From Accumulibacter sp. (lineage in GTDB: Bacteria > Pseudomonadota > Gammaproteobacteria > Burkholderiales > Rhodocyclaceae), in assembly GCA_024235715.1 (NCBI GenBank), contig JACKLW010000005.1, positions 1,080,032 through 1,144,031 on the forward strand: DNA of 64,000 bases, written 5' to 3'. Made by a program: the position numbers and the translations under genes. Each line of letters starts with the position of its first letter. Position 1 is the stretch's first letter. Positions 1-64,000 of this stretch are shown here, in pieces. The notes below the pieces were generated by a model that did no database searches, was not told the origin of the DNA, and was given only the letters and a program-made list of their open reading frames with translations.

Positions 1-71
1 AGCGCCGCCGCGCCGTACAGGCGCTCGATGCCGCCGAAGCGGCGCTGCATGTCCGCAGCGGCTTCGCTCAT
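1..71 (-). CDS. tcdA: tRNA threonylcarbamoyladenosine dehydratase, 5' end only
   Basis: This is the first ~23 codons of a gene that runs off the left edge. It begins MSEAAADMQRRFGGIERLYG. The RRFGG-x-x-RLYG block is the usual N-terminus of TcdA/CsdL, the E1-like ATP-dependent enzyme that cyclises t6A37 to ct6A in tRNA. The ATG at 71-69 overlaps the TGA of the upstream HD-GYP gene (ATGA), so the two are probably co-translated. The ThiF/E1 nucleotide-binding fold lies outside the window, so the call rests only on this N-terminal motif. Confidence 0.7.
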   Translation of the reverse strand, partial: MSEAAADMQRRFGGIERLYGAAA

Positions 72-1174
72 CGGCTGTCCACTGCCCGCCGGATGACCTG
101 ATTGAAGGGTTCGATCCATTCCGGGGCAAACTGCCTGTCGCAGGCGTTGACTTCGGCGACGGCGCGCAGCAACGAGCGCTTGTGACCGCGGTCGACGTGC
201 TTCAGCATCACCGCCTCGAAAGCATCGACGATGGCCAGCACCCTGGCACCCGCGCAGATCTGCGTGCCCGCAAGCCCGTCCGGATAGCCCTTGCCGTCCG
301 GCATTTCGTGATGCTGGGCGACCATCTCGGCGGCAGGCGACCAGCCGTCCATGCGCGCCAGCAGGCCGGCCGCGTAGCTCGCGTGCCCGCGCATGATCCG
401 TTGCTCGGCGGTGGTCAGGGCGCTCGCCCTGAGCCACACGGACTCCGGCAGAAACATCATCCCGACGTCGTGCATGTAGATGGCCGCTTCAAGCTGCACG
501 GGGTCGATCGGGTCGCCGGCCATCTGGTTGGTTTCCAGCGCCAGTCGCAGGATACGCATGCTACGGCCGGCGAAACGCGGCGAGCGCATCTCGAACTGGT
601 TGGCCAGGGTGAGGAAGAACAGCAGGTCATCGGCGGCCCGCGACCGCGAGCCGTCATAAATGCCCGACCAGGTGTCGGCGGCAATGTGCGCGCCAGAAAC
701 CGGGCGGCTGCCGGTGACCGCCTCGATCACGCCAGCGATACAGGCCTCGACGCCTGCGGGCGTTGCCGCCGCCAGCTTCTCAAGCCCATCGACCAGCGGC
801 GCGAGTCGCAGGCCCGCGAGTGCTTTACCCGCGGCGAGCCTTTCGACCGCCAGTTGCAGACGGTCGATGGTCAACAGGACGATCTCGGCGAGCGAAGCGG
901 AGAAGCGCAGATCAGCGCTGCGGACGCGCGCCAGAACCGCTTCCAGCGGGTGAACGATGGCCACCGCCGGGTCCACCCGGCAGAGCCCTGCGTCGCCCTT
1001 GATGTTGTGCAGGGTACGGAACAGGCTGCCGATCAGCTCGCGGTCATCCGGCGTGCTGCGCAACTTCGCGACATCACGCTCGATCGCCGGCACGTGCTCG
1101 CGCAGCGCGTCAATGAAGTCCTCCAGCGCGTCCCGGTCGTCAGGGACCCCTTCAGCAAACACCCGTCTCTCCAT
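68..1174 (-). CDS. Hpt domain plus HD-GYP domain protein
   Basis: This is a 368-residue cytoplasmic signalling protein. Residues ~15-110 form a histidine-phosphotransfer-like helical bundle with LFRTLHNIKGDAGL around the phospho-acceptor His. Residues ~190-365 form an HD-GYP domain: an HD pair in YMHDVGM, then HHEMPDGKGYP, a variant of the HHExxDGxGYP signature. HD-GYP proteins usually hydrolyse cyclic-di-GMP, and the Hpt module suggests control by a phosphorelay; neither is proven here. No membrane segment is visible. The gene overlaps tcdA downstream by ATGA and diverges from the FKBP gene. Confidence 0.85.
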   Translation of the reverse strand: MERRVFAEGVPDDRDALEDFIDALREHVPAIERDVAKLRSTPDDRELIGSLFRTLHNIKGDAGLCRVDPAVAIVHPLEAVLARVRSADLRFSASLAEIVLLTIDRLQLAVERLAAGKALAGLRLAPLVDGLEKLAAATPAGVEACIAGVIEAVTGSRPVSGAHIAADTWSGIYDGSRSRAADDLLFFLTLANQFEMRSPRFAGRSMRILRLALETNQMAGDPIDPVQLEAAIYMHDVGMMFLPESVWLRASALTTAEQRIMRGHASYAAGLLARMDGWSPAAEMVAQHHEMPDGKGYPDGLAGTQICAGARVLAIVDAFEAVMLKHVDRGHKRSLLRAVAEVNACDRQFAPEWIEPFNQVIRRAVDSR

Positions 1175-1395
1175 GCTGCCCGCTTCCCGAAAATATTGCC
1201 GCAGAGTCTACCGGAAAGCACACCCCGCCGCCCTATCCTCCTGCGCTCCCATTGCTGACTGGCGCTCGCGCAATTGACATGCGAAATGCGTACGCCCTCA
1301 GGGGCCTGCAAGGCCGGGGACATAATGCGCGGAAATGGCCCTTTTGGCCGAATGCTGGGCTAAACTGCGCGTTTTTCAGTACACAAGGATCTACC

Positions 1396-1740
1396 ATGCC
1401 CATTGTCACCACCCCCAGCGGTCTGCAGATCGAGGACATCATCGCCGGCAGTGGCCCGATGGCCGTCTCCGGCCAGCACGTCATCGTGCATTACACCGGC
1501 TGGCTTGCCGACGGCACGAAATTCGACTCCAGCGTGGACCGCAACGAACCTTTCCGCTTTCCGCTCGACGGCAAGCATGTCATCGCCGGTTGGGAGGAAG
1601 GTGTTCCCGGGATGTGCGTCGGTGGAGTCCGCCGGCTGATCATTCCCGCCGATCTCGCTTATGGCGCACGTGGTGCCGGAAATCTCATTCCACCACACGC
1701 CAAGATCACTTTCGACATCGAGTTGCTCGATATCGCCTGA
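1396..1740 (+). CDS. FKBP-type peptidyl-prolyl cis-trans isomerase
   Basis: This is a 114-residue single-domain FKBP. It shows VHYTGWLADGTKFDSS, the VIAGWEEG strand, AYGARG and the terminal FDIELLDI, which together form the FK506-binding and isomerase pocket. There is no signal peptide, so it should be a cytosolic folding helper. The ATG at 1396 is preceded by AAGGA at a normal distance; longer in-frame extensions upstream lack a ribosome site. The RluF-like gene starts 3 bp after its stop, so the two are probably one transcript. Confidence 0.93.
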   Translation: MPIVTTPSGLQIEDIIAGSGPMAVSGQHVIVHYTGWLADGTKFDSSVDRNEPFRFPLDGKHVIAGWEEGVPGMCVGGVRRLIIPADLAYGARGAGNLIPPHAKITFDIELLDIA

Positions 1741-1743
1741 ACG

Positions 1744-2739
1744 ATGGCCGATCGGCCGCACAAGACGTCGAGCACCCCCGACGGTAAAGCTGCTGTGCCA
1801 GCCAAGCGCCGCCGCGATGCCACGACGGCGGGTGGCGATGGCCGACCGTCGACCGCCGCGCCCGGCCCTTCGCGTGCATCTCCGGCGGACGATGTCAAGC
1901 CGCAGCCGAAGGTGCGCCGCATCCCCGCGCGCCCGGCAGGCGCAGGGCAGCCGCTACCGCGCCGCCCAGCGGCGCCGGTGAGCACCGCAGCGCCGGCTGG
2001 GAGCACGCCACAGGCCGGTGTGCGCATCTCCAAATTGATGGCCGAGCGCGGCCTGTGCTCGCGCCGCAATGCCGACGACTATATCAGCCGCGGTTGGGTT
2101 TTCGTCGATGGTCACAGGGTCAGCGAGCTCGGCACCCGCGCCGACCCGAATGCGGAGATCACCCTCGACAGGCAGGGACAGGCCGATCAGCAGAGCCGGC
2201 TGACGATCCTGCTGCACAAGCCGATCGGCTATGTCTCCGGCCAGCCGGAGCCTGGTTGCACGCCCGCCGTCAGCCTGATCCAGCCCGAGAATCAGGTATG
2301 CTCACCAGATACGCCTCTCTTCCACCCGACCTGCCTGCGCGGGCTGGCACCCGCCGGCCGCCTCGACATCGATTCGACCGGTTTGCTGGTTCTCACCCAG
2401 GACGGTCGCCTTGCGCGGCACTTGATCGGTGCCGAGTCGCAGGTCGACAAGGAGTATCTGGTCCGCGTCCAGGGTCAGCTCGACGCCAGGGGGCTGGCGC
2501 TGCTCAATCACGGACTCAGCCTTGACGACCGGAAACTGAAGCCGGCCAGGGTCGAGTGGCTCAACGACGATCAGCTGCGCTTCGTTCTCCGCGAGGGCCG
2601 AAAGCGCCAGATCAGGCGGATGTGCGAGCTGGTCGGCTTGCGCGTCATCGGCCTCAAGCGCGTGCGCATCGGCGCGCTCAGACTCGGCGACCTGCCGCTT
2701 GGCCAATGGCGCTTCCTGCGTCCGGACGAGCGCTTCTGA
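1744..2739 (+). CDS. rluF: 23S rRNA pseudouridine synthase, RsuA/RluB/E/F family (RluF-like)
   Basis: The protein has 331 residues. The first ~95 are a low-complexity, Lys/Arg/Pro/Ala-rich extension typical of betaproteobacterial members. An S4 RNA-binding domain follows ([18 protein letters not shown]). The catalytic domain contains [18 protein letters not shown], whose Asp is the nucleophile, and later [11 protein letters not shown]. RluF modifies U2604 of 23S rRNA. The family is clear, but choosing RluF over RluB or RluE rests on the GYVSGQPE segment and the C-terminal PLGQWR only. It follows the FKBP gene directly. Confidence 0.85.
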
Positions 2740-3078
2740 TAGCCGCAGCCGCGATGCCGCCGCGGCGCGCGTCGGGCGGTCACTTTGGAGGAGCGCCGCA
2801 TGTTCGGATTGTTCAAGTCGCCGCCGTTTGACGATGCGCAGCTCGGTGAACTGCAGCGCAGTGGCGGCCTCTGGCGGGGTTCGATCGGCGCGCTTGATGG
2901 CACGCGCGTCCCGCTGGCGATAAGCGGCTCGCGCAAGGAACCCGATGCGCAAGCCCTGCGAGCCGCTCGCGAAGTGGCAGGCCGATTCGCTGGTTGGCGC
3001 CCGATCATCGAGAAGGCCTTGTTCGACCACTACCAGCCCTACGCTGAAGCCCTGGCCGACGACGACTCACCTGCAGAC

Positions 3079-3088
3079 GGCTGCCCTG
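3079..3088. repeat. Target site duplication, left copy
   Basis: GGCTGCCCTG directly precedes the left inverted repeat and recurs exactly at 4996-5005 after the right inverted repeat. Ten bases suits ISAs1-family insertions (8-10 bp). Confidence 0.9.
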
Positions 3089-3106
3089 CACGGTAAATTT
3101 GTTCTC
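3089..3106 (+). repeat. IS left terminal inverted repeat
   Basis: CACGGTAAATTTGTTCTC matches the reverse complement of 4978-4995 at 14 of 18 positions, with an ATTTGT core. Confidence 0.8.
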
Positions 3107-3115
3107 GTGCCGGGA

Positions 3116-4902
3116 TCAAGGTGATACGTGACCTGTGGAATTTTTGGTCATGCGCAGGTAGTCGAAGACCAATCGGATGTTGCGGTTCAGGTGGCGCATT
3201 TTTTCGGCGAGGCTGGTTTTGCCATCGGAGAAGTGATGCAGGATACCGACGGCGAAGCGGCGCAGGCGTGACATGTTGTCGGGTCCGTGACCGGTGCGAA
3301 TACGACTGCGGTCTTCGTCGTAGTTCCAGTCGATGACGTAGTGACAGCGGTTCTCTATCGACCAATGGCCGCGATTGATGGCGAGGATCTGCTGCGGGTT
3401 GGCCTGCTCTGGAAGGCGACTGGTAATTCCGAGAGCGGTTTCGTGCGTCCGCTTGCCGCTCTTCTTGTGCAGCACTTCACGCTCGATCAAGAACACCTGG
3501 CCGACCTGCGGGAAGTCGAGATAGGCGTTGAGGGCATTGCTGCACCAAATACTTCGAGTCTCGATCCGACCATGGTCAGGTGGCGAAACCGCCACGTAGT
3601 CTGCCTCCTTCCGATCGTGGAAAAGGAGCGCGATATCGGCGTGCAGTGTCGGCTGATTGCCTTTGACCGTGAAGTGATAGTGCGCCTTGCGCTCTACCAG
3701 GTAGGTCGCCAGCTTGCGCTGTGTCAGCAGCGCGTCGGCGGTGATGTCCTTGCCCTGGATATCGATCGCATCGAGCAGGGGCATGAACATCCCGATTTCA
3801 TTGGTCTGCTTGAGCTCGTCCCTGCCATTTACGGGCAAGGTGCCGACTTTTTTTGGGTGTGGCAGACGCCGGTCTGATGCCCGACCACGCTCATGATGTG
3901 CGTTTGCTGCCCGTGCTCGTCATGAGCATTGCGCATGGTCTTGCCGTCGACCGCCAGGCTGGGGTCGTCTTGAGCATAGGCCTCGTTCCACTGCTGACAC
4001 GCTTGGTCGAGTGCCGTCGGATCGACGCGGATCAGGACGTCACGAATGATGAACTCACTGGGTACGCGGTAAACGCCCTTCTCGCGACGACAGCGGAAAC
4101 GCTCGCGTGCTTTCGGTGTGAGGTCTTTGGCCCACCCGGCGATGGCTTTGTAGCCCTGCATTCCGCACAACGCCGCCGCCGTGGCGATGGCCAGCACGGC
4201 CGGAAGCGGATGGCGCCTCCCTTGCGCGCGACGCGGGTCGGTGATGCCGGCAAAGAAGTCTGGAAGCGTGCGCATCTGTTCGGCGGTGAGCATCATCCTG
4301 GGCACTCCTGTGCGATAGCGGGGGTTGAGTATCGAGCGGGAAAGTTGGCCGCGAGCGTCCGCCTGCAAGGGGCGAACAAAGAAGACTTTGGGCGACGCCG
4401 GCTGGGCGCTGTAGCCTTCTCGGGTGCGGCGAAAGCCTTGCGTCAGCCCCAGGGGCGTCCAGTTCGCGGCTCGATAGACGGTCCCCTGGAAGCGCGATGG
4501 ATCGACAAAGGTCTCCAGCAGTAACAGCGGCTTCCCAAAATGGGCCTGCCAGTCCACTGCGATCCGTCGCTCACACAGCGAGAGCACCTTGGAGCCGAGG
4601 TTGGAGTAATGCCAGTCGGGAAGAATCAGAAAGCGACTGTTGTTGGCGACCAGGCCCAGGCGATCGTACTGATGCCGATAGTCCCAGCCGATCCAGCGGT
4701 CACGAACGCCGCATTTCCAGGCCGCCGCAGAGAAACTCAGCAAGGCCGTCCACTTTTCGCCGCAGGTGGCCACGTACCAGAGCGTGTGCCCGATCTTCGC
4801 CAGGTCGCCCAGGTAGTGATGCTCTGCCATCAACTCCCGATAGCGAGCCTCTTCGCTCTTGCCCACCAGGCGAACACGCAATGCATCAAGAACGCTTTCC
4901 AT
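3116..4902 (-). CDS. DUF4338 (DruA-like)-ISAs1 transposase, two frames joined by a -1 shift
   Basis: The upstream frame starts at ATG 4902 (MESVLDALRVRLVGK). Residues ~1-190 are a DUF4338 domain (AEHHYLG, WIGWDYRHQ, RFLILPDWHY, LLETFVDPSRFQGT). From ~residue 205 an ISAs1 DDE transposase begins (LPDFFAGITDPRR; first Asp in SLAVDGKTMRN). This frame stops at 3829. The rest reads on in the -1 frame: second Asp in ITADALLTQRK, Glu in GHWSIENR, ending at 3116. The switch lies in a seven-A run (3848-3854) forming A AAA AAG. A stem-loop at 3821-3840 begins 6 nt after the heptamer. Joined length would be 595 residues. It could be programmed frameshifting, decay or a lost base in the read. Confidence 0.85.
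3821..3854 (-). promoter_or_regulatory. Candidate programmed -1 frameshift signal in the transposase
   Basis: On the minus strand the heptamer A AAA AAG is in the zero frame (3853-3847). After a 6-nt spacer comes a hairpin: CCTTGCC, loop CGTAAAT, GGCAGG (3840-3821). A AAA AAG is the heptamer used by E. coli dnaX. The arrangement is right for -1 frameshifting, but loss of one A from a run of eight would give the same sequence. Confidence 0.45.
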
Positions 4903-4977
4903 GCGCCATTTATACGGACTTTCCGAGCGAATGTCCAGGGGGGAAACTAACTGCTTGATTGCCCGTGCATTGGCTGA

Positions 4978-4995
4978 GAGGACAAATCCACCCTG
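4978..4995 (-). repeat. IS right terminal inverted repeat
   Basis: Read inward on the minus strand it is CAGGGTGGATTTGTCCTC, the partner of 3089-3106. Confidence 0.8.
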
Positions 4996-5005
4996 GGCTG
5001 CCCTG
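4996..5005. repeat. Target site duplication, right copy
   Basis: GGCTGCCCTG is identical to 3079-3088 and directly follows the right inverted repeat. Reading frame of the interrupted gene resumes through it. Confidence 0.9.
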
Positions 5006-5283
5006 CCACGCCTCTTGCGCGTGCCAGCGAAGTATGGCCGCTTGTCACGCTGGTCTACGTTGCGGTGACCCCGCTGGATGACGCACTGACCACTGAACTC
5101 GGCTACATGACGAGCTGGGACGAGGAACACACGCTCGGCGCCCGCTTTCAGGGCGACAGGTTCATCGAGCTTTGCGGCAGCGTCTTGCCGCCGTAGCTGT
5201 GACGCCCGGCGACACCCGCTCGACCGGCAAGTGCAGGGGAGGTATGTCACAGCGACTCCTGCCTCCTGGCCAGGCGCGCATGA

Positions 5284-6063
5284 TCAGCGCCGTTTCCTTG
5301 CCGGCAGTTCGGTGGCAATCAACGCCTTTACCGGCAAATGATCCGACGCCTGGCGGGCGATGGCGCTTCGGTGGGTGGTGAAGGCGAGCAAATCGTGACG
5401 CGGCCTGACCCACACACGGTCGAGGGCGAACAGAGGCGCCCAGGCGGGGAAGGAGCGCTCGGCGGGCGCCCGGCCGAACATGCCGTTCATCCAGCGCAGC
5501 GGCCGGCCTAGCGACAGCCACTCGTTGATGTCGCCAAGGACGACGATCGGCTGCTCAATCGGCGCGTCGTGCAGCAGCTTGAGCAGCCTGCTTACCTGGA
5601 AGCGACGTTCGGCGGGTCGCAGGCCGAGATGGGTGACGACGACGCGCACGGGCGTGCCGCCGACATCGAGTTCGACATCGAGCGCGCCGCGCGGCTCGCG
5701 CGTGCGGTAGCTGAAATCGTGCTGGCGGACGCTGATGACCGGGTGCCGGCTAAGCAAGCCGTTCCCGAAGTTGCCCTGGTGGCGGATCATGGTGTGACCG
5801 GCAATCGCTTCCATGCCGGCTTGTTGCGCCAGGTAGTCGAGTTGCAGCGAGGCGTGGCCGCCGTCGAACTGGTTGTCGACCTCCTGCAGGCCGATGACAT
5901 TGCAGGCGAGTTCCTTGATCACCTGCGCGACGCGCCCGGCGTCCTGCCTGCCATCACGCCCGACACAGCGATGCAGGTTATACGACGAGATGCGCAGGCA
6001 ATCGTCGCCGAGCGTCTGCTCGAGGCTGTGCCAGTTAGCCAGTCCGCTCGCCAGCCTTGGCAT
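5284..6063 (-). CDS. Endonuclease/exonuclease/phosphatase-family protein
   Basis: This 259-residue EEP-fold enzyme carries the full metal-dependent signature: ISSYNLH near the N-terminus, GLQEVD (catalytic Glu), NGLLSR, VTHLGL, VVLGDINEW (Asp-x-Asn), ALDRVWV and the terminal SDHLPV. The family includes DNases, inositol and sphingolipid phosphodiesterases, and the substrate cannot be read here. The ATG at 6063 overlaps the 3' end of the phospholipase D gene by 29 bp, so the two are co-translated. Membrane phospholipid turnover is therefore a plausible theme. No signal peptide is seen. Confidence 0.88.
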   Translation of the reverse strand: MPRLASGLANWHSLEQTLGDDCLRISSYNLHRCVGRDGRQDAGRVAQVIKELACNVIGLQEVDNQFDGGHASLQLDYLAQQAGMEAIAGHTMIRHQGNFGNGLLSRHPVISVRQHDFSYRTREPRGALDVELDVGGTPVRVVVTHLGLRPAERRFQVSRLLKLLHDAPIEQPIVVLGDINEWLSLGRPLRWMNGMFGRAPAERSFPAWAPLFALDRVWVRPRHDLLAFTTHRSAIARQASDHLPVKALIATELPARKRR

Positions 6064-8284
6064 CGTTGTGTATGCGCTGCTGCTTGGCCAGCCAGCGCCG
6101 TACGATCAGGGAAGTGAGGGCGAGCAGGACGACGATGGCGACGATGATGCCGTAATTCACTCGTGCGGGATCATCGAGCAGGGCTGCGAGCTGATCGCCG
6201 AACACCGTCGTGGCAAGCGTACCCGGCAGCATGCCGAACAAGGTGCCGAACAGGAAAGGCTGCACTCGGATACCGATCGCGGCGGCGCACATGCCGACGA
6301 CCACGAAAGGCGCAACCGGTACCAGGCGCAGCGCCATCATCGCCGACAGACTGCGCCGGCGAAGGATCTCGGCCAGTTTGAACAGGCGCTTGCCGCCGAG
6401 CTTCTGCACTTCCCGTCGTGGCAGACCGAGGCCGGCGAGGTAGCTGGCCAGCGCCGCGACAAGTATCCCCGAGATGGCGTAAACGAAACCGAGTTGCGGA
6501 CCGAAGGCGACCACCGCGGCGAGCGTGATCAGCGGCCGCGGAAACATCACGACACACGCCGGAGTGTAGGCGATCAGGATGAGCAGCGGCGCCCACCAGC
6601 GGCTGGCAAACGCCTGTGCCCATCCGCTGACGCGGCTGGCGTCGATCCAGTCGGCGAGCGGCGTGTAGCGCCAGAGGGCGGTCAGCGCAGCGATGAGGAG
6701 GACGAAGGCAAGCAGTTTTGGAGCGTCGGGACGCATGAAGATCACCCCGCGCCCGCCGGGCGCACCGCGTTTTGCATCTTCCGACTCGATCCGGTGGGTG
6801 ATGAAGCCTTCCGGGCTAAAGTCGTCGAATACATGCTCCACTACCGGACGTTCCGGATCACCGATACTGGCGAGGTCGACCACTGCTTCCGGCCAGTCCG
6901 GCGGTTCTTCGAGTGCTCTTAATGTACGGCGGCGGCCGGCCAGTGCCTCGATCGCGCCGTGCAGGCTGCCGTGCTCTTCGACTGCCACATCCACCGTTTC
7001 CGGCCGCGCGTCGAGGTGTTCGCCGAGCAACCGGTTGCGGAAGTGACGAATGGCCGCAACAGCCTGAGGATCGCCACGTGCCGCGATGGTCGCATCGCAT
7101 TCGCTGTCCATGCCCATCGAGCGATTGCTGAGGTTGGCCGAGCCAATGCGCAGCAACTCGTCGTCGACGATCATCAGCTTCGAGTGCAGATCGATGCAGA
7201 GGTCGGCAGCCAGCTTGTCGACATGCGGGTAATAGACGTGAAAGCGGCCATGCACATCGGCCTTGCGCAGCCGCTGCACGAGGCGCCGGCGCAACACGTG
7301 CATGGTGTGTTCCTCCAGCCAGCCGTGGCTGAACAGGCGAACGAGGACGACGATCTCCGGGCCGTCCGGCTCGGCCAGCCGGGCGGCCAGGGCGTCGCCA
7401 ATACGCTGCGCCGTGAAGTACTGGTTTTCGATGTAGATGCGACGGCGGGCGCTGGCGATCATGTCGAGATAGAGCGTTTCGATTTCGGTGATGCCTGCCA
7501 CGCTGGGCATTTCCGGCATGGTCCGTGACAAGGCAAGCGTGACGTCGTGCAGATCGACGCGCACAGTGTCGGGCCAGGACCAGGGCTCTGGTGACGCCTG
7601 CCTGACCGCAGGCATGTCGCGTCCGGTCGCCGCCCGCCAGCGCACGCGCGCGATCTTGCCGAGCTCGCGCGCGGCTTCGCCGTCAACCGCCATCATGGTG
7701 TCGTGGAACGGCGGGTAGGCGACGTCACCACAGCGGCGGCGGTCATCATGGGCAGCATGCGCGCAGGTATCCCAGCGGCGCACCGTGAGGTCGAAGCCGC
7801 CGACGAAGGCCATCGCATCATCGATGACGACGATCTTCTGATGGTGCGAGCCGGAAATCGGATGCGTGTTGTCCTGGGCAAAACGAACACGCCGCCGCGG
7901 CCGCCAGCCGAAGCCCTGGAAGAGTCGGAACTCGCGGTCGGCGCCGAACACCAGCGGGTAGTCCCATTCCAGGATATTGATCCGCAATCCGCGACGGCGA
8001 CGCACCAGCCAGTTGAGGAAATCGCCGAGCTGCGCCGGCGCTGCGCCCGGCCGGTCGTCGAAGTGCAAAGGAGTCGCGCTGTTGAAGTCCCACGCCAGGA
8101 TCACGATCGATTGGCGCGCCCGCTCGGCAGCAAGCGAGAAGGCGCGGAAATACTCCTCTCCGTCGACCAGCAGGCCCACTCGTGACGCATGCGCTACGAC
8201 CGTGCAGTTGCGGCCGGGTGAGAACAGAAAGGGCGCTCCCGCTTCAGACGTTGGCGGTGCGGATAGCGACGTTTGTGCGTTCAT
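6035..8284 (-). CDS. Phospholipase D/cardiolipin synthase-like protein fused to a VTT (DedA-like) membrane domain
   Basis: The protein has 749 residues. The N-terminal ~480 hold two HKD motifs of the phospholipase D superfamily: HHQKIVVIDDAMAFVGGFD and LHSKLMIVDDELLRIGSANL, both with His and Lys in place. From ~residue 515 there are about six membrane spans of the VTT/SNARE-associated (DedA/TVP38) type, including the FGPQLGFVYAISG and LRLVPVAPFVVVGMCAAA loops. The likely role is phospholipid head-group transfer or hydrolysis at the inner membrane, with the VTT part perhaps acting in lipid scrambling. It is translationally coupled to the EEP gene. Confidence 0.9.
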   Translation of the reverse strand: MNAQTSLSAPPTSEAGAPFLFSPGRNCTVVAHASRVGLLVDGEEYFRAFSLAAERARQSIVILAWDFNSATPLHFDDRPGAAPAQLGDFLNWLVRRRRGLRINILEWDYPLVFGADREFRLFQGFGWRPRRRVRFAQDNTHPISGSHHQKIVVIDDAMAFVGGFDLTVRRWDTCAHAAHDDRRRCGDVAYPPFHDTMMAVDGEAARELGKIARVRWRAATGRDMPAVRQASPEPWSWPDTVRVDLHDVTLALSRTMPEMPSVAGITEIETLYLDMIASARRRIYIENQYFTAQRIGDALAARLAEPDGPEIVVLVRLFSHGWLEEHTMHVLRRRLVQRLRKADVHGRFHVYYPHVDKLAADLCIDLHSKLMIVDDELLRIGSANLSNRSMGMDSECDATIAARGDPQAVAAIRHFRNRLLGEHLDARPETVDVAVEEHGSLHGAIEALAGRRRTLRALEEPPDWPEAVVDLASIGDPERPVVEHVFDDFSPEGFITHRIESEDAKRGAPGGRGVIFMRPDAPKLLAFVLLIAALTALWRYTPLADWIDASRVSGWAQAFASRWWAPLLILIAYTPACVVMFPRPLITLAAVVAFGPQLGFVYAISGILVAALASYLAGLGLPRREVQKLGGKRLFKLAEILRRRSLSAMMALRLVPVAPFVVVGMCAAAIGIRVQPFLFGTLFGMLPGTLATTVFGDQLAALLDDPARVNYGIIVAIVVLLALTSLIVRRWLAKQQRIHNDAKAGERTG

Positions 8285-9153
8285 CGGTCACTCTGGCCTT
8301 GCGTCACGCAAGTGAGCGGGTGGGCAGGGTCGCCAGAGTCGGTTCGCAAGTTTTTGGCGATAGTTCATATTCATATTCGTGCTCTTGATGTTGGCAAACT
8401 GCTCCATGAGACAGGTCAGTTCACTGGCGTGTTCCTCCTCGACTTCGCGCACGGCTCTTCAAACTGACGTTTCCTCGATTTCTTCGTCAGTCGGCGGCCG
8501 GGTTCCATGATCCCCGTTCGTCCTCGGTTCTCTGGGTCCGCTTTGCTGCCCGGCGGTGCTGCACTGCTGCATCGACGCGGTGTTCGCCGATGACCAGATA
8601 CAGGTACGCACTCATCAGGCTGCGGCCGACGATCGCATGAAGGCTTTTCGAAAGCTTGCGCGCAAGAATCGCCCGGGCATATCCAGGGAAGCAGACGCTG
8701 GAGCGCAAATGGAGTGAGTCGATGAGGCCCATGCTGTGCTCTCGGCGCTGGAAGAACGGGTGGCCTGCGAAAGACGCGGTGGCGGTGGCTATCGGCCCGG
8801 TCAGGCGTTGCACGCGCCACCGGATCGGGATGCCGGTTTCGTCGTTTCCGGGCGCGGCACTTCACCCGACGGTCTTCTGCTCGCCATCGAAGTGCTGCTA
8901 CCAGCCGACCCGAGACCCGAGGGAGCCGTGGCAGGATGGCGCGGGAAACGGCCTTCGACGCGCGCGCTCAGCGGGGGTATGAGCCATGCGTGACCACGGG
9001 CGCGGCGAGGTTTCGTCACCGCCGCGCATGCGACGAGTCAGGACACGGTTGAGCGCGACAGGTCCGGTACGACACCTTCTTGCCGGTTCATCGTGTAACC
9101 CGGCTCGACCTGACTCTGGGTGCTGAAGCGCTGGTCGGTGTTGAGCACCTTGC
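8285..9153. other. 869-bp stretch without a supportable gene
   Basis: Several overlapping open frames exist on both strands, but none shows a recognisable family, a good ribosome site or consistent codon use. The best candidate is a minus-strand frame at 8487-8813 (MQRLTGPIATA at its start, MSAYLYLVIGEHRVDA internally). It may be the remnant of a gene, but I do not recognise it. Confidence 0.5.
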
Positions 9154-10239
9154 TCAGAGCAGGATCGGCTCGGGCGCAAGTTCGACGCCGAAACGTTTGC
9201 AGACGTCTTCCTGGACCGCTCTCGCCAGGGCGACGACATCGGCGCCGCACGCGCCGCCGCGATTTACCAGTACCAGCGCCTGCTTCTCGTACATCCCGAC
9301 GCGGCCGAGATCCCGGCCTTTCCAACCGCTCTGCTCGATCAGCCAGCCAGCGGCAAGCTTGACGCCGCCATCGGCCTGCGGGTAGCGCGGCAACCCAGGA
9401 AAAGCGCGCGCGAGGCCTTCGGCGACTGCCGCACTCACCACCGGGTTGTGGAAGAAACTGCCGGCGTTGGGGAGTGCGGCCGGGTCGGGCAGCTTGCGGC
9501 TGCGGACGGCGATCACGGCGTCGGCGATCTGGCGCGGCGTGAGGACGGAAGCGGGTCCGGAACCCGGGCCTGTATCGGAGCCGCTGCGCGGCATTCGGTC
9601 GAGTTCGGCGGCGAGTTCGGCGTAGCCGGTCAGCGGCTGCCAGCGCTTCGGCAGGCGGAAGGTCACCCGGGTGATCACCCGCTGGCCGTTCAGGTGCCAG
9701 CCCTGCTGCTTGAAGACGCTGTCGCGGTAGCCAAAACGACAGGCGCTGCGATCGAGCTGCAGCGTGCTGCCGGTCGACATGTCGACCGCGTCGAGCGAAT
9801 GGAAGCGCTCGGCGACTTCCAGACCGTAGGCGCCGATGTTCTGGATCGGCGCGGCGCCGACGGTGCCCGGAATGAGCGCCAGGTTCTCGAGACCTGGCCA
9901 GCCCTGAGCGAGGGTCCACAGCACCAGTCGATGCCAGTCCTCGCCGGCACCGGCGCGCACGTACCAGGCGTCGTCGTCTTCGCCGATCAGTTCGCGACCA
10001 CGAATCGCCATCCGCAGCACGAGACCGTCGAAATCACCGGTGAGCACCAGGTTGCTGCCGGCGCCAAGGACGAAGCGACGCTGCCGGCTGTCGCCGGCGA
10101 GCATCGCCAGTTGCTCGACCGAGCGGATTTCAGCGTACCAGGCGGCACGACCCGGCAAGCCCAGCGTCGTTCGCCTGGTGAGGTCCGCAGCACGCTCGAC
10201 GAAATCGGGCAGCGCTGCGCCACTCACCGCCCTTTCCAC
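9154..10239 (-). CDS. murB: UDP-N-acetylenolpyruvoylglucosamine reductase
   Basis: MurB makes UDP-N-acetylmuramate with NADPH and FAD in cytosolic peptidoglycan synthesis. FAD-binding elements are [17 protein letters not shown] and [32 protein letters not shown] and [11 protein letters not shown] hold the substrate-binding Tyr/Arg and the catalytic Ser. The length (~361 residues) and the insert after LPKRW suit type I MurB. The open frame extends upstream over metH but that part has no homology. GTG at 10239 (8 bp after the metH stop) or GTG at 10227 is the likely start, so murB probably follows metH on one transcript. Confidence 0.93.
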
Positions 10240-10247
10240 GTCTTCGC

Positions 10248-13946
<3,699 letters not shown>

Positions 13947-13982
13947 GACTTTCCCTTCATTGCTGCGGTGGCTCGGCAAAAC

Positions 13983-14013
13983 AAAAAACCCGTCGGCGCA
14001 AAGCTCGACGGGT
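13983..14013 (-). terminator. Intrinsic terminator in the metH leader
   Basis: On the minus strand an 8-bp perfect stem, ACCCGTCG/CGACGGGT with a 10-nt loop, is followed by six T. It sits between the promoter and the metH start with no other gene in between, so it must act as an attenuator rather than end an upstream gene. Confidence 0.85.
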
Positions 14014-14015
14014 CT

Positions 14016-14080
14016 TGGTGCGGGCCTCGCTTTAGCGGTATTTTTAACGCGCCCGCAATCTGTTCACTTCAAATCGGCGC
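14016..14080 (-). promoter_or_regulatory. Candidate SAM-II/SAM-V-like riboswitch upstream of metH
   Basis: Read on the minus strand: GCGCC (14080-14076), then GATTTGA, later ATTGC, then GGCGC (14053-14049) closing a stem, then GTTAAAAATACCGCTAAA. The order of stem, ATTT-A, ATTGC, stem, and GCTAAA matches what I recall of the SAM-II core, which regulates methionine genes. A second pairing, TGCGGGC with GCCCGCA, shares bases with that stem and excludes it, as expected of a switch. The pseudoknot helix could not be confirmed by eye. Confidence 0.4.
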
Positions 14081-14111
14081 GACCCCGGCCTTCAAGCACG
14101 GGCAGGGGGCG

Positions 14112-14140
14112 AATCTACGCGGCGGGGGATCGCTTGTCAA
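14112..14140 (-). promoter_or_regulatory. Sigma-70 promoter of the metH transcript
   Basis: TTGACA (14140-14135), 17-bp spacer, TAGATT (14117-14112). The likely start is near 14105, giving a leader of about 160 nt before the metH ATG. Confidence 0.75.
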
Positions 14141-14394
14141 GCTGCGGCCGTGTCCATCCACGGCAGCTTCCTCCTTGCGCTGCTGGAGCGAAGACGCGAA
14201 AGCGCGTGGAGCAAAGCCAGAGCCGGGCGTACGGCCATTGCCCCGGTCCGGGGCGTCGTGCCGCAGCCAGACGCAAAATTGACGCCCGATGATGGAGACT
14301 TCTATACTCGCGTCGGTATGTTCGGATTTCCTGGCGTTGAGCCGAGCGAAGGACGCCACGGTACGACGCTGGACGACGCTGCTGGAGCCTCGCA

Positions 14395-15240
14395 ATGCAG
14401 ATCGACTTGACGCAGATCGACGTGAACACGCTGCGCGACATCCTGACCGTCATCGGCCCGTTTGTGCTCCGCGTGGGCGGCGGCATTGCAGTCCTGATCG
14501 CAGGCATGATCGCCTGTCGCATCGCGCGTCGCGCCGCGCGCGGTCTCTTCCAGGCGGCATCGCTCGACAGCTCGCTGGTCGAGGTGCTCGCGAGCAGCGT
14601 CTACTACCTGCTCGTCGCGGTGCTGGTGATCGCTGTCTTCGGCGTGATGGGCGTCGAGACGGCGTCCTTGATCACCATCCTGGGCGCATCGAGCCTGGCA
14701 ATCGGCCTCGCGCTGCAGGGTTCCCTCTCGAACTTCGCTTCCGGCGTCATGCTGATGATTTTCCGGCCGTTCAAGGCGGGCGACTTCATCGAGACCGGCG
14801 ACTTCGAAGGCCACGTCGTGGAAATGGGCGCCTTCTCGACGATGCTCGACACGCCCGACAAGCGGCGGGTCGTGGTCCCGAACGCATACATCGCCGAAAA
14901 GCCGATCGAGAACTGGAGCACGAATGCGGAGCGGCGCCTCGATCTGACGCTCGAGATCTCGATCGCCAGTGATCTTGGCGCCGCGCGGCGAGCCCTGCTC
15001 GCCATGCTCGCCGCCGACTCGCGCGTGCTGCGCCAGCCGGAGCCCCAGATCGGCGTCGACGACTTCGGCGACACGTCGATGCGTCTCGTGGTGCGGCCGT
15101 GGTGCGCGCCCGACGACTGGTGGGCGCTGCGCTACGAGCTGCCGGAGCGCATGAAGGAAGCCGTCGAGCGCGCCGGCGGCGCGATGCCGACACCGCAGCG
15201 CGAGATCCTCTTCCCGGCCGGCGTGCCGAAGGCGAAGTGA
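14395..15240 (+). CDS. mscS: Small-conductance mechanosensitive channel, MscS family
   Basis: The protein has 281 residues and the classic MscS plan: three N-terminal membrane spans (residues ~20-125) and a cytoplasmic beta/alpha cage. The pore-lining third helix and its hinge read AIGLALQGSLSNFASG followed by FRPFKAGDFIE; VVVPNAYIAEKPIENWS is the beta-domain signature. It opens on membrane tension and releases solutes during hypo-osmotic shock. It is divergent from metH, with ~450 bp between the two starts. The exonuclease gene starts 7 bp downstream, suggesting one transcript. Confidence 0.93.
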   Translation: MQIDLTQIDVNTLRDILTVIGPFVLRVGGGIAVLIAGMIACRIARRAARGLFQAASLDSSLVEVLASSVYYLLVAVLVIAVFGVMGVETASLITILGASSLAIGLALQGSLSNFASGVMLMIFRPFKAGDFIETGDFEGHVVEMGAFSTMLDTPDKRRVVVPNAYIAEKPIENWSTNAERRLDLTLEISIASDLGAARRALLAMLAADSRVLRQPEPQIGVDDFGDTSMRLVVRPWCAPDDWWALRYELPERMKEAVERAGGAMPTPQREILFPAGVPKAK

Positions 15241-15247
15241 GGCCCGA

Positions 15248-15901
15248 ATGACCCGCCTGCTGGTCCCGCAGCGGCCGACGAAAGAAGAAATCGCGCTACT
15301 GCCACCCTTTGCGGGCCTGGGCCTCGCGCAAATCCACCTGCTGAAGACGCCCGCTCAGTTCGAGATGGCGCAACGCGAGATCGAGCACGCGGGCCTGGTC
15401 GGGTTCGATACCGAGAGCAAGCCGACCTTCGCCAGGGGTGAACTGGCCAGCGGGCCGCACGTCGTCCAGTTCGCGTTGCGCGAGCAGGCTTTCGTCGTTC
15501 GCGTCGATGACTCGGCGGCGCGGGAATTCATCAAGCGCATCGTCGAATCGAAGGATGTGGTAAAGGTCGGCTTCGGACTCGAGTCGGACCGGGCGGCCCT
15601 GCTGGGCAAGCTCGGCGCCAGTATCCGGCCAGTCGTCGATCTCGCCGATGCACTGCGCAAGACAGGCTTTCGTCATCAGCTCGGCGCGAAGGCTGCCGTG
15701 GCCATGGTCCTCGGGCGCCGGCTGCAGAAATCACGCTCGGTGACGACGTCCAACTGGGCCCGCCAGACGCTGCTGCCAAAGCAGTTGCTCTACGCGGCGA
15801 ATGACGCCTACGCCGCGCTGGCCGTATTCGAAGCCCTCGGCCTGCACCTGCTGCCGGCGCCAGCAGCGACGCCTCTGGAGTCAGCTTCGACGCCGGATTG
15901 A
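15248..15901 (+). CDS. DEDD-family 3'-5' exonuclease domain protein
   Basis: This 217-residue RNase D-like protein carries the exonuclease motifs: GFDTES (Asp and Glu of motif I), VGFGLESD (motif II) and YAANDAYAAL (motif III, DEDDy type). There is no HRDC domain, so it is a single-domain 3'-5' exonuclease of the kind annotated near WRN/RNase D. Whether it acts on RNA or DNA cannot be told. It sits 7 bp after mscS and converges with the acyltransferase gene. Confidence 0.88.
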   Translation: MTRLLVPQRPTKEEIALLPPFAGLGLAQIHLLKTPAQFEMAQREIEHAGLVGFDTESKPTFARGELASGPHVVQFALREQAFVVRVDDSAAREFIKRIVESKDVVKVGFGLESDRAALLGKLGASIRPVVDLADALRKTGFRHQLGAKAAVAMVLGRRLQKSRSVTTSNWARQTLLPKQLLYAANDAYAALAVFEALGLHLLPAPAATPLESASTPD

Positions 15902-15936
15902 TTCGCCGCGTGCGCCATGAACGGACGCCGCAGAGT

Positions 15937-16527
15937 TCAGTCAGTGTGAAACTGCCTGGCGTTCTTGCCCTTGAACGGCGCGTAGAAGGCCCTGATGGCG
16001 GCGATGTCGGCATCGGCATCGCCGGTCGGCACGAAGATCGCGCCCAGGCCGCTGATCTTCCGCTCGTAATCCATGTAGGCCATGACGATCGGCACCTGCG
16101 CAGTGACGGCGATGTGGTAGAAGCCGGTTTTCCATTGCCGCGCCTTGCTGCGCGTACCCTCGGGCGGCACGATCAACTGCACGGGACCGTCGACGGCCCT
16201 GATCGCCGCCGCCGACGCGGCAACCAGATTGTTCGCCGTCTCGCGCTCGACGGGGATGCCGCCGAGCCACATCATCAGTCCGCGAAACGGTGCTCTGAAA
16301 ATCTGCGCCTTGCCCATCCAGTAGATGTTCAGGTGCAGGGCAAAGGCGACCATCAGCGTATAGGGCAGGTCCCAGTTGCTGGTGTGTGGCGCGGCGATCA
16401 GGACGCTCTTGTCGGCCTCGGGTGGCAGGCTGCCTTCGATCTTCCACCCGGCAAGCTTCAGAAAGCTCACCGAAAAGGCGCGCAGCAGACTATTGACGAT
16501 CGGGGTGCCGAAAATGGTTCTGTGCAT
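15937..16527 (-). CDS. 1-acyl-sn-glycerol-3-phosphate acyltransferase-like protein
   Basis: This 196-residue PlsC-type acyltransferase has the catalytic H-x4-D motif in APHTSNWD, followed by the GGIPVER and PPEGTRSK motifs that bind glycerol phosphate. The length and the WKIEGSLP start suit small bacterial 1-acyl-glycerol-phosphate acyltransferases, which acylate lysophosphatidate at the inner membrane; a related lipid acceptor is possible. MHRTIFGTP (ATG 16527) is the likely start, since the 25 codons upstream carry no homology. It stands alone, converging on the exonuclease gene. Confidence 0.87.
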   Translation of the reverse strand: MHRTIFGTPIVNSLLRAFSVSFLKLAGWKIEGSLPPEADKSVLIAAPHTSNWDLPYTLMVAFALHLNIYWMGKAQIFRAPFRGLMMWLGGIPVERETANNLVAASAAAIRAVDGPVQLIVPPEGTRSKARQWKTGFYHIAVTAQVPIVMAYMDYERKISGLGAIFVPTGDADADIAAIRAFYAPFKGKNARQFHTD

Positions 16528-17297
16528 GGGCCTGCCTGTCGGTTGGGGTGCAAGGCAGCTCGCCGGAAGGCAGACCACTGCGTCAAGAACCAGGAGTCGC
16601 ATTATCCTGTTTTCGCCGCTTGCCCGCTCAAAACCTCGTGCGAACCAGCCGGCCTGAGTGGGACGTCGCTGTCGACATCGCCGGTGTTGAGGAGGCGAGC
16701 GCGATTTCGGTTTGCCCCGGCTGCAGGTCGAGGCTGATCGGGCCGTTGCCGAAGGAGAGGGTGTGGTCGCCGGTCACGACGGCGAAGGCGTTGTTGTCGC
16801 TGCCGCAGCGTGTAGCCGCGGTAACCGGGGGGCATTCTGGAAGCAGATTTGCCGTCCCCCCTTCGCCGCGGACGACCCAACCCAGCTGACAAATGGCGGC
16901 TCGTCGCTTCTTCGGGGACGCCTGACCAAGACGGCAACAGTCAAGACCTGACCCTTTGTCCCATGTGACCCTTTGTCCCATGTGACCGAGCAGCAGCGCC
17001 AGAGCCTTGAAGTCATGGCCGCCCGGCGAGTGCGTATGCCCAGGAGCGACTGTTCCCCGCCGCCTCGGATGAGGAACAGTCGCTCCTTGATTTGGAAGTG
17101 CTGCTTGAGCAGCGCATTTCCGAAAGCCAGCAGAGCAAAATTGTAGCCCAAAGCCTGACGGAGATTGCGGCTGCCGCAGTGAAGCCTGGCGGGGGCGTGA
17201 CCAGAAGCTACGGTGACGGCAAGCGCCGATGGCGATTGGCACTCGTTCGTTGACAACATGAAAATATCAGGTGGTAACTATTAGTTGGCGCTTCGCC
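16528..17297. other. Gene remnants and short tandem repeat
   Basis: No intact gene is seen. A minus-strand frame ending at 16628 reads AFAVVTGDHTLSFGNG then PISLDLQPGQTEIALAS, which looks like the tail of a real protein. A plus-strand frame at about 17040-17253 reads QERLFPAASDEEQSLLDLEV and ends RRWRLALVR; it also looks protein-like but has no start and breaks upstream. I do not recognise either. A 17-bp repeat separates them. Confidence 0.5.
16950..16987. repeat. 17-bp direct tandem repeat, 2.2 copies
   Basis: GACCCTTTGTCCCATGT occurs twice without a gap (16950-16966, 16967-16983), followed by GACC. It lies between the two gene remnants and may mark a recombination scar. Confidence 0.85.
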
Positions 17298-17564
17298 ATG
17301 CCAACCAGTGTCGCGCTCGGTTCCCACTTTGAGGAGTTCGTGAAGTCGCAACTCTCGTCGGGGCGGTACAACAACGTCAGCGAGGTAATCCGCGAAGGCC
17401 TGCGAATGCTCGAAGATCAAGAAAGGCTGCGAGCCCTAAAGCTTGAGGCTCTGCGGGCGGAAGTGCAGAAAGGGATGGAAGATGGGCCGGGCATACCTGC
17501 CGGGCAGGTGTTCGAGAACCTGCGGCGGCGGATCGACGAGATTGCCGCCGGTGAGACGGAGTGA
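17298..17564 (+). CDS. parD: ParD-like antitoxin
   Basis: This 88-residue protein starts MPTSVALGSHFEEFV and continues SGRYNNVSEVIREGLRMLED, the ribbon-helix-helix DNA-binding part of ParD/CC2985 antitoxins. The C-terminal half (VQKGMEDGPGIPAG) is the flexible toxin-binding segment. ParD proteins neutralise ParE and repress their own operon. ATG 17298 is chosen because homology begins there. The stop overlaps the parE start (TGATG), the standard coupling for such modules. Its toxin partner is frameshifted here. Confidence 0.88.
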   Translation: MPTSVALGSHFEEFVKSQLSSGRYNNVSEVIREGLRMLEDQERLRALKLEALRAEVQKGMEDGPGIPAGQVFENLRRRIDEIAAGETE

Positions 17565-17850
17565 TGCGTCTGGAGTTCTCACCCGAAAGCCAGTTCGACC
17601 TGATGGAAATCGCCGCTTTCATTGCACGGGACAGCCCGGCCCGTGCGAAATCGTTCGTGGATGAGCTTGAAGCGGACTGCGGCAGACTCACCACGCTGGC
17701 ATCGGAGCGCCGCGCCCCGAGCTGGCTGATGCTGTGCGAGTGCTACCGCACGGGCGTTACCTCATTTTTTGCCAGCCAAGCGAGGATGTTGTGCGGATTG
17801 CGCGTGTCCTGCATGGCGCTCGTGACATGGGAACAGCGTTTCTGAAGTGA
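17564..17850 (+). pseudogene. parE: ParE/RelE-superfamily toxin, frameshifted
   Basis: The N-terminus MRLEFSPESQFDLMEIAAFI and SPARAKSFVDELEADC is a ParE-type toxin (gyrase inhibitors in characterised members). After ERRAP the frame is wrong. One extra base in the C run near 17714-17718 would restore ELADAVRVLPHGRYLIFCQP and VRIARVLHGARDMGTAF, the normal ParE C-terminus, ending at 17850. As written, the frame runs on to unrelated residues and stops at 17845. Either the toxin is inactivated, leaving an orphan antitoxin, or one C was lost in the read. Confidence 0.85.
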
Positions 17851-18028
17851 CAGTGCCGCCTCGGACGGCGGTAGCCGCTCGCTGGACGGCCGTTACATGG
17901 CATTCTGCCTTTCATTGATGATCTCCACCAACGTAGGGTGACGGAGAGGCAGCGATGCGCGTTCACCGGGAAACAAGTACCAGGCACCACGAGGTCCGCT
18001 TGGTGCGTGACCTGCTTCAGGCCTGCGT

Positions 18029-18358
18029 CTACGCGACCAGCTTCAGGCCAAGGATGCCGGCGATGATCAGGCCGATGCAGAAGAAGCGCGCCAGCGTCGC
18101 CGCGTCCTTGAACACCAGGATGCCAAGAAGAAAGGTGCCGACCGCGCCGATACCGGTCCATACGGCGTAGGCGGTGCCCATCGGGATGCTCAGCTGTGCA
18201 TAGAGCAGCAGCGCGCCGCTGCCGGCCATGCATACGATGGCGAAGGTGATCCATCCCCAGTGCGCGCCGCGCTCGCTGCGCCCGAGCTTCAGCCCGACCG
18301 GCCAGCCACACTCCAGGATGCCGGCGACGAGAAGTGCGATCCAGTCGATCGAGGCCAA
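18029..18358 (-). CDS. sugE: Small multidrug resistance transporter, SugE/Gdx type (second of pair)
   Basis: This four-span membrane protein has ~109 residues. IDWIALLVAGILECGWPVGLKL carries the membrane Glu essential for proton-coupled export; TAYAVWTGIGAVGT is the SugE/Gdx subgroup signature, whose known members export guanidinium or quaternary ammonium ions. No ATG fits. TTG 18358, 12 nt after GGAG, is the best start. It lies 19 bp after the paralogue, and a tandem pair suggests a heterodimeric pump like EbrAB. Confidence 0.87.
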   Translation of the reverse strand: MASIDWIALLVAGILECGWPVGLKLGRSERGAHWGWITFAIVCMAGSGALLLYAQLSIPMGTAYAVWTGIGAVGTFLLGILVFKDAATLARFFCIGLIIAGILGLKLVA

Positions 18359-18377
18359 CGCGTCCGCCGTCTCCTGC

Positions 18378-18701
18378 CTATTTCGAAGCGATCTTGAGGC
18401 CGACGATGCCGGCAACGATCAGCCCAACGGAAAAGAAGCGTGCGGCGGTCGCCGCTTCACCGAAGATGAGGATGCCGAGCACGAAGGTGCCGACGGCGCC
18501 GATGCCGGTCCACACCGCGTAGGCGGTGCCCATGGCGATCCGCCGTTGCGCAACCAGCAGAAACGCGCCGCTGGCAGCCATGCACAACACGGCGAAGCCA
18601 AGCCATGGCCAATGGGCGCCGTTTTCCGACCAGCCGAGCTTCAGACCGACCGGCCAGCCCCATTCGCAGACACCGGCAGCGAGCAATGCGATCCACTCCA
18701 T
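18378..18701 (-). CDS. sugE: Small multidrug resistance transporter, SugE/Gdx type (first of pair)
   Basis: This 107-residue, four-span protein starts MEWIALLAAGVCEWGWPVG with the conserved membrane Glu in the first helix. It also has TAYAVWTGIGAVGT. ATG 18701 follows GGAGAAAGC. It is about two-thirds identical by eye to the next gene downstream, so the pair arose by duplication. Paired SMR genes often form one antiparallel heterodimer. It follows the DUF3482 GTPase gene, whose stop is ~14 bp upstream. Confidence 0.9.
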   Translation of the reverse strand: MEWIALLAAGVCEWGWPVGLKLGWSENGAHWPWLGFAVLCMAASGAFLLVAQRRIAMGTAYAVWTGIGAVGTFVLGILIFGEAATAARFFSVGLIVAGIVGLKIASK

Positions 18702-18714
18702 GCTTTCTCCCAGG

Positions 18715-20172
18715 TCAGCCCGGGGAGCCGGGATAGAGTTCGTCGAGGAGCCGGCGCGCAATGCCGGCAATTACCGGCGCCGCACTGCTGGCGATGGCGC
18801 TTGCGTCGAGGCCCGTCTCACGCCCCGACCAGGTGGCGAGCAGGGGTGCGCTGGCGCTGGTCACCGCCTGCGCGACCATTGGCGGCCAGAACGCTGGATA
18901 CTCGGTCTCTCGCCACTCGCCGCGGCCGCGACCGTAGTGCGCGACTGCCAGGTAGCGCAGCAGCAAGGTGACGACCAGTTCGGACAGGAAAGCGTCATCC
19001 CAGCGCAAGGTCGTGCCCCGCCGGCCGCGCGCGATATTGACGCCACGCGCGATGCCGGCGCCGCCGAGCGCACCGACGACGGCGCCGGTGAGCATGCCGG
19101 CGCCAAGGGTCAGACCGGCATGCGCGATGTCCACGCCGAGGCCGGTCAACGCGCCGGACAGCGCACCGCCCATCAGCGCCGCCTTGCGCTCGTCCACCGG
19201 CGCCTCGACGCTCACTGTCAGGGCTATCCGACGCGGCAATTCTTCGCTGGCGTGTCCTTCGAGCTCGTAGATCTCTATCAGGCGATCGAGGCTCGCCTGC
19301 AGGTCCGTGTCTAGCCGGGAACCGAGCGCCTGCAGCGCCCGCCTCTTCTCGTCATTGCCGTCCTCACGGCCAACGCCCACCGCTCGACCCAGATCGCGCA
19401 GGACGCCCGTGAGGCGCGTTTCCGGTAGTGTTTCGACGTCCGCAGCGGCGCGCGCCAGCGACTGCGCGAGCACGCCCATCGACGCCTCGAACTGCGCCTC
19501 GCGTCGTGCCTGCCAGGCGCCGACCAGGCGCGCACAGGCCGGCGCGCGCTCACCCGGGAGAAGCCTGGCGACCTCGTGCAGCAGCGTGATCTCCTGTACC
19601 CAGCAGCGCGCGAAGGCGTCCAGCGGCAGCACCGCGCGGACCACCTGATAGCCCGACAACATGCTGCGCCAACGTTCGTGTTCGGCGGCCTCCTCGGCGT
19701 GCGGCCGCGAGCGACCAGTCTGGTTGAGCAGCACCACGACCGGCTTGCCGATCCATTCGAGAACAGCCAACTCGGGTTCGAGGTAGCCGGCGTCGGCAGG
19801 TTCTTCGGCCGCGTTCACCAGATAGAGCACGACGTCGGCCTGGTCACGGACGTTGGTCACCGCCTGCTGGGTGAACCACATCGAGCGATCGCGGAAACGA
19901 TCCCAGACCTGCCCGACGAACCAGCCGATCGGGTTGCCCTGCTGGCGCAGGCGCTTGGCGAGCCGGGCGCTGTCGCCAAAGCCAGGCGTGTCCCAGAGGG
20001 TCAGCTCGTCGCCCTCGGGGGTAGCGATCAGCGTATAGGCGCTGACGTCGACGGTCACGTGCGGCGCGTCGCGCACGTCGCCGACATCGCAGCCGAGCAG
20101 CGTCCTGGCCAGCGTCGTCTTGCCGGCATTGGTATGCGAAATTAGTGACAGCGAGATGCGCTGCTCGCTCAT
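18715..20172 (-). CDS. GTPase with DUF3482 domain
   Basis: The protein has 485 residues. The N-terminal ~200 form a small G domain: SHTNAGKTTLARTL (P-loop), a switch Thr region, LTLWDTPGFGDS (G3) and VVVLLNQTG (G4-like). The rest is DUF3482, which includes a Gly/Ala-rich, membrane-compatible stretch near residues 335-385 (LMGGALSGALTGLGVD). ATG 20172 overlaps the DUF2868 stop (ATGA). DUF2868 and DUF3482 proteins nearly always occur as a pair. Their role is unknown; membrane remodelling or a channel-associated GTPase are guesses. Confidence 0.9.
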   Translation of the reverse strand: MSEQRISLSLISHTNAGKTTLARTLLGCDVGDVRDAPHVTVDVSAYTLIATPEGDELTLWDTPGFGDSARLAKRLRQQGNPIGWFVGQVWDRFRDRSMWFTQQAVTNVRDQADVVLYLVNAAEEPADAGYLEPELAVLEWIGKPVVVLLNQTGRSRPHAEEAAEHERWRSMLSGYQVVRAVLPLDAFARCWVQEITLLHEVARLLPGERAPACARLVGAWQARREAQFEASMGVLAQSLARAAADVETLPETRLTGVLRDLGRAVGVGREDGNDEKRRALQALGSRLDTDLQASLDRLIEIYELEGHASEELPRRIALTVSVEAPVDERKAALMGGALSGALTGLGVDIAHAGLTLGAGMLTGAVVGALGGAGIARGVNIARGRRGTTLRWDDAFLSELVVTLLLRYLAVAHYGRGRGEWRETEYPAFWPPMVAQAVTSASAPLLATWSGRETGLDASAIASSAAPVIAGIARRLLDELYPGSPG

Positions 20173-21623
20173 GCCGAGCCCTCCAGACGACGTTCGATCT
20201 CGTCCTCGGCGGTACGCAGATCGGGTTGTGCGAGATCGATGAACACCGGCGTTATCCCAAGCTCGCCGAGATCGGCGAGTTCGGCCCGCCACGCCGACCG
20301 CCGCTGTTCGAGGCGTTGCGGGTCGGGATCGAAACGGGCACGCCAGGGCGCCTCGTCAACCAGCGCCAGCACCGGACCGGTATTTTCGAGGGCGCACACG
20401 GCGCGCACGAAGGCTCCCTGCGTTTCGCGCTCCGGCGTGGCCACCAGGCTGAAAAGCGCAATACAGGGACCCCGCCCGTCGGGGCGCGTGGCCGCGGCGA
20501 GCAACTCTTCTTCGCCATAGCGAACCGCTTGCGTGCACTGCACCTCGGCCTTGCCGGAAAAGACACGTGCCAGCAGTCGCTGCAGTCCGTCCATGGCCGC
20601 CGGCGCCGGATGATAGCTGTAGGGAATGACGGTCAGGCAAACCGGCTTGGCGTGGTAGGCGTGCAGCAAACGCTGGAAGTAGGGGTCGTCCAGGTGGGTG
20701 AGCAAGCGTGTCGAGCGATGGCGCTCGATCAGGCCGCTGGCAACGGCGAGCACCGTTCTCGGCAGGATGATGACCATGAGCATCGTCGCTGCCAGCAAAT
20801 GCAGCCAGGGTGCAGCATTCTCGGTCGCCGGGAAGGCGCCGGAGCGAATCGCCGCCAGCCCGTCGACATTGGGCAAAGCCGCGCCCGTGAGCCACACGCC
20901 GGGCGCCAGGACGACCGTCAGCAGTCGGTGTGCCGCCTCGGCGCCGAGAAAGGTGCTTTCCCAGCCGGCGCGGTATTCGAAGGCGATTCCGCGCAGATAA
21001 AGACCGGCGATGATGCCGGCGGCAAACAGCGCCGCGGCCCAGTGCAGCAGGCGTGCGACCCGGGCTGCGTACAGCGGCATGGCCAGCTGCGTCCACTCGC
21101 CGAGCAGCCGGGGCAGCACCGCCGCGGGCAGGGCGACATGGCGATGGCGCAGCCGGCGACCGCCGGCAACGAAGAAGCCGGCGATGGCGCGACGCAATGG
21201 CCCGGCCTGGTGCCTGCGCACGGGCCGCAAGGCGCCGGCAAGAAGCAACAGGTAGACGAGCAGATTCCAGGCCAGCAGCCCGAGCACTGGCGGCGCCAGC
21301 AGATTGATGCTCTGTCCCGAGCCGATACGGTCGATGAGCCCGCCCGCAGCAAAGGAGGCGACCATCAGCACGGCGCCGACCCAGCCGCGCCAGCGCAGCC
21401 CGTCGACGACGCGAACGAAGCCGGGATCACGGGTGCGCATGCGCTCGATCGCGAAGCGGGCGCGGCGGGCGACGAAGACATCGGCGCTGGCGCCTTCCCC
21501 GAGCGCTTCGGCGGCGGCCTGGCCGGACCACGATCGATCGTCATCGGTCCAGATCCGGCGATCCCCATCGACGCTCTCGGCGGCACGCACCGCAGTGGTC
21601 AGCAGCGCGTCAGGTTCATTCAT
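20169..21623 (-). CDS. DUF2868 membrane protein
   Basis: The protein has 484 residues. The soluble N-terminus (~85 residues) is followed by two spans (WRGWVGAVLMVASFAAGG; LLAPPVLGLLAWNLLVYLLL), then more spans near 180-215, 230-255 and 265-300, and a soluble C-terminal ~180 residues. It belongs to DUF2868, the regular partner of the DUF3482 GTPase that overlaps it by ATGA. A two-gene complex of a membrane protein with a GTPase is inferred from this fixed pairing. The function is unknown. Confidence 0.88.
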   Translation of the reverse strand: MNEPDALLTTAVRAAESVDGDRRIWTDDDRSWSGQAAAEALGEGASADVFVARRARFAIERMRTRDPGFVRVVDGLRWRGWVGAVLMVASFAAGGLIDRIGSGQSINLLAPPVLGLLAWNLLVYLLLLAGALRPVRRHQAGPLRRAIAGFFVAGGRRLRHRHVALPAAVLPRLLGEWTQLAMPLYAARVARLLHWAAALFAAGIIAGLYLRGIAFEYRAGWESTFLGAEAAHRLLTVVLAPGVWLTGAALPNVDGLAAIRSGAFPATENAAPWLHLLAATMLMVIILPRTVLAVASGLIERHRSTRLLTHLDDPYFQRLLHAYHAKPVCLTVIPYSYHPAPAAMDGLQRLLARVFSGKAEVQCTQAVRYGEEELLAAATRPDGRGPCIALFSLVATPERETQGAFVRAVCALENTGPVLALVDEAPWRARFDPDPQRLEQRRSAWRAELADLGELGITPVFIDLAQPDLRTAEDEIERRLEGSA

Positions 21624-21882
21624 GGTCGCGCAGAGAAAATGTTGAAATCATGTACACCGGCGAGAGTGTCTCTGGCCCCGTCAGCCCTGTCAACCGAAGT
21701 CCGGCAGCGACAGCGTTGCTTGCGGATACCTCGCCGAGCGACCTCTCCCGTACGTCGCCGCCCGCCCGGGCGGCTCCCGCGAAACGCCTTCAGGCAGCGA
21801 CTCGGGAAAGCTGACTTCCTGATTTTCCATAAATGTGTCATCCTTTTAGCCGATTATCTTCAACGAATGTCGAGGTTAACGC

Positions 21883-22269
21883 GTGCCACGATCCCGCCCA
21901 GTCATCGTCGCCATCGTCCCGGCCATGCTCGCCGGCTGTGCCTTGTTCGAGCCGCCGTCGTCGGTCGTCGCCCGTACGCCGGGCATCACCAGCGAGGGTG
22001 GGCAACTGCAGTTTCAGCTCGCCAGCGGCGTCTATCGCTGCGAGCTGGGGCGCAGCGTCACGGTCCAGCGCGACACGCAGAACAGCCGACTCATCGAGTT
22101 GGACTGGCAGGGGCAGCGGCGCACCCTGGTGCGCCACGATTCAAGCTCGGGCCTGCCGCGCTACGAGGACCGGCAGCATGGCCTGCTGTGGATCGATCTG
22201 CCCTGGAAGAGCGTCCTGATGGATGCCAGGAGCGGCCGACCACTGGCCAACGAGTGCAAGGTGGGCTAG
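21883..22269 (+). CDS. MliC-like lysozyme-inhibitor-family lipoprotein
   Basis: This 128-residue lipoprotein has a signal peptide MPRSRPVIVAIVPAMLAGC; the lipobox LAGC places the lipidated Cys at residue 19. The mature part reads VYRCELGRSVTVQRD, a W-x-GQRRTLVRHDSSSG segment and LLWIDLPWKSVLMD. This fits the MliC/PliC C-type lysozyme inhibitor fold, in which the YxC and Ser-Gly elements contact lysozyme; similarity is moderate. The start is GTG 21883, with CGAGG 7 nt upstream. It should be an envelope-anchored, periplasm-facing protein. Confidence 0.75.
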   Translation: MPRSRPVIVAIVPAMLAGCALFEPPSSVVARTPGITSEGGQLQFQLASGVYRCELGRSVTVQRDTQNSRLIELDWQGQRRTLVRHDSSSGLPRYEDRQHGLLWIDLPWKSVLMDARSGRPLANECKVG

Positions 22270-22315
22270 CCGCGGCAGCTGCACCAGGCCGTGCCGCAGC
22301 GCGTGCCCGCCGCGC

Positions 22316-23251
22316 CTACCAGGGCCGGCTGCCAAAAGCCCTGTTGAAGTGGTCGGCGATTTCGCTGCGCGCAGGGCGATGATTCTGACCGCCGCGATGG
22401 GCGATCTTGATTGCCCCCATCACGGCCGCAAGCCGACCGGTCTTCTGCCAGTCCCAGCCGGCGGCAATCCCGTAGAGCAGGCCCGAGCGGTAAGCATCGC
22501 CACATCCAGTCGGGTCGATGACGGCGTTGGCAGTGACACAGGGAATTTCGTGGCACAGACCGTCCGCGTGGATTCGCGAGCCCTCGCCACCAAGGGTAAC
22601 GATCAGCGCGTCGACTTCATCGGCCAGCTGTTCGAGCGTTCGTCCGGTACGGTCGCAGAGCAGCTTTGCCTCGTAGTCGTTGAAGCAGGCGTAGGTCGCC
22701 AGCTTCATGAAGCCCATCAACTCGTCGCCCGAGAACATCGGCAGGCCCTGGCCCGGATCGAAAACAAAGGGAATACCCGCCGCGGCGAGATCGTTGGCGT
22801 GCTGCAGCATGCCGTCGCGGCCGTCCGGAGCGACGATGCCAAGGGTTGCGCCAGGGACATCGGCGACCCGATTGAGATGCGACCAGGTCATCGCACCGGG
22901 GTGAAAGGCGGTGATCTGATTGTCGTCAAGGTCGGTGGTTATAAACGCCTGCGCCGTGAAGCTGTCGGCGATTCGACGCACGTGCGCCCGCGACAGTCCG
23001 AGATCATCGAGTCGCAGCAGATAGGGGTCCGCGTCGTCGCCGACGGTGGCCATGATCAGCGGCTCACCTTCCAGCAGCTTGAGGTTGTAGGCAATATTGC
23101 CGGCACAGCCACCGAACTCGCGGCGCATCTCGGGAACCAGGAAAGCGACGTTGAGGATATGAATCTGCTCGGGCAGGATGTGGTTCTTGAAGCGATCATG
23201 GAAGACCATGATGTTGTCGAAGGCAATTGAGCCGCAGATGAGGGTAGACAT
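22316..23251 (-). CDS. PfkB-family carbohydrate/nucleoside kinase
   Basis: This 311-residue ribokinase-fold protein starts MSTLICGSIAFDNIMVF. It has the first PfkB signature (FGGCAGNIAYNLKLL) and the second (VIDPTGCGDAYRSGLLYG), which holds the catalytic Asp and the anion hole. Many betaproteobacterial copies are annotated as adenosine kinase-like, but the sugar or nucleoside substrate is not readable. It is the last gene of the long minus-strand run that begins at 29049. Confidence 0.88.
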   Translation of the reverse strand: MSTLICGSIAFDNIMVFHDRFKNHILPEQIHILNVAFLVPEMRREFGGCAGNIAYNLKLLEGEPLIMATVGDDADPYLLRLDDLGLSRAHVRRIADSFTAQAFITTDLDDNQITAFHPGAMTWSHLNRVADVPGATLGIVAPDGRDGMLQHANDLAAAGIPFVFDPGQGLPMFSGDELMGFMKLATYACFNDYEAKLLCDRTGRTLEQLADEVDALIVTLGGEGSRIHADGLCHEIPCVTANAVIDPTGCGDAYRSGLLYGIAAGWDWQKTGRLAAVMGAIKIAHRGGQNHRPARSEIADHFNRAFGSRPW

Positions 23252-23338
23252 GGGCTTTCCGGGAAGCGGGATGGGGGCGGAGGAGAATGGCGACGCCGGA
23301 TTACGGCTGCCGGCCGTGCCTGCAAGGCAACGCGGCCG

Positions 23339-24403
23339 TCACGGGTAAAAGACGTAAAGCCGGTAGCCGGCGGCATTGACGTCGCGGGCCTCCAGCCACA
23401 GGCGCACGTCGATGTCCTGGTTGGCGCCGAAGGCGTCCTCGGCAGCTGGACGCGGCGGCAGATACTCGTCTGGCATGAAGACGCGGCGAACGATGGCCTT
23501 GTCGGCGGTATCGGTCAGGGTCAGTTCGAGCGCCGGGTAGGCCTGCGCGTAGCTGGCCCGATTGCGCAGCGTCGCCTGTAGCGCCAGCAACTTGTTGCGC
23601 CCGGCTTCGGTCTGCAGATCCGAGGCCTCGATACTCACCAGATCGACGTGACGCGGCAGCGGGATCTCGGTACCCAGCGCAGCGCTCAGCGCAGCCAGCG
23701 CCGGCCGGGTGGCGGGGGCCGCAAGGGCGATCACGCCGCGAAAGTGGAAGATGATCTGGCCCACGAGAGCCAGCACGAGAAGCACGATGGCGATCACGAA
23801 CGGTGCGCTCGGGGCTTTTCCGGCGACCGGCGGTACCGGCTTGCTGATCGCGCCTTCCAGCCACTTGTCGTAGCCCGGGAGCGCGCGCGTTTCGCGAGGC
23901 ATGCGCCGCTGTTCATCGCTGTCGGCTTGCGCATCGGTCGTGGCCGGCTCGCTGGCGGTCCACGACGGCTCGACCCGCAATCCGGCGGGGTTGGTACCGG
24001 GAAGGGGACCGGGAATGCCGTCGGCGGGCGTTTCGGCGCTCCAGGCGGCGCTGGCAGCATCCGCGGGCTCGCCGGTAGCGACATCCTCCGGCTCGACGCT
24101 GGTCGGGGCATCGTCGCCGGAAGCGTCGGTCTGCTCCTCGCGGAGCAGCACCGCGACGGCGGGTGCCGGAGCGGGCGCCGGCTTCGCCGTCGCCCCTGAC
24201 GGCACAGGACCTTCCGCGGAGACCGGCGCAGCGGCTGCCCCCGCAGCGAGCGGAACGACCACCGATTCGCTATCATCGAGCAACACCTCGAGGGCGTTGA
24301 ACACCTTGCGGCATTGCCCACAGCGAACCTTCCCGGCGCGTACCTTGAGTTGTTCCGCGGTGACGCGAAAAACCGTCTGGCAGTCGGGGCAGCAAGTCTT
24401 CAT
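23339..24403 (-). CDS. Zinc-ribbon and DUF3426 membrane protein
   Basis: The protein has 354 residues. It opens with an MJ0042-type zinc ribbon, two CxxC pairs in TCCPDCQTVF and RCGQCRKVF. A long acidic, Ala/Pro-rich linker follows (residues ~50-190), then a single membrane span (APFVIAIVLLVLALVGQIIF, ~200-220), then a DUF3426 domain (residues ~250-354, ending YRLYVFYP). The topology suggests a cytoplasmic zinc ribbon and a periplasmic DUF3426 domain. It starts 3 bp after prmA, a conserved betaproteobacterial arrangement. Function unknown. Confidence 0.88.
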   Translation of the reverse strand: MKTCCPDCQTVFRVTAEQLKVRAGKVRCGQCRKVFNALEVLLDDSESVVVPLAAGAAAAPVSAEGPVPSGATAKPAPAPAPAVAVLLREEQTDASGDDAPTSVEPEDVATGEPADAASAAWSAETPADGIPGPLPGTNPAGLRVEPSWTASEPATTDAQADSDEQRRMPRETRALPGYDKWLEGAISKPVPPVAGKAPSAPFVIAIVLLVLALVGQIIFHFRGVIALAAPATRPALAALSAALGTEIPLPRHVDLVSIEASDLQTEAGRNKLLALQATLRNRASYAQAYPALELTLTDTADKAIVRRVFMPDEYLPPRPAAEDAFGANQDIDVRLWLEARDVNAAGYRLYVFYP

Positions 24404-24406
24404 CGC

Positions 24407-25297
24407 TTAGTCCTTCACACCGGCGAGGCAGACCCAGCCATCGCGCGTGTCGGCAACGTGCAGCGGCAGATAGGGCGCATAGGCGTCGACCAGCTGTTCG
24501 GCCTGTTCGACGAGGATTCCCGACAGTGCCAGGCTGCCGCCGCGGCGTACGTGGCCGCATATCGCCGGCGCCAGCACCTTCAGCGGATTGGCCAGGATGT
24601 TGGCGACAACGATGTCGAATTCCCCCTTGAGTGCGCGCTCGGAGTCCTGAAACCGGATGTCGACCGCGTTGCGCTCGGCGTTGCTGATCGACGCCGCCAC
24701 CGCCTGCCGGTCGATGTCCACACCGAGCACCTCGGCGGCACCGAGCCGCGCCGCGGCGATGGCCAGAATGCCGGAGCCGCAGCCGTAATCGAGGACCGAA
24801 CTGCTCGGGACAACGCAGCGCTCGAGCCATTCCAGGCACAGGCGCGTGGTCGGATGCGAACCGGTCCCGAAAGCCATACCGGGATCGAGGACCAGAACAA
24901 TGGCTTGCGGATCAGGCGCCTGGTGCCACGAGGGAACAATCCACAAACGGTCGGAGACACGAATCGGCTCGAATTGCGCCTGGGTCACCTGCACCCAATC
25001 CTGCTCGGCGACCTCCTCGCTAACATACGCCGGCACTTCGGCGAGACCGGCACGCGCCGCGCAGACGCCGACCAGTCGCGCAATGTCCGCATCCGGCTTG
25101 AGCAGCGCAACGACGCATGAGCGCTCCCAGCCGGGCCGGGTGATCGACCCGGGCTCGCCGAACTGTGGTGTTTCGTTCGCCGTCCCGGCGTCTGCATCCT
25201 CGATGCTGGCCGACAGCGCACCTTCCTCGAGGAGTGCGTCGGCCAGGGCTTCGGCGTGCACGCAGTCGGTTCGCATACTGAGAGATAGCCAGGCCAT
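24407..25297 (-). CDS. prmA: Ribosomal protein L11 methyltransferase
   Basis: This 296-residue enzyme starts MAWLSLSMRTD. The N-terminal ~110 residues form the L11-recognition domain. The SAM-binding domain carries MAFGTGSHPTTRLCLEWLE, the glycine-rich VLDYGCGSGILAIAA, GVDIDRQAV and the active-site VANILANPL. PrmA trimethylates L11 on several amino groups. ATG 25297, 16 bp after accC, is chosen because the ~28 codons upstream carry no homology. It lies within the accB-accC-prmA operon. Confidence 0.95.
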   Translation of the reverse strand: MAWLSLSMRTDCVHAEALADALLEEGALSASIEDADAGTANETPQFGEPGSITRPGWERSCVVALLKPDADIARLVGVCAARAGLAEVPAYVSEEVAEQDWVQVTQAQFEPIRVSDRLWIVPSWHQAPDPQAIVLVLDPGMAFGTGSHPTTRLCLEWLERCVVPSSSVLDYGCGSGILAIAAARLGAAEVLGVDIDRQAVAASISNAERNAVDIRFQDSERALKGEFDIVVANILANPLKVLAPAICGHVRRGGSLALSGILVEQAEQLVDAYAPYLPLHVADTRDGWVCLAGVKD

Positions 25298-25313
25298 CAC
25301 CGATCGGCGCCGC

Positions 25314-26678
25314 TCAGCCGCCCTTCTTGAGCTCGCTCTTGGCAGCCAGCCGCTGTTCAAGATAGTGAATGCTGGTGCCACCTTCCATGAAACGCGCGTC
25401 GTTCATCAGCTCCTGATGCAACGCGATATTGGTCTTGATACCTTCGATGCTCATTTCCGACAACGCCGTGCGCATCCTCCGGATCGCCTGGTCGCGACTG
25501 TCACCGTAGGAAATCACCTTGGCGACCATCGAATCGTAGTGCGAGGGAACGGTGTAGCTCTGATAGATATGCGAGTCGACGCGGATGCCGGGCCCGCCCG
25601 GCGGATGGTAGAAGGTGATCTTGCCGGGTGACGGCACGAAGGTGAACGGGTCCTCTGCATTGATTCGGCATTCTATGGCGTGGCCACGGAAATGCAGATC
25701 ACGCTGCTTGAAGCGCAGCCTTTCACCGTCGGCGAGGCGGATCTGCTCGGCGACAAGATCGATGCCGCTGATCAGCTCGGTGACCGGATGCTCGACCTGA
25801 ATGCGGGTGTTCATCTCGATGAAATAGAATTCGCCGTTCTCGTAGAGGAATTCGAAGGTTCCGGCGCCGCGGTAGTTGATGCGTCGGCAGGCTTCGGCAC
25901 AGCGCTCGCCGATGCGGACGATGTGGCGGGCGGCAATACCGGGAGCCGGCGCCTCCTCGATGATCTTCTGGTGACGGCGCTGCATCGAGCAGTCGCGCTC
26001 CCCCAGGTAGACCGCGTTGCGGAAACTGTCGGCAAGCACCTGAATTTCTATGTGGCGCGGATTCTCCAGGTATTTCTCCAGATAGACTTCCGGATTGCCG
26101 AAGAAATTCTGCGCCTCGGTGCGCGTCATGCTGACCGCACTTGCCAGCGCCGCTTCGGTGTGAACGACGCGCATGCCGCGTCCGCCACCGCCGCCGGCCG
26201 CCTTGATGATCACCGGGTAACCCACCTCTTTCGCAAGGCGCAGGACTTCTTTCGGATCCTCGGGCAGCGCACCCAGCGAACCGGGCACGCAGGGCACGCC
26301 GGCGGCACGCATGGCCTCCTTGGCAGAGACCTTGTCGCCCATCAGACGGATGGTTTCCGGACGCGGTCCGATGAACACGAAGCCCGAAGATTCGACCCGC
26401 TCGGCAAAATCGGCATTCTCGGAAAGAAAGCCGTAGCCCGGGTGAATGGCTTCAGCATCGGTGACTTCGGCCGCAGAAATGATCGCCGGGACGTTCAGGT
26501 AGCTGAGTGCCGAAGGTGGCGGACCGATGCACACGGACTCATCGGCCAGCCTGACATACTTGGCTTCGCGGTCGGCCTGCGAATGCACCACCACGGTCTT
26601 TATGCCGAGTTCGCGACACGCGCGCTGTATGCGAAGGGCAATCTCTCCGCGATTGGCGATAAGGACTTTCCCGAACAT
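25314..26678 (-). CDS. accC: Acetyl-CoA carboxylase, biotin carboxylase subunit
   Basis: This 454-residue ATP-grasp enzyme carboxylates the biotin on AccB, the first half-reaction of fatty-acid synthesis. It shows [17 protein letters not shown], the ATP-binding loop [14 protein letters not shown], the catalytic [14 protein letters not shown] and the C-terminal [10 protein letters not shown]. Length equals the family norm. It is 15 bp downstream of accB and 16 bp upstream of prmA. Confidence 0.98.
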
Positions 26679-26693
26679 GAGCGAGAACTCTCC

Positions 26694-27149
26694 CTAGCCG
26701 ATGACGAACAGCGGCTCGCCGTATTCGACCGGCTCCCCGTTCTCGACCAGAATGGCGATAACCGTACCTGCCCGATCGGTTTCGATCTCGTTGAGCAGCT
26801 TCATTGCTTCGATGATGCACAGCGTATCGCCGGCCTTGACGACGCTGCCGATCTGGACAAAAGGCTCGCTCCCCGGGCTGGCTGCGCGGTAGAAAGTGCC
26901 GACCATCGGCGCGTTGATCACCTCGCCTTCCGGGATCTCCGGCTCTTCCGGCGCCGAGACGGCAGCAGTTCCCGGTGCCGCGGCCATCATCTGCGCGGGC
27001 ATGCCCATCGGCATGGCATAGACGTGCTGGCCTGTTGCACTGCCGTTCTTGACGATGCGAACCTTTTCCTCGGCGTCGTTGATCTCGAGTTCGGTAATGC
27101 TCGACCCTTCGACGAGATCAATCAGTTTCTTGAGCTTGCGCAGGTCCAT
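26694..27149 (-). CDS. accB: Acetyl-CoA carboxylase, biotin carboxyl carrier protein
   Basis: This 151-residue protein starts [19 protein letters not shown] Pro/Ala/Met linker follows (residues ~55-75), then a biotinyl domain with [13 protein letters not shown], where the Lys of EAMK is biotinylated. AccB carries the carboxyl group from AccC to the AccAD transferase. ATG 27149 follows GGAGAG. accC follows 15 bp later. Confidence 0.97.
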
Positions 27150-27224
27150 GAATTCTCTCCGGATGAATATTCTTGTTCGCGGCCACCCAGCATGGGCGCC
27201 AGACAACGTCTGCAGCTCGAAGGC

Positions 27225-27716
27225 TCACTCGGGAGAAATCTTGCTGAGCAGGTACTCGAGCGCCAGCAGGTAACCCTCGCTGCCAAGGCCGGTGATGACG
27301 CCAATCGCCAGATCGGAAAAGTACGAGTGGTGGCGGAAAGCTTCGCGTGCGTGCACATTGGAGAGGTGGACTTCGATAAAAGGAATGCCGGTGCCGGCAA
27401 TGGCATCGCGCAGGGCGACGCTGGTATGCGTGTACGCTGCGGGATTGACGATCATGTAGAGCACGCCCTGCTCGCGGGCGGCGTGCACGCGCTCGATCAG
27501 GGCACCTTCGTGGTTGCTCTGAAAGGATTCCAGGTTGACGCCGGCCCCCTCGGCGCGGTGGGCGAGGGCCAGATTGATCTCGGCAAGCGTGGTCGAACCG
27601 TAGTGCATCGGTTCGCGGGTCCCGAGGAGGTTGAGATTGGGGCCGTGCAGAACGAGCAGGAGGGGCGCATCCGACGCCTTGTCGGTTTCCGGGCTGGTGT
27701 TCTTTTGCTTCTTCAT
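27225..27716 (-). CDS. aroQ: Type II 3-dehydroquinate dehydratase
   Basis: This 163-residue shikimate-pathway enzyme dehydrates 3-dehydroquinate. Catalytic motifs are [18 protein letters not shown] (active-site Tyr and Arg), [14 protein letters not shown] (Glu), [12 protein letters not shown] and [17 protein letters not shown] (His). The N-terminal ~17 residues are a polar extension. It lies 75 bp upstream of accB, the usual betaproteobacterial order aroQ-accB-accC. Confidence 0.97.
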
Positions 27717-27892
27717 GGCCGCAAGTTTGCCGCAAATCGCAGCATTTTGTCCAGCAACACGTCATGCGCGGCAGGATCTGAAAGCGCGCCTGGAAGCACG
27801 CCAGCGGGCAGTTCCGATGCCCCCCGGCGAGGGCCGGCCGGGGCTGGCAGTTCGCCCACCGGCAGGTCCGCTAGGCCCCATTCCTGCCCTGT

Positions 27893-28444
27893 TCAGCGAG
27901 CGCTCAGCTCCGCCAGCAATCGATCCAGCTCGCTCTCCGACACGAGGCCCAGGCGAAGCAGCCGGATCGCCCCGTCGCGCGCCAGAACGACGGTGTAGGG
28001 AAGGCTGAGCGTCGTGTTGCCGAACAGGCCGGCCAGCTCGACACCTCTGGCGCCGCCAACCAGCAGCGGATAGCTGACCGGATAGCTCTCCGAAAAGCTT
28101 CGCACGCTTTCGGCCGAATCCAGCGCGATACCGACGAACTGCACGCCCTTGTCGGCATGGAGCCGCTGCAAACGGGAAAATGCCGGCATTTCCTCGCGGC
28201 AGGGTGGGCACCAGGTGGCCCAGAAATTGACCACCAGGGTCTTGCCCCGCCATTGCGCGAATGACTGTGGTCCACCCTTCGCGTCGTCGAGGCGGCTGGC
28301 AAGGAGGCTCGCCACGGCGCCCGCTCCGACACCGGACGGCGCCTGTCGATCGCTGGCGAAGTGCTGCGTGACGGCGTAGATCGCCACCAGCAAGGCGACG
28401 ATGGTGAGCAGCAGGCCAGTCAGGCGCGCGCCGTGCCTGCTCAT
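27893..28444 (-). CDS. TlpA/ResA-like membrane-anchored thioredoxin
   Basis: The 183-residue protein has an uncleaved N-terminal anchor (residues ~8-27, LTGLLLTIVALLVAIYAVT), so the thioredoxin fold faces the periplasm. The active site is NFWATWCPPCREEMPAF with redox Cys pair CPPC. The cis-Pro loop is SLPYTVVL. TlpA-type proteins reduce apo-cytochromes, copper-site proteins or specific periplasmic disulfides; the partner is not readable. The start overlaps the upstream gene by ATGA. A 176-bp gap precedes aroQ. Confidence 0.92.
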   Translation of the reverse strand: MSRHGARLTGLLLTIVALLVAIYAVTQHFASDRQAPSGVGAGAVASLLASRLDDAKGGPQSFAQWRGKTLVVNFWATWCPPCREEMPAFSRLQRLHADKGVQFVGIALDSAESVRSFSESYPVSYPLLVGGARGVELAGLFGNTTLSLPYTVVLARDGAIRLLRLGLVSESELDRLLAELSAR

Positions 28445-29049
28445 CGCACGGGCATCTCGCTGCCGGCCAGCAGTTTGTTCACCGTCTCCAGGCGTGCGCG
28501 CTCGCGCGTTCGCCCGTCGCGGGTCTTGAAGATCACGCGCTCGTCATCGCGGGGATAGACGACGAGGTTGGCGACCGCGTCATCGATGACGATGGTCAGC
28601 ACCGCCTCGGCACGATCCGTGCGCGGCTGACTGTGGCGGTAGGCAATGCGTTCGTTGAGCAGGAAGATCTCGACATCCTTGGCGCTGTCGGCGAACAGCT
28701 GGATGTCGATCTCGGCGTAGCGACCGGCGGTACCGTCGAGCACCGAACCACTGAGACAGGGATTGAAGCGCTGCACGCGGGCCATCAGCCGCGCCGCGAT
28801 ACGCAGCAGCTGCAGCCGCCGCGCCCGCTGTTCCTCGTCCTGGAAGAGGCGCTGATAGGTGCGCAGTTCCGCCTCGACTTCACTGTCATCGGGCATCGCT
28901 GCGCTGTCCGGCAGGCCGAGGCGGCGTGCGGCCTTGCGTTTGGCCAGTGCCGGTGCACCGACCCCATCTTCCGCCATCAGCCGGGCGGCCACACTGGCTA
29001 TGAGGCTGCGCTGTTGAGCGTTGCGCTGGCGATCCTGTCGGCTGCTCAT
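28441..29049 (-). CDS. Conserved hypothetical protein, possibly nucleotidyltransferase-like
   Basis: The 202-residue protein starts MSSRQDRQRNAQQRSLIASV at ATG 29049. The N-terminal half is helical and Arg-rich. The C-terminal half contains RFNPCLSGSVLDGTAGRYAE then IDIQLFADSAKDVEIFLL. The spacing GS..x(10)..DIDIQLF resembles the GS-x(n)-DxD core of a minimal nucleotidyltransferase, but this is only a resemblance. It overlaps tlpA (ATGA) and diverges from mpl, so it is the probable first gene of the tlpA-aroQ-acc run. Real function unknown. Confidence 0.75.
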   Translation of the reverse strand: MSSRQDRQRNAQQRSLIASVAARLMAEDGVGAPALAKRKAARRLGLPDSAAMPDDSEVEAELRTYQRLFQDEEQRARRLQLLRIAARLMARVQRFNPCLSGSVLDGTAGRYAEIDIQLFADSAKDVEIFLLNERIAYRHSQPRTDRAEAVLTIVIDDAVANLVVYPRDDERVIFKTRDGRTRERARLETVNKLLAGSEMPVR

Positions 29050-29158
29050 CAAGGGGTCCCGGTGGCTTGTCGATGGCGGAAGGTCGGCGAGAAGAGGCAG
29101 GGTGCGGCGGGGGTACAATCGCGCCTACCCTGAAGCCATTCTAACTTGGATCGCTGAC

Positions 29159-30517
29159 ATGCATATTCATATCCTCGGCATCTGCGGCACCTTCATGGGC
29201 GGTGTCGCCCAGCTGGCGCGCGCTGCCGGCCACCGCGTAAGCGGCTGTGACAGCAGCGTTTACCCGCCGATGAGCACGCAGCTCGAAGCGGCGCAGATCG
29301 AACTCGTCGAAGACTACGATGCGGCGCAGATCGCGGTCGAACCGGATTGCTACCTGGTCGGCAATGCCATTTCCCGCGGCAATCCACTCCTCGAAGAGAT
29401 CCTCGACCGCGGCCTGCCCTACCTTTCCGGGCCGCAATGGCTGGCCGAACACGTCCTGAGAGGACGCTGGGTGCTGGCCGTCGCCGGGACGCATGGCAAG
29501 ACGACAACGGCCGCCATGCTGGCCTGGATTCTCGAACGTGCCGGCCTGAGTCCGGGCTTCCTGATCGGTGGCGTACCGATGAACTTCGGCGTGTCCGCAC
29601 GCCTGTCCGGCAACGACATCGACTCGCCGTTCTTTGTCGTCGAAGCCGACGAATACGACAGCGCCTTCTGCGACAAGCGATCGAAGTTCGTGCACTACGC
29701 GCCAAGGACGGCGATCCTGAACAATCTCGAATTCGATCATGCCGATATCTTCGCCGATCTGGCGGCCATCGAGACGCAGTTCCATCACCTCGTGCGCACC
29801 CTGCCGCGCAATGGCCTGATCCTGTCGAATGCCGCCGAGGAAAGTCTGGAACGTGTTCTGAAACGCGGCTGCTGGACACCGGTCGAACGCTTCAACGATC
29901 CCGCGGGCTGGCATGTCGCCGGCGACGATGCCGATGGTTCGCTGCAGTTGTGGCAGGGCGAGCGCCTGACCGCCAGCACGCACTGGCAGCTGACCGGCGC
30001 GCACAATCGCCACAACGCGCTGGCGGCTCTGCTCGCAGCCAGACACGTCGGCGTTCCCCTGGGCCAGGGCCTGGAGGCGCTGACCACGTTCGAGAGCGTC
30101 AAACGGCGCATGGAACTTCGCGGCACGGTCGGCGGCGTCGATGTCTACGACGATTTTGCGCACCATCCGACGGCGATCTCGACGACCGTCGCCGGCTTGC
30201 GGCGCAAGGTCGGCAGCGCGCGCATCCTGGCGGTGCTCGAACCACGCTCGAATACCATGAAGCTGGGGGTGATGAAAGCGGCATTGCCGGGCAGCCTGGC
30301 CGATGCCGATCTGGTCTTCTGCTACGCGGCGAATCTCGGCTGGAACCCCGCCGAAGCCCTGGCGCCACTAGGCGGGAAAGCCCTCATCGAAGGCGATCTT
30401 GAGCGGCTGGTGACCCGGATTGCCGAAACGGCACGCGCTGGCGACCGGATACTGGTGATGAGCAACGGCGGTTTTGGCGGCATCCACGAGAAGCTGCTGG
30501 CGGCCCTCGCCGCCTGA
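29159..30517 (+). CDS. mpl: UDP-N-acetylmuramate:L-alanyl-gamma-D-glutamyl-meso-diaminopimelate ligase
   Basis: This 452-residue Mur-ligase homologue recycles the murein tripeptide by joining it to UDP-MurNAc. It begins MHIHILGICGTFMGGVAQLA, with the ATP-binding loop VAGTHGKTTTAAMLAW, the central VVEADEYDSAFCDKRSKFVHYA and the C-terminal YDDFAHHPTA. These match Mpl rather than MurC. The first Met at 29159 is the homology start; the frame upstream is not conserved. It diverges from the 28441-29049 gene and converges with ctaB. Confidence 0.95.
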   Translation: MHIHILGICGTFMGGVAQLARAAGHRVSGCDSSVYPPMSTQLEAAQIELVEDYDAAQIAVEPDCYLVGNAISRGNPLLEEILDRGLPYLSGPQWLAEHVLRGRWVLAVAGTHGKTTTAAMLAWILERAGLSPGFLIGGVPMNFGVSARLSGNDIDSPFFVVEADEYDSAFCDKRSKFVHYAPRTAILNNLEFDHADIFADLAAIETQFHHLVRTLPRNGLILSNAAEESLERVLKRGCWTPVERFNDPAGWHVAGDDADGSLQLWQGERLTASTHWQLTGAHNRHNALAALLAARHVGVPLGQGLEALTTFESVKRRMELRGTVGGVDVYDDFAHHPTAISTTVAGLRRKVGSARILAVLEPRSNTMKLGVMKAALPGSLADADLVFCYAANLGWNPAEALAPLGGKALIEGDLERLVTRIAETARAGDRILVMSNGGFGGIHEKLLAALAA

Positions 30518-30546
30518 ACGATTGATGTGCCAGTCGCCTGCGACCC

Positions 30547-31443
30547 TCAGCGCAGGAAGTGATCGCCGAGCAACGCGGCAAAGAGCAGGGTCAGGTAGAT
30601 GATCGAGTAGCGGAAGGTCAGCCGGGCGAGCTTGTCGCTGTAGTCGCGCCAGAGCGTGATGCTGTAGAGGATGAAGATGCCGTCGAGAACGAGCGCCGCA
30701 GCCAGATACCACGGACCGCTCATGCCGAGGGTGTAGGGCAGGACGGTCGCGCCGGTGAGCATCACCACATACAGCAGGCTGTGCAGACAGGTCAGGCGTA
30801 TGCCGTGAGTCACCGGCAGCATCGGCAGGCCGGATTTGGCGTATTCGGCACAGCGGTAACAGGCGAGCGCCCAGAAATGCGGCGGCGTCCAGATGAAGAT
30901 GATCAGGAAGAGAACCAGCGCCTCGGCGCCCACCTGACCGGTAATTGCCGCCCATCCCAGCAGCGGCGGCATGGCGCCGGACGCGCCGCCAATGACGATG
31001 TTCATCGGCGTAGCCGGTTTCAGCACCACGGTGTAGATCACCGCGTAGCCGAGAAAAGTCGCCAGCGTCAGCCACATGGTCAGCGGATTGACGAAGGCGT
31101 GCAGAATCCACAGGCCCAGCCCACCGACCAGCGTTGCCAGGGTCAGCGTCTCCCTGGCCGAAACTTCCCCGCGCGCCGTCGGACGGGCGCGCGTGCGTGC
31201 CATGCGCGCGTCGATCTCCTGCTCGATCAGACAGTTGATCGCCGCCGCCGCGCCGGCGACCAGGGCGATCCCGACCGAAGCGGCAACGAAAAGCCCGAAT
31301 GGCGGATAGGCCGGGGCGGCCAGAAACATCCCGATCATCGCGGTAAACACGATCAGGCTGTTGACCCGCGGCTTGCACAACTCGAAGAATGCCCCCAGGC
31401 GTTGCGCCAGCGAACGTCGGGAACTCGTGCTCATCACTGCCAT
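30547..31443 (-). CDS. ctaB: Protoheme IX farnesyltransferase (heme O synthase)
   Basis: This 298-residue UbiA-superfamily membrane enzyme farnesylates heme B to heme O for terminal oxidases. Motifs: [16 protein letters not shown], the first Asp-rich loop [20 protein letters not shown], and [26 protein letters not shown]. About nine membrane spans are visible. ATG 31443 follows AGGAAAG. It lies downstream of a COX2-like fragment and a DUF2244 gene, the end of a typical cox operon from which the catalytic subunit genes are absent here. Confidence 0.95.
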
Positions 31444-31646
31444 ATCGCTTTCCTGTCTATCCTGGCCACGAAGACGCGCTCGCACCCGCAGTCTCCTGGC
31501 ATCCCCGCTCGTCAGGGTAGTGCATCATGACATCGTCGGACAAATCAGTCACCCGCGCACGTGGTATGGTTTTTCGTCCCCGATCGGCTGCCCTGGCCGC
31601 TCGTGGCTGGCGCTGCCCGCCTTCCCGGCCGCTGCGCGGCGAGCAC

Positions 31647-32006
31647 TCAGCCGGCCAGGTGAATGCTGATCAGGATGTAGTCGACAAACAGCAGAATGGC
31701 AAAAGGCACCATTGCCCACAGCCACTGCACGCTCCCGTTTGGCCCGGCAAAGCGGCCCGGCTGGTGGCCATTGCTCTTCCGGTGCCTGGCCATCGAATAG
31801 ATGGTGATCGCGAAAACGATCACGAACAACACCGTGAGCACGACCATGAAGTAGCCGTGCATCGGCAGCGGCTCGCGTCCGCTGGCGGCGATGGGCGCCG
31901 GGAAGTTCGCGCCGTCGTCAGCCCGCAGAAAAGCCGGCGCCAGCGCTGCGAGCAGCCCGGAGCAAAGAACCGCCGCCTGCAGGGAAACACCATGAAACGT
32001 CTTCAA
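31647..32006 (-). CDS. COX2-like protein with only the membrane hairpin, lacking the CuA domain
   Basis: The 119-residue protein has a signal peptide (MKTFHGVSLQAAVLCSGL, cleavage near ADD). Two spans follow (GYFMVVLTVLFVIVFAITIY and VQWLWAMVPFAILLFVDYIL) joined by a basic loop, SMARHRKSNGH. This matches the N-terminal hairpin of cytochrome c oxidase subunit II. It ends just after the second helix, and no CuA ligands (CxxxC, His, Met) follow before ctaB. It may be a truncated coxB or a small oxidase-assembly protein. It sits 9 bp after the DUF2244 gene. Confidence 0.75.
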   Translation of the reverse strand: MKTFHGVSLQAAVLCSGLLAALAPAFLRADDGANFPAPIAASGREPLPMHGYFMVVLTVLFVIVFAITIYSMARHRKSNGHQPGRFAGPNGSVQWLWAMVPFAILLFVDYILISIHLAG

Positions 32007-32015
32007 CTGTTCTCC

Positions 32016-32507
32016 TCAGAGAGTTCTGTCCGGCCCGGCGGGGCCGAGGTTCTTCCTCAGTTCATCAGCGAGCAGCTTCTTCTGCTCTTCGGTCAGCCAA
32101 CGCCCCACTTCGACCTCCTTGCCGTGCGAGCAAATCAGCAGGCGGTGGTTGCTCTGTCCCGGTGGCTGCCAGTAGCGCAGGCGCGCCCAGTAGGGATGAA
32201 ACTCGTGGCGTTCGCGCAGCGCGCCACGGCAGGCTTCTATCGTCAAGCGTTCCGATTCGAGGGTAATCCTCTCGAAATCGTCGGCCGTGGCGTCGAACTG
32301 TCGCAATGCCCACCACAACAGGGCAAGCTCGAGGCCGGCAAATGGCAGCACCGGCCAGGCGCCAAGAAACAGGAAGACGACTGCAATCGTGCCCACGCAG
32401 GCCGCGGTGGCAACAAACACCCACTTGCGTTCGCCGACCGAAAGGGAACAGTTGCGGCGCACCACCCAGGTACGCACTGCCAAAGTCCGCGCCGCAACCA
32501 GGCTCAT
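32016..32507 (-). CDS. DUF2244 membrane protein
   Basis: The 163-residue protein has a short N-terminus (RRNCSLSVGERKWVFV), then two adjacent membrane helices (VATAACVGTIAVVFLFLGA; WPVLPFAGLELALLWWAL), and a soluble C-terminal part with RITLESERLTIEACRG. This is the DUF2244 pattern often found with cytochrome oxidase genes in proteobacteria. ATG 32507 is preceded by GGGAGG with 6-nt spacing. It is the first gene of the DUF2244-COX2-like-ctaB run. Function unknown; oxidase assembly is a guess from context. Confidence 0.85.
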   Translation of the reverse strand: MSLVAARTLAVRTWVVRRNCSLSVGERKWVFVATAACVGTIAVVFLFLGAWPVLPFAGLELALLWWALRQFDATADDFERITLESERLTIEACRGALRERHEFHPYWARLRYWQPPGQSNHRLLICSHGKEVEVGRWLTEEQKKLLADELRKNLGPAGPDRTL

Positions 32508-32777
32508 CAATCGCCTCCCGCACGGTCAGCCCCAGCGCGCCCCCCGGCTAGCCGCGACACAGTCAAGGTATCGAGCACGAAAGTTTAACACGTGGGCCGA
32601 CTCGCTTGGCAAGATACAGATGCAACATCATGATTGTATTCGTGTTACCAAAGCTCGCCGCATCCCTGGGACGCCACTCGGCAGGGACGCCGAAAGGCTC
32701 GCCGGCAGCTGCGCGCACGCGCCAGGGCCGGCGCCCCTTGCCACCCGGACGGTTTCGTCCGACCATGACGGGCTTTG

Positions 32778-33974
32778 ATGCCTACCACCCCGCCAACCCC
32801 GAGCGCCAGCAAGATGTCTCCCCTGATCCGCCGCCTGTTGATTGCCTTGCCCGTCCTCGTGCTGATCGTCGGCGGTGCATGGTGGATGAGCCGCCCGAAT
32901 CCCGTGCCGGTGGTGTTGAAGGAGATTCAGCGGGGCCTGGTGGAATCGACGATCGCCAACACCCGCGCCGGGACCGTCGAAGCCTGCCAGCGCACCAGGC
33001 TGTCGACCATCACCGGTGGCCGCATCGAGGTGCTGGCCGTCAAGGAAGGCGACCGCGTCGAAAAGGGCCAGCTGCTGATGAAGCTGTGGAACGACGATCA
33101 GCAGGCGCAGAAAGCCTGGTACGTCGCGCAGGTGGCCACTGCCCGGCAGCGCGTCAACGAAGCCTGCAGCGTCGCCGTCAATGCCGAACGCGAGGCCGAG
33201 CGGCAGGCCAGCCTGCGCGCCAGGGGCTTCGTTTCGCAGGCCAAGGAGGACAGCGCGCGCAGCGAGGCAGAGGCCAGGCGTGCCGGGTGCGCCGCCGCCA
33301 GGGCCGATGTCCTGCAAGCCGAGGCAAGGGTCCGCCTGGCCCGTGTCGAGCAGGGCAGGACCATGCTCTACGCGCCGTTTGCCGGTACCGTCGCCAAGAT
33401 CGTCGGCGAGGTCGGCGAGTACTCGACGCCGTCGCCGCCCGGCGTACCGACGCCGCCGGCGATCGACCTGATCGACGACTCGTGCCTGTACGTCCGGGCG
33501 CCGATGGACGAAGTCGATGCGCCGCGCATCGCTGCCGGACAGCCCGTGCGCATCAGTCTCGACGCCCTGCCGAAGCAGTCGTTCGCGGGCAGGGTCAAGC
33601 GCGTCGCCCCCTACGTATCGGCGGTCGAGAAGCAGGCGCGCACGGTGGACATCGAGGCCGACTTCGACGACCCGGCGGCGCCCGGCAAGCTGCTGGTCGG
33701 CTACAGCGCCGACATCGAGGTGATCCTCGACCGGCGCGAAAACGTCGTCCGCGTGCCGACCTCGGCGCTGCTCGAAGGCGGCCGGGTGCTGGTCGCCGGC
33801 GCCGACGGCAGGCTCGAGGAGCGGCAGGTGAAGACCGGCCTGGCCAACTGGGAGTTCGCCGAAGTACTCGAAGGGCTGGCGCCCGGCGATCGCGTGGTGA
33901 CCTCGCTCGAACGCGCCGGCGTCAAGGCCGGCGTGGATTACTCGGTAGATGGCCAGGCGGCGACCGGCGGCTAG
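32778..33974 (+). CDS. HlyD/MacA-family periplasmic adaptor
   Basis: The ~398-residue protein has one N-terminal span (LIRRLLIALPVLVLIVGGAWW) followed by the adaptor architecture: lipoyl-like half (GGRIEVLAVKEGDRVEKGQLLMKL), a long helical hairpin (residues ~100-180), the second lipoyl half (TMLYAPFAGTVAKIVGEVGEY) and beta-barrel and proximal domains. It should bridge an ABC exporter to an outer-membrane factor. The start may be ATG 32778 or the later ATG at 32814; neither has a strong ribosome site. The ATPase gene follows 3 bp later. Confidence 0.9.
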   Translation: MPTTPPTPSASKMSPLIRRLLIALPVLVLIVGGAWWMSRPNPVPVVLKEIQRGLVESTIANTRAGTVEACQRTRLSTITGGRIEVLAVKEGDRVEKGQLLMKLWNDDQQAQKAWYVAQVATARQRVNEACSVAVNAEREAERQASLRARGFVSQAKEDSARSEAEARRAGCAAARADVLQAEARVRLARVEQGRTMLYAPFAGTVAKIVGEVGEYSTPSPPGVPTPPAIDLIDDSCLYVRAPMDEVDAPRIAAGQPVRISLDALPKQSFAGRVKRVAPYVSAVEKQARTVDIEADFDDPAAPGKLLVGYSADIEVILDRRENVVRVPTSALLEGGRVLVAGADGRLEERQVKTGLANWEFAEVLEGLAPGDRVVTSLERAGVKAGVDYSVDGQAATGG

Positions 33975-33977
33975 CGA

Positions 33978-34700
33978 ATGGACGCGGCGCTGATCGAACT
34001 GGCCGGCATCGAGCGCGTCTTCCATCTCGGCGACAGCGAGGTGCACGCGCTGCGCCGTCTCGAACTGCGCATCACCGCCGGCGAGTACCTCGCGGTGATG
34101 GGGCCGTCCGGCTCCGGCAAATCGACGCTGCTCAACCTGCTCGGCCTGCTCGACCGGCCCAACGCCGGCACCTACCGCCTCGAGGGCCGCGACGTCACCA
34201 CCCTCTCCGCGGAAGAGCAGGCGCGGGTGCGCAGCGAGCGCATCGGTTTCGTCTTCCAGAGCTTTCACCTGGTGCCCCGCCTGACCGCGGCCGAGAACAT
34301 CGCCCTGCCGATGATCCTGGCCGGCATCCCGCCGGCGCAGCGCGCACGGCGCGTGGTGCAGACGCTGCGCGACTACGGACTGGAGAATCGCGCCGACCAT
34401 CGCCCCGACCAGCTCTCCGGCGGCCAGCGCCAGCGCGTGGCGATCGCCCGCGCGACGATCATGCAGCCGGCAGTGATTCTCGCCGACGAGCCGACCGGCA
34501 ATCTCGATCGCGCCACCGGCGAAGAAGTCGTTCGCCTGCTCGAAGAACTGAACGGCCGCGGCGTGACCCTGATCGTCGTCACCCACGACCATGCGCTCGG
34601 CGCCCGCGCCAGGCGCCAGCTGCGCATGGAAGACGGCGCCCTGCAGCACGACAGCGCCAGACCCGCAGCCGGGAAGAACGCGTGCGCGCGCCCGACCTGA
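33978..34700 (+). CDS. ABC transporter ATPase, MacB/LolD type
   Basis: The 240-residue nucleotide-binding subunit has Walker A (GPSGSGKSTLLNLLG), Q-loop (GFVFQSFHLVPRL), signature LSGGQRQRVAIARA, Walker B (VILADEPTGNLD) and the H-loop (VVTHDHALG). With the adaptor and MacB_PCD permeases it would form a tripartite exporter of macrolides, peptides or siderophores; the substrate is unknown. It overlaps the permease gene by 19 bp. Confidence 0.94.
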   Translation: MDAALIELAGIERVFHLGDSEVHALRRLELRITAGEYLAVMGPSGSGKSTLLNLLGLLDRPNAGTYRLEGRDVTTLSAEEQARVRSERIGFVFQSFHLVPRLTAAENIALPMILAGIPPAQRARRVVQTLRDYGLENRADHRPDQLSGGQRQRVAIARATIMQPAVILADEPTGNLDRATGEEVVRLLEELNGRGVTLIVVTHDHALGARARRQLRMEDGALQHDSARPAAGKNACARPT

Positions 34701-35890
34701 TCCGCTTCGCCCGCGACGCGGCGACCGGCAATCCGCTGCGCACCTTCCTGCTGGTGCTGGCGATGGCCATCGGCGTCGCCGCGGTCGTCGTGCTGACGGC
34801 CCTCGGCGACGGCGCCCGCCGCTACGTGCTCAGGGAATTCTCGTCGATCGGCAGCAATCTGGTCATCGTCCTGCCCGGTCGCTCGCAGACCGGCGGCTTC
34901 AATCCCGGCAATGCCGTCACCAGCACGCCGCGTGACCTGACCATCGACGATGCGCAGGCGCTGCTGCGCGCCAACGCCGTGCACCGCGCCGCACCCCTGG
35001 CCGTCGGCACCTCCGAAATCAGCTTTGCCGGCAAACTGCGCGAAGTCATGGTCGTCGGCACCACCGCCGAATTCATCGACGTACGCCGGCTGGCGCTCGC
35101 GCAGGGGCGCTTCCTGCCGTCCGGCGACTGGCGGCGCGGCGTCTCCGAAGCGGTCATCGGCGCCAGGGTGCGTGAGGAAATGTTCGGCCGCGAATCGGCC
35201 CTCGGACAACTGGTACGCGTCGGCGACCGCCGCTTTCGCATCGTCGGCGTCCTCGCCTCGAGCGGCCAGGGACTGGGCATGAACACCGACGAACTGGTCA
35301 TCGTGCCGGTGGCCCTGGCGCAGGCGATGTTCAACAGCAACACCCTGTTCCGGATCCTGGTCGAAGCGAGCAGCCGCGAAGCGATCGAACCGGCCAAGGC
35401 GCAGGTGACCGAGATCATCAGGCAGCGCCACGACGGCGAGGAGGACGTGACGATCATCACCCAGGACGCCGTGCTGGCCACTTTCGACCGCCTGCTCGGC
35501 ACGATGACCCTCGCCGTCGCCGGCATCGCGGCGATCAGCCTGGCCGTCGCCGGCATCCTGGTGATGAACGTGATGCTCGTCTCGGTCGCCCAGCGCACCG
35601 CCGAGATCGGCCTGCTCAAGGCGCTCGGCGCCACCGGCGCCACGATCCGCAACGCCTTCCTGACCGAGGCGGTGATGCTCTCGTTCGCCGGCGCGGTGCT
35701 CGGCTTTATTCTTGGACAGGCCGGCGCGGCGCTGATCCGCCAGCTGTATCCCGTTTACCCGGCCTTCCCGCCCGACTGGGCGGTGCTCGCCGCCCTCGGC
35801 ACGGCCCTGCTCACCGGCGTTCTCTTCGGCGTCCTGCCCGCCAGCCAGGCGGCGCGGCTAGATCCGGTGCAGTCGCTGTCCAGGCGCTGA
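34682..35890 (+). CDS. ABC transporter permease (FtsX/MacB_PCD), first
   Basis: The 402-residue permease has four membrane spans in MacB topology: one near the N-terminus (LRTFLLVLAMAIGVAAVVVL), a large periplasmic domain (residues ~50-265), and three C-terminal spans, with VAQRTAEIGLLKALGA and the tail ARLDPVQSLSRR. The GTG start at 34682 follows GGGAAGAA and overlaps the ATPase gene. Its 3' end (from 35861) is repeated imperfectly at 36825-36865. The matching second permease lies 6.4 kb downstream, beyond the inserted island. Confidence 0.92.
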   Translation: MRAPDLIRFARDAATGNPLRTFLLVLAMAIGVAAVVVLTALGDGARRYVLREFSSIGSNLVIVLPGRSQTGGFNPGNAVTSTPRDLTIDDAQALLRANAVHRAAPLAVGTSEISFAGKLREVMVVGTTAEFIDVRRLALAQGRFLPSGDWRRGVSEAVIGARVREEMFGRESALGQLVRVGDRRFRIVGVLASSGQGLGMNTDELVIVPVALAQAMFNSNTLFRILVEASSREAIEPAKAQVTEIIRQRHDGEEDVTIITQDAVLATFDRLLGTMTLAVAGIAAISLAVAGILVMNVMLVSVAQRTAEIGLLKALGATGATIRNAFLTEAVMLSFAGAVLGFILGQAGAALIRQLYPVYPAFPPDWAVLAALGTALLTGVLFGVLPASQAARLDPVQSLSRR

Positions 35891-35901
35891 GCCAACGGCG
35901 G
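35861..35901 (+). repeat. 41-bp direct repeat, left copy (3' end of permease gene)
   Basis: It starts GATCCGGTGCAGTC and runs through the permease stop to ACGGCGG. It matches 36825-36865 at 38 of 41 positions, including a 24-bp perfect block. Confidence 0.9.
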
Positions 35902-35998
35902 GACGGGCGAGAACTTTCGCCGAGCGATACGCACCCACCCCGTCATTGCGCGGAAATCGCGCGCGCTCCGTGGCCTCGATAGCACAGCCACACGCCGG

Positions 35999-36025
35999 GT
36001 ATTACAATAATCGCTAACGTAATAC
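35999..36025. promoter_or_regulatory. Inverted repeat, likely antitoxin operator
   Basis: GTATTAC (35999-36005) and GTAATAC (36019-36025) form a perfect 7-bp inverted repeat, 13 bp apart, directly before the ribosome site AGAAGGAGG and the AbrB-type gene. Such palindromes are the usual autoregulatory sites of these modules. Confidence 0.65.
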
Positions 36026-36040
36026 AGAAGGAGGCGCGAC

Positions 36041-36286
36041 ATGGCGACGACACTTACCAGCAAGGGTCAGGTCACCATCCCCAAGCAGATTCGCGATGCA
36101 TTGAATCTGGCACCCGGTTGCTCGGTGGATTTTTCGGTCAATCGCGAAGGGGATGTCGTTATTCACAAGGTAGGCGCAAGACCGAGTCGCAAACCCGACC
36201 GCTTCGAATCTGCCCGTGGTAAAGCCGATGTCAAATGGCGGACTGACGAGCTGATGGCGCTACTGCGCAGTGAGAGTGAGGGCTGA
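36041..36286 (+). CDS. vapB: AbrB/MazE/SpoVT-type antitoxin
   Basis: The 81-residue protein has the swapped-hairpin DNA-binding domain of AbrB antitoxins: TTLTSKGQVTIPKQIRDALNL, then GCSVDFSVNREGDVVIHKV. The C-terminal ~35 residues (KWRTDELMALLRS) would wrap the toxin. A strong ribosome site AGAAGGAGG precedes ATG 36041. It overlaps the PIN toxin gene by one base (TGATG). A 7-bp inverted repeat lies just upstream. Confidence 0.9.
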   Translation: MATTLTSKGQVTIPKQIRDALNLAPGCSVDFSVNREGDVVIHKVGARPSRKPDRFESARGKADVKWRTDELMALLRSESEG

Positions 36287-36696
36287 TGCTGCTGGTCGAC
36301 ACCAACGTGCTGGTCGATGTTCTGGAGAACGATCCGGAATGGGCGGACTGGTCAATTGGCCAACTGCGCGCGCAATCGAAAGTTCACCGGCTGGCGATCA
36401 ACCCGATCATCTATTCCGAACTGTCGCTGACCTTCTCGACCGTTGAGGCGCTCGACGAAACCATCGACGAGCTTGAGCTGGCAATGATCGAGTTGCCGCG
36501 CCCAGCCCTGTTCTTGGCCGGTAAGGCGTTTGTGCGTTACCGCCGACAGGGCGGAACCAAAAACAACGTGCTCGCCGACTTCTTCATCGGTGCGCATGCC
36601 GCTGTATCGCGATTTCCGCTATTGACCCGAGATACGCGACGCTACAAATCCTGTTTTCCCGAGGTGAAACTGGTCGCACCAGAAGCCTCGCCATGA
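36286..36696 (+). CDS. vapC: PIN-domain (VapC-type) ribonuclease toxin
   Basis: The 136-residue PIN-domain protein begins MLLVDTNVLVDVLEND (first acidic residue Asp5). NPIIYSELSL gives the second (Glu), LADFFIGAHA the third and LLTRDTRRYKSCFP the fourth. All Mg-binding acids are present, so it should be an active endoribonuclease, typically aimed at tRNA or rRNA. It is coupled to the AbrB antitoxin. The module lies between the 41-bp direct repeats. Confidence 0.9.
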   Translation: MLLVDTNVLVDVLENDPEWADWSIGQLRAQSKVHRLAINPIIYSELSLTFSTVEALDETIDELELAMIELPRPALFLAGKAFVRYRRQGGTKNNVLADFFIGAHAAVSRFPLLTRDTRRYKSCFPEVKLVAPEASP

Positions 36697-36727
36697 ACGA
36701 TTCTCAACCGTCACACCCAGCCGGATT

Positions 36728-36747
36728 GATTCCCCAATTGGGGAATC
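36728..36747. repeat. Perfect 20-bp palindrome
   Basis: GATTCCCCAA followed by TTGGGGAATC is an exact palindrome, ~30 bp after the PIN gene stop and ~80 bp before the right direct repeat. No T-tract follows, so it is not an obvious terminator. Confidence 0.85.
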
Positions 36748-36824
36748 CGCAGACACGCTGCGTGCTTCCACAGAAATGGGATCTTGACTTCTGCCCAAGG
36801 CACGGGGGAAGGCCCCGCGCGCTC

Positions 36825-36865
36825 GATCCCGTACAGTCGCTGTCCAGGCGCTGAGCCCACGGCGG
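36825..36865 (+). repeat. 41-bp direct repeat, right copy
   Basis: It repeats the 3' end of the first permease gene, also reading ALDPVQSLSRR-stop, with three mismatches. It closes the segment carrying the AbrB/PIN module and immediately precedes the restriction locus. Confidence 0.9.
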
Positions 36866-36946
36866 AGCACGCTAATCCGCTAGAATGCTGCGGGTAGGGT
36901 GTTTCGCGAGCCCTTGAACACTGCGGCCCGGGGAAATGACAAGCTG

Positions 36947-37906
36947 ATGGCGAGGAGAACCACCAGAAAAGGCGACTCAAGCGCCACCATCGGCTTCGAG
37001 GCCAAGCTCTGGCTCGCCGCCGACAAGCTGCGCAACAACATGGACGCCGCGGAGTACAAGCACGTCGTCCTCGGGCTGATCTTCCTCAAATACATCTCCG
37101 ACACCTTCGAGGAGCACCGCGCCAGGCTCCTCGCCGGCCAGGGCGACTACGAGGGGGCGAACCCCGAGGACCCCGACGAATACAAGGCCGAGAACGTCTT
37201 CTGGGTACCCGCCGATGCGCGCTGGTCGCACCTCCAGGCCAATGCCAAACAACCGGCCATCGGCAGGATCGTGGACGACGCCATGGTCGCCATCGAGCGC
37301 GACAACCCGCGCCGCACGCTGAAGGGCGGAACCATCGCACCCTACCTGGATGTGAAGAACCTGCCGACGCAGGGCCATTCCGCCGAGCAAGTCATTGACC
37401 GCGAGTTCAGCTCGGGCACCAAGTTTCAAAACGGCGACACGCTGCTCGCCCGCATCACGCCTTGCTTGGAGAATGGCAAGACAGGCTACGTAGATTTCCT
37501 CGAAGGCGGGCAAGTCGGCTGGGGTTCCACCGAATACATCGTCCTCGCCCCAAAACCGCCGCTTCCGCCACAGTTCGGCTACCTTCTCGCCCGCTCCGAC
37601 GCGCTACGCTCTCACGCCATCCAGAACATGACCGGAACCAGCGGACGCCAGCGCGTCCCCTCGGAGTGCTTCAAAACATTCTGGCTCGCCGTCCCACCGC
37701 CCGAAATTGCTCGCCGTTTCGACGAACTAACCGCGCCACTTATGGCGAAAATCAAAGCCAACTCCACCGAATCCCGCACCCTCGCCACCCTGCGCGACAC
37801 GCTGCTGCCGAAGCTGCTGAGCGGCGAGTTGACCCTACCTGCTGCGATGCTTGCAGCGCAGGCAGGCGTGGCGACGATCGAATCCGGACAGGCGGCCGTC
37901 GCATGA
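36947..37906 (+). CDS. Chimeric type I restriction protein: HsdM N-terminus joined in frame to HsdS C-terminus
   Basis: The 319-residue product starts MARRTTRKG and gives the helical HsdM_N domain (FEAKLWLAADKLRNNMDAAE to DDAMVAIERDNP, residues ~18-121). It then switches, near LKGG, to an HsdS target-recognition domain (KNLPTQGHSAEQVIDREF, GDTLLARITPCLENGKTGYV, GWGSTEYIVLAP) and the second HsdS helix (LRDTLLPKLLSGEL). The whole HsdM methyltransferase core, including NPPF, and the first half of HsdS are missing. An in-frame deletion of roughly 1.5-2 kb between short LKG-coding repeats is inferred. It cannot methylate DNA by itself. Confidence 0.85.
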   Translation: MARRTTRKGDSSATIGFEAKLWLAADKLRNNMDAAEYKHVVLGLIFLKYISDTFEEHRARLLAGQGDYEGANPEDPDEYKAENVFWVPADARWSHLQANAKQPAIGRIVDDAMVAIERDNPRRTLKGGTIAPYLDVKNLPTQGHSAEQVIDREFSSGTKFQNGDTLLARITPCLENGKTGYVDFLEGGQVGWGSTEYIVLAPKPPLPPQFGYLLARSDALRSHAIQNMTGTSGRQRVPSECFKTFWLAVPPPEIARRFDELTAPLMAKIKANSTESRTLATLRDTLLPKLLSGELTLPAAMLAAQAGVATIESGQAAVA

Positions 37907-38046
37907 ACACCGCTGGCGTGTTGGCTCGACCTCCCCGAATTTCGCCACCGAGTTCCCCGGATCTGGATTTGAGCTCCCTGAAGCTGAGTGGCAACGCCGC
38001 AGTCCTGCCCGCCAATTCCTGCAATTCCAGGCAGGCCAGGCCATGA
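37903..38046 (+). CDS. Possible 47-residue coupled small ORF
   Basis: It starts MNTAGVLARPPRISPPSSPD and ends [10 protein letters not shown]. Its ATG overlaps the hsdS stop (ATGA) and its TGA overlaps the rhuM start (ATGA), so it exactly bridges the two genes. No domain is recognised. It may be a real coupled peptide or simply the relay that lets ribosomes reach rhuM. Confidence 0.4.
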   Translation: MNTAGVLARPPRISPPSSPDLDLSSLKLSGNAAVLPANSCNSRQARP

Positions 38047-39088
38047 GCGACGACGCCTTGCCGCAGTCCGAATTCGTCCTCTACCAGACCGAGGATGGCC
38101 GCACGCGCATCCAGTGCCGGTTTGACGACGAAACGCTGTGGCTGACGCAGATCCAGATTGCCGATTTGTTCCAGACGACGGTGCCCAACATCAACCTGCA
38201 CCTGAAGGCCATTTACGCGGAGGCTGAGCTGGCGGCGGAGGCAACCATTAAGTCCCACTTAATGGTTCGGCACGAGGGTTCCCGGCAGGTCTCGCGCCCG
38301 GTTCTGCACTACAGCTTGCCCGTCATCCTCGCCGTCGGTTTCCGCGTGCGCAGCCAGCGCGGCACGCAGTTCCGCCAGTGGGCGACCGCACGCCTGGGCG
38401 AGTTCCTGGTGAAGGGCTTCGCCATGGACGACGAGCGGCTGAAGAATCCGCCGGGCGAGGGGCAGCAGGATTACTTCGACGAACTGCTGGAGCGCATCCG
38501 CGACATCCGCTCGTCGGAGCGGCGCTTCTACCAGAAGGTGCTCGACATCTACGCGACCAGTGTGGACTACACGCCGGATACGGAGCAGTCCCAGCGCTTC
38601 TTTGCCGCCGTGCAGAACAAGATGCACTGGGCCACGCATGGCCACACCGCCGCCGAGATCATCCACGAGCGCGCCGATTCGACCCGGCCGTTCATGGGTC
38701 TGCAGACGACGCGGCCGGGCGGCATCGTGCGCAAGGACGACGCGACGGTTGCCAAGAACTACCTGAGCGAGAACGAGTTCCAGGTACTCAACCGCATCGT
38801 GAACCTCTACATCGAATACGCCGAGCTGCAGGCGCTGGAGCGCAAGCCGATGACGATGCGCGACTGGATCACCAAGCTCGACGACTTTCTGAAAATTTCC
38901 GGACGCGAACTGCTCGATCACGCGGGCAGGATTTCCGCTGACGACGCCCGCGCCAGGGCCGAACGCGAATATGCCCGCTATCGTGCGCTGCGCGATGCGC
39001 AGCCGCGGCGCGTGGATGCCGATTTCGAGAAGGCGGCAAAGGCATTGAAGAAGCTGCCGCGCCCGAGAAAACCCAAGGCAGGGAAACC

Positions 39089-39092
<4 letters not shown>
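38043..39092 (+). CDS. rhuM: RhuM-family protein in a type I restriction locus
   Basis: The 349-residue protein starts [19 protein letters not shown]. It shows [14 protein letters not shown] (winged-helix-like N-terminus), [20 protein letters not shown] then [21 protein letters not shown], and a C-terminal [18 protein letters not shown]. This is the RhuM/virulence-protein family first named in Salmonella SPI-3 and often found between hsdS and hsdR. Its role is unknown. It is coupled upstream to the small ORF and downstream to hsdR by ATGA overlaps. Confidence 0.9.
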
Positions 39093-42265
<3,173 letters not shown>

Positions 42266-43471
42266 ATGATCCGTCCCGCCGATTCCCTGCAGCTCGCGCT
42301 GCGTGCGATCACCGCGCACCGGCTGCGCAGTTTCCTGACCCTGCTCGGCATCGCCGTCGGCATTGCGGCGGTGATCCTGCTGACTTCGATCGGCGAAGGC
42401 ATCCATCGTTTCGTGCTTGCCGAATTCACCCAGTTCGGCACCAACGTGATCAGCATCTCGCCGGGCCGGACGAAGACTGCCGGCCACGCGCCGAGCGGCA
42501 TCCCGACCTCGGTGCGGCCCCTGACGCTGGACGACGCGCGCGCCCTGGCCCGTCTGCCGCAGATCGTCGGCATGACCGCCACCGTCTGGGGCAACACCGA
42601 GGTCAATGCCAATGGCCGCCTGCGGCGCACGACCGTCAACGGGGTCAGCCCGGACATGCTCAAGGTGTTCAGCATCAAGGTGCGCAGCGGCCAGTTCCTG
42701 CCGGACGAGGACGCCGACAGCGCGCGCGCGTTCATGGTGCTCGGCGCGCGCCTCAAGGAGGAACTGTTCGGCAGCGCCAACCCCTTGGGGGCGCGCGTCA
42801 GCGCCGGCGGCATGCAGTTTCGCGTCATCGGCGTCCTCGAAGCCAAGGGGCAGTTCCTCGGCATCGATCTCGACGACGCCGCCTACATCCCGACCGCGCG
42901 GGCGCTGGAACTGTACAACCGCGACGGACTGATGAAGATCGACCTGTCGTACGAGGAAGGCGCGCGCGCCGCCGGCGTCAGCGCGCGCGTCAAGCGCACC
43001 CTCGAGGCCCGGCACGGTCGCGAGGATTTCACGATCACCACCCAGGAAGACATGCTGCGCACGCTGTCGAACATCCTCGACGTGCTGACCATGGCCGTGG
43101 GCGCGCTGGGCAGCATCTCGCTGCTCGTCGGCGGCGTCGGCATCGTCACCATCATGACCATCGCGGTCAGCGAGCGAACCGGCGAGATCGGCCTGCTGGT
43201 CGCCCTCGGCGCCCCGCGACGGACGATTCTCGGCCTGTTTCTCGGCGAAGCGGTCGCCCTCTCGGCACTCGGCGGACTGATGGGCCTGCTGCTCGGATTC
43301 GGTCTGGCGCAGCTGATCCACCTGCTGCTGCCGGCGCTGCCGGTGCACACGCCACTGAGCTTCGTCGCTCTCGCCGAGCTCATCGCGGTGGTGATCGGAC
43401 TGCTGGCCGGGGTTCTGCCCGCCAGGCGTGCGGCCAGGCTGGACGCGGTCGAGGCGCTGCGCGCCGAATGA
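42266..43471 (+). CDS. ABC transporter permease (FtsX/MacB_PCD), second
   Basis: The 401-residue protein has the MacB fold: an N-terminal span (LRSFLTLLGIAVGIAAVILL), a periplasmic domain (FGTNVISISPGRTKTAG, residues ~45-270) and three C-terminal spans with VSERTGEIGLLVALGAPRRT and the tail ARLDAVEALRAE. It is the natural partner of the permease at 34682-35890, from which the 6.4-kb island separates it. Its ATG directly follows the hsdR stop, and no own promoter or strong ribosome site is visible, so translation may depend on hsdR. Confidence 0.92.
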   Translation: MIRPADSLQLALRAITAHRLRSFLTLLGIAVGIAAVILLTSIGEGIHRFVLAEFTQFGTNVISISPGRTKTAGHAPSGIPTSVRPLTLDDARALARLPQIVGMTATVWGNTEVNANGRLRRTTVNGVSPDMLKVFSIKVRSGQFLPDEDADSARAFMVLGARLKEELFGSANPLGARVSAGGMQFRVIGVLEAKGQFLGIDLDDAAYIPTARALELYNRDGLMKIDLSYEEGARAAGVSARVKRTLEARHGREDFTITTQEDMLRTLSNILDVLTMAVGALGSISLLVGGVGIVTIMTIAVSERTGEIGLLVALGAPRRTILGLFLGEAVALSALGGLMGLLLGFGLAQLIHLLLPALPVHTPLSFVALAELIAVVIGLLAGVLPARRAARLDAVEALRAE

Positions 43472-43615
43472 GTTGATCGTCCACCGCGACCTTCGCCGCG
43501 TCCACCAGCTTCCGCGTCGCACGGCAACGGGCGCCGTGCGATCATTGCGGATCGGCCCTTGTACCGTCGCCCGACCGACGGGTTCCCCCAATCACTTTTT
43601 ACGCGAGAAGACCCG

Positions 43616-43969
43616 ATGAGCGACATCCCACTTCGCATCTACCACAACAAGCGCTGCTCGAAGAGCCGCGCCGCCTGCCAGTTGATCGCCGAAAGAGGCG
43701 TCGATGCAGAGATCGTCGACTACCTGGCGACACCGCCGAGCCGGGACGAACTGCGCGAGCTGCTGCGCAAGCTGGGCATGAAGCCCGAGCAGCTCGTTCG
43801 CCGCGGCGAAGCGGTCTTCAAGGAGCACTACGCCGGGCGTTCGCTGAGCGATGACGAATGGCTGGAAGCGCTGGCGACCCATCCGATTCTCATCGAGCGG
43901 CCGATCGTCGTGCGCGGCGAGCAGGCGGTTCTCGGCCGACCGCCCGAAAAGGTGCTGGAACTGCTGTAG
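43616..43969 (+). CDS. arsC: Arsenate reductase, glutaredoxin-dependent (ArsC family)
   Basis: The 117-residue protein starts MSDIPLRIYHNKRCSKSRAA, with the active-site Cys in KRCSKSR. The ArsC signature continues with EIVDYLATPPSRDELREL and HPILIERPIVV, where the Arg after IE lies in the catalytic triad. It should reduce arsenate to arsenite with glutathione and glutaredoxin, although YffB-like relatives of the family have other roles. It converges with glnS. Confidence 0.9.
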   Translation: MSDIPLRIYHNKRCSKSRAACQLIAERGVDAEIVDYLATPPSRDELRELLRKLGMKPEQLVRRGEAVFKEHYAGRSLSDDEWLEALATHPILIERPIVVRGEQAVLGRPPEKVLELL

Positions 43970-44024
43970 GGCAGACGCCGCCGCCTGGCTGCGGATGCCG
44001 CCGGGGCCAGGCCGGAGGAGGAGC

Positions 44025-45872
44025 CTACTTCCGCGAACCGCCCTTGACCGACCACGAATCCCTGAGCGTCACCGTCCGGTTGAAGACCGGCGCGCCGGCT
44101 TGCGAATCGACGCGATCAGCGACGAAGTAGCCGTGCCGCTCGAACTGGAAGCTCTCTTCGGGCCGGGCATTCTTCAGCGCCGGTTCGAGCCAGGCCTGGA
44201 TGACGCGCATGCTGTCCGGATTGAGGTCGTCGCGGAAGTCGCGCTCGGTGCCTTCGGGGTCACCTTCACGCCTGGCCCCCGGTGAGGGAACGGCGAACAG
44301 CCGGTCGTAGAGCCGCACTTCGGCCGGACAGGCATCGGCCAGCGAAATCCAGTGCAGGTTGCCCTTGACCTTGTAGCTGTCGGCGCCGGCGGTGCCGCTC
44401 TTCGAGTCGGGCAGGTATTCGCAATGGACGGCGCTGACGGCGCCGTCTTCGTCGCAGTCAAAGCCGGTGCAGCGGACCACGTAGGCATAGCGCAGGCGGG
44501 CCATGTTGCCGGGGTAGAGGCGATGATAGCCCTTGCTCGGCTGCGCCATGAAGTCCTCGCGCTCGATCCACAGTTCGCGGCCAAAGGGCATCGCGCGCTT
44601 GCCGGTTTCCGGCTTCAGCGGGTGGTTGGGCGCAAAGCAGTCTTCGCTGGCGCCGGCGGGGTAGTTGTCGATGATCAACCTGAGCGGGTCGAGCACCGCG
44701 ACGCGGCGTTCGGCGGATTCGTTGAGCACTTCGCGCATGCTGTCCTCGAGCAGCGAGTATTCGATCAGCGAATCGGATTTCGATACACCGCCGCGCTCGG
44801 CAAACAGGCGAAAACCCGCCGCCGGATAACCGCGCCGGCGCGCACCGACCAGGGTCGGCAAGCGCGGGTCGTCCCAGCCGGCCACATGTTCTTCCTCGAC
44901 GAGCTGGATCAGCTTGCGCTTCGAGAGGACGATGTAGCTCAGGTTCAGGCGCGAGAACTCGATCTGCTGCGGCAGCGGCCGCTGCAACAGCCCGCCTTCG
45001 GCGAGGCGTTCGAGCAGCCAGTCGTAGAAGGGGCGCTGGTCGGCAAATTCGAGTGTGCAGATCGAATGGGTGATGTTTTCGAGGGCGTCTTCGATCGGGT
45101 GCGCGTAGGTGTACATCGGATAGACGCACCAGCGGTCGCCGGTATTGTGGTGGCTGGCGTGGCGGATGCGGTAGATGGCCGGATCGCGCAGATTGATGTT
45201 CGCCGACGCCATGTCGATGCGTGCGCGCAGAATGTGCGCGCCGTCGGCAAACTCGCCTTTCTGCATGCGCTTGAAGAGATCCATGTTCTCCTCGACGCCG
45301 CGTTCGCGAAACGGCGAGTCGGCGCCGGCCTCGGTGAGCGTGCCGCGACTGGCGCGCATCTCGTCGGCGCTCTGGCTGTCGACGTAGGCGTGGCCGCTGC
45401 TGATCAGGTATTCGGCGAACTCGATCATCCAGTCGAAGTAGTTGGACGCGAAGTAGAGATTGGACTCGCTGCCGGCCTGTCCCTGGCCGATCGACCCTTC
45501 CCAGGAATAGCCGAGCCAGCGCACCGAATCGACGATCGAATCGACGTATTCCTGCTCCTCCTTCTCCGGGTTGGTGTCATCGAAGCGCAGATGGCAGCGT
45601 CCGCCATAGTCCTGCGCCAGCCCGAAGTTGAGGCAGATCGACTTGGCATGGCCGAAGTGCAGATAGCCGTTCGGCTCCGGCGGAAAGCGGGTGCGGATCC
45701 TCGCCGGGTCGAGTGCTCCGGCGAGTTGCTGGGCGCCGGGACCGGGCGCGCCAGACCACCTGCGCGCCGCGTGCTTGCCGGCAGCCAGGTCGGCCTCGAT
45801 GATGTTGCGGATGAAATTCGTGCTGGCGACTGCAGAGGCGCCGGCGGCGCTGCTGGTTGGCTCCTTGCTCAC
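44025..45872 (-). CDS. glnS: Glutaminyl-tRNA synthetase
   Basis: The class I synthetase has 615 residues. The HIGH-type motif is PPEPNGYLHFGHAKS, and the KMSKS-type motif is VLSKRKL. FDDTNPEKEEQEYVDSI and WCVYPMYTYAHPIEDALENI confirm the Gln/Glu family; the C-terminal beta-barrels (from ~residue 385) are of GlnRS type. It charges tRNA-Gln. GTG 45872 follows AAGGA and opens the conserved SKEPTSS segment; the frame upstream has no homology. Confidence 0.96.
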   Translation of the reverse strand: MSKEPTSSAAGASAVASTNFIRNIIEADLAAGKHAARRWSGAPGPGAQQLAGALDPARIRTRFPPEPNGYLHFGHAKSICLNFGLAQDYGGRCHLRFDDTNPEKEEQEYVDSIVDSVRWLGYSWEGSIGQGQAGSESNLYFASNYFDWMIEFAEYLISSGHAYVDSQSADEMRASRGTLTEAGADSPFRERGVEENMDLFKRMQKGEFADGAHILRARIDMASANINLRDPAIYRIRHASHHNTGDRWCVYPMYTYAHPIEDALENITHSICTLEFADQRPFYDWLLERLAEGGLLQRPLPQQIEFSRLNLSYIVLSKRKLIQLVEEEHVAGWDDPRLPTLVGARRRGYPAAGFRLFAERGGVSKSDSLIEYSLLEDSMREVLNESAERRVAVLDPLRLIIDNYPAGASEDCFAPNHPLKPETGKRAMPFGRELWIEREDFMAQPSKGYHRLYPGNMARLRYAYVVRCTGFDCDEDGAVSAVHCEYLPDSKSGTAGADSYKVKGNLHWISLADACPAEVRLYDRLFAVPSPGARREGDPEGTERDFRDDLNPDSMRVIQAWLEPALKNARPEESFQFERHGYFVADRVDSQAGAPVFNRTVTLRDSWSVKGGSRK

Positions 45873-45967
45873 GGGACGATCCTTGATTCGAGAAGCCTCG
45901 CATTCTAACCGGCCGGGATCGCAAAACCGCGTAGACACGAAAAATCGCCGATCCGCGTGCGCTGCGC

Positions 45968-46429
45968 CTAGCCTGTGGCAGTGCCTGAGGCGTCGCCTTT
46001 TCTTGCCAGCGCATGCGCTCGCGACTCGAAGGCGCTGACCATGCCGGCGGCCATCGGCAGGACCAGCAGCTGAATGACCGGCATCAGGAGCAGCGAACGG
46101 GTCTGGCAATCGAGCGCGAAGTCGACCTGGCAGCGGTCGTCGCCCATCGGCGTGAAGGTCCAGCGGATGTCGAAGTGACCGAATGAGCGATCGCTGGACG
46201 AGACGGTGATCCGCTGTGGCCGGTCGAGTTCGGTGCGTGTGCGGAAGCGATGCAGCAGCAAGCCCAGCGCCAGGCTCTGCTCGGTCTCGTAGGCCTCATC
46301 TTCACGGCGGACGATCTTCGCTTCCTGGACTAGCGGCACGAACTCGGGGTAGCGTTCGACGTCGGCAACGACCTCGAACAGGCGCTCGCGTGCCAGCGCA
46401 ATGGTGCGGCTCTCGCGGTGAGTTGCCAT
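45968..46429 (-). CDS. RatA/COQ10-like START-domain protein
   Basis: The 153-residue polyketide cyclase/SRPBCC-fold protein begins MATHRESRTIALARERLFEV, followed by VADVERYPEFVPLVQEAKIV and SLLLMPVIQLLVLPMAAGMVSAFESRA at the C-terminal helix (in separate stretches). This pattern is shared by RatA (linked to ribosome association) and COQ10 (ubiquinone binding). The substrate is unknown. ATG 46429 follows GGGAGG at a longish distance. It stands alone; glnS lies downstream on the same strand. Confidence 0.85.
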   Translation of the reverse strand: MATHRESRTIALARERLFEVVADVERYPEFVPLVQEAKIVRREDEAYETEQSLALGLLLHRFRTRTELDRPQRITVSSSDRSFGHFDIRWTFTPMGDDRCQVDFALDCQTRSLLLMPVIQLLVLPMAAGMVSAFESRAHALARKGDASGTATG

Positions 46430-46847
46430 GGGCTTGCTGCCTCCCGACTGCCGTTTTGCCGGCCAGCATGCCTTGCGGCTCCGACCGGCACAAATCGCAG
46501 AACCATGCGCCGGCCGCTGCTGCCAGGCGCGGCCGCTCATGCTTGATCCCGCTGATGTTAGCAGCATTGTCCGTTGTCGTGGCGCGGGAATGCCCGCGGC
46601 GCACCGACATGGCGGCAGGCCTGGACTCAATCCATCAGAGCAGCATCTATGTAACCCCTGAGTCTGGCAATGTGGGGGAAGCGCCGCGAGCCATCTTCCG
46701 GTTCCGACCAGCTCGCCGACTCTTGCGGCATGCAGCGTGACTGGCGTCTCTGGCCTGTGCAACGGGAAATGCGCCATGGCCAGGCGTCCCGGGCGCAGCC
46801 TTGCGGAGACGACAGCCCCGATCAGCCGGCACCTCGGCGCCGTGCAA
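46430..46847. other. 418-bp gap without a supportable gene
   Basis: Only overlapping open frames without homology are seen between the RatA-like gene and cynS. No terminator hairpin with a T-tract was found. Confidence 0.5.
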
Positions 46848-47291
46848 TCAATAGGTCTTGTACGGCAGGAACTTCCCCGACATGACGATGTTCACGCGGT
46901 CGCCCGCCGCGTTCGGCTCGCGTTCGAGATTCAGGTTGAAGTCGATCGCCGACATGATGCCGTCACCGAATTCCTCGTGAATCAGCTCCTTGAAGGTCGT
47001 GCCGTAGACATTGATCAATTCGTAGAAGCGATAGATCAGCGGATCCGTCGGCACGGCGGTCGGCAGCGAGCCCTTGTACGGAACGACCTGCAGCAGGGCG
47101 ACCGCCTCGGCGGGCAGACCGAAGATCCTGCCGACGGTCGTCGCCTGCTGCTTGTCGAAGGTCATCTGGCCGAGGCATGCCGCGGTAACCCATTCCTTGG
47201 ACAGACCGACCTCGCTGGCCACATCCGCCCACTTGATTCCTTTCTGGATCTTGGCGGCGACGATCATCTCGGTAACTTCGATGCGATTCAT
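46848..47291 (-). CDS. cynS: Cyanase (cyanate hydratase)
   Basis: The 147-residue enzyme turns cyanate and bicarbonate into ammonia and CO2. The N-terminal helical part (KIQKGIKWADVASEVGLSKE) resembles a DNA-binding fold. The catalytic C-terminus has PLIYRFYELINVYGTTFKEL with Arg and Glu, and FGDGIMSAIDFNL with the Ser; it ends GKFLPYKTY. Length and motifs match the family exactly. It diverges from an FNT channel gene, so both could serve cyanate or other small nitrogen anions. Confidence 0.97.
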   Translation of the reverse strand: MNRIEVTEMIVAAKIQKGIKWADVASEVGLSKEWVTAACLGQMTFDKQQATTVGRIFGLPAEAVALLQVVPYKGSLPTAVPTDPLIYRFYELINVYGTTFKELIHEEFGDGIMSAIDFNLNLEREPNAAGDRVNIVMSGKFLPYKTY

Positions 47292-47865
47292 GACTGGCTC
47301 CTTGTCAGCTGGGATGTACTCGATGCAATGGACGACGGCGGCTTGGGCGCCTGGCGCTTGCAATGGCTCAAGCAGCTTTCGTGCCATGTGGGCCATCCGC
47401 GGCGATCGAGACGGTTGACGCCGGAATGGCCCGCTTCCCGTGCGCCGTTCGCCGTCCGGCGGGATCGCAGAACCGGCCATCACTGCGGCAGCAGGCCGGC
47501 AATCTCCCGTCGCCCACACGCGCTCCCACGGGCGGCCTCGCGACCTCTCCGTTACTCGCTGCTGCGCCGCACCAAAAGCAGGCAAGAAGCTGAGAGGCGC
47601 GCCCCGGTCGGGGGCAGGAATCGACCCGGGTCAGTGGCCAGCACGGCCCGGACCATTGCCGCAACAGGGCTTTCAGTCGCTGGCATGGTACGTGCTTAGC
47701 TTTGTTCAAGTCAGGCTGACAGCCGCCTGAACCGAGTGCAGCGACGATGCACCTGCACTGGAGTCTGGATTGATGAATGGGTCCCGTGCCCCTTCGCCGA
47801 TGGAGGGCCGGAGGTGGACGCTTTCGTCGCCAGCACGATCTATCACTCACCCAGGGGAATACATC
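47292..47865. other. 574-bp intergenic region between divergent cynS and FNT genes
   Basis: There is no supportable gene. It should hold the promoters of both genes. A sigma-54-like site is visible at 47681-47696, pointing to the FNT gene; nothing as clear points to cynS. Confidence 0.6.
47681..47696 (+). promoter_or_regulatory. Sigma-54-like promoter upstream of the FNT gene
   Basis: TGGCATGGTACGTGCT has the -24 GG and -12 GC exactly 10 nt apart, close to TGGCACG-N4-TTGC. It would give a leader of ~160 nt. It suggests nitrogen-controlled expression. Confidence 0.45.
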
Positions 47866-48720
47866 ATGTCCTACCTAGCACCTACGGAGTTCGTCACCAA
47901 AATGGTGGATGCAGGAGAATCCAAGGTCTTCATGTCGACACGCGACACGATCGTCCGTGCCTACATGGCCGGCGCCATCCTCGCCCTTGCCGCTGCCTTT
48001 GCAATCACCATCAACGTCCAGACCGGTCAGCCGCTCGCCGGCGCGATCCTCTTCCCGGTCGGCTTCTGCATCCTGTACCTGCTGGGCTTCGACCTGCTGA
48101 CCGGGGTGTTCACCCTTTGCCCGCTGGCCTTGATCGACAAGCGGCCGGGAGTGACCGTGGGCGGCGTGATTCGCAACTGGAGCCTGGTCTTCGTCGGCAA
48201 TTTCGCCGGGGCGATGACTGTGGCGGTGATGATGGCGATCATCTTCACCTACGGCTTCACCACCGAACCCAACATCGTCGGCCAGAAGATCGGGGTCATC
48301 GGCGAGGGACGTACGGTCGGCTACGCAGCGCACGGTGCGGCAGGCATGCTGACCCTGTTCATCCGCGGCGTGCTGTGCAACTGGATGGTTTCGACAGGCG
48401 TCGTCGGCGCCATGGTATCGACCAATGTGTCGGGCAAGGTGATCGCCATGTGGATGCCGATCATGCTCTTCTTCTACATGGGTTTCGAACACTCGATCGT
48501 GAACATGTTCCTGTTCCCGTCGGGCCTGATGCTCGGCGGCAACTTCTCGATCTATGACTACATGGTCTGGAACGAGATCCCGACGGTGCTCGGCAATCTG
48601 GTCGGTGGCCTGGCCTTCGTCGGCCTGACGCTCTACTCCACCCACGTGCGTACGGCACCGAAACGCAACGCCGACTACGCCAGCCAGCTGCGCACCGCAG
48701 CGAAGCACGGCGCCGCCTGA
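47866..48720 (+). CDS. Formate/nitrite transporter (FNT) family channel
   Basis: The 284-residue protein has six membrane spans. FNT features: GAILFPVGFCILYLLGFDLL then TGVFTLCPLALID, GVLCNWMVSTGVV, and MGFEHSIVNMFLFPSGL with the central conserved His that protonates the anion. FNT channels pass small monovalent anions (formate, nitrite, hydrosulfide). Its place opposite cynS makes cyanate or nitrite a plausible substrate, by inference only. Start ATG 47866. It is followed after 62 bp by a phosphatase/kinase gene. Confidence 0.93.
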   Translation: MSYLAPTEFVTKMVDAGESKVFMSTRDTIVRAYMAGAILALAAAFAITINVQTGQPLAGAILFPVGFCILYLLGFDLLTGVFTLCPLALIDKRPGVTVGGVIRNWSLVFVGNFAGAMTVAVMMAIIFTYGFTTEPNIVGQKIGVIGEGRTVGYAAHGAAGMLTLFIRGVLCNWMVSTGVVGAMVSTNVSGKVIAMWMPIMLFFYMGFEHSIVNMFLFPSGLMLGGNFSIYDYMVWNEIPTVLGNLVGGLAFVGLTLYSTHVRTAPKRNADYASQLRTAAKHGAA

Positions 48721-48782
48721 GCGTCGCTCGCTACGGGGGTCTCGCCGCCGCCTCGCGGGGCGAGACCCTCAGGCCACGCGCA

Positions 48783-50519
48783 ATGTCCAGCAAACTCACC
48801 GTTTCAGCCGGTCAGTACTCCGCCAGGGGCCGCAAGGAAATCAATCAGGATTTTCATGGGCTGTGCATCCCCGACGAACCGCAGCTGAGCGCAAAGGGAA
48901 TCGCCATTGCCCTGGCCGACGGAATCAGCAGCAGCGATGTCGGCCACATCGCCAGTGAATCGGCGGTCAAGAGTTTTCTCGACGACTACTACTGCACGTC
49001 GGAAGCCTGGTCGGTCAAGTCCTCGGCGCAACGCGTCGTGACCGCGACCAATTCCTGGCTGTATGCGCAGAGCCGGCAGAGCCAGTACCGCTACGATATG
49101 GACCGCGGTTATGTGTGCACGCTCAGCGCGCTGATCGTCAAGTCCACCACCGCACACATCTTCCATGTCGGCGACAGCCGCGTCTATCGCCTGCGCGATG
49201 GCACGCTCGAACAGCTGACCAACGACCACCGACTCGTCGTTGCAGCGGACAGGAGTTATCTCAGCCGTGCCCTCGGCATCAGCGAACAGGTCGAGATCGA
49301 CTACCAGGCCCTGCAGGTCGCGGCAGGCGATCTGTTCATCCTCGCCACCGACGGGGTCCATGAATTTTCTGCTGCAGCATTCATCGTCCAGACTATCGGA
49401 CAACATCAGGCGGATCTCGACGCGGCAGCCAGACGCATTGCCGAGGAAGCCTACGCGCGCGGCAGCACGGACAACCTGACGATCCAGATCGTCAGAATCG
49501 AAACCCTGGCGCAGCCTGCGGCCAACGAGCTCTACCGGCAATGGGCGGAGCTGCCGCCGGCGCCCATCCTCGAACCCAGAATGATCTTCGACGGCTACAG
49601 GATCATTCGCGAGGTCCACGGCAGCAGCCGCAGCCACATCTACCTGGCCGAGGACAGCGAAAGCGGCACGCTGGTCGTCCTCAAGATCCCGTCCATCGAT
49701 CTGCGTGGCGACCCGGCCTATCTCGAGCGGTTCATGCTGGAAGAGTGGATCGCACGGCGCATCAACAACGCGCATGTGCTGAAACCCTGCCCGCAGACGC
49801 GCAAGCGCAACTACCTCTATGTCGTCAGCGAGTACATCGAAGGCCAGACGCTGGCGCAGTGGATGCTCGACAATCCAGCCGCGGAACTGGAAACGGTGCG
49901 CGGCATCGTCGAGCAAATAGCGCGCGGCCTGCTCGCCTTCCATCGCATGGAAATGCTGCATCAGGACCTGCGGCCGAACAACATCATGATCGATGCGTCG
50001 GGGACCGTGAAGATCATCGATTTCGGTGCCGCCCGCGTTTCCGGGCTGAGCGAAGCCGGAACGGCAAACCTCCAGCCGCACATTCTCGGAACCGTTCAAT
50101 ACACCGCGCCCGAGTACTTCCTCGGCGAACCTGGCCGGCCATGTTCCGATCTTTTCTCGCTGGCGGTCATCAGCTACCAGATGCTCTCCGGGCGACTACC
50201 CTACGGGGCAGAGGTCGCAAAATCGAGAACCAGGGCCGCGCAAAGGAAGCTCAGGTATCAGTCCGTCCTCGACGAGAATCGCGAAATCCCGGCCTGGGTC
50301 GACAGCGCGCTGGCCAAAGCCGTCCACCCCGACCCCAACAGGCGTTACCAGGAACTCTCCGAGTTCACCCACGACCTGCGCCACCCCAATAAGGCCCTGC
50401 TGGAGGAACGTCCACCGGCACTGATCGAACGCAACCCGCTGCGCTTCTGGCAGGGCCTGTCGTTCATGTTGGCGATGCTGTTGCTCGTACTGCTGAGCAG
50501 CAACTCCCTGGTCAGATAA
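48783..50519 (+). CDS. Bifunctional PP2C-type phosphatase and Ser/Thr protein kinase
   Basis: The 578-residue protein has two enzyme domains. Residues ~1-240 are a PPM/PP2C phosphatase (EINQDFHG, LADGISSSDVG, HVGDSRVYRLRDG, ILATDGVHE, STDNLTIQI; metal-binding Asp all present). Residues ~270-530 are a Hanks-type kinase: VVLKIPS (ATP Lys), LHQDLRPNNIMID (catalytic loop) and IIDFGAARV (DFG). A C-terminal span (FMLAMLLLVLLSS) anchors it. Such fusions are known beside nitrate/nitrite transporter genes, so it may regulate the FNT channel 62 bp upstream. Confidence 0.93.
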   Translation: MSSKLTVSAGQYSARGRKEINQDFHGLCIPDEPQLSAKGIAIALADGISSSDVGHIASESAVKSFLDDYYCTSEAWSVKSSAQRVVTATNSWLYAQSRQSQYRYDMDRGYVCTLSALIVKSTTAHIFHVGDSRVYRLRDGTLEQLTNDHRLVVAADRSYLSRALGISEQVEIDYQALQVAAGDLFILATDGVHEFSAAAFIVQTIGQHQADLDAAARRIAEEAYARGSTDNLTIQIVRIETLAQPAANELYRQWAELPPAPILEPRMIFDGYRIIREVHGSSRSHIYLAEDSESGTLVVLKIPSIDLRGDPAYLERFMLEEWIARRINNAHVLKPCPQTRKRNYLYVVSEYIEGQTLAQWMLDNPAAELETVRGIVEQIARGLLAFHRMEMLHQDLRPNNIMIDASGTVKIIDFGAARVSGLSEAGTANLQPHILGTVQYTAPEYFLGEPGRPCSDLFSLAVISYQMLSGRLPYGAEVAKSRTRAAQRKLRYQSVLDENREIPAWVDSALAKAVHPDPNRRYQELSEFTHDLRHPNKALLEERPPALIERNPLRFWQGLSFMLAMLLLVLLSSNSLVR

Positions 50520-50713
50520 GCCCGCCAATGGTTGCCCCGAGGGCCCGGCTCTCGACGCCGGAATCATTTGCAAGCCCCGCCGCTCCATCGGTCGAAAATC
50601 ACCCCCTTGCGGGTTCCTGCCAAGCGCTGCAATATGCCGGATACGCAACGTTTCCGCTATCCGTTGACGCCTCGCCGCATCGCCGATAGCGTGTTTTCCG
50701 AGGATCAGCCGGC

Positions 50714-51220
50714 ATGTTTCAAAACTCAAGACACCTCATGCCCTTAATGTTGTCGGCCGGTCTCGTCGCCGGCTTGGGAGGGTGTTCGACGCTCGAAAAA
50801 CACATCCCCGGCATGGGTGCGGGAACTCCGGCAACGAGCGGGTCGGCGACCGCGGAAGGCGTCTACTACGCCGCGTCGCCCGATCTGCCCCTGCACCGCA
50901 GCCCCGGCGGTGTCATCATCGCGCACCTGCCACAGTACACGAAGCTCTATCGGGAGCAACTGGACAGGGGATTTGCCCGCGTGCGCGTGGCGTCGACCGG
51001 TGAAACCGGATGGGTCGCGAATGCGCAGCTGACGTGGCGTCTTCCAACGCAGGGATCGCCGCAACAAGCTCCCGAGCCCGCGAGCCCAGTGGCAGCGGAA
51101 TCCTCGCTGCCGGAAACAGTCGAACCGCCGGAGCCCCCGTCGCCGCAGGCGGTTGAACCGCCACCCTCCAGCACGCCTGCGAAAGGTACGGTCGCACCGT
51201 CGATCTTCAACCCCTACTAG
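50714..51220 (+). CDS. SH3-domain lipoprotein
   Basis: The 168-residue protein starts MFQNSRHLMPLMLSAGLV with lipobox GLGGC, so the lipidated Cys is near residue 24. Residues ~48-105 form a bacterial SH3-like domain (VYYAASPDLPLHRSPGG; ETGWVANAQLTW). The last ~60 residues are a Pro/Glu-rich, probably disordered tail ending SIFNPY. A peptidoglycan- or envelope-associated role is typical of such proteins, but no partner is evident. It lies 25 bp before the DUF389 gene. Confidence 0.8.
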   Translation: MFQNSRHLMPLMLSAGLVAGLGGCSTLEKHIPGMGAGTPATSGSATAEGVYYAASPDLPLHRSPGGVIIAHLPQYTKLYREQLDRGFARVRVASTGETGWVANAQLTWRLPTQGSPQQAPEPASPVAAESSLPETVEPPEPPSPQAVEPPPSSTPAKGTVAPSIFNPY

Positions 51221-51244
51221 CCGCTACGACGCACAGCCGCCGTC

Positions 51245-53005
51245 ATGGATAGCAACAGCGCAGCGGCGGACCCGGTCCGTCCCGACCCGAGTTCGAAACG
51301 CACTGACCTGGATTTGCCGCTGCTTGCCTTGTGGTCGGTATCGCAACAACGCAAGGCGGCGGTGATCGACGATATCGCCCACGGATCCATCCCCAGGCCG
51401 CTGTACTATGTGCTGCTGCTTGCCTCCGGAGGAATTGCCGCCTTCGGCTTGCTCGCCAACAGCGCTGCCGTGGTTATCGGCGCCATGCTCGTCTCACCGC
51501 TGATGGCGCCGATCTTCGGCATTGCGTTGGCGCTTTCCCGCGGCGATCTGCGTTTGTTGCGCAACGCATTGGTCGCCGAGTTCGGCGGCGTACTGCTGAT
51601 CGTCGCGTTTGCCGTGGTCCTGGGTCTGTTGCCGTTTGCGCTGGAAGTGACGCCGGAAATGCTGGCGCGCACCAGGCCGAACTTGCTCGATCTGTTCGTG
51701 GCAGGCCTGGCCGGGCTCGCCGGTGGCCTGGCGCTGGTCGATGAGCGAACCAGTCCGGCGTTGCCGGGGGTGGCGATTGCCACCTCCCTGACGCCGCCAC
51801 TCGCCACCTCCGGACTGTCGCTGGCATTCGGGGCTCTGGATGGCGCCTGGGGAGCCTTCCTGCTGTTCTTTGCCAACTTCCTTACGATACTCGCCGTCTC
51901 CGCCGCCATCTTCATTCTGGCCGGATTCGTCACCCGTGCGGAGATCGGCTCGCGAACCGACCTCCTGAAACGCTTTTCCGCGGCCGGCATCGGCCTGCTC
52001 GCCGTCGCGACCATCCTCACCCGTCAACTGCTCATCACCATCGACGACTGGCGCCTCAAGCAGTCGATCGTTACCACCATCGAACACGCCATCGCCGATG
52101 ATCCCGGTGCCCGCCTTGCGAACGTGATATATGATCAGGGCTCGGGCCGCTCGGTCAACGTCCTGGCGACGGTCAATACGCCGCGACCGTTCACCCCGCA
52201 GAAAGTCGAGGCCATGCAGCAGGCCATCGCCGGTAGCGTCAATCGGCGCGTCAGCCTTTTCGTCAGGTGTGCCATCACTCAGGACGTGGCGGCCGCGGGT
52301 TCGGCGAACCTCCTGCCGACGGTCAACCTCAACGGCGACTTCATTGCCGCCGACGTGACGCCCAATGTCCGGATGACCGAAACTGCCGAGCAGGTCCTCC
52401 GGGAACTGGTGAGCCGGCGGAAAAGCTTCGAGTTGCGGGAGGTGCAGCTCGTCGAATTGCCGACCGGTCCGGTGATCGTTGCCACCGTCTCCGGAGCGCG
52501 TCCGCCGGTTCCCACACAGGTCAGGCTTGCCCAGGAAACGATCCGCGAGCGGCTCGGCGATCAGACCGCCACTCTGCTGGTGCGCGCCACGACCACCAGC
52601 GATATCACCGCCAAGGGCCGCGTGCTGCTTGGTGAGGCGCAGTTCGCACCGATGACCGCAGCCGAACAGGCTGTTCAGCAAAAGCTCGAAGCGCGCGGAA
52701 GAAGCGGACTGCAGCAGGTCGCGAACACCTTCGTCGACAGTATCGACGCGGCGAAGCAGGGCGACGGTTGGGAAATTCGGGCAGAGGTGGTCAGTGCCAG
52801 AGTCCTGCAGCCGGCCGAGGTGGCCAGGGTGGAAAAGAGCCTTGCCGCGCTTGCCGGCACGTCCATCACGCTCTCGGTGCTGACGCCGAACGGCCTGATC
52901 GTCGGAGCCAAGGGTTTCACCACCGTGCAGCGCTCGGTCGAGGATGCGCTCGCCCGCGAGCTGGCTGCCCTGGATCGGACGGCAGTCAACGACAAGTCGA
53001 AATAG
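51245..53005 (+). CDS. DUF389 membrane protein with three C-terminal repeats
   Basis: The 586-residue protein has a DUF389 membrane core (residues ~40-260, about seven spans) with GAMLVSPLMAPIFGIALAL and PGVAIATSLTPPLATSGLSL. The soluble C-terminus holds three related units near residues 295, 407 and 507: VNVLATVNTPRPFTPQKVEA, VIVATVSGARPPVPTQVRLA and IRAEVVSARVLQPAEVARVE, each followed by an A-G stretch. DUF389 proteins have no settled function. The repeats suggest an internally triplicated alpha/beta domain. It ends before a broken methyltransferase gene. Confidence 0.88.
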   Translation: MDSNSAAADPVRPDPSSKRTDLDLPLLALWSVSQQRKAAVIDDIAHGSIPRPLYYVLLLASGGIAAFGLLANSAAVVIGAMLVSPLMAPIFGIALALSRGDLRLLRNALVAEFGGVLLIVAFAVVLGLLPFALEVTPEMLARTRPNLLDLFVAGLAGLAGGLALVDERTSPALPGVAIATSLTPPLATSGLSLAFGALDGAWGAFLLFFANFLTILAVSAAIFILAGFVTRAEIGSRTDLLKRFSAAGIGLLAVATILTRQLLITIDDWRLKQSIVTTIEHAIADDPGARLANVIYDQGSGRSVNVLATVNTPRPFTPQKVEAMQQAIAGSVNRRVSLFVRCAITQDVAAAGSANLLPTVNLNGDFIAADVTPNVRMTETAEQVLRELVSRRKSFELREVQLVELPTGPVIVATVSGARPPVPTQVRLAQETIRERLGDQTATLLVRATTTSDITAKGRVLLGEAQFAPMTAAEQAVQQKLEARGRSGLQQVANTFVDSIDAAKQGDGWEIRAEVVSARVLQPAEVARVEKSLAALAGTSITLSVLTPNGLIVGAKGFTTVQRSVEDALARELAALDRTAVNDKSK

Positions 53006-53149
53006 CCAGACTAAGACTCACTTAAGCATCGATCGCTACCCTAGGAAGCACGAGAACCGGCGGGAGAGGGAAGAGGTGGGCGCCCCGGTGCAGGCTCCAG
53101 AGGGAACCGCCAGCTTCCGTCCGGCGCATTTCATGCAGGAGGCCATCGC

Positions 53150-53790
53150 ATGCAGACAGTGATCGACTAACACGGCAAGCACAAGTACGACGCCAGTACC
53201 GCGCTGGCTTACAAGGACCGCCCGGCAACGCAACAGACCGCCGAGATGGCGCTTCTCGATCAGGTCTTTGCCCATGGCCCAAAAACCGGCGGGTTCTGGA
53301 CCTGCCCTGTGGCGCCGGCAGGGTGAGCGTTCATCTGGCCATGCAGGGCTATCACATGAGTTGTGCCGATCACTCCGAAGCCATGCTGCAGATTGCGCGC
53401 GAGAGCCTGGCCGTGAATGCGCTCGATTGCCCGGTTGAGAGGCAGGACATCGAACAGCTGACATACGCCGACGCCCAGTTCGACACCATCGTCTGCTTTC
53501 GCCTGTTTCATCATTTCCCGACGCAGACCATCCGGCAAAGAGCCGTTTCGGAGCTCTGTCGCGTCGCCCGAAGCCAGGTCGTCATCTCCTACTCGAGCCC
53601 CTGGTCGGCAAGCTCCATCGCCCGCCGTCTCAGAGCGCTCTTCGGCGGCCGCAAGTCGCAGAAATTCACGACGTCGCTCAAGGAGGTAGACGCTTGTTTC
53701 AGAACGCAGGGATTCCGACTGGTGAAGGACTTTGCGCGCAGTCCCTTCCTGCACACCTTGCATGTGGCGCTCTTCGAACGGGTTCAATAG
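53150..53790 (+). pseudogene. Class I SAM-dependent methyltransferase, stop plus frameshift
   Basis: ATG 53150 has an ideal AGGAGG 7 nt upstream, yet the seventh codon is TAA (53168). Reading on gives HGKHKYDASTALAYKDRP and EMALLDQVFAHGPKTG. Near 53281-53293 one base is missing, after which VLDLPCGAGRVSVHLAMQGY (SAM-binding motif I), ADHSEAML, DTIVCFRLFHHFP and HTLHVALFERVQ follow to 53790. With both lesions repaired the protein would be ~213 residues. The later part alone, from about 53323, is open but lacks motif I. Confidence 0.85.
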
Positions 53791-54009
53791 CACCGCGCTG
53801 CCGAGGCGACGGGTCGTTCACGTTGGCGCGTGCTGCATCGCAACCCTGGCAATGGCAAAAGCTCCCCCATGCCGAGCGTGCCGATGGCGCGCAGGGGGTT
53901 GCCGACAAGCCTGAATCGGGTACGCGTTCGAGGCACATCGACCGGCTCACCCGCTGACAAGCGCTGCTATCGCGGCTAAACTTGCGAAGAAAATCATGCG
54001 AGCGCAACG

Positions 54010-55212
54010 ATGGAGAACCAAGGACAATGGCGTCTTGTCGCCCTGGCAATCTGGCTGCTTCCAGCGGCCTTGATTTTCGGGATAATCGTCGCGGATCCGC
54101 TGTCCCGCAGCGTCACCCCGATCTACCACGAAGCGGTAGAGAACTGGTGGTCGTTGCAGCCGGTTTATAGCGGTTCCGGCGGCTTCAACTACTTGCCGCC
54201 GTTTCTCCCCGGCTTCAGCCTTTTCGCTTCGCTATCGCAGGAAATCTGCGAAATTCTTTGGCGATCGGCTGCACTCGCTGGCCTTGGCTTCGGGCTGTGG
54301 CGCTGCACCCGCCTGATGACATCGGCGCCCGGAGACTGCTACCAGCTATTCGCACTGGTGTCCGTTCTCAGCCTGCCAATCGGCCTCAGCGCGATCCGCA
54401 ATGGTCAATCGAGCGCTCAACTGGCGGCCTGTCTGGTCCTCGCCGCCTGCTTTCTGCACCGGCAACGCTGGTGGATGGCCACCGCGTGGCTTAGCCTCGC
54501 GCTCGTCTGCAAACCGCTGGCGCTGCCAGCGATCGGCCTCGCGGCAGTCGCCTTTCCCGGTCTCTGGTGGCGCGCGCTGCTCGGCACACTGGCGGTGCTG
54601 ATGGCGCCCTACCTCCTGGCGCCGGCGGGCTACGTGAATGAACTCTATGCAGCTTTCGCCAGCAACCTCGTCGATTGCTTTGAGCCACCGGGTCGGACAT
54701 TCGCTGATTTGAACGGCATCCTGAGGGTCTGGAACGTCAAGCTGAGCGGTACGCCGTCGCTTCTTGTGCGGGTCGCTGCAGGCCTGGCGATGGCCATCAC
54801 CATCTGGTTCTCTGCCAGGCGCGCCACTGATTTCCGGCGAGTCTTGCTCTGGCTGGGCTTCAGCGGCAGCTACATCATGCTTTTCACGCCGATGAACGAG
54901 GCCAACAGCTATGTCATGCTGGCTCCCGCCCTGGGGCTGTGGGCGGGATGGTACGTCGTACACGGCAAGACAAGAATGGTTCAGACCGTCGCGCTTATTT
55001 CCCTGACGATCATGCTCCTGGCAGATCTGATCGGGCTGTTCCTTGGCAAGCCGATCAGGAATGAATTCGACAAGTTCTGGTCACCGCTCATGACGCTCGT
55101 CTTCCTGGGGATCCTCGCCGTGGAGGCGAAGAGAACGGTGACCGGGTCACGGCAGCCACCTGCCCCGGCCGGATTGCCGAGCGCTCGTTCGTCAACATCG
55201 CTGTGCCGGTAG
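54010..55212 (+). CDS. Multispan membrane protein, GT87/DUF2029-like glycosyltransferase
   Basis: The 400-residue protein has about nine membrane spans. SGSGGFNYLPPFLPGFSLFA is the Tyr-Pro/Pro-Phe loop typical of GT87 mannosyltransferases, and ALVCKPLALPAIGLAA and LFTPMNEANSYVML are further family-like segments. GT87 enzymes use polyprenyl-phosphate sugars at the outer face of the inner membrane. Similarity is moderate and the acceptor is unknown. It stands alone, with a 220-bp gap from the methyltransferase remnant. Confidence 0.75.
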   Translation: MENQGQWRLVALAIWLLPAALIFGIIVADPLSRSVTPIYHEAVENWWSLQPVYSGSGGFNYLPPFLPGFSLFASLSQEICEILWRSAALAGLGFGLWRCTRLMTSAPGDCYQLFALVSVLSLPIGLSAIRNGQSSAQLAACLVLAACFLHRQRWWMATAWLSLALVCKPLALPAIGLAAVAFPGLWWRALLGTLAVLMAPYLLAPAGYVNELYAAFASNLVDCFEPPGRTFADLNGILRVWNVKLSGTPSLLVRVAAGLAMAITIWFSARRATDFRRVLLWLGFSGSYIMLFTPMNEANSYVMLAPALGLWAGWYVVHGKTRMVQTVALISLTIMLLADLIGLFLGKPIRNEFDKFWSPLMTLVFLGILAVEAKRTVTGSRQPPAPAGLPSARSSTSLCR

Positions 55213-55300
55213 ACCGTTTCGCTGCTGCAGCGCAGCGCTCGTCACGGCGGGGGAGTTTTGCGCGACAATCAGCATTCGCTTATGACAAGGGCCTGTTACC

Positions 55301-56356
55301 ATGCCTGCCGCACTACCCGTCCGCCCCGGCTTCTCCGGGATCTCGCGTCACTTCGCTCCGGGCTGGTTCGCTGCGGTGATGGGCAGCGGCGTGCTGGCCA
55401 TCACGACGCTGGCGCTTGCTGCGCGTTGGCCGCTGCTCAAGCCGCTTGCCTGGGGCGTGCATTACTTCAACCTGCTGCTTTTCTTCGTACTGGCAGTTCC
55501 CTGGCTCTACCGCTGGCTTGCCTACCGCGAGCTGGCGCTGGCGACCTTGCGGCACCCGGTACAGGCGAGCTTCTATCCGACCTTTTCGATTGCCATGCTG
55601 GTGATCGCGGCGCAGTTCCTTGCTTTTGGTGGACAGCTTGATCTGGCCTTGCTCTTCTGGTGGCCAGGAATGGTGCTCACCTTCATCTTCAGCTTTGCGG
55701 TGCTCTACGCCATGTTCAGCGGCCAACATGTCGGACTGGAACACGTCACGCCAGCCAATTTCATCCCCGCGGTCGGCCTGGTGGTGATTCCGATTGCCGG
55801 TGGTCCGCTGCTTGGCCACCTGCAGGGCAGCGCCAGGGATCTGGCGCTGCTGGCCAACGTCATTGGCCTCGGCGCCGGTTCGCTGATGTACCTGGGTCTG
55901 CTCGCACTGACCCTGCAGCGCAAGTATCTCGCCAAGCCTGCCTTCGGCGTTCTGACACCCACCGTGTGGACACATCTCGGGCCAATCGGCGCCATACCCG
56001 TGAGCCTGCTGAATCTAGCCGAGCAAATGCCACTGGTGCTGCCAGGCGGCGCCCTGGTCTTCGCCAGCCTGCTTCTCTGGGGCTTCGGCGCGTGGTGGGT
56101 GGTAATGGCCGCCCTGCTCACCGCGGCTGCCTGGCGCCGGAGACTGCTGCCGTTCGCACTGTCCTGGTGGGGCTTCACCTTTCCCCTCGGGGCCTTCGTC
56201 GCGGCAAGCTTCCGGCTCGGTCGCGCATCCGGCCTGGCCGGCGTCGAACTGTTCGGGATCGCCTGCTGGGGTCTGCTTTTCGCCATCTGGCTGCTGACCC
56301 TGTCGCGCACGGCGCGCGGCATCGCCAGTGGCAGCGTTTTCCAGCCGCATTCCTGA
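55301..56356 (+). CDS. TDT/SLAC1-family transporter (tellurite-resistance/dicarboxylate type)
   Basis: The 351-residue protein has ten membrane spans. The N-terminus RHFAPGWFAAVMGSGVLAIT and the repeated YPTFSIAMLVIAAQF and HLGPIGAIPVSLLNL segments fit the TDT family (TehA, Mae1, Ssu1), which passes small anions through a five-fold helical hairpin pore. The substrate could be tellurite, sulfite or a dicarboxylate. Start ATG 55301. It precedes a CDF metal exporter and arsN2, a group with a metal or oxyanion resistance flavour. Confidence 0.87.
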   Translation: MPAALPVRPGFSGISRHFAPGWFAAVMGSGVLAITTLALAARWPLLKPLAWGVHYFNLLLFFVLAVPWLYRWLAYRELALATLRHPVQASFYPTFSIAMLVIAAQFLAFGGQLDLALLFWWPGMVLTFIFSFAVLYAMFSGQHVGLEHVTPANFIPAVGLVVIPIAGGPLLGHLQGSARDLALLANVIGLGAGSLMYLGLLALTLQRKYLAKPAFGVLTPTVWTHLGPIGAIPVSLLNLAEQMPLVLPGGALVFASLLLWGFGAWWVVMAALLTAAAWRRRLLPFALSWWGFTFPLGAFVAASFRLGRASGLAGVELFGIACWGLLFAIWLLTLSRTARGIASGSVFQPHS

Positions 56357-56393
56357 GGCGATGCGCGCCGATGTCGGCTAGAATGCCGGCACC

Positions 56394-57362
56394 ATGAGCG
56401 AACGCCACCAGCAAGATCACCACGACCATCGCGATCACGATAAACACGGCGGGCATGACGGCCACGCGCATCATCACCACGCGGATGCCGGACCACGCCT
56501 GATCTGGGCGCTGCTGCTGACCCTCGGCTTTGCCGCGGTCGAAGCGGCCGCCGGTTTCTGGTCGGGATCGCTGGCGCTGCTCGGGGACGCCGGGCACATG
56601 GTCACCGACAGTGCCTCGCTGGGCCTCGCCGCCTTTGCCGCCTGGATCTCGAAACGCCCGCCGACACAGCGGCACACCTACGGTTACGGCCGCGTCGAGA
56701 CGCTGGCGGCGCTGGCCAACGTGGTGTTCATGGTCGCGGTGGTGGTCGGCATTTCGGTGATGGCGGTGCGCCGCATCCTCGAACCCGGAGCGGTCAACGG
56801 CGAAGCGGTGACCGTCGTGGCGGCGCTCGGACTGTTGCTCAACATCGGTGTCGCCTGGTTGCTGATGCATGGCGAGCAGACGATGAATACGCGCGGCGCC
56901 CTGCTGCACGTGCTCGGCGACCTGCTCGGCTCGGTCGCCGCGCTGGTCTCCGGTGCGGTGATCATGTGGACCGGCTGGACAACCGTTGACCCGCTGCTCT
57001 CGCTGCTGATCTGCGCGCTGATGCTCGTTTCCAGCCTGCGCCTGCTGCGTGAGGTCCTGCAGGCGTTGATGGAAGGTGTGCCGGTGAGCCTGTCCACCGA
57101 ACAGATCGGCCGCCGGCTGGCCGGCGTGCCGGGCGTCGCCTCGGTGCACGACCTGCACATCTGGACCCTGTCTTCGCATCGCACTGCCCTGTCGGCGCAT
57201 CTGGTCGTCGAATCGCTGGCACACTGGCCGGCGGTTCTCGCCGCCAGTCGGCGCGCGCTGGCCGAGCAGGGCATCACGCACGTCACGCTGCAGCCGGAAC
57301 CGCTGCACAACACGGTGCGCTGGCTGGCGCCCGGCGAACAGCGCGGCGTGCCGGGAAGCTGA
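56394..57362 (+). CDS. Cation diffusion facilitator metal exporter (CzcD/ZitB-like)
   Basis: The 322-residue protein begins with a His/Asp-rich tail (MSERHQQDHHDHRDHDKHGG and HAHHHH) that binds metal. Six spans follow; the first metal site is LLGDAGHMVTDSASL and the second is LLHVLGDLLGSVAALV. The C-terminal ~85 residues are the cytoplasmic dimer domain (VPGVASVHDLHIWTLSSHR). It exchanges Zn2+ or another divalent metal for H+. It sits 6 bp upstream of arsN2. Confidence 0.93.
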   Translation: MSERHQQDHHDHRDHDKHGGHDGHAHHHHADAGPRLIWALLLTLGFAAVEAAAGFWSGSLALLGDAGHMVTDSASLGLAAFAAWISKRPPTQRHTYGYGRVETLAALANVVFMVAVVVGISVMAVRRILEPGAVNGEAVTVVAALGLLLNIGVAWLLMHGEQTMNTRGALLHVLGDLLGSVAALVSGAVIMWTGWTTVDPLLSLLICALMLVSSLRLLREVLQALMEGVPVSLSTEQIGRRLAGVPGVASVHDLHIWTLSSHRTALSAHLVVESLAHWPAVLAASRRALAEQGITHVTLQPEPLHNTVRWLAPGEQRGVPGS

Positions 57363-57367
57363 AGAAG

Positions 57368-57844
57368 GTGGCAGCAGCGCCCTTGGCCATCAGCGAGCCG
57401 CGGCTCGACGAGATGCCGGCCCTGCTCGCCCTGCTTGACGAATGCGCCCTGCCGATTGCCGACCTCGAAGCGCGGCATCTGCCGGCGTTCCTGCTCTGTC
57501 GCGACGATGCTCGCCCGATCGCCGCCGCCGGCCTCGAGTCCTGCGGCGAGGCGCTGCTCTTGCGGTCGCTGGCCGTAGCGCCGGCCTACCGTCGCCGGGG
57601 GCTGGCCGCTCGGCTGCTGGAGGCGCTCGAGGAGCGCGCGAGATCGCTGCGGCGAGAGCAGGTGTTTCTGCTGACCACCTCCGCGCAGGACTTCTTCGCC
57701 AGCCGCGGGTTCCAGCCGGTGGCGCGCAGCTCGGTGCCGGCGGCGATTGCCGAAAGCGCCCAGTTCCGCTGCCTGTGCCCGGCGTCGGCGACATGCATGG
57801 TCAAGAATCTGGCGTGCGCGCTGCAACGTGAGGCGTCGCCATGA
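57368..57844 (+). CDS. arsN2: Arsenic resistance N-acetyltransferase ArsN2-like GNAT
   Basis: The 158-residue GNAT protein has the acetyl-CoA loop [21 protein letters not shown]. Its C-terminus reads [37 protein letters not shown] and ends near CMVKNL. This full pattern matches ArsN2, found in arsenic gene clusters, where characterised ArsN proteins acetylate arsenical compounds. GTG 57368 is the first start after the CDF stop; TTG 57383 is an alternative. It overlaps dtd by ATGA. Confidence 0.85.
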
Positions 57845-58292
57845 GGGTCGTCGTCCAGCGCGTCGCTGCGGCGCGGGTCGAAGTCGATGGACAGCTCAGC
57901 GGCAGTATCGGCGCGGGCCTGCTGGTCCTGGCCGGCTTCGAGGCCCGTGACACCGACGCCGACCTCGACTGGATGGCTGCCAAGCTGGCCCGGCTGCGCA
58001 TCTTTGCCGATGCCGAGGGGGTGATGAACCGCAGCGTCGTCGATGCCGACGGCGAAGTGCTGGCAGTCAGCCAGTTCACGCTCTTCGCCTCGACCAGGAA
58101 GGCAACCGCCCTTCCTGGAGCCGCGCGGCGCCACCGGAAGTTGCGCAACCGCTTTTCGAGCGCTTTGTCGAACGGCTCGAAGCGGCACTCGGACGCCGCG
58201 TCGCCACCGGCGTCTTCGGCGCCGACATGCAGGTTCACCTGGTCAACGACGGCCCGGTGACGATCGGCATCGATTCACGCCAGCCGGAATAG
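57841..58292 (+). pseudogene. dtd: D-aminoacyl-tRNA deacylase, single-base frameshift
   Basis: The first ~87 codons are a normal [39 protein letters not shown] and [13 protein letters not shown] (the conserved SQFTL). One G appears to be missing near 58098-58102. After it the correct frame gives [40 protein letters not shown] (the Gly-cis-Pro motif as GPVT) and ends SRQPE at 58292. As written the product would be truncated and inactive. DTD removes D-amino acids from tRNA; loss would be tolerated only with another deacylase. Confidence 0.88.
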
Positions 58293-58340
58293 CGGCGTTA
58301 CCGGGCATACGCTTTGCTGACCCCGGCCGCTGGCCGATGA

Positions 58341-58820
58341 TCAATCCCCGGATGCCACGCCCATCTGCGTCTGCAGATAGTTCTGCACGCCGACCTTGTC
58401 GATCAGCTCGAGCTGCGTTTCGAGGTAGTCGAGGTGATCTTCGGTGTCGTTGAGGATCTCCTGCAGCAAGTCGCGAGAAACATAGTCCTTCACCGATTCG
58501 CAGTGGGCAACACCGGCAATCAGGTCGGCATGCGCGCCGCGCTCGAGCTTGAGGTCGCCGCTCAGGCACTCGGGAACGTTCTGGCCGATCAACAGCTTGG
58601 GCACTTCCATCCACGGCAGGCCCTCGAGAAACAGCAGGCGCTCGATGATCTTGTCGGCGTGCTGCATCTCTTCGATCGACTCCTCGTATTCGTGCTTGCC
58701 GAGGGCGTTGAAACCCCAGTTCTTGTACATGCGCGCGTGCAGGAAGTACTGGTTGATCGCTGCAAGCTCGTTGGCCAGCTGCTTGTTGAGCAGCTGAATG
58801 ACCGTCTTATCGCCTTTCAT
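58341..58820 (-). CDS. bfr: Bacterioferritin
   Basis: The 159-residue subunit starts MKGDKTVIQLLNKQLANELA. The ferroxidase ligands are present: Glu18 (NELAAINQYF), Glu51 and His54 (EEMQHADK), Glu94 (ERGAHADL), Glu127 and His130 (DTEDHLDYLE). Met52, the axial heme ligand of bacterioferritins, is also present. It should form a 24-mer that oxidises and stores iron. ATG 58820 follows GGAGTC. It converges with dtd. Confidence 0.96.
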   Translation of the reverse strand: MKGDKTVIQLLNKQLANELAAINQYFLHARMYKNWGFNALGKHEYEESIEEMQHADKIIERLLFLEGLPWMEVPKLLIGQNVPECLSGDLKLERGAHADLIAGVAHCESVKDYVSRDLLQEILNDTEDHLDYLETQLELIDKVGVQNYLQTQMGVASGD

Positions 58821-59219
58821 GGGGGACTCCGTTTCTTGGCGCCGCGGACGAGGCCGCGGCTTGTACTTGTGATTGGGGGTAGCGCGCTGGTCGGCAGAAC
58901 CTTGCACCCTGGCATTGCACGCAGGCATGGCAAGCGCAGCCACCCATACAGACAGCGACTTGGCCGCGCAGTTCACAGCGTCGGGCAGCCCATTGCATTG
59001 CTCGGTCGCGAAGGTCAGCTGTCGTTGCAGGCTTGGCCAAGGCTGGCGCACATGCTAACCGCAATTCGTGGCGGATCCACCTGCCTGCACGCGCCCGGCG
59101 CAAAAAAACGCATCCGGCGCTGAGCATGGGAAAGACGGAAGCGCGCTTCTGGCAGCAGCACCTGGCGCCGGCAGCAATGCACGGCACGCCCGGCGCGCGG
59201 CCGTCGCTCGTGAATATGC

Positions 59220-59295
59220 TGGCATCCCCACGGGGATTCGAACCCCGGTACCTACCGTGAAAGGGTAGTGTCCTAGGCCTCTAGACGATGGGGAC
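59220..59295 (-). tRNA. tRNA-Glu (anticodon TTC)
   Basis: The 76-nt sequence folds as a full cloverleaf with acceptor GTCCCCA/TGGGGAT, anticodon stem CTACC/GGTAG and loop CTTTCAC, T-arm GGTTCGAATC and encoded CCA. It lies 20 bp after tRNA-Ala on the same strand, so the two are one transcript. Confidence 0.96.
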
Positions 59296-59315
59296 CCGGA
59301 CTTCTTTCGGCTTGT

Positions 59316-59391
<76 letters not shown>

Positions 59392-59464
59392 GCGCGAAAG
59401 AAGCGGCGATTATAGGGATCCGGCTGCGCGCTGTAAAGCGCTACGCGGCGGGGCACTGGTCTGT

Positions 59465-60235
59465 CTAGTCGACCGCCGACATTCCCAATCGCCCCAGGCC
59501 GGGCAGCTTGATCGCCGGCGGCGAGAGATCGATGCCGGCCGACAAGCCGAGCAGGTTGAGCTCGACCCCTTCCTCGGCAGCTATCGTCACGCCAAGCAGG
59601 CCCAGCAGCGAGTGGAAGCCACCGCCACTCGGTGCGCTGGCAAAGAGAGCGGCCTCGGGCAGGTAGTCCTGCCGATCGCCGTCGGCGGCAGATCGAGACG
59701 AAGTGCGGGCACGGCGCGGCCCAGGTAGGCGACGAAGGTGTTGCTGTTGGGACCCGGCCAGAGGCGGTATTCGTGATTGTGAGGATAGGCCCGCGCCGCC
59801 GCGTGCAGGCGCTTGATCAGTGCGTCGACCTCGGCGCCGCCGCGCAGCTGACGAATCAGCGTCGGCGTACTGCCGTACCAGTAGCCGTCAGCCTCCCGTG
59901 CTGGATGCGCACCGCATCCATGCCGCGGCGAACACCCCAGCCAACGACTTCCAGCCGCGTGTAACGTTCGCCATCGCTCTCCTTGGTGGCGACCCAGGTA
60001 TGCACCCGAAAACGCCTCGCCAACCGAAGGCCCGTGCCGCATAGACCTGGATGACTGCCTCCGGCGTCTCGCGTGGATCTGGCGCCTGTCCGCTGCTGTC
60101 GTGGCGCGCACTGCGCCAGTCACCTGGCCGGGCGCCGTCGGCCAAATGCCTGCTCAGCGCGACGCCGACCGGGACGACGAAGAGCAGCAACAGCGTGAGC
60201 GCCAGTCGCCACGCCCACGATCGCGAAAAACTCAT
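59465..60235 (-). pseudogene. DUF3750 protein gene with three single-base frameshifts
   Basis: It begins MSFSRSWAWRLALTLLLLF, an N-terminal membrane anchor, then PEAVIQVYAARAFGWRGVF. The frame then slips near 60005 (restored: VHTWVATKESDGERYTRLEV), near 59890 (restored: DGYWYGSTPTLIRQLRGG and EYRLWPGPNSNTFVAYLGRA) and near 59669 (restored: DYLPEAALFASAP), ending GRLGMSAVD at 59465. Restored, the protein is ~257 residues and fits the DUF3750 family (YGSTPxLI, PGPNSNTF). Each slip needs one added base. The function of DUF3750 is unknown. Confidence 0.85.
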
Positions 60236-60364
60236 CCGGAAAATCCTCCTGACGCTTGCGGCAACAGCCATTGGTACCCGCCAGGCGCCGTTGGTTCGCC
60301 ACACTCCCGTTTCACGACGGAAAAAAGCCGACGAGCGGGGTTCTGGCCTCGGAATTCCGGCAGA

Positions 60365-63300
60365 TCAGCCGGCTTTGCCTGCCCTATTGCGGATCTTGCG
60401 CGCTTCCTCACGGACCTTCTCGCAGGCATCGGACGAACCTATCCAGCGGTCCCAGAGGCTGGTCGCCAGAATCGACATCCCGGCCGTCGCTGCGGCGACG
60501 CCTCCCTCGATGGCTGCGTTCTGGACATCCAGACGCAGCACGGGTGCCTGCAAGGTGCCAGCGAGCTTGATGAAGGGGTTGATGATATCCCCGGCGCTGA
60601 GACCAACGCCGCGCAGTGGCGTGGTCTTGAAGGCGAAATCAATGGCCTCCGAACGCAGGTCGATGGTCCCCTTGGCGACGATAGACAGCTTGTCGGTTTG
60701 CATGACCACCGCCGGCGCGGTCGCCACCCGCCCCTTGTTGGCCTCAAGATAGATGCCGCCGCAGCTCAACTTCGAGTACGGGTCCTTCTTGACGAAGGGA
60801 TTGAGCGTGCTGATCAGCAGGGAAGCGAAATCGCCATAAAGCGCCCCCACTTCCATCGACGGAAAGCTTCCCTTTGAGGCATGCAACCAGAAATAGCCGC
60901 TCAGTCCAGCGGCCAGACCGCTGATGCTGTTGCCGCTCGCCGAAAAGCTGCTGTTCAGGTCGAGATGCGGCAGCTGGTCGTGATCCTCCTTGCTCATCCC
61001 GCGGATCGCGAACACCACGTCGCTTCCCTGCAGATCGCCCTTTACGAGCAGCTGCTTGTCCCGGCTGTCGACGCTGAAGCCTGCCTTCAACGTGCCGCTG
61101 TGCTCATCGGCCTGAAGTTGCTTCACCACCAGCAGACCGTCTTTCAGGGTGGCATTGGCGCGAACATTGCGCAGCTGCCGATGTTCGCTGTCCACGTTTG
61201 TCACTGACGCCATCAGCGTGCCGTCGAAATCCCGCAGCGCTTCGAAACGCAGCGCATTGTCCGAAAACAGCTTCTTGCGCTTGCCGTCCGGCGTGGTCTG
61301 GCTGATCCCACTGGCCTCGCCCGTCTCGCCCGTCGCCACTGTCCGATGCGCCAGCAGCTGGTCGAGGTGCAGGTAATCGGATCGCACATTCAGATCGATG
61401 TCTGGTCTGGCCTGCGTGTCGATACGCACGCTTCCCTTGAGGTCACTGTCGCCGAGCGTCAGCTGCAGGTCATCCATGCTGAGTCGGTTTTCACTACCGG
61501 TCATGGTCGTACTGACAGCGAAAGGCAGGTCCGCCAGCGGCCACGCCTTGACACGGCCGAGGTCCGACAGCTTCGGCCCGCTCACCGACAAACGCAGGCC
61601 ATCCGCCGAAAAGCTCGGTTTCAGGATCAGCTTGCCGGCCATGTCGACGCCGGCATCCGCCAGTTTCCCTTTCAGGGCTTCGATGTTGATGCCGGTCGGA
61701 TCAGACCTGCCCCTGGCCTCGATGCGAAAGGCGACCGGCGCAGCGACGTAGCCCGGGAATTCCGGCAGCACGGCCCGCAGATTGCTGCCCGCAGCAGTCA
61801 GATCGAATCCGACCTGCTCCGGCTTGCCTGGCCAGCCGCTCGACAGCCGCCCGCTCAGACTGCTGTCGGCGAGCGAGAATTGCAGATCATCGAGTGCGAC
61901 TCCCTGTTCGGAAACCCGCAATGCGGAACTCAGCGAATAAGCGGCGACCGGGACGCCTTTGGCGATCTCCGGCTTGATCAGTTCGGCAAGGCTCGTGCCC
62001 TTGGCCGTGATCTTGCCATCCACCTTTGGAATCTCGCCGGCAAAATCGACTGAACCGTCGAAACCGAGGAGGTTACTGCCTGCCCTGGCGTCGCCACTGC
62101 TGATCGTCAGCCGCTTGCCCTTGAGAGCAAGCCTGGCGGTCAGCTCGTAGCTTCCGCCAGGGAAATAGCCGGCTTTCTCGTTACCGAGAAACACTCTGGC
62201 CAGACTGCCCAGGTCTGACCCGGTCATCCGTGGGTCGAAGGCAAACACCGTGCCGGCAAGCCCGAAATCGATCATCCCGCTGGCGGCCAGCTGATTGTCG
62301 TCAACGTTCGCCACCAGCCTTTTGACGTGCAAGCGCTCGGGAAGCAGTTCCAGATCGACCTCGAGACCGGCCGGGACGACGGCCGGCAGGGTGATTCCAC
62401 GGGAACGCGCAAGTTCCCGGAGATCCGGCGAGCGCCCCCGATAGCTGAAGGTCGATCCGGCGAAATCGCGTTCCTCGCTCAAGTCGCCGGACAATTCGCC
62501 CTCGATGTTGCCGAGTGCGAAGCGGGCGCGCAGCGCATCCTTGTGGCCGCCACCCTTGCTCTTGATCGTGGCCTTGATGTCCAGCGGCAGCGCCGGCAGA
62601 GAAGCGAGCGCAAAGAGCTTGCCGATGGTCTGCGCACTGCCCGCCCTGAGAGCGATGTCCACATCGAGATCCCGGAGTTCCGGCAGCTTGTGGGCGACGC
62701 CAGACGCCTCCAGAGAGATCCCGTCGCTGCTGAACGAGAGTTGCTTGACCTGCAGACTCTGCCCATCGCGATTGGCATCGACATGCAGCGTATAGCTTGC
62801 GTCCGGTAGATGATCGATCCCCGCAAGCCTGGCCAGCGCGCCGACGCGCGGCCCGTCCGAGCTGAGCGCAAGCGAGAATTCGCCAAATGAAGTGACGCTC
62901 TTGCTCGCCAGACCGGCATCGATGTTGAACTCACCGAAATTGCCTTTCACGCTGCTGGCCAGACGGTCTCCCGCGGGAGCGATCCGCGCCTGCAGCTGCA
63001 CCTTGCCTCTGGTCACGGGGCGTATGGCCAGCGCTTTCAGAATCTCCTCGGCATCGGCTGCGACCGCCGTCAGTTCGAGGCTGGGTGCGATCGGGGCCCG
63101 CAGTCGATCGAAGTGGCCCTTGGCAGCGAGGCTGCCATTCGCCCCGACGAGGTCGGCCTGGTAGTCTATGGCGCCCCCGGCGATGAGTTCCGCGAATGGC
63201 CCGACGCGACCCCGCACGGCGATCTCGCGACCGCCGACCGAAACGCTGGAAGCGACCACCAGCATGTCCTGCGCATCGTGTTGCTGGCTCGCCTGCTCGA

Positions 63301-63850
63301 CATCCACGCGCAGCTCGTCGGTCAGCCCCGGATGCCTGACGCGAATCTCGACATTGCGCAGCTCGGTCTGACCGAGCAGCAGGTGCAGGGGATTCGACCG
63401 CTCGTCGGGCTTGTCTGTCCTGGCGTCCTTGCCCGCCATTTGCCAGTTGAACTGCCCCTCCTCGTTCCACTCGAAGAGCAGGCTTGCGTCCTCTGCCTGA
63501 GCACTCTCGATCACGATCGGCCCCCTGATCACACTCCACAGGTCGACGGAAAACGACAGCTTCCTGACCGTGAGCATGTCCGGCTGCTCGCTCCAGGCCG
63601 GATTCAGCCAGCGGATATTGGTGCCGCGGAAGGTCGTCACCCGGCCCGGGCTGATGTCGAACTCGCCGTCAATATGAAATGGGCGATCGCTCAGCGTGCT
63701 GATGCCTTCTTCAAGGGCGCTGCGCAGACGATTGGTATCGAGCAGAAGCCAGCTGATGGCACCGACAGCGGCAACGACCAGCCCCACCAGTACCAGCAGG
63801 ACATAAACCGGCCAACGACGCCTGATCCTTGGGGTATCGATGCTCGCCAT
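60365..63850 (-). CDS. AsmA-family protein
   Basis: The 1161-residue protein has one N-terminal span (VYVLLVLVGLVVAAVGAISW), then a long repetitive beta-rich periplasmic region. The AsmA N-domain follows the span (LSDRPFHIDGEFDISPGRVT). The C-terminal AsmA_2 region has GGIYLEANKGRVATAPAVVM and TPLRGVGLSAGDIINPFIKL. These proteins form bridge-like grooves thought to carry phospholipids to the outer membrane. The last ~25 residues are charged (ACEKVREEARKIRNRAGKAG). No operon partner is visible; a broken DUF3750 gene lies downstream. Confidence 0.9.
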   Translation of the reverse strand: MASIDTPRIRRRWPVYVLLVLVGLVVAAVGAISWLLLDTNRLRSALEEGISTLSDRPFHIDGEFDISPGRVTTFRGTNIRWLNPAWSEQPDMLTVRKLSFSVDLWSVIRGPIVIESAQAEDASLLFEWNEEGQFNWQMAGKDARTDKPDERSNPLHLLLGQTELRNVEIRVRHPGLTDELRVDVEQASQQHDAQDMLVVASSVSVGGREIAVRGRVGPFAELIAGGAIDYQADLVGANGSLAAKGHFDRLRAPIAPSLELTAVAADAEEILKALAIRPVTRGKVQLQARIAPAGDRLASSVKGNFGEFNIDAGLASKSVTSFGEFSLALSSDGPRVGALARLAGIDHLPDASYTLHVDANRDGQSLQVKQLSFSSDGISLEASGVAHKLPELRDLDVDIALRAGSAQTIGKLFALASLPALPLDIKATIKSKGGGHKDALRARFALGNIEGELSGDLSEERDFAGSTFSYRGRSPDLRELARSRGITLPAVVPAGLEVDLELLPERLHVKRLVANVDDNQLAASGMIDFGLAGTVFAFDPRMTGSDLGSLARVFLGNEKAGYFPGGSYELTARLALKGKRLTISSGDARAGSNLLGFDGSVDFAGEIPKVDGKITAKGTSLAELIKPEIAKGVPVAAYSLSSALRVSEQGVALDDLQFSLADSSLSGRLSSGWPGKPEQVGFDLTAAGSNLRAVLPEFPGYVAAPVAFRIEARGRSDPTGINIEALKGKLADAGVDMAGKLILKPSFSADGLRLSVSGPKLSDLGRVKAWPLADLPFAVSTTMTGSENRLSMDDLQLTLGDSDLKGSVRIDTQARPDIDLNVRSDYLHLDQLLAHRTVATGETGEASGISQTTPDGKRKKLFSDNALRFEALRDFDGTLMASVTNVDSEHRQLRNVRANATLKDGLLVVKQLQADEHSGTLKAGFSVDSRDKQLLVKGDLQGSDVVFAIRGMSKEDHDQLPHLDLNSSFSASGNSISGLAAGLSGYFWLHASKGSFPSMEVGALYGDFASLLISTLNPFVKKDPYSKLSCGGIYLEANKGRVATAPAVVMQTDKLSIVAKGTIDLRSEAIDFAFKTTPLRGVGLSAGDIINPFIKLAGTLQAPVLRLDVQNAAIEGGVAAATAGMSILATSLWDRWIGSSDACEKVREEARKIRNRAGKAG

Positions 63851-64000
63851 TGCTCAGCCTCACGGACTCGGTAGTAGGTGGCTTGCGCTCGACCGCAGGC
63901 AGGCCCCCAATTACTGGAAGCGGATCACCTGCCGCATCGCCGCGCCAGATCGTTCACCCCGCGGCCACAGGCCTCGACCGCCCCGGCCGCCTCGTGTCCG
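63851..64000 (-). other. Possible 3' end of a gene running off the right edge
   Basis: On the minus strand one frame from the edge reads GHEAAGAVEACGRGVNDLAR; another ends AMRQVIRFQ-stop at about 63914. Joined, they would look like a helical C-terminus such as that of a chemotaxis receptor, but a frameshift would be needed. Too little is present to assign. Confidence 0.25.

Follow-up and report, generated by a model that had tools for sequence, protein, structure and literature searches.

The genome of an Accumulibacter species carries an insertion sequence (IS) of the ISAs1 family in which the transposase is preceded by an N-terminal domain of the Pfam family PF14236 (DruA, DUF4338) that resembles the GNAT enzyme Mom of phage Mu, and by analogy with Mom the balance leans slightly towards a function in acylating DNA in connection with transposition. 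The window, meaning the whole stretch of 64,000 nucleotides that was analysed, contains this element and its parts at the following positions.

3089..4995, minus strand: the complete DruA-ISAs1 element (1907 bp), which has paired ends and is flanked by a duplication
3079..3088: left copy of the 10-bp target duplication GGCTGCCCTG
4996..5005: right copy of the 10-bp target duplication GGCTGCCCTG
3089..3106: terminal repeat CACGGTAAATTTGTTCTC, at the 3' end of the transposase gene
4978..4995: terminal repeat CAGGGTGGATTTGTCCTC (minus strand), upstream of the transposase gene
3829..4902, minus strand: zero-frame ORF, 357 aa from the ATG at 4902, with DruA, DDE_Tnp_1_assoc and the start of the DDE domain
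4432..4881, minus strand: PF14236 DruA (DUF4338), predicted Mom-like GNAT domain, residues 8-157, E 3.6e-25
3988..4260, minus strand: PF13808 DDE_Tnp_1_assoc, residues 215-305, E 1.1e-20
3847..3853, minus strand: slippery heptamer A_AAA_AAG within CAA AAA AAG, with seven A
3116..3846, minus strand: -1-frame ORF with the remaining DDE domain, 243 codons after the shift

An earlier note had described a DUF4338 domain ahead of an ISAs1 DDE transposase, enclosed by terminal repeats and a 10-bp duplication, and profile searches and the flanks bear this out. In addition to the PF14236 match, the ISAs1 profile NF033564 matches the -1-frame ORF at E 5.4e-41 (above the cut-off, profile positions 119-314) and the zero-frame ORF at E 1.3e-13 (under the cut-off, positions 1-115), while Pfam finds PF01609 in the downstream ORF (3116-3838) at E 2.5e-7. 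The terminal repeats are imperfect, with 14 of 18 bases identical in a count by eye, and the duplication stands at both flanks. The single coding region of that note holds in so far as joining gives a 595-residue transposase (352 + 243 residues across two frames), but it is made up of two ORFs in -1 register that meet at A_AAA_AAG, the zero frame ending five codons past the slippery site. A host ORF beginning at 2785 (2785-3096) seems, by eye and with one copy of the duplication skipped, to resume at 4996 and to stop near 5197; as it continues beyond the element, a host gene appears to have been interrupted by the insertion.

Because its transposase profile and ends fit, the element is filed as a variant of ISAs1, a family whose duplications are 8-10 bp long and whose members usually have one transposase ORF. 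It shares with the family (NF033564) the DDE_Tnp_1_assoc region and DDE transposase, the terminal repeats and the 10-bp duplications, and differs in the added N-terminal Mom-like GNAT domain and in a conserved -1 frameshift that splits the DDE domain, so that two ORFs in -1 register take the place of the usual single one. Matches to ISAs1 occur in 46 of 323 genomes of the class, and the DruA fusion was seen in four of these (G000, G493, G504 and G505); ISAs1 elements can do without the DruA domain.

Close relatives of the window element have evidently moved recently. In one Accumulibacter metagenome-assembled genome (ACC003) there are about 25 further copies, with 95-97% identity across all or part of the 357 residues. 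The ends match in all 23 complete copies. An exact duplication of 10 bp flanks 21 of them, which occupy 20 distinct sites; of the remaining two, one has a 9-bp duplication and one has none. These numbers indicate that the DruA-ISAs1 arrangement is not due to chance. The window's own genome holds one intact copy and, on another contig, a second that is about 80% identical and decayed. Targeting through choice of site was considered and rejected: the flanks of the 20 distinct ACC003 sites are weakly biased (14 of 20 have A at -10, and the last two bases ahead of the duplication are C in 12 and G in 13), and no strong motif emerges.

The break between the two frames is itself conserved. Seven A are found at 24 of 25 ACC003 sites (six in L030) and also in the window element, L026, L027, L028, L032, L034, G505, G504 and G622/G614, which with ACC003 makes ten lineages; L036, outside this count, has the identical shift by translation. 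Among the compared elements, the zero frame ends 1-7 codons after the slippery site, and the -1-frame ORF extends for at least 205 codons in eight of nine (lengths counted to 230) and for 90 in L180. Third-position excess is seen in this ORF in all 21 pairs of seven elements (0.19, 0.11 and 0.60 for the window element and L027), and, to judge from this pattern, the -1-frame ORF is under purifying selection. A frame break produced by decay or by a homopolymer sequencing error, leaving the element dead or the break unreal, is thus exceedingly improbable: homopolymer indels are common errors, and there are six A in L030 and eight in the relative L182 (63% identity over residues 12-356, with a single open frame), but the seven A recur in ACC003 and nine further lineages, selection acts on the -1-frame ORF, and copies have jumped recently. 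The pseudogene reading, contradicted on these three counts, was rejected.

The site is absent from two DruA-less ISAs1 elements of the genus (L183 and L190), in which one frame runs through the region, and from two less related DruA-ISAs1 elements, L121 and L136. The latter (positions 3902-5723, Thiodictyon plasmid pTs417) has another frame break farther downstream; its annotation reads 'ISAs1 family transposase' and a hypothetical protein.

Under standard decoding, the element would produce a short protein that has the GNAT and DNA-binding regions but lacks the complete DDE core; the 595-residue transposase would come from a less frequent -1 frameshift, through ribosomal or transcriptional slippage, which would keep transposition low as in IS1 and IS3. 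The A_AAA_AAG heptamer and the joining of an upstream DNA-binding part to a downstream catalytic part are common to the programmed -1 frameshifting of IS1 and IS3 and to the window element; in the latter, by contrast, the shift falls inside the DDE domain. No significant downstream stimulatory RNA structure was found (z -0.93 in one analysis, -1.5 to +1.9 in another), and an RNA stimulator is not required in every known case of programmed -1 frameshifting. The available part of a 2016 review lists frameshifting in IS1, IS3, IS5 and IS630 and does not name ISAs1 (PMC5009743), while that of a 2012 survey which includes ISAs1 members names it for the IS3 and IS5 groups (PMC3281130). A conserved frameshift site is accordingly added here for a family that the seen part of the 2016 review leaves unnamed in this respect, most of the ISAs1 and frameshift literature lying outside the scope of the search.

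Kinship of the domain to Mom is apparent from profiles. All 27 sampled transposon-type domains match PHROG 1384, 'Mom-like DNA modification protein', at E <=1 (best 4e-7; window domain 0.0069), and the window domain alone reaches the Pfam Mom family PF25680 at E 0.048 and 13.8 bits, under the cut-off of 27.1. An alignment of 27 transposon-type domains (A4), from which the IS1634-type domain L068 was excluded, so that counts of 27/27 omit IS1634, matches a profile of 12 phage Moms in hhalign at 97.4% over 230 columns, a figure that requires the wider Mom profile, as Mu Mom alone gives 4.5%. In a control, nine ordinary GNATs of the same genome gave 0.5% against A4 and 0.4% against Mom, over a shorter alignment (108 vs 230 columns). 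A sequence search of the PDB did not reach Mom; its two hits, both plant defensin/thionin chains with a best E of 0.056, were regarded as fortuitous.

Structure prediction likewise gives the domain a Mom-like GNAT fold. VIA-align ranked Mu Mom (PDB 8bv8) first for both predicted models, with a Z gap of near 1 between Mom and other GNATs; Foldseek placed Mom fourth for the window model and outside the first 50 for the better model, for which SpeG came first. Mu Mom is encoded by a separate phage gene (Mu being a transposing phage), unlike the transposon-type domain, which is fused to or beside IS transposases.

The likeness extends to residues of the active site. Thirteen columns are invariant across the 12 Moms, and in a three-family alignment His27, Tyr28, Ser102, Thr129 and Asp132 of the domain correspond to His48, Tyr49, Ser114, Ser136 and Asp139 of Mom, and Gly138, Tyr141, Ala143, Asn145 and Gly150 to Gly146, Tyr149, Ala151, Asn153 and Gly158. 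Within A4, Ser102, Gly138, Ala143 and Gly150 are kept in 27/27 domains, His27, Thr129 and Tyr141 in 26/27, Asn145 in 25/27 and Tyr28 in 22/27. The Mom Ser114 column holds Ser in nine and Thr in three of the 12 Moms, and this residue is the one replaced by Ala in the solved 'inactive mutant S124A' (numbering offset 10). Asp139 and Tyr149 are presumably catalytic in Mom. Common to both are thus the His-Tyr, Ser, Gly, Tyr, Ala, Asn and Gly columns, whereas the position of Asp139 is not always retained (Asp132 is Asp in 20/27, Glu in five, and Ala or Gln in two), so that some of the domains may have a different activity or none, and the invariant Arg101 of Mom has no single-column counterpart in the transposon-type domain. 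An equivalence of DruA Arg88 with Mom Arg101 was rejected because neither hhalign nor MAFFT aligns them in one column. Taken together, the transposon-type DruA looks like a Mom-type GNAT enzyme, the profile, predicted fold and conserved residues pointing to modification rather than recognition and so away from the DNA-recognition or targeting module that the earlier note had suggested.

The domain recurs beside transposases of unrelated families. PF14236 is present in 16 of 299 genomes of the phylum and 15 of 323 of the class, the own genome being in both sets, and 40 regions were read, leaving out fragments (G462:C123, C32, C182, C232, G522 and G472). In 19 of the 40 the domain has a transposase partner, either in one protein with it or next to it on the same strand, and nine partners were tested by profile; this wide occurrence agrees with the earlier proposal that the domain is common to transposons and defence-type genes. 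Of the others, five lie in NurA-HerA operons (NurA by Pfam in L110 and L112, otherwise by eye), one is a Druantia-like set (L111, by likeness to L134), four are long DruA proteins of the PADLOC DruA1 type, and 11 are ungrouped, being fragments, contig ends, decayed, or with no adjacent transposase.

The named partners fall into five IS families, namely ISAs1, IS66, IS4/Tn5-like, ISKra4 and IS1634. NCBIfam supplies the names for IS66 (L083, L122), ISKra4 (L066), IS4 (L067), IS1634 (L068) and ISAs1 (L121); those in L079, L114, L118, L139, L141 and L191 were given by eye, and that in L116 is a sub-threshold DDE_Tnp_1 match. The link to IS4 is drawn because a single reading frame joins domain and transposase (L069 and L119). 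At loci of the IS66 and ISKra4 types the domain has a gene of its own next to the transposase, and at ISKra4 and IS1634 loci the association is known from adjacency. Three identical 2719-bp IS66-type copies are present in the own genome (G000 C5:553193-555911, which is L083 2194-4912; L130; L131), with 22-bp perfect terminal repeats and an 8-bp duplication in two, the third being cut by a contig end; each carries tnpC and the DruA gene, with no tnpA or tnpB seen inside. The repeats and identical copies place the domain inside a mobile unit.

Several further loci were observed. Accumulibacter loci of the L008 type (L008 1802-3952, L015, L018, L025, L187, L188) contain the DruA domain in repeated copies, followed in several of them by a DDE-like protein (IPDPRDP.KRRHKL...) with no family name assigned. 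Two Thiodictyon plasmid records of the transposon type are annotated 'ISAs1 family transposase' and 'DUF4338 domain-containing protein'. The window-type domain was not found in viruses, either in IMG/VR (by peptide patterns) or in a phage collection at E 0.01. IS66-type DruA elements were seen by eye in contigs filed as viral in IMG/VR (L138, L139, L141 and L142), with the order tnpB - DruA - tnpC in L142.

According to the accessible parts of two papers, Mom moves an acyl group from acyl-CoA onto adenine N6 (PMC7824862) and renders Mu DNA resistant to restriction (PMC6483171). By analogy, the domain would bind acyl-CoA and acyl-modify a base, adenine if Mom is the guide, in DNA held by the transposase, and the chemical mark would fall on the ends of the element, on the intermediate of transposition or on the newly formed junction. 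The likeliest gain would be that an excised or newly entered element is shielded from host nucleases and restriction; a second possibility is that marking limits re-cutting or self-insertion. That the domain is in use is indicated by its conservation, which is about that of the transposase (73% and 77% amino acid identity, respectively, between the window element and L027), and by third-position excess in 28/28 pairs. A wider proposal, put forward tentatively, is that of 'self-marking' transposons: unrelated DDE ISs would carry a Mom-like DNA base acylase, acting during transposition, that either shields the element against host defence or labels its ends and target, and Druantia DruA would be a relative with a remodelled Mom-type active site.

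Other roles for the domain are less probable. GNATs mostly modify small molecules or proteins, and SpeG, Nat and AAC-type GNATs score near Mom and lead in Foldseek, so that the domain might control transposition by acylating a protein, such as its own transposase or a host factor, or an RNA such as a tRNA. This is unlikely, however, as the profile favours Mom over ordinary GNATs by the percentages given above, and DNA would be the substrate common to all the partner families. A non-catalytic recognition or targeting module of the transposase, as the earlier note read the domain, would suit the N-terminal fusion ahead of DDE_Tnp_1_assoc and the stand-alone versions, which have about 100 extra N-terminal residues resembling, by eye, a winged helix. 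It is nevertheless rather improbable given that the top VIA-align match is an enzyme, that single polar residues are conserved, and that the 20 different 10-bp duplications mark diverse sites with little preference in their flanks.

A passenger that helps the host, for instance an anti-phage component like Druantia DruA carried as IS cargo, is very unlikely. Related domains do occur in Druantia-like loci (L134, L135) and DruA-NurA-HerA operons (L110, L112), and the IS66-type L083 has a weak PADLOC DruA1 match (E 1e-6), but fusions join the domain to transposases from two families, the two own-genome elements with mapped ends contain the transposase and DruA part only, and transposon-type domains separate from the Druantia/NurA type. 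In a tree of 34 rows, from which L079 (107 residues, too short), L070 and L078 (partial) and L018 (a near-copy of L008) were omitted, this split between 26 transposon-type and eight Druantia/NurA-type domains is found at 100/100.

Within the same tree, the 11 ISAs1 domains and the contig-cut L073 group at 100/99, and the four IS66 rows need three changes; the partners do not strictly follow the tree, which suggests partner swapping. The earlier note raised a recruitment of DruA from such elements and a phylogeny of IS and Druantia forms to check it. The two forms separate in this split, but when the 12 Moms serve as outgroup, support for the transposon side as a single group is just 69/79 and a long-branch warning applies, so that the exchange with Druantia may have run in either direction.

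Druantia DruA (PF14236; PADLOC PDLC00001/2) belongs to the same Pfam family as the transposon-type domain and differs in forming a separate clade and in showing no Mom signal in this analysis. Transposon-type and Druantia/NurA-type profiles match at 97.0% over 111 columns, which make up the N-terminal two thirds of the transposon-type domain, whereas the Druantia/NurA type matches Mom at 0.7% in hhalign, with Mom PHROG matches in 0/9 of its proteins. The transposon form thus appears to link Mom with the Druantia/NurA types, retaining the Mom residues. The window protein has no PADLOC match, and positions 3089-4995 contain transposase frames only, with none of the Druantia neighbours (DruE helicase, other Dru genes).

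If the reading of the domain as a DNA-modifying enzyme is true, ISs would have a DNA-modification chemistry of their own that is built into the transposase, adding a new level to the conflict of mobile elements with host defence, and DUF4338/DruA, a Pfam family known only by its link to defence, would acquire an activity open to biochemical testing, which would also give a starting point for work on Druantia DruA. Owing to the Pfam name 'Druantia protein DruA' and the weak PADLOC DruA1 match, mobile-element proteins may be mistaken for defence genes, and the 19 of 40 regions of mobile-element type are exposed to such misannotation. The parts of the DUF4338 literature that were available describe defence genes, and those of PMC13316683, PMC8565338, PMC12774648 and PMC4066793 contain no link of DUF4338/DruA with transposases or Mom. 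The literature search returned no paper combining Druantia with GNAT, or DUF4338 with Mom-like transposon-encoded DNA modification; ISfinder and most subscription literature lay outside its scope, and a prior description is possible.

Among the remaining DruA loci, a DruA - NurA - HerA/FtsK-type ATPase operon recurs in L064, L110, L112 and L113 in a neighbourhood unlike that of Druantia, and is a candidate defence or repair system. In L065 (1825-8296), a DruA-NurA-HerA-like set directly adjoins TniQ and TniB genes (Pfam) and may be carried by a transposon of the Tn7/Tn5053 type. Finally, the DruA proteins of L075, L076 and L124 exceed 1000 aa and have weak PADLOC SspF/DndF matches in their C-terminal half, an arrangement like that of the DUF4338-DndF fusions described in the available part of PMC10853773.
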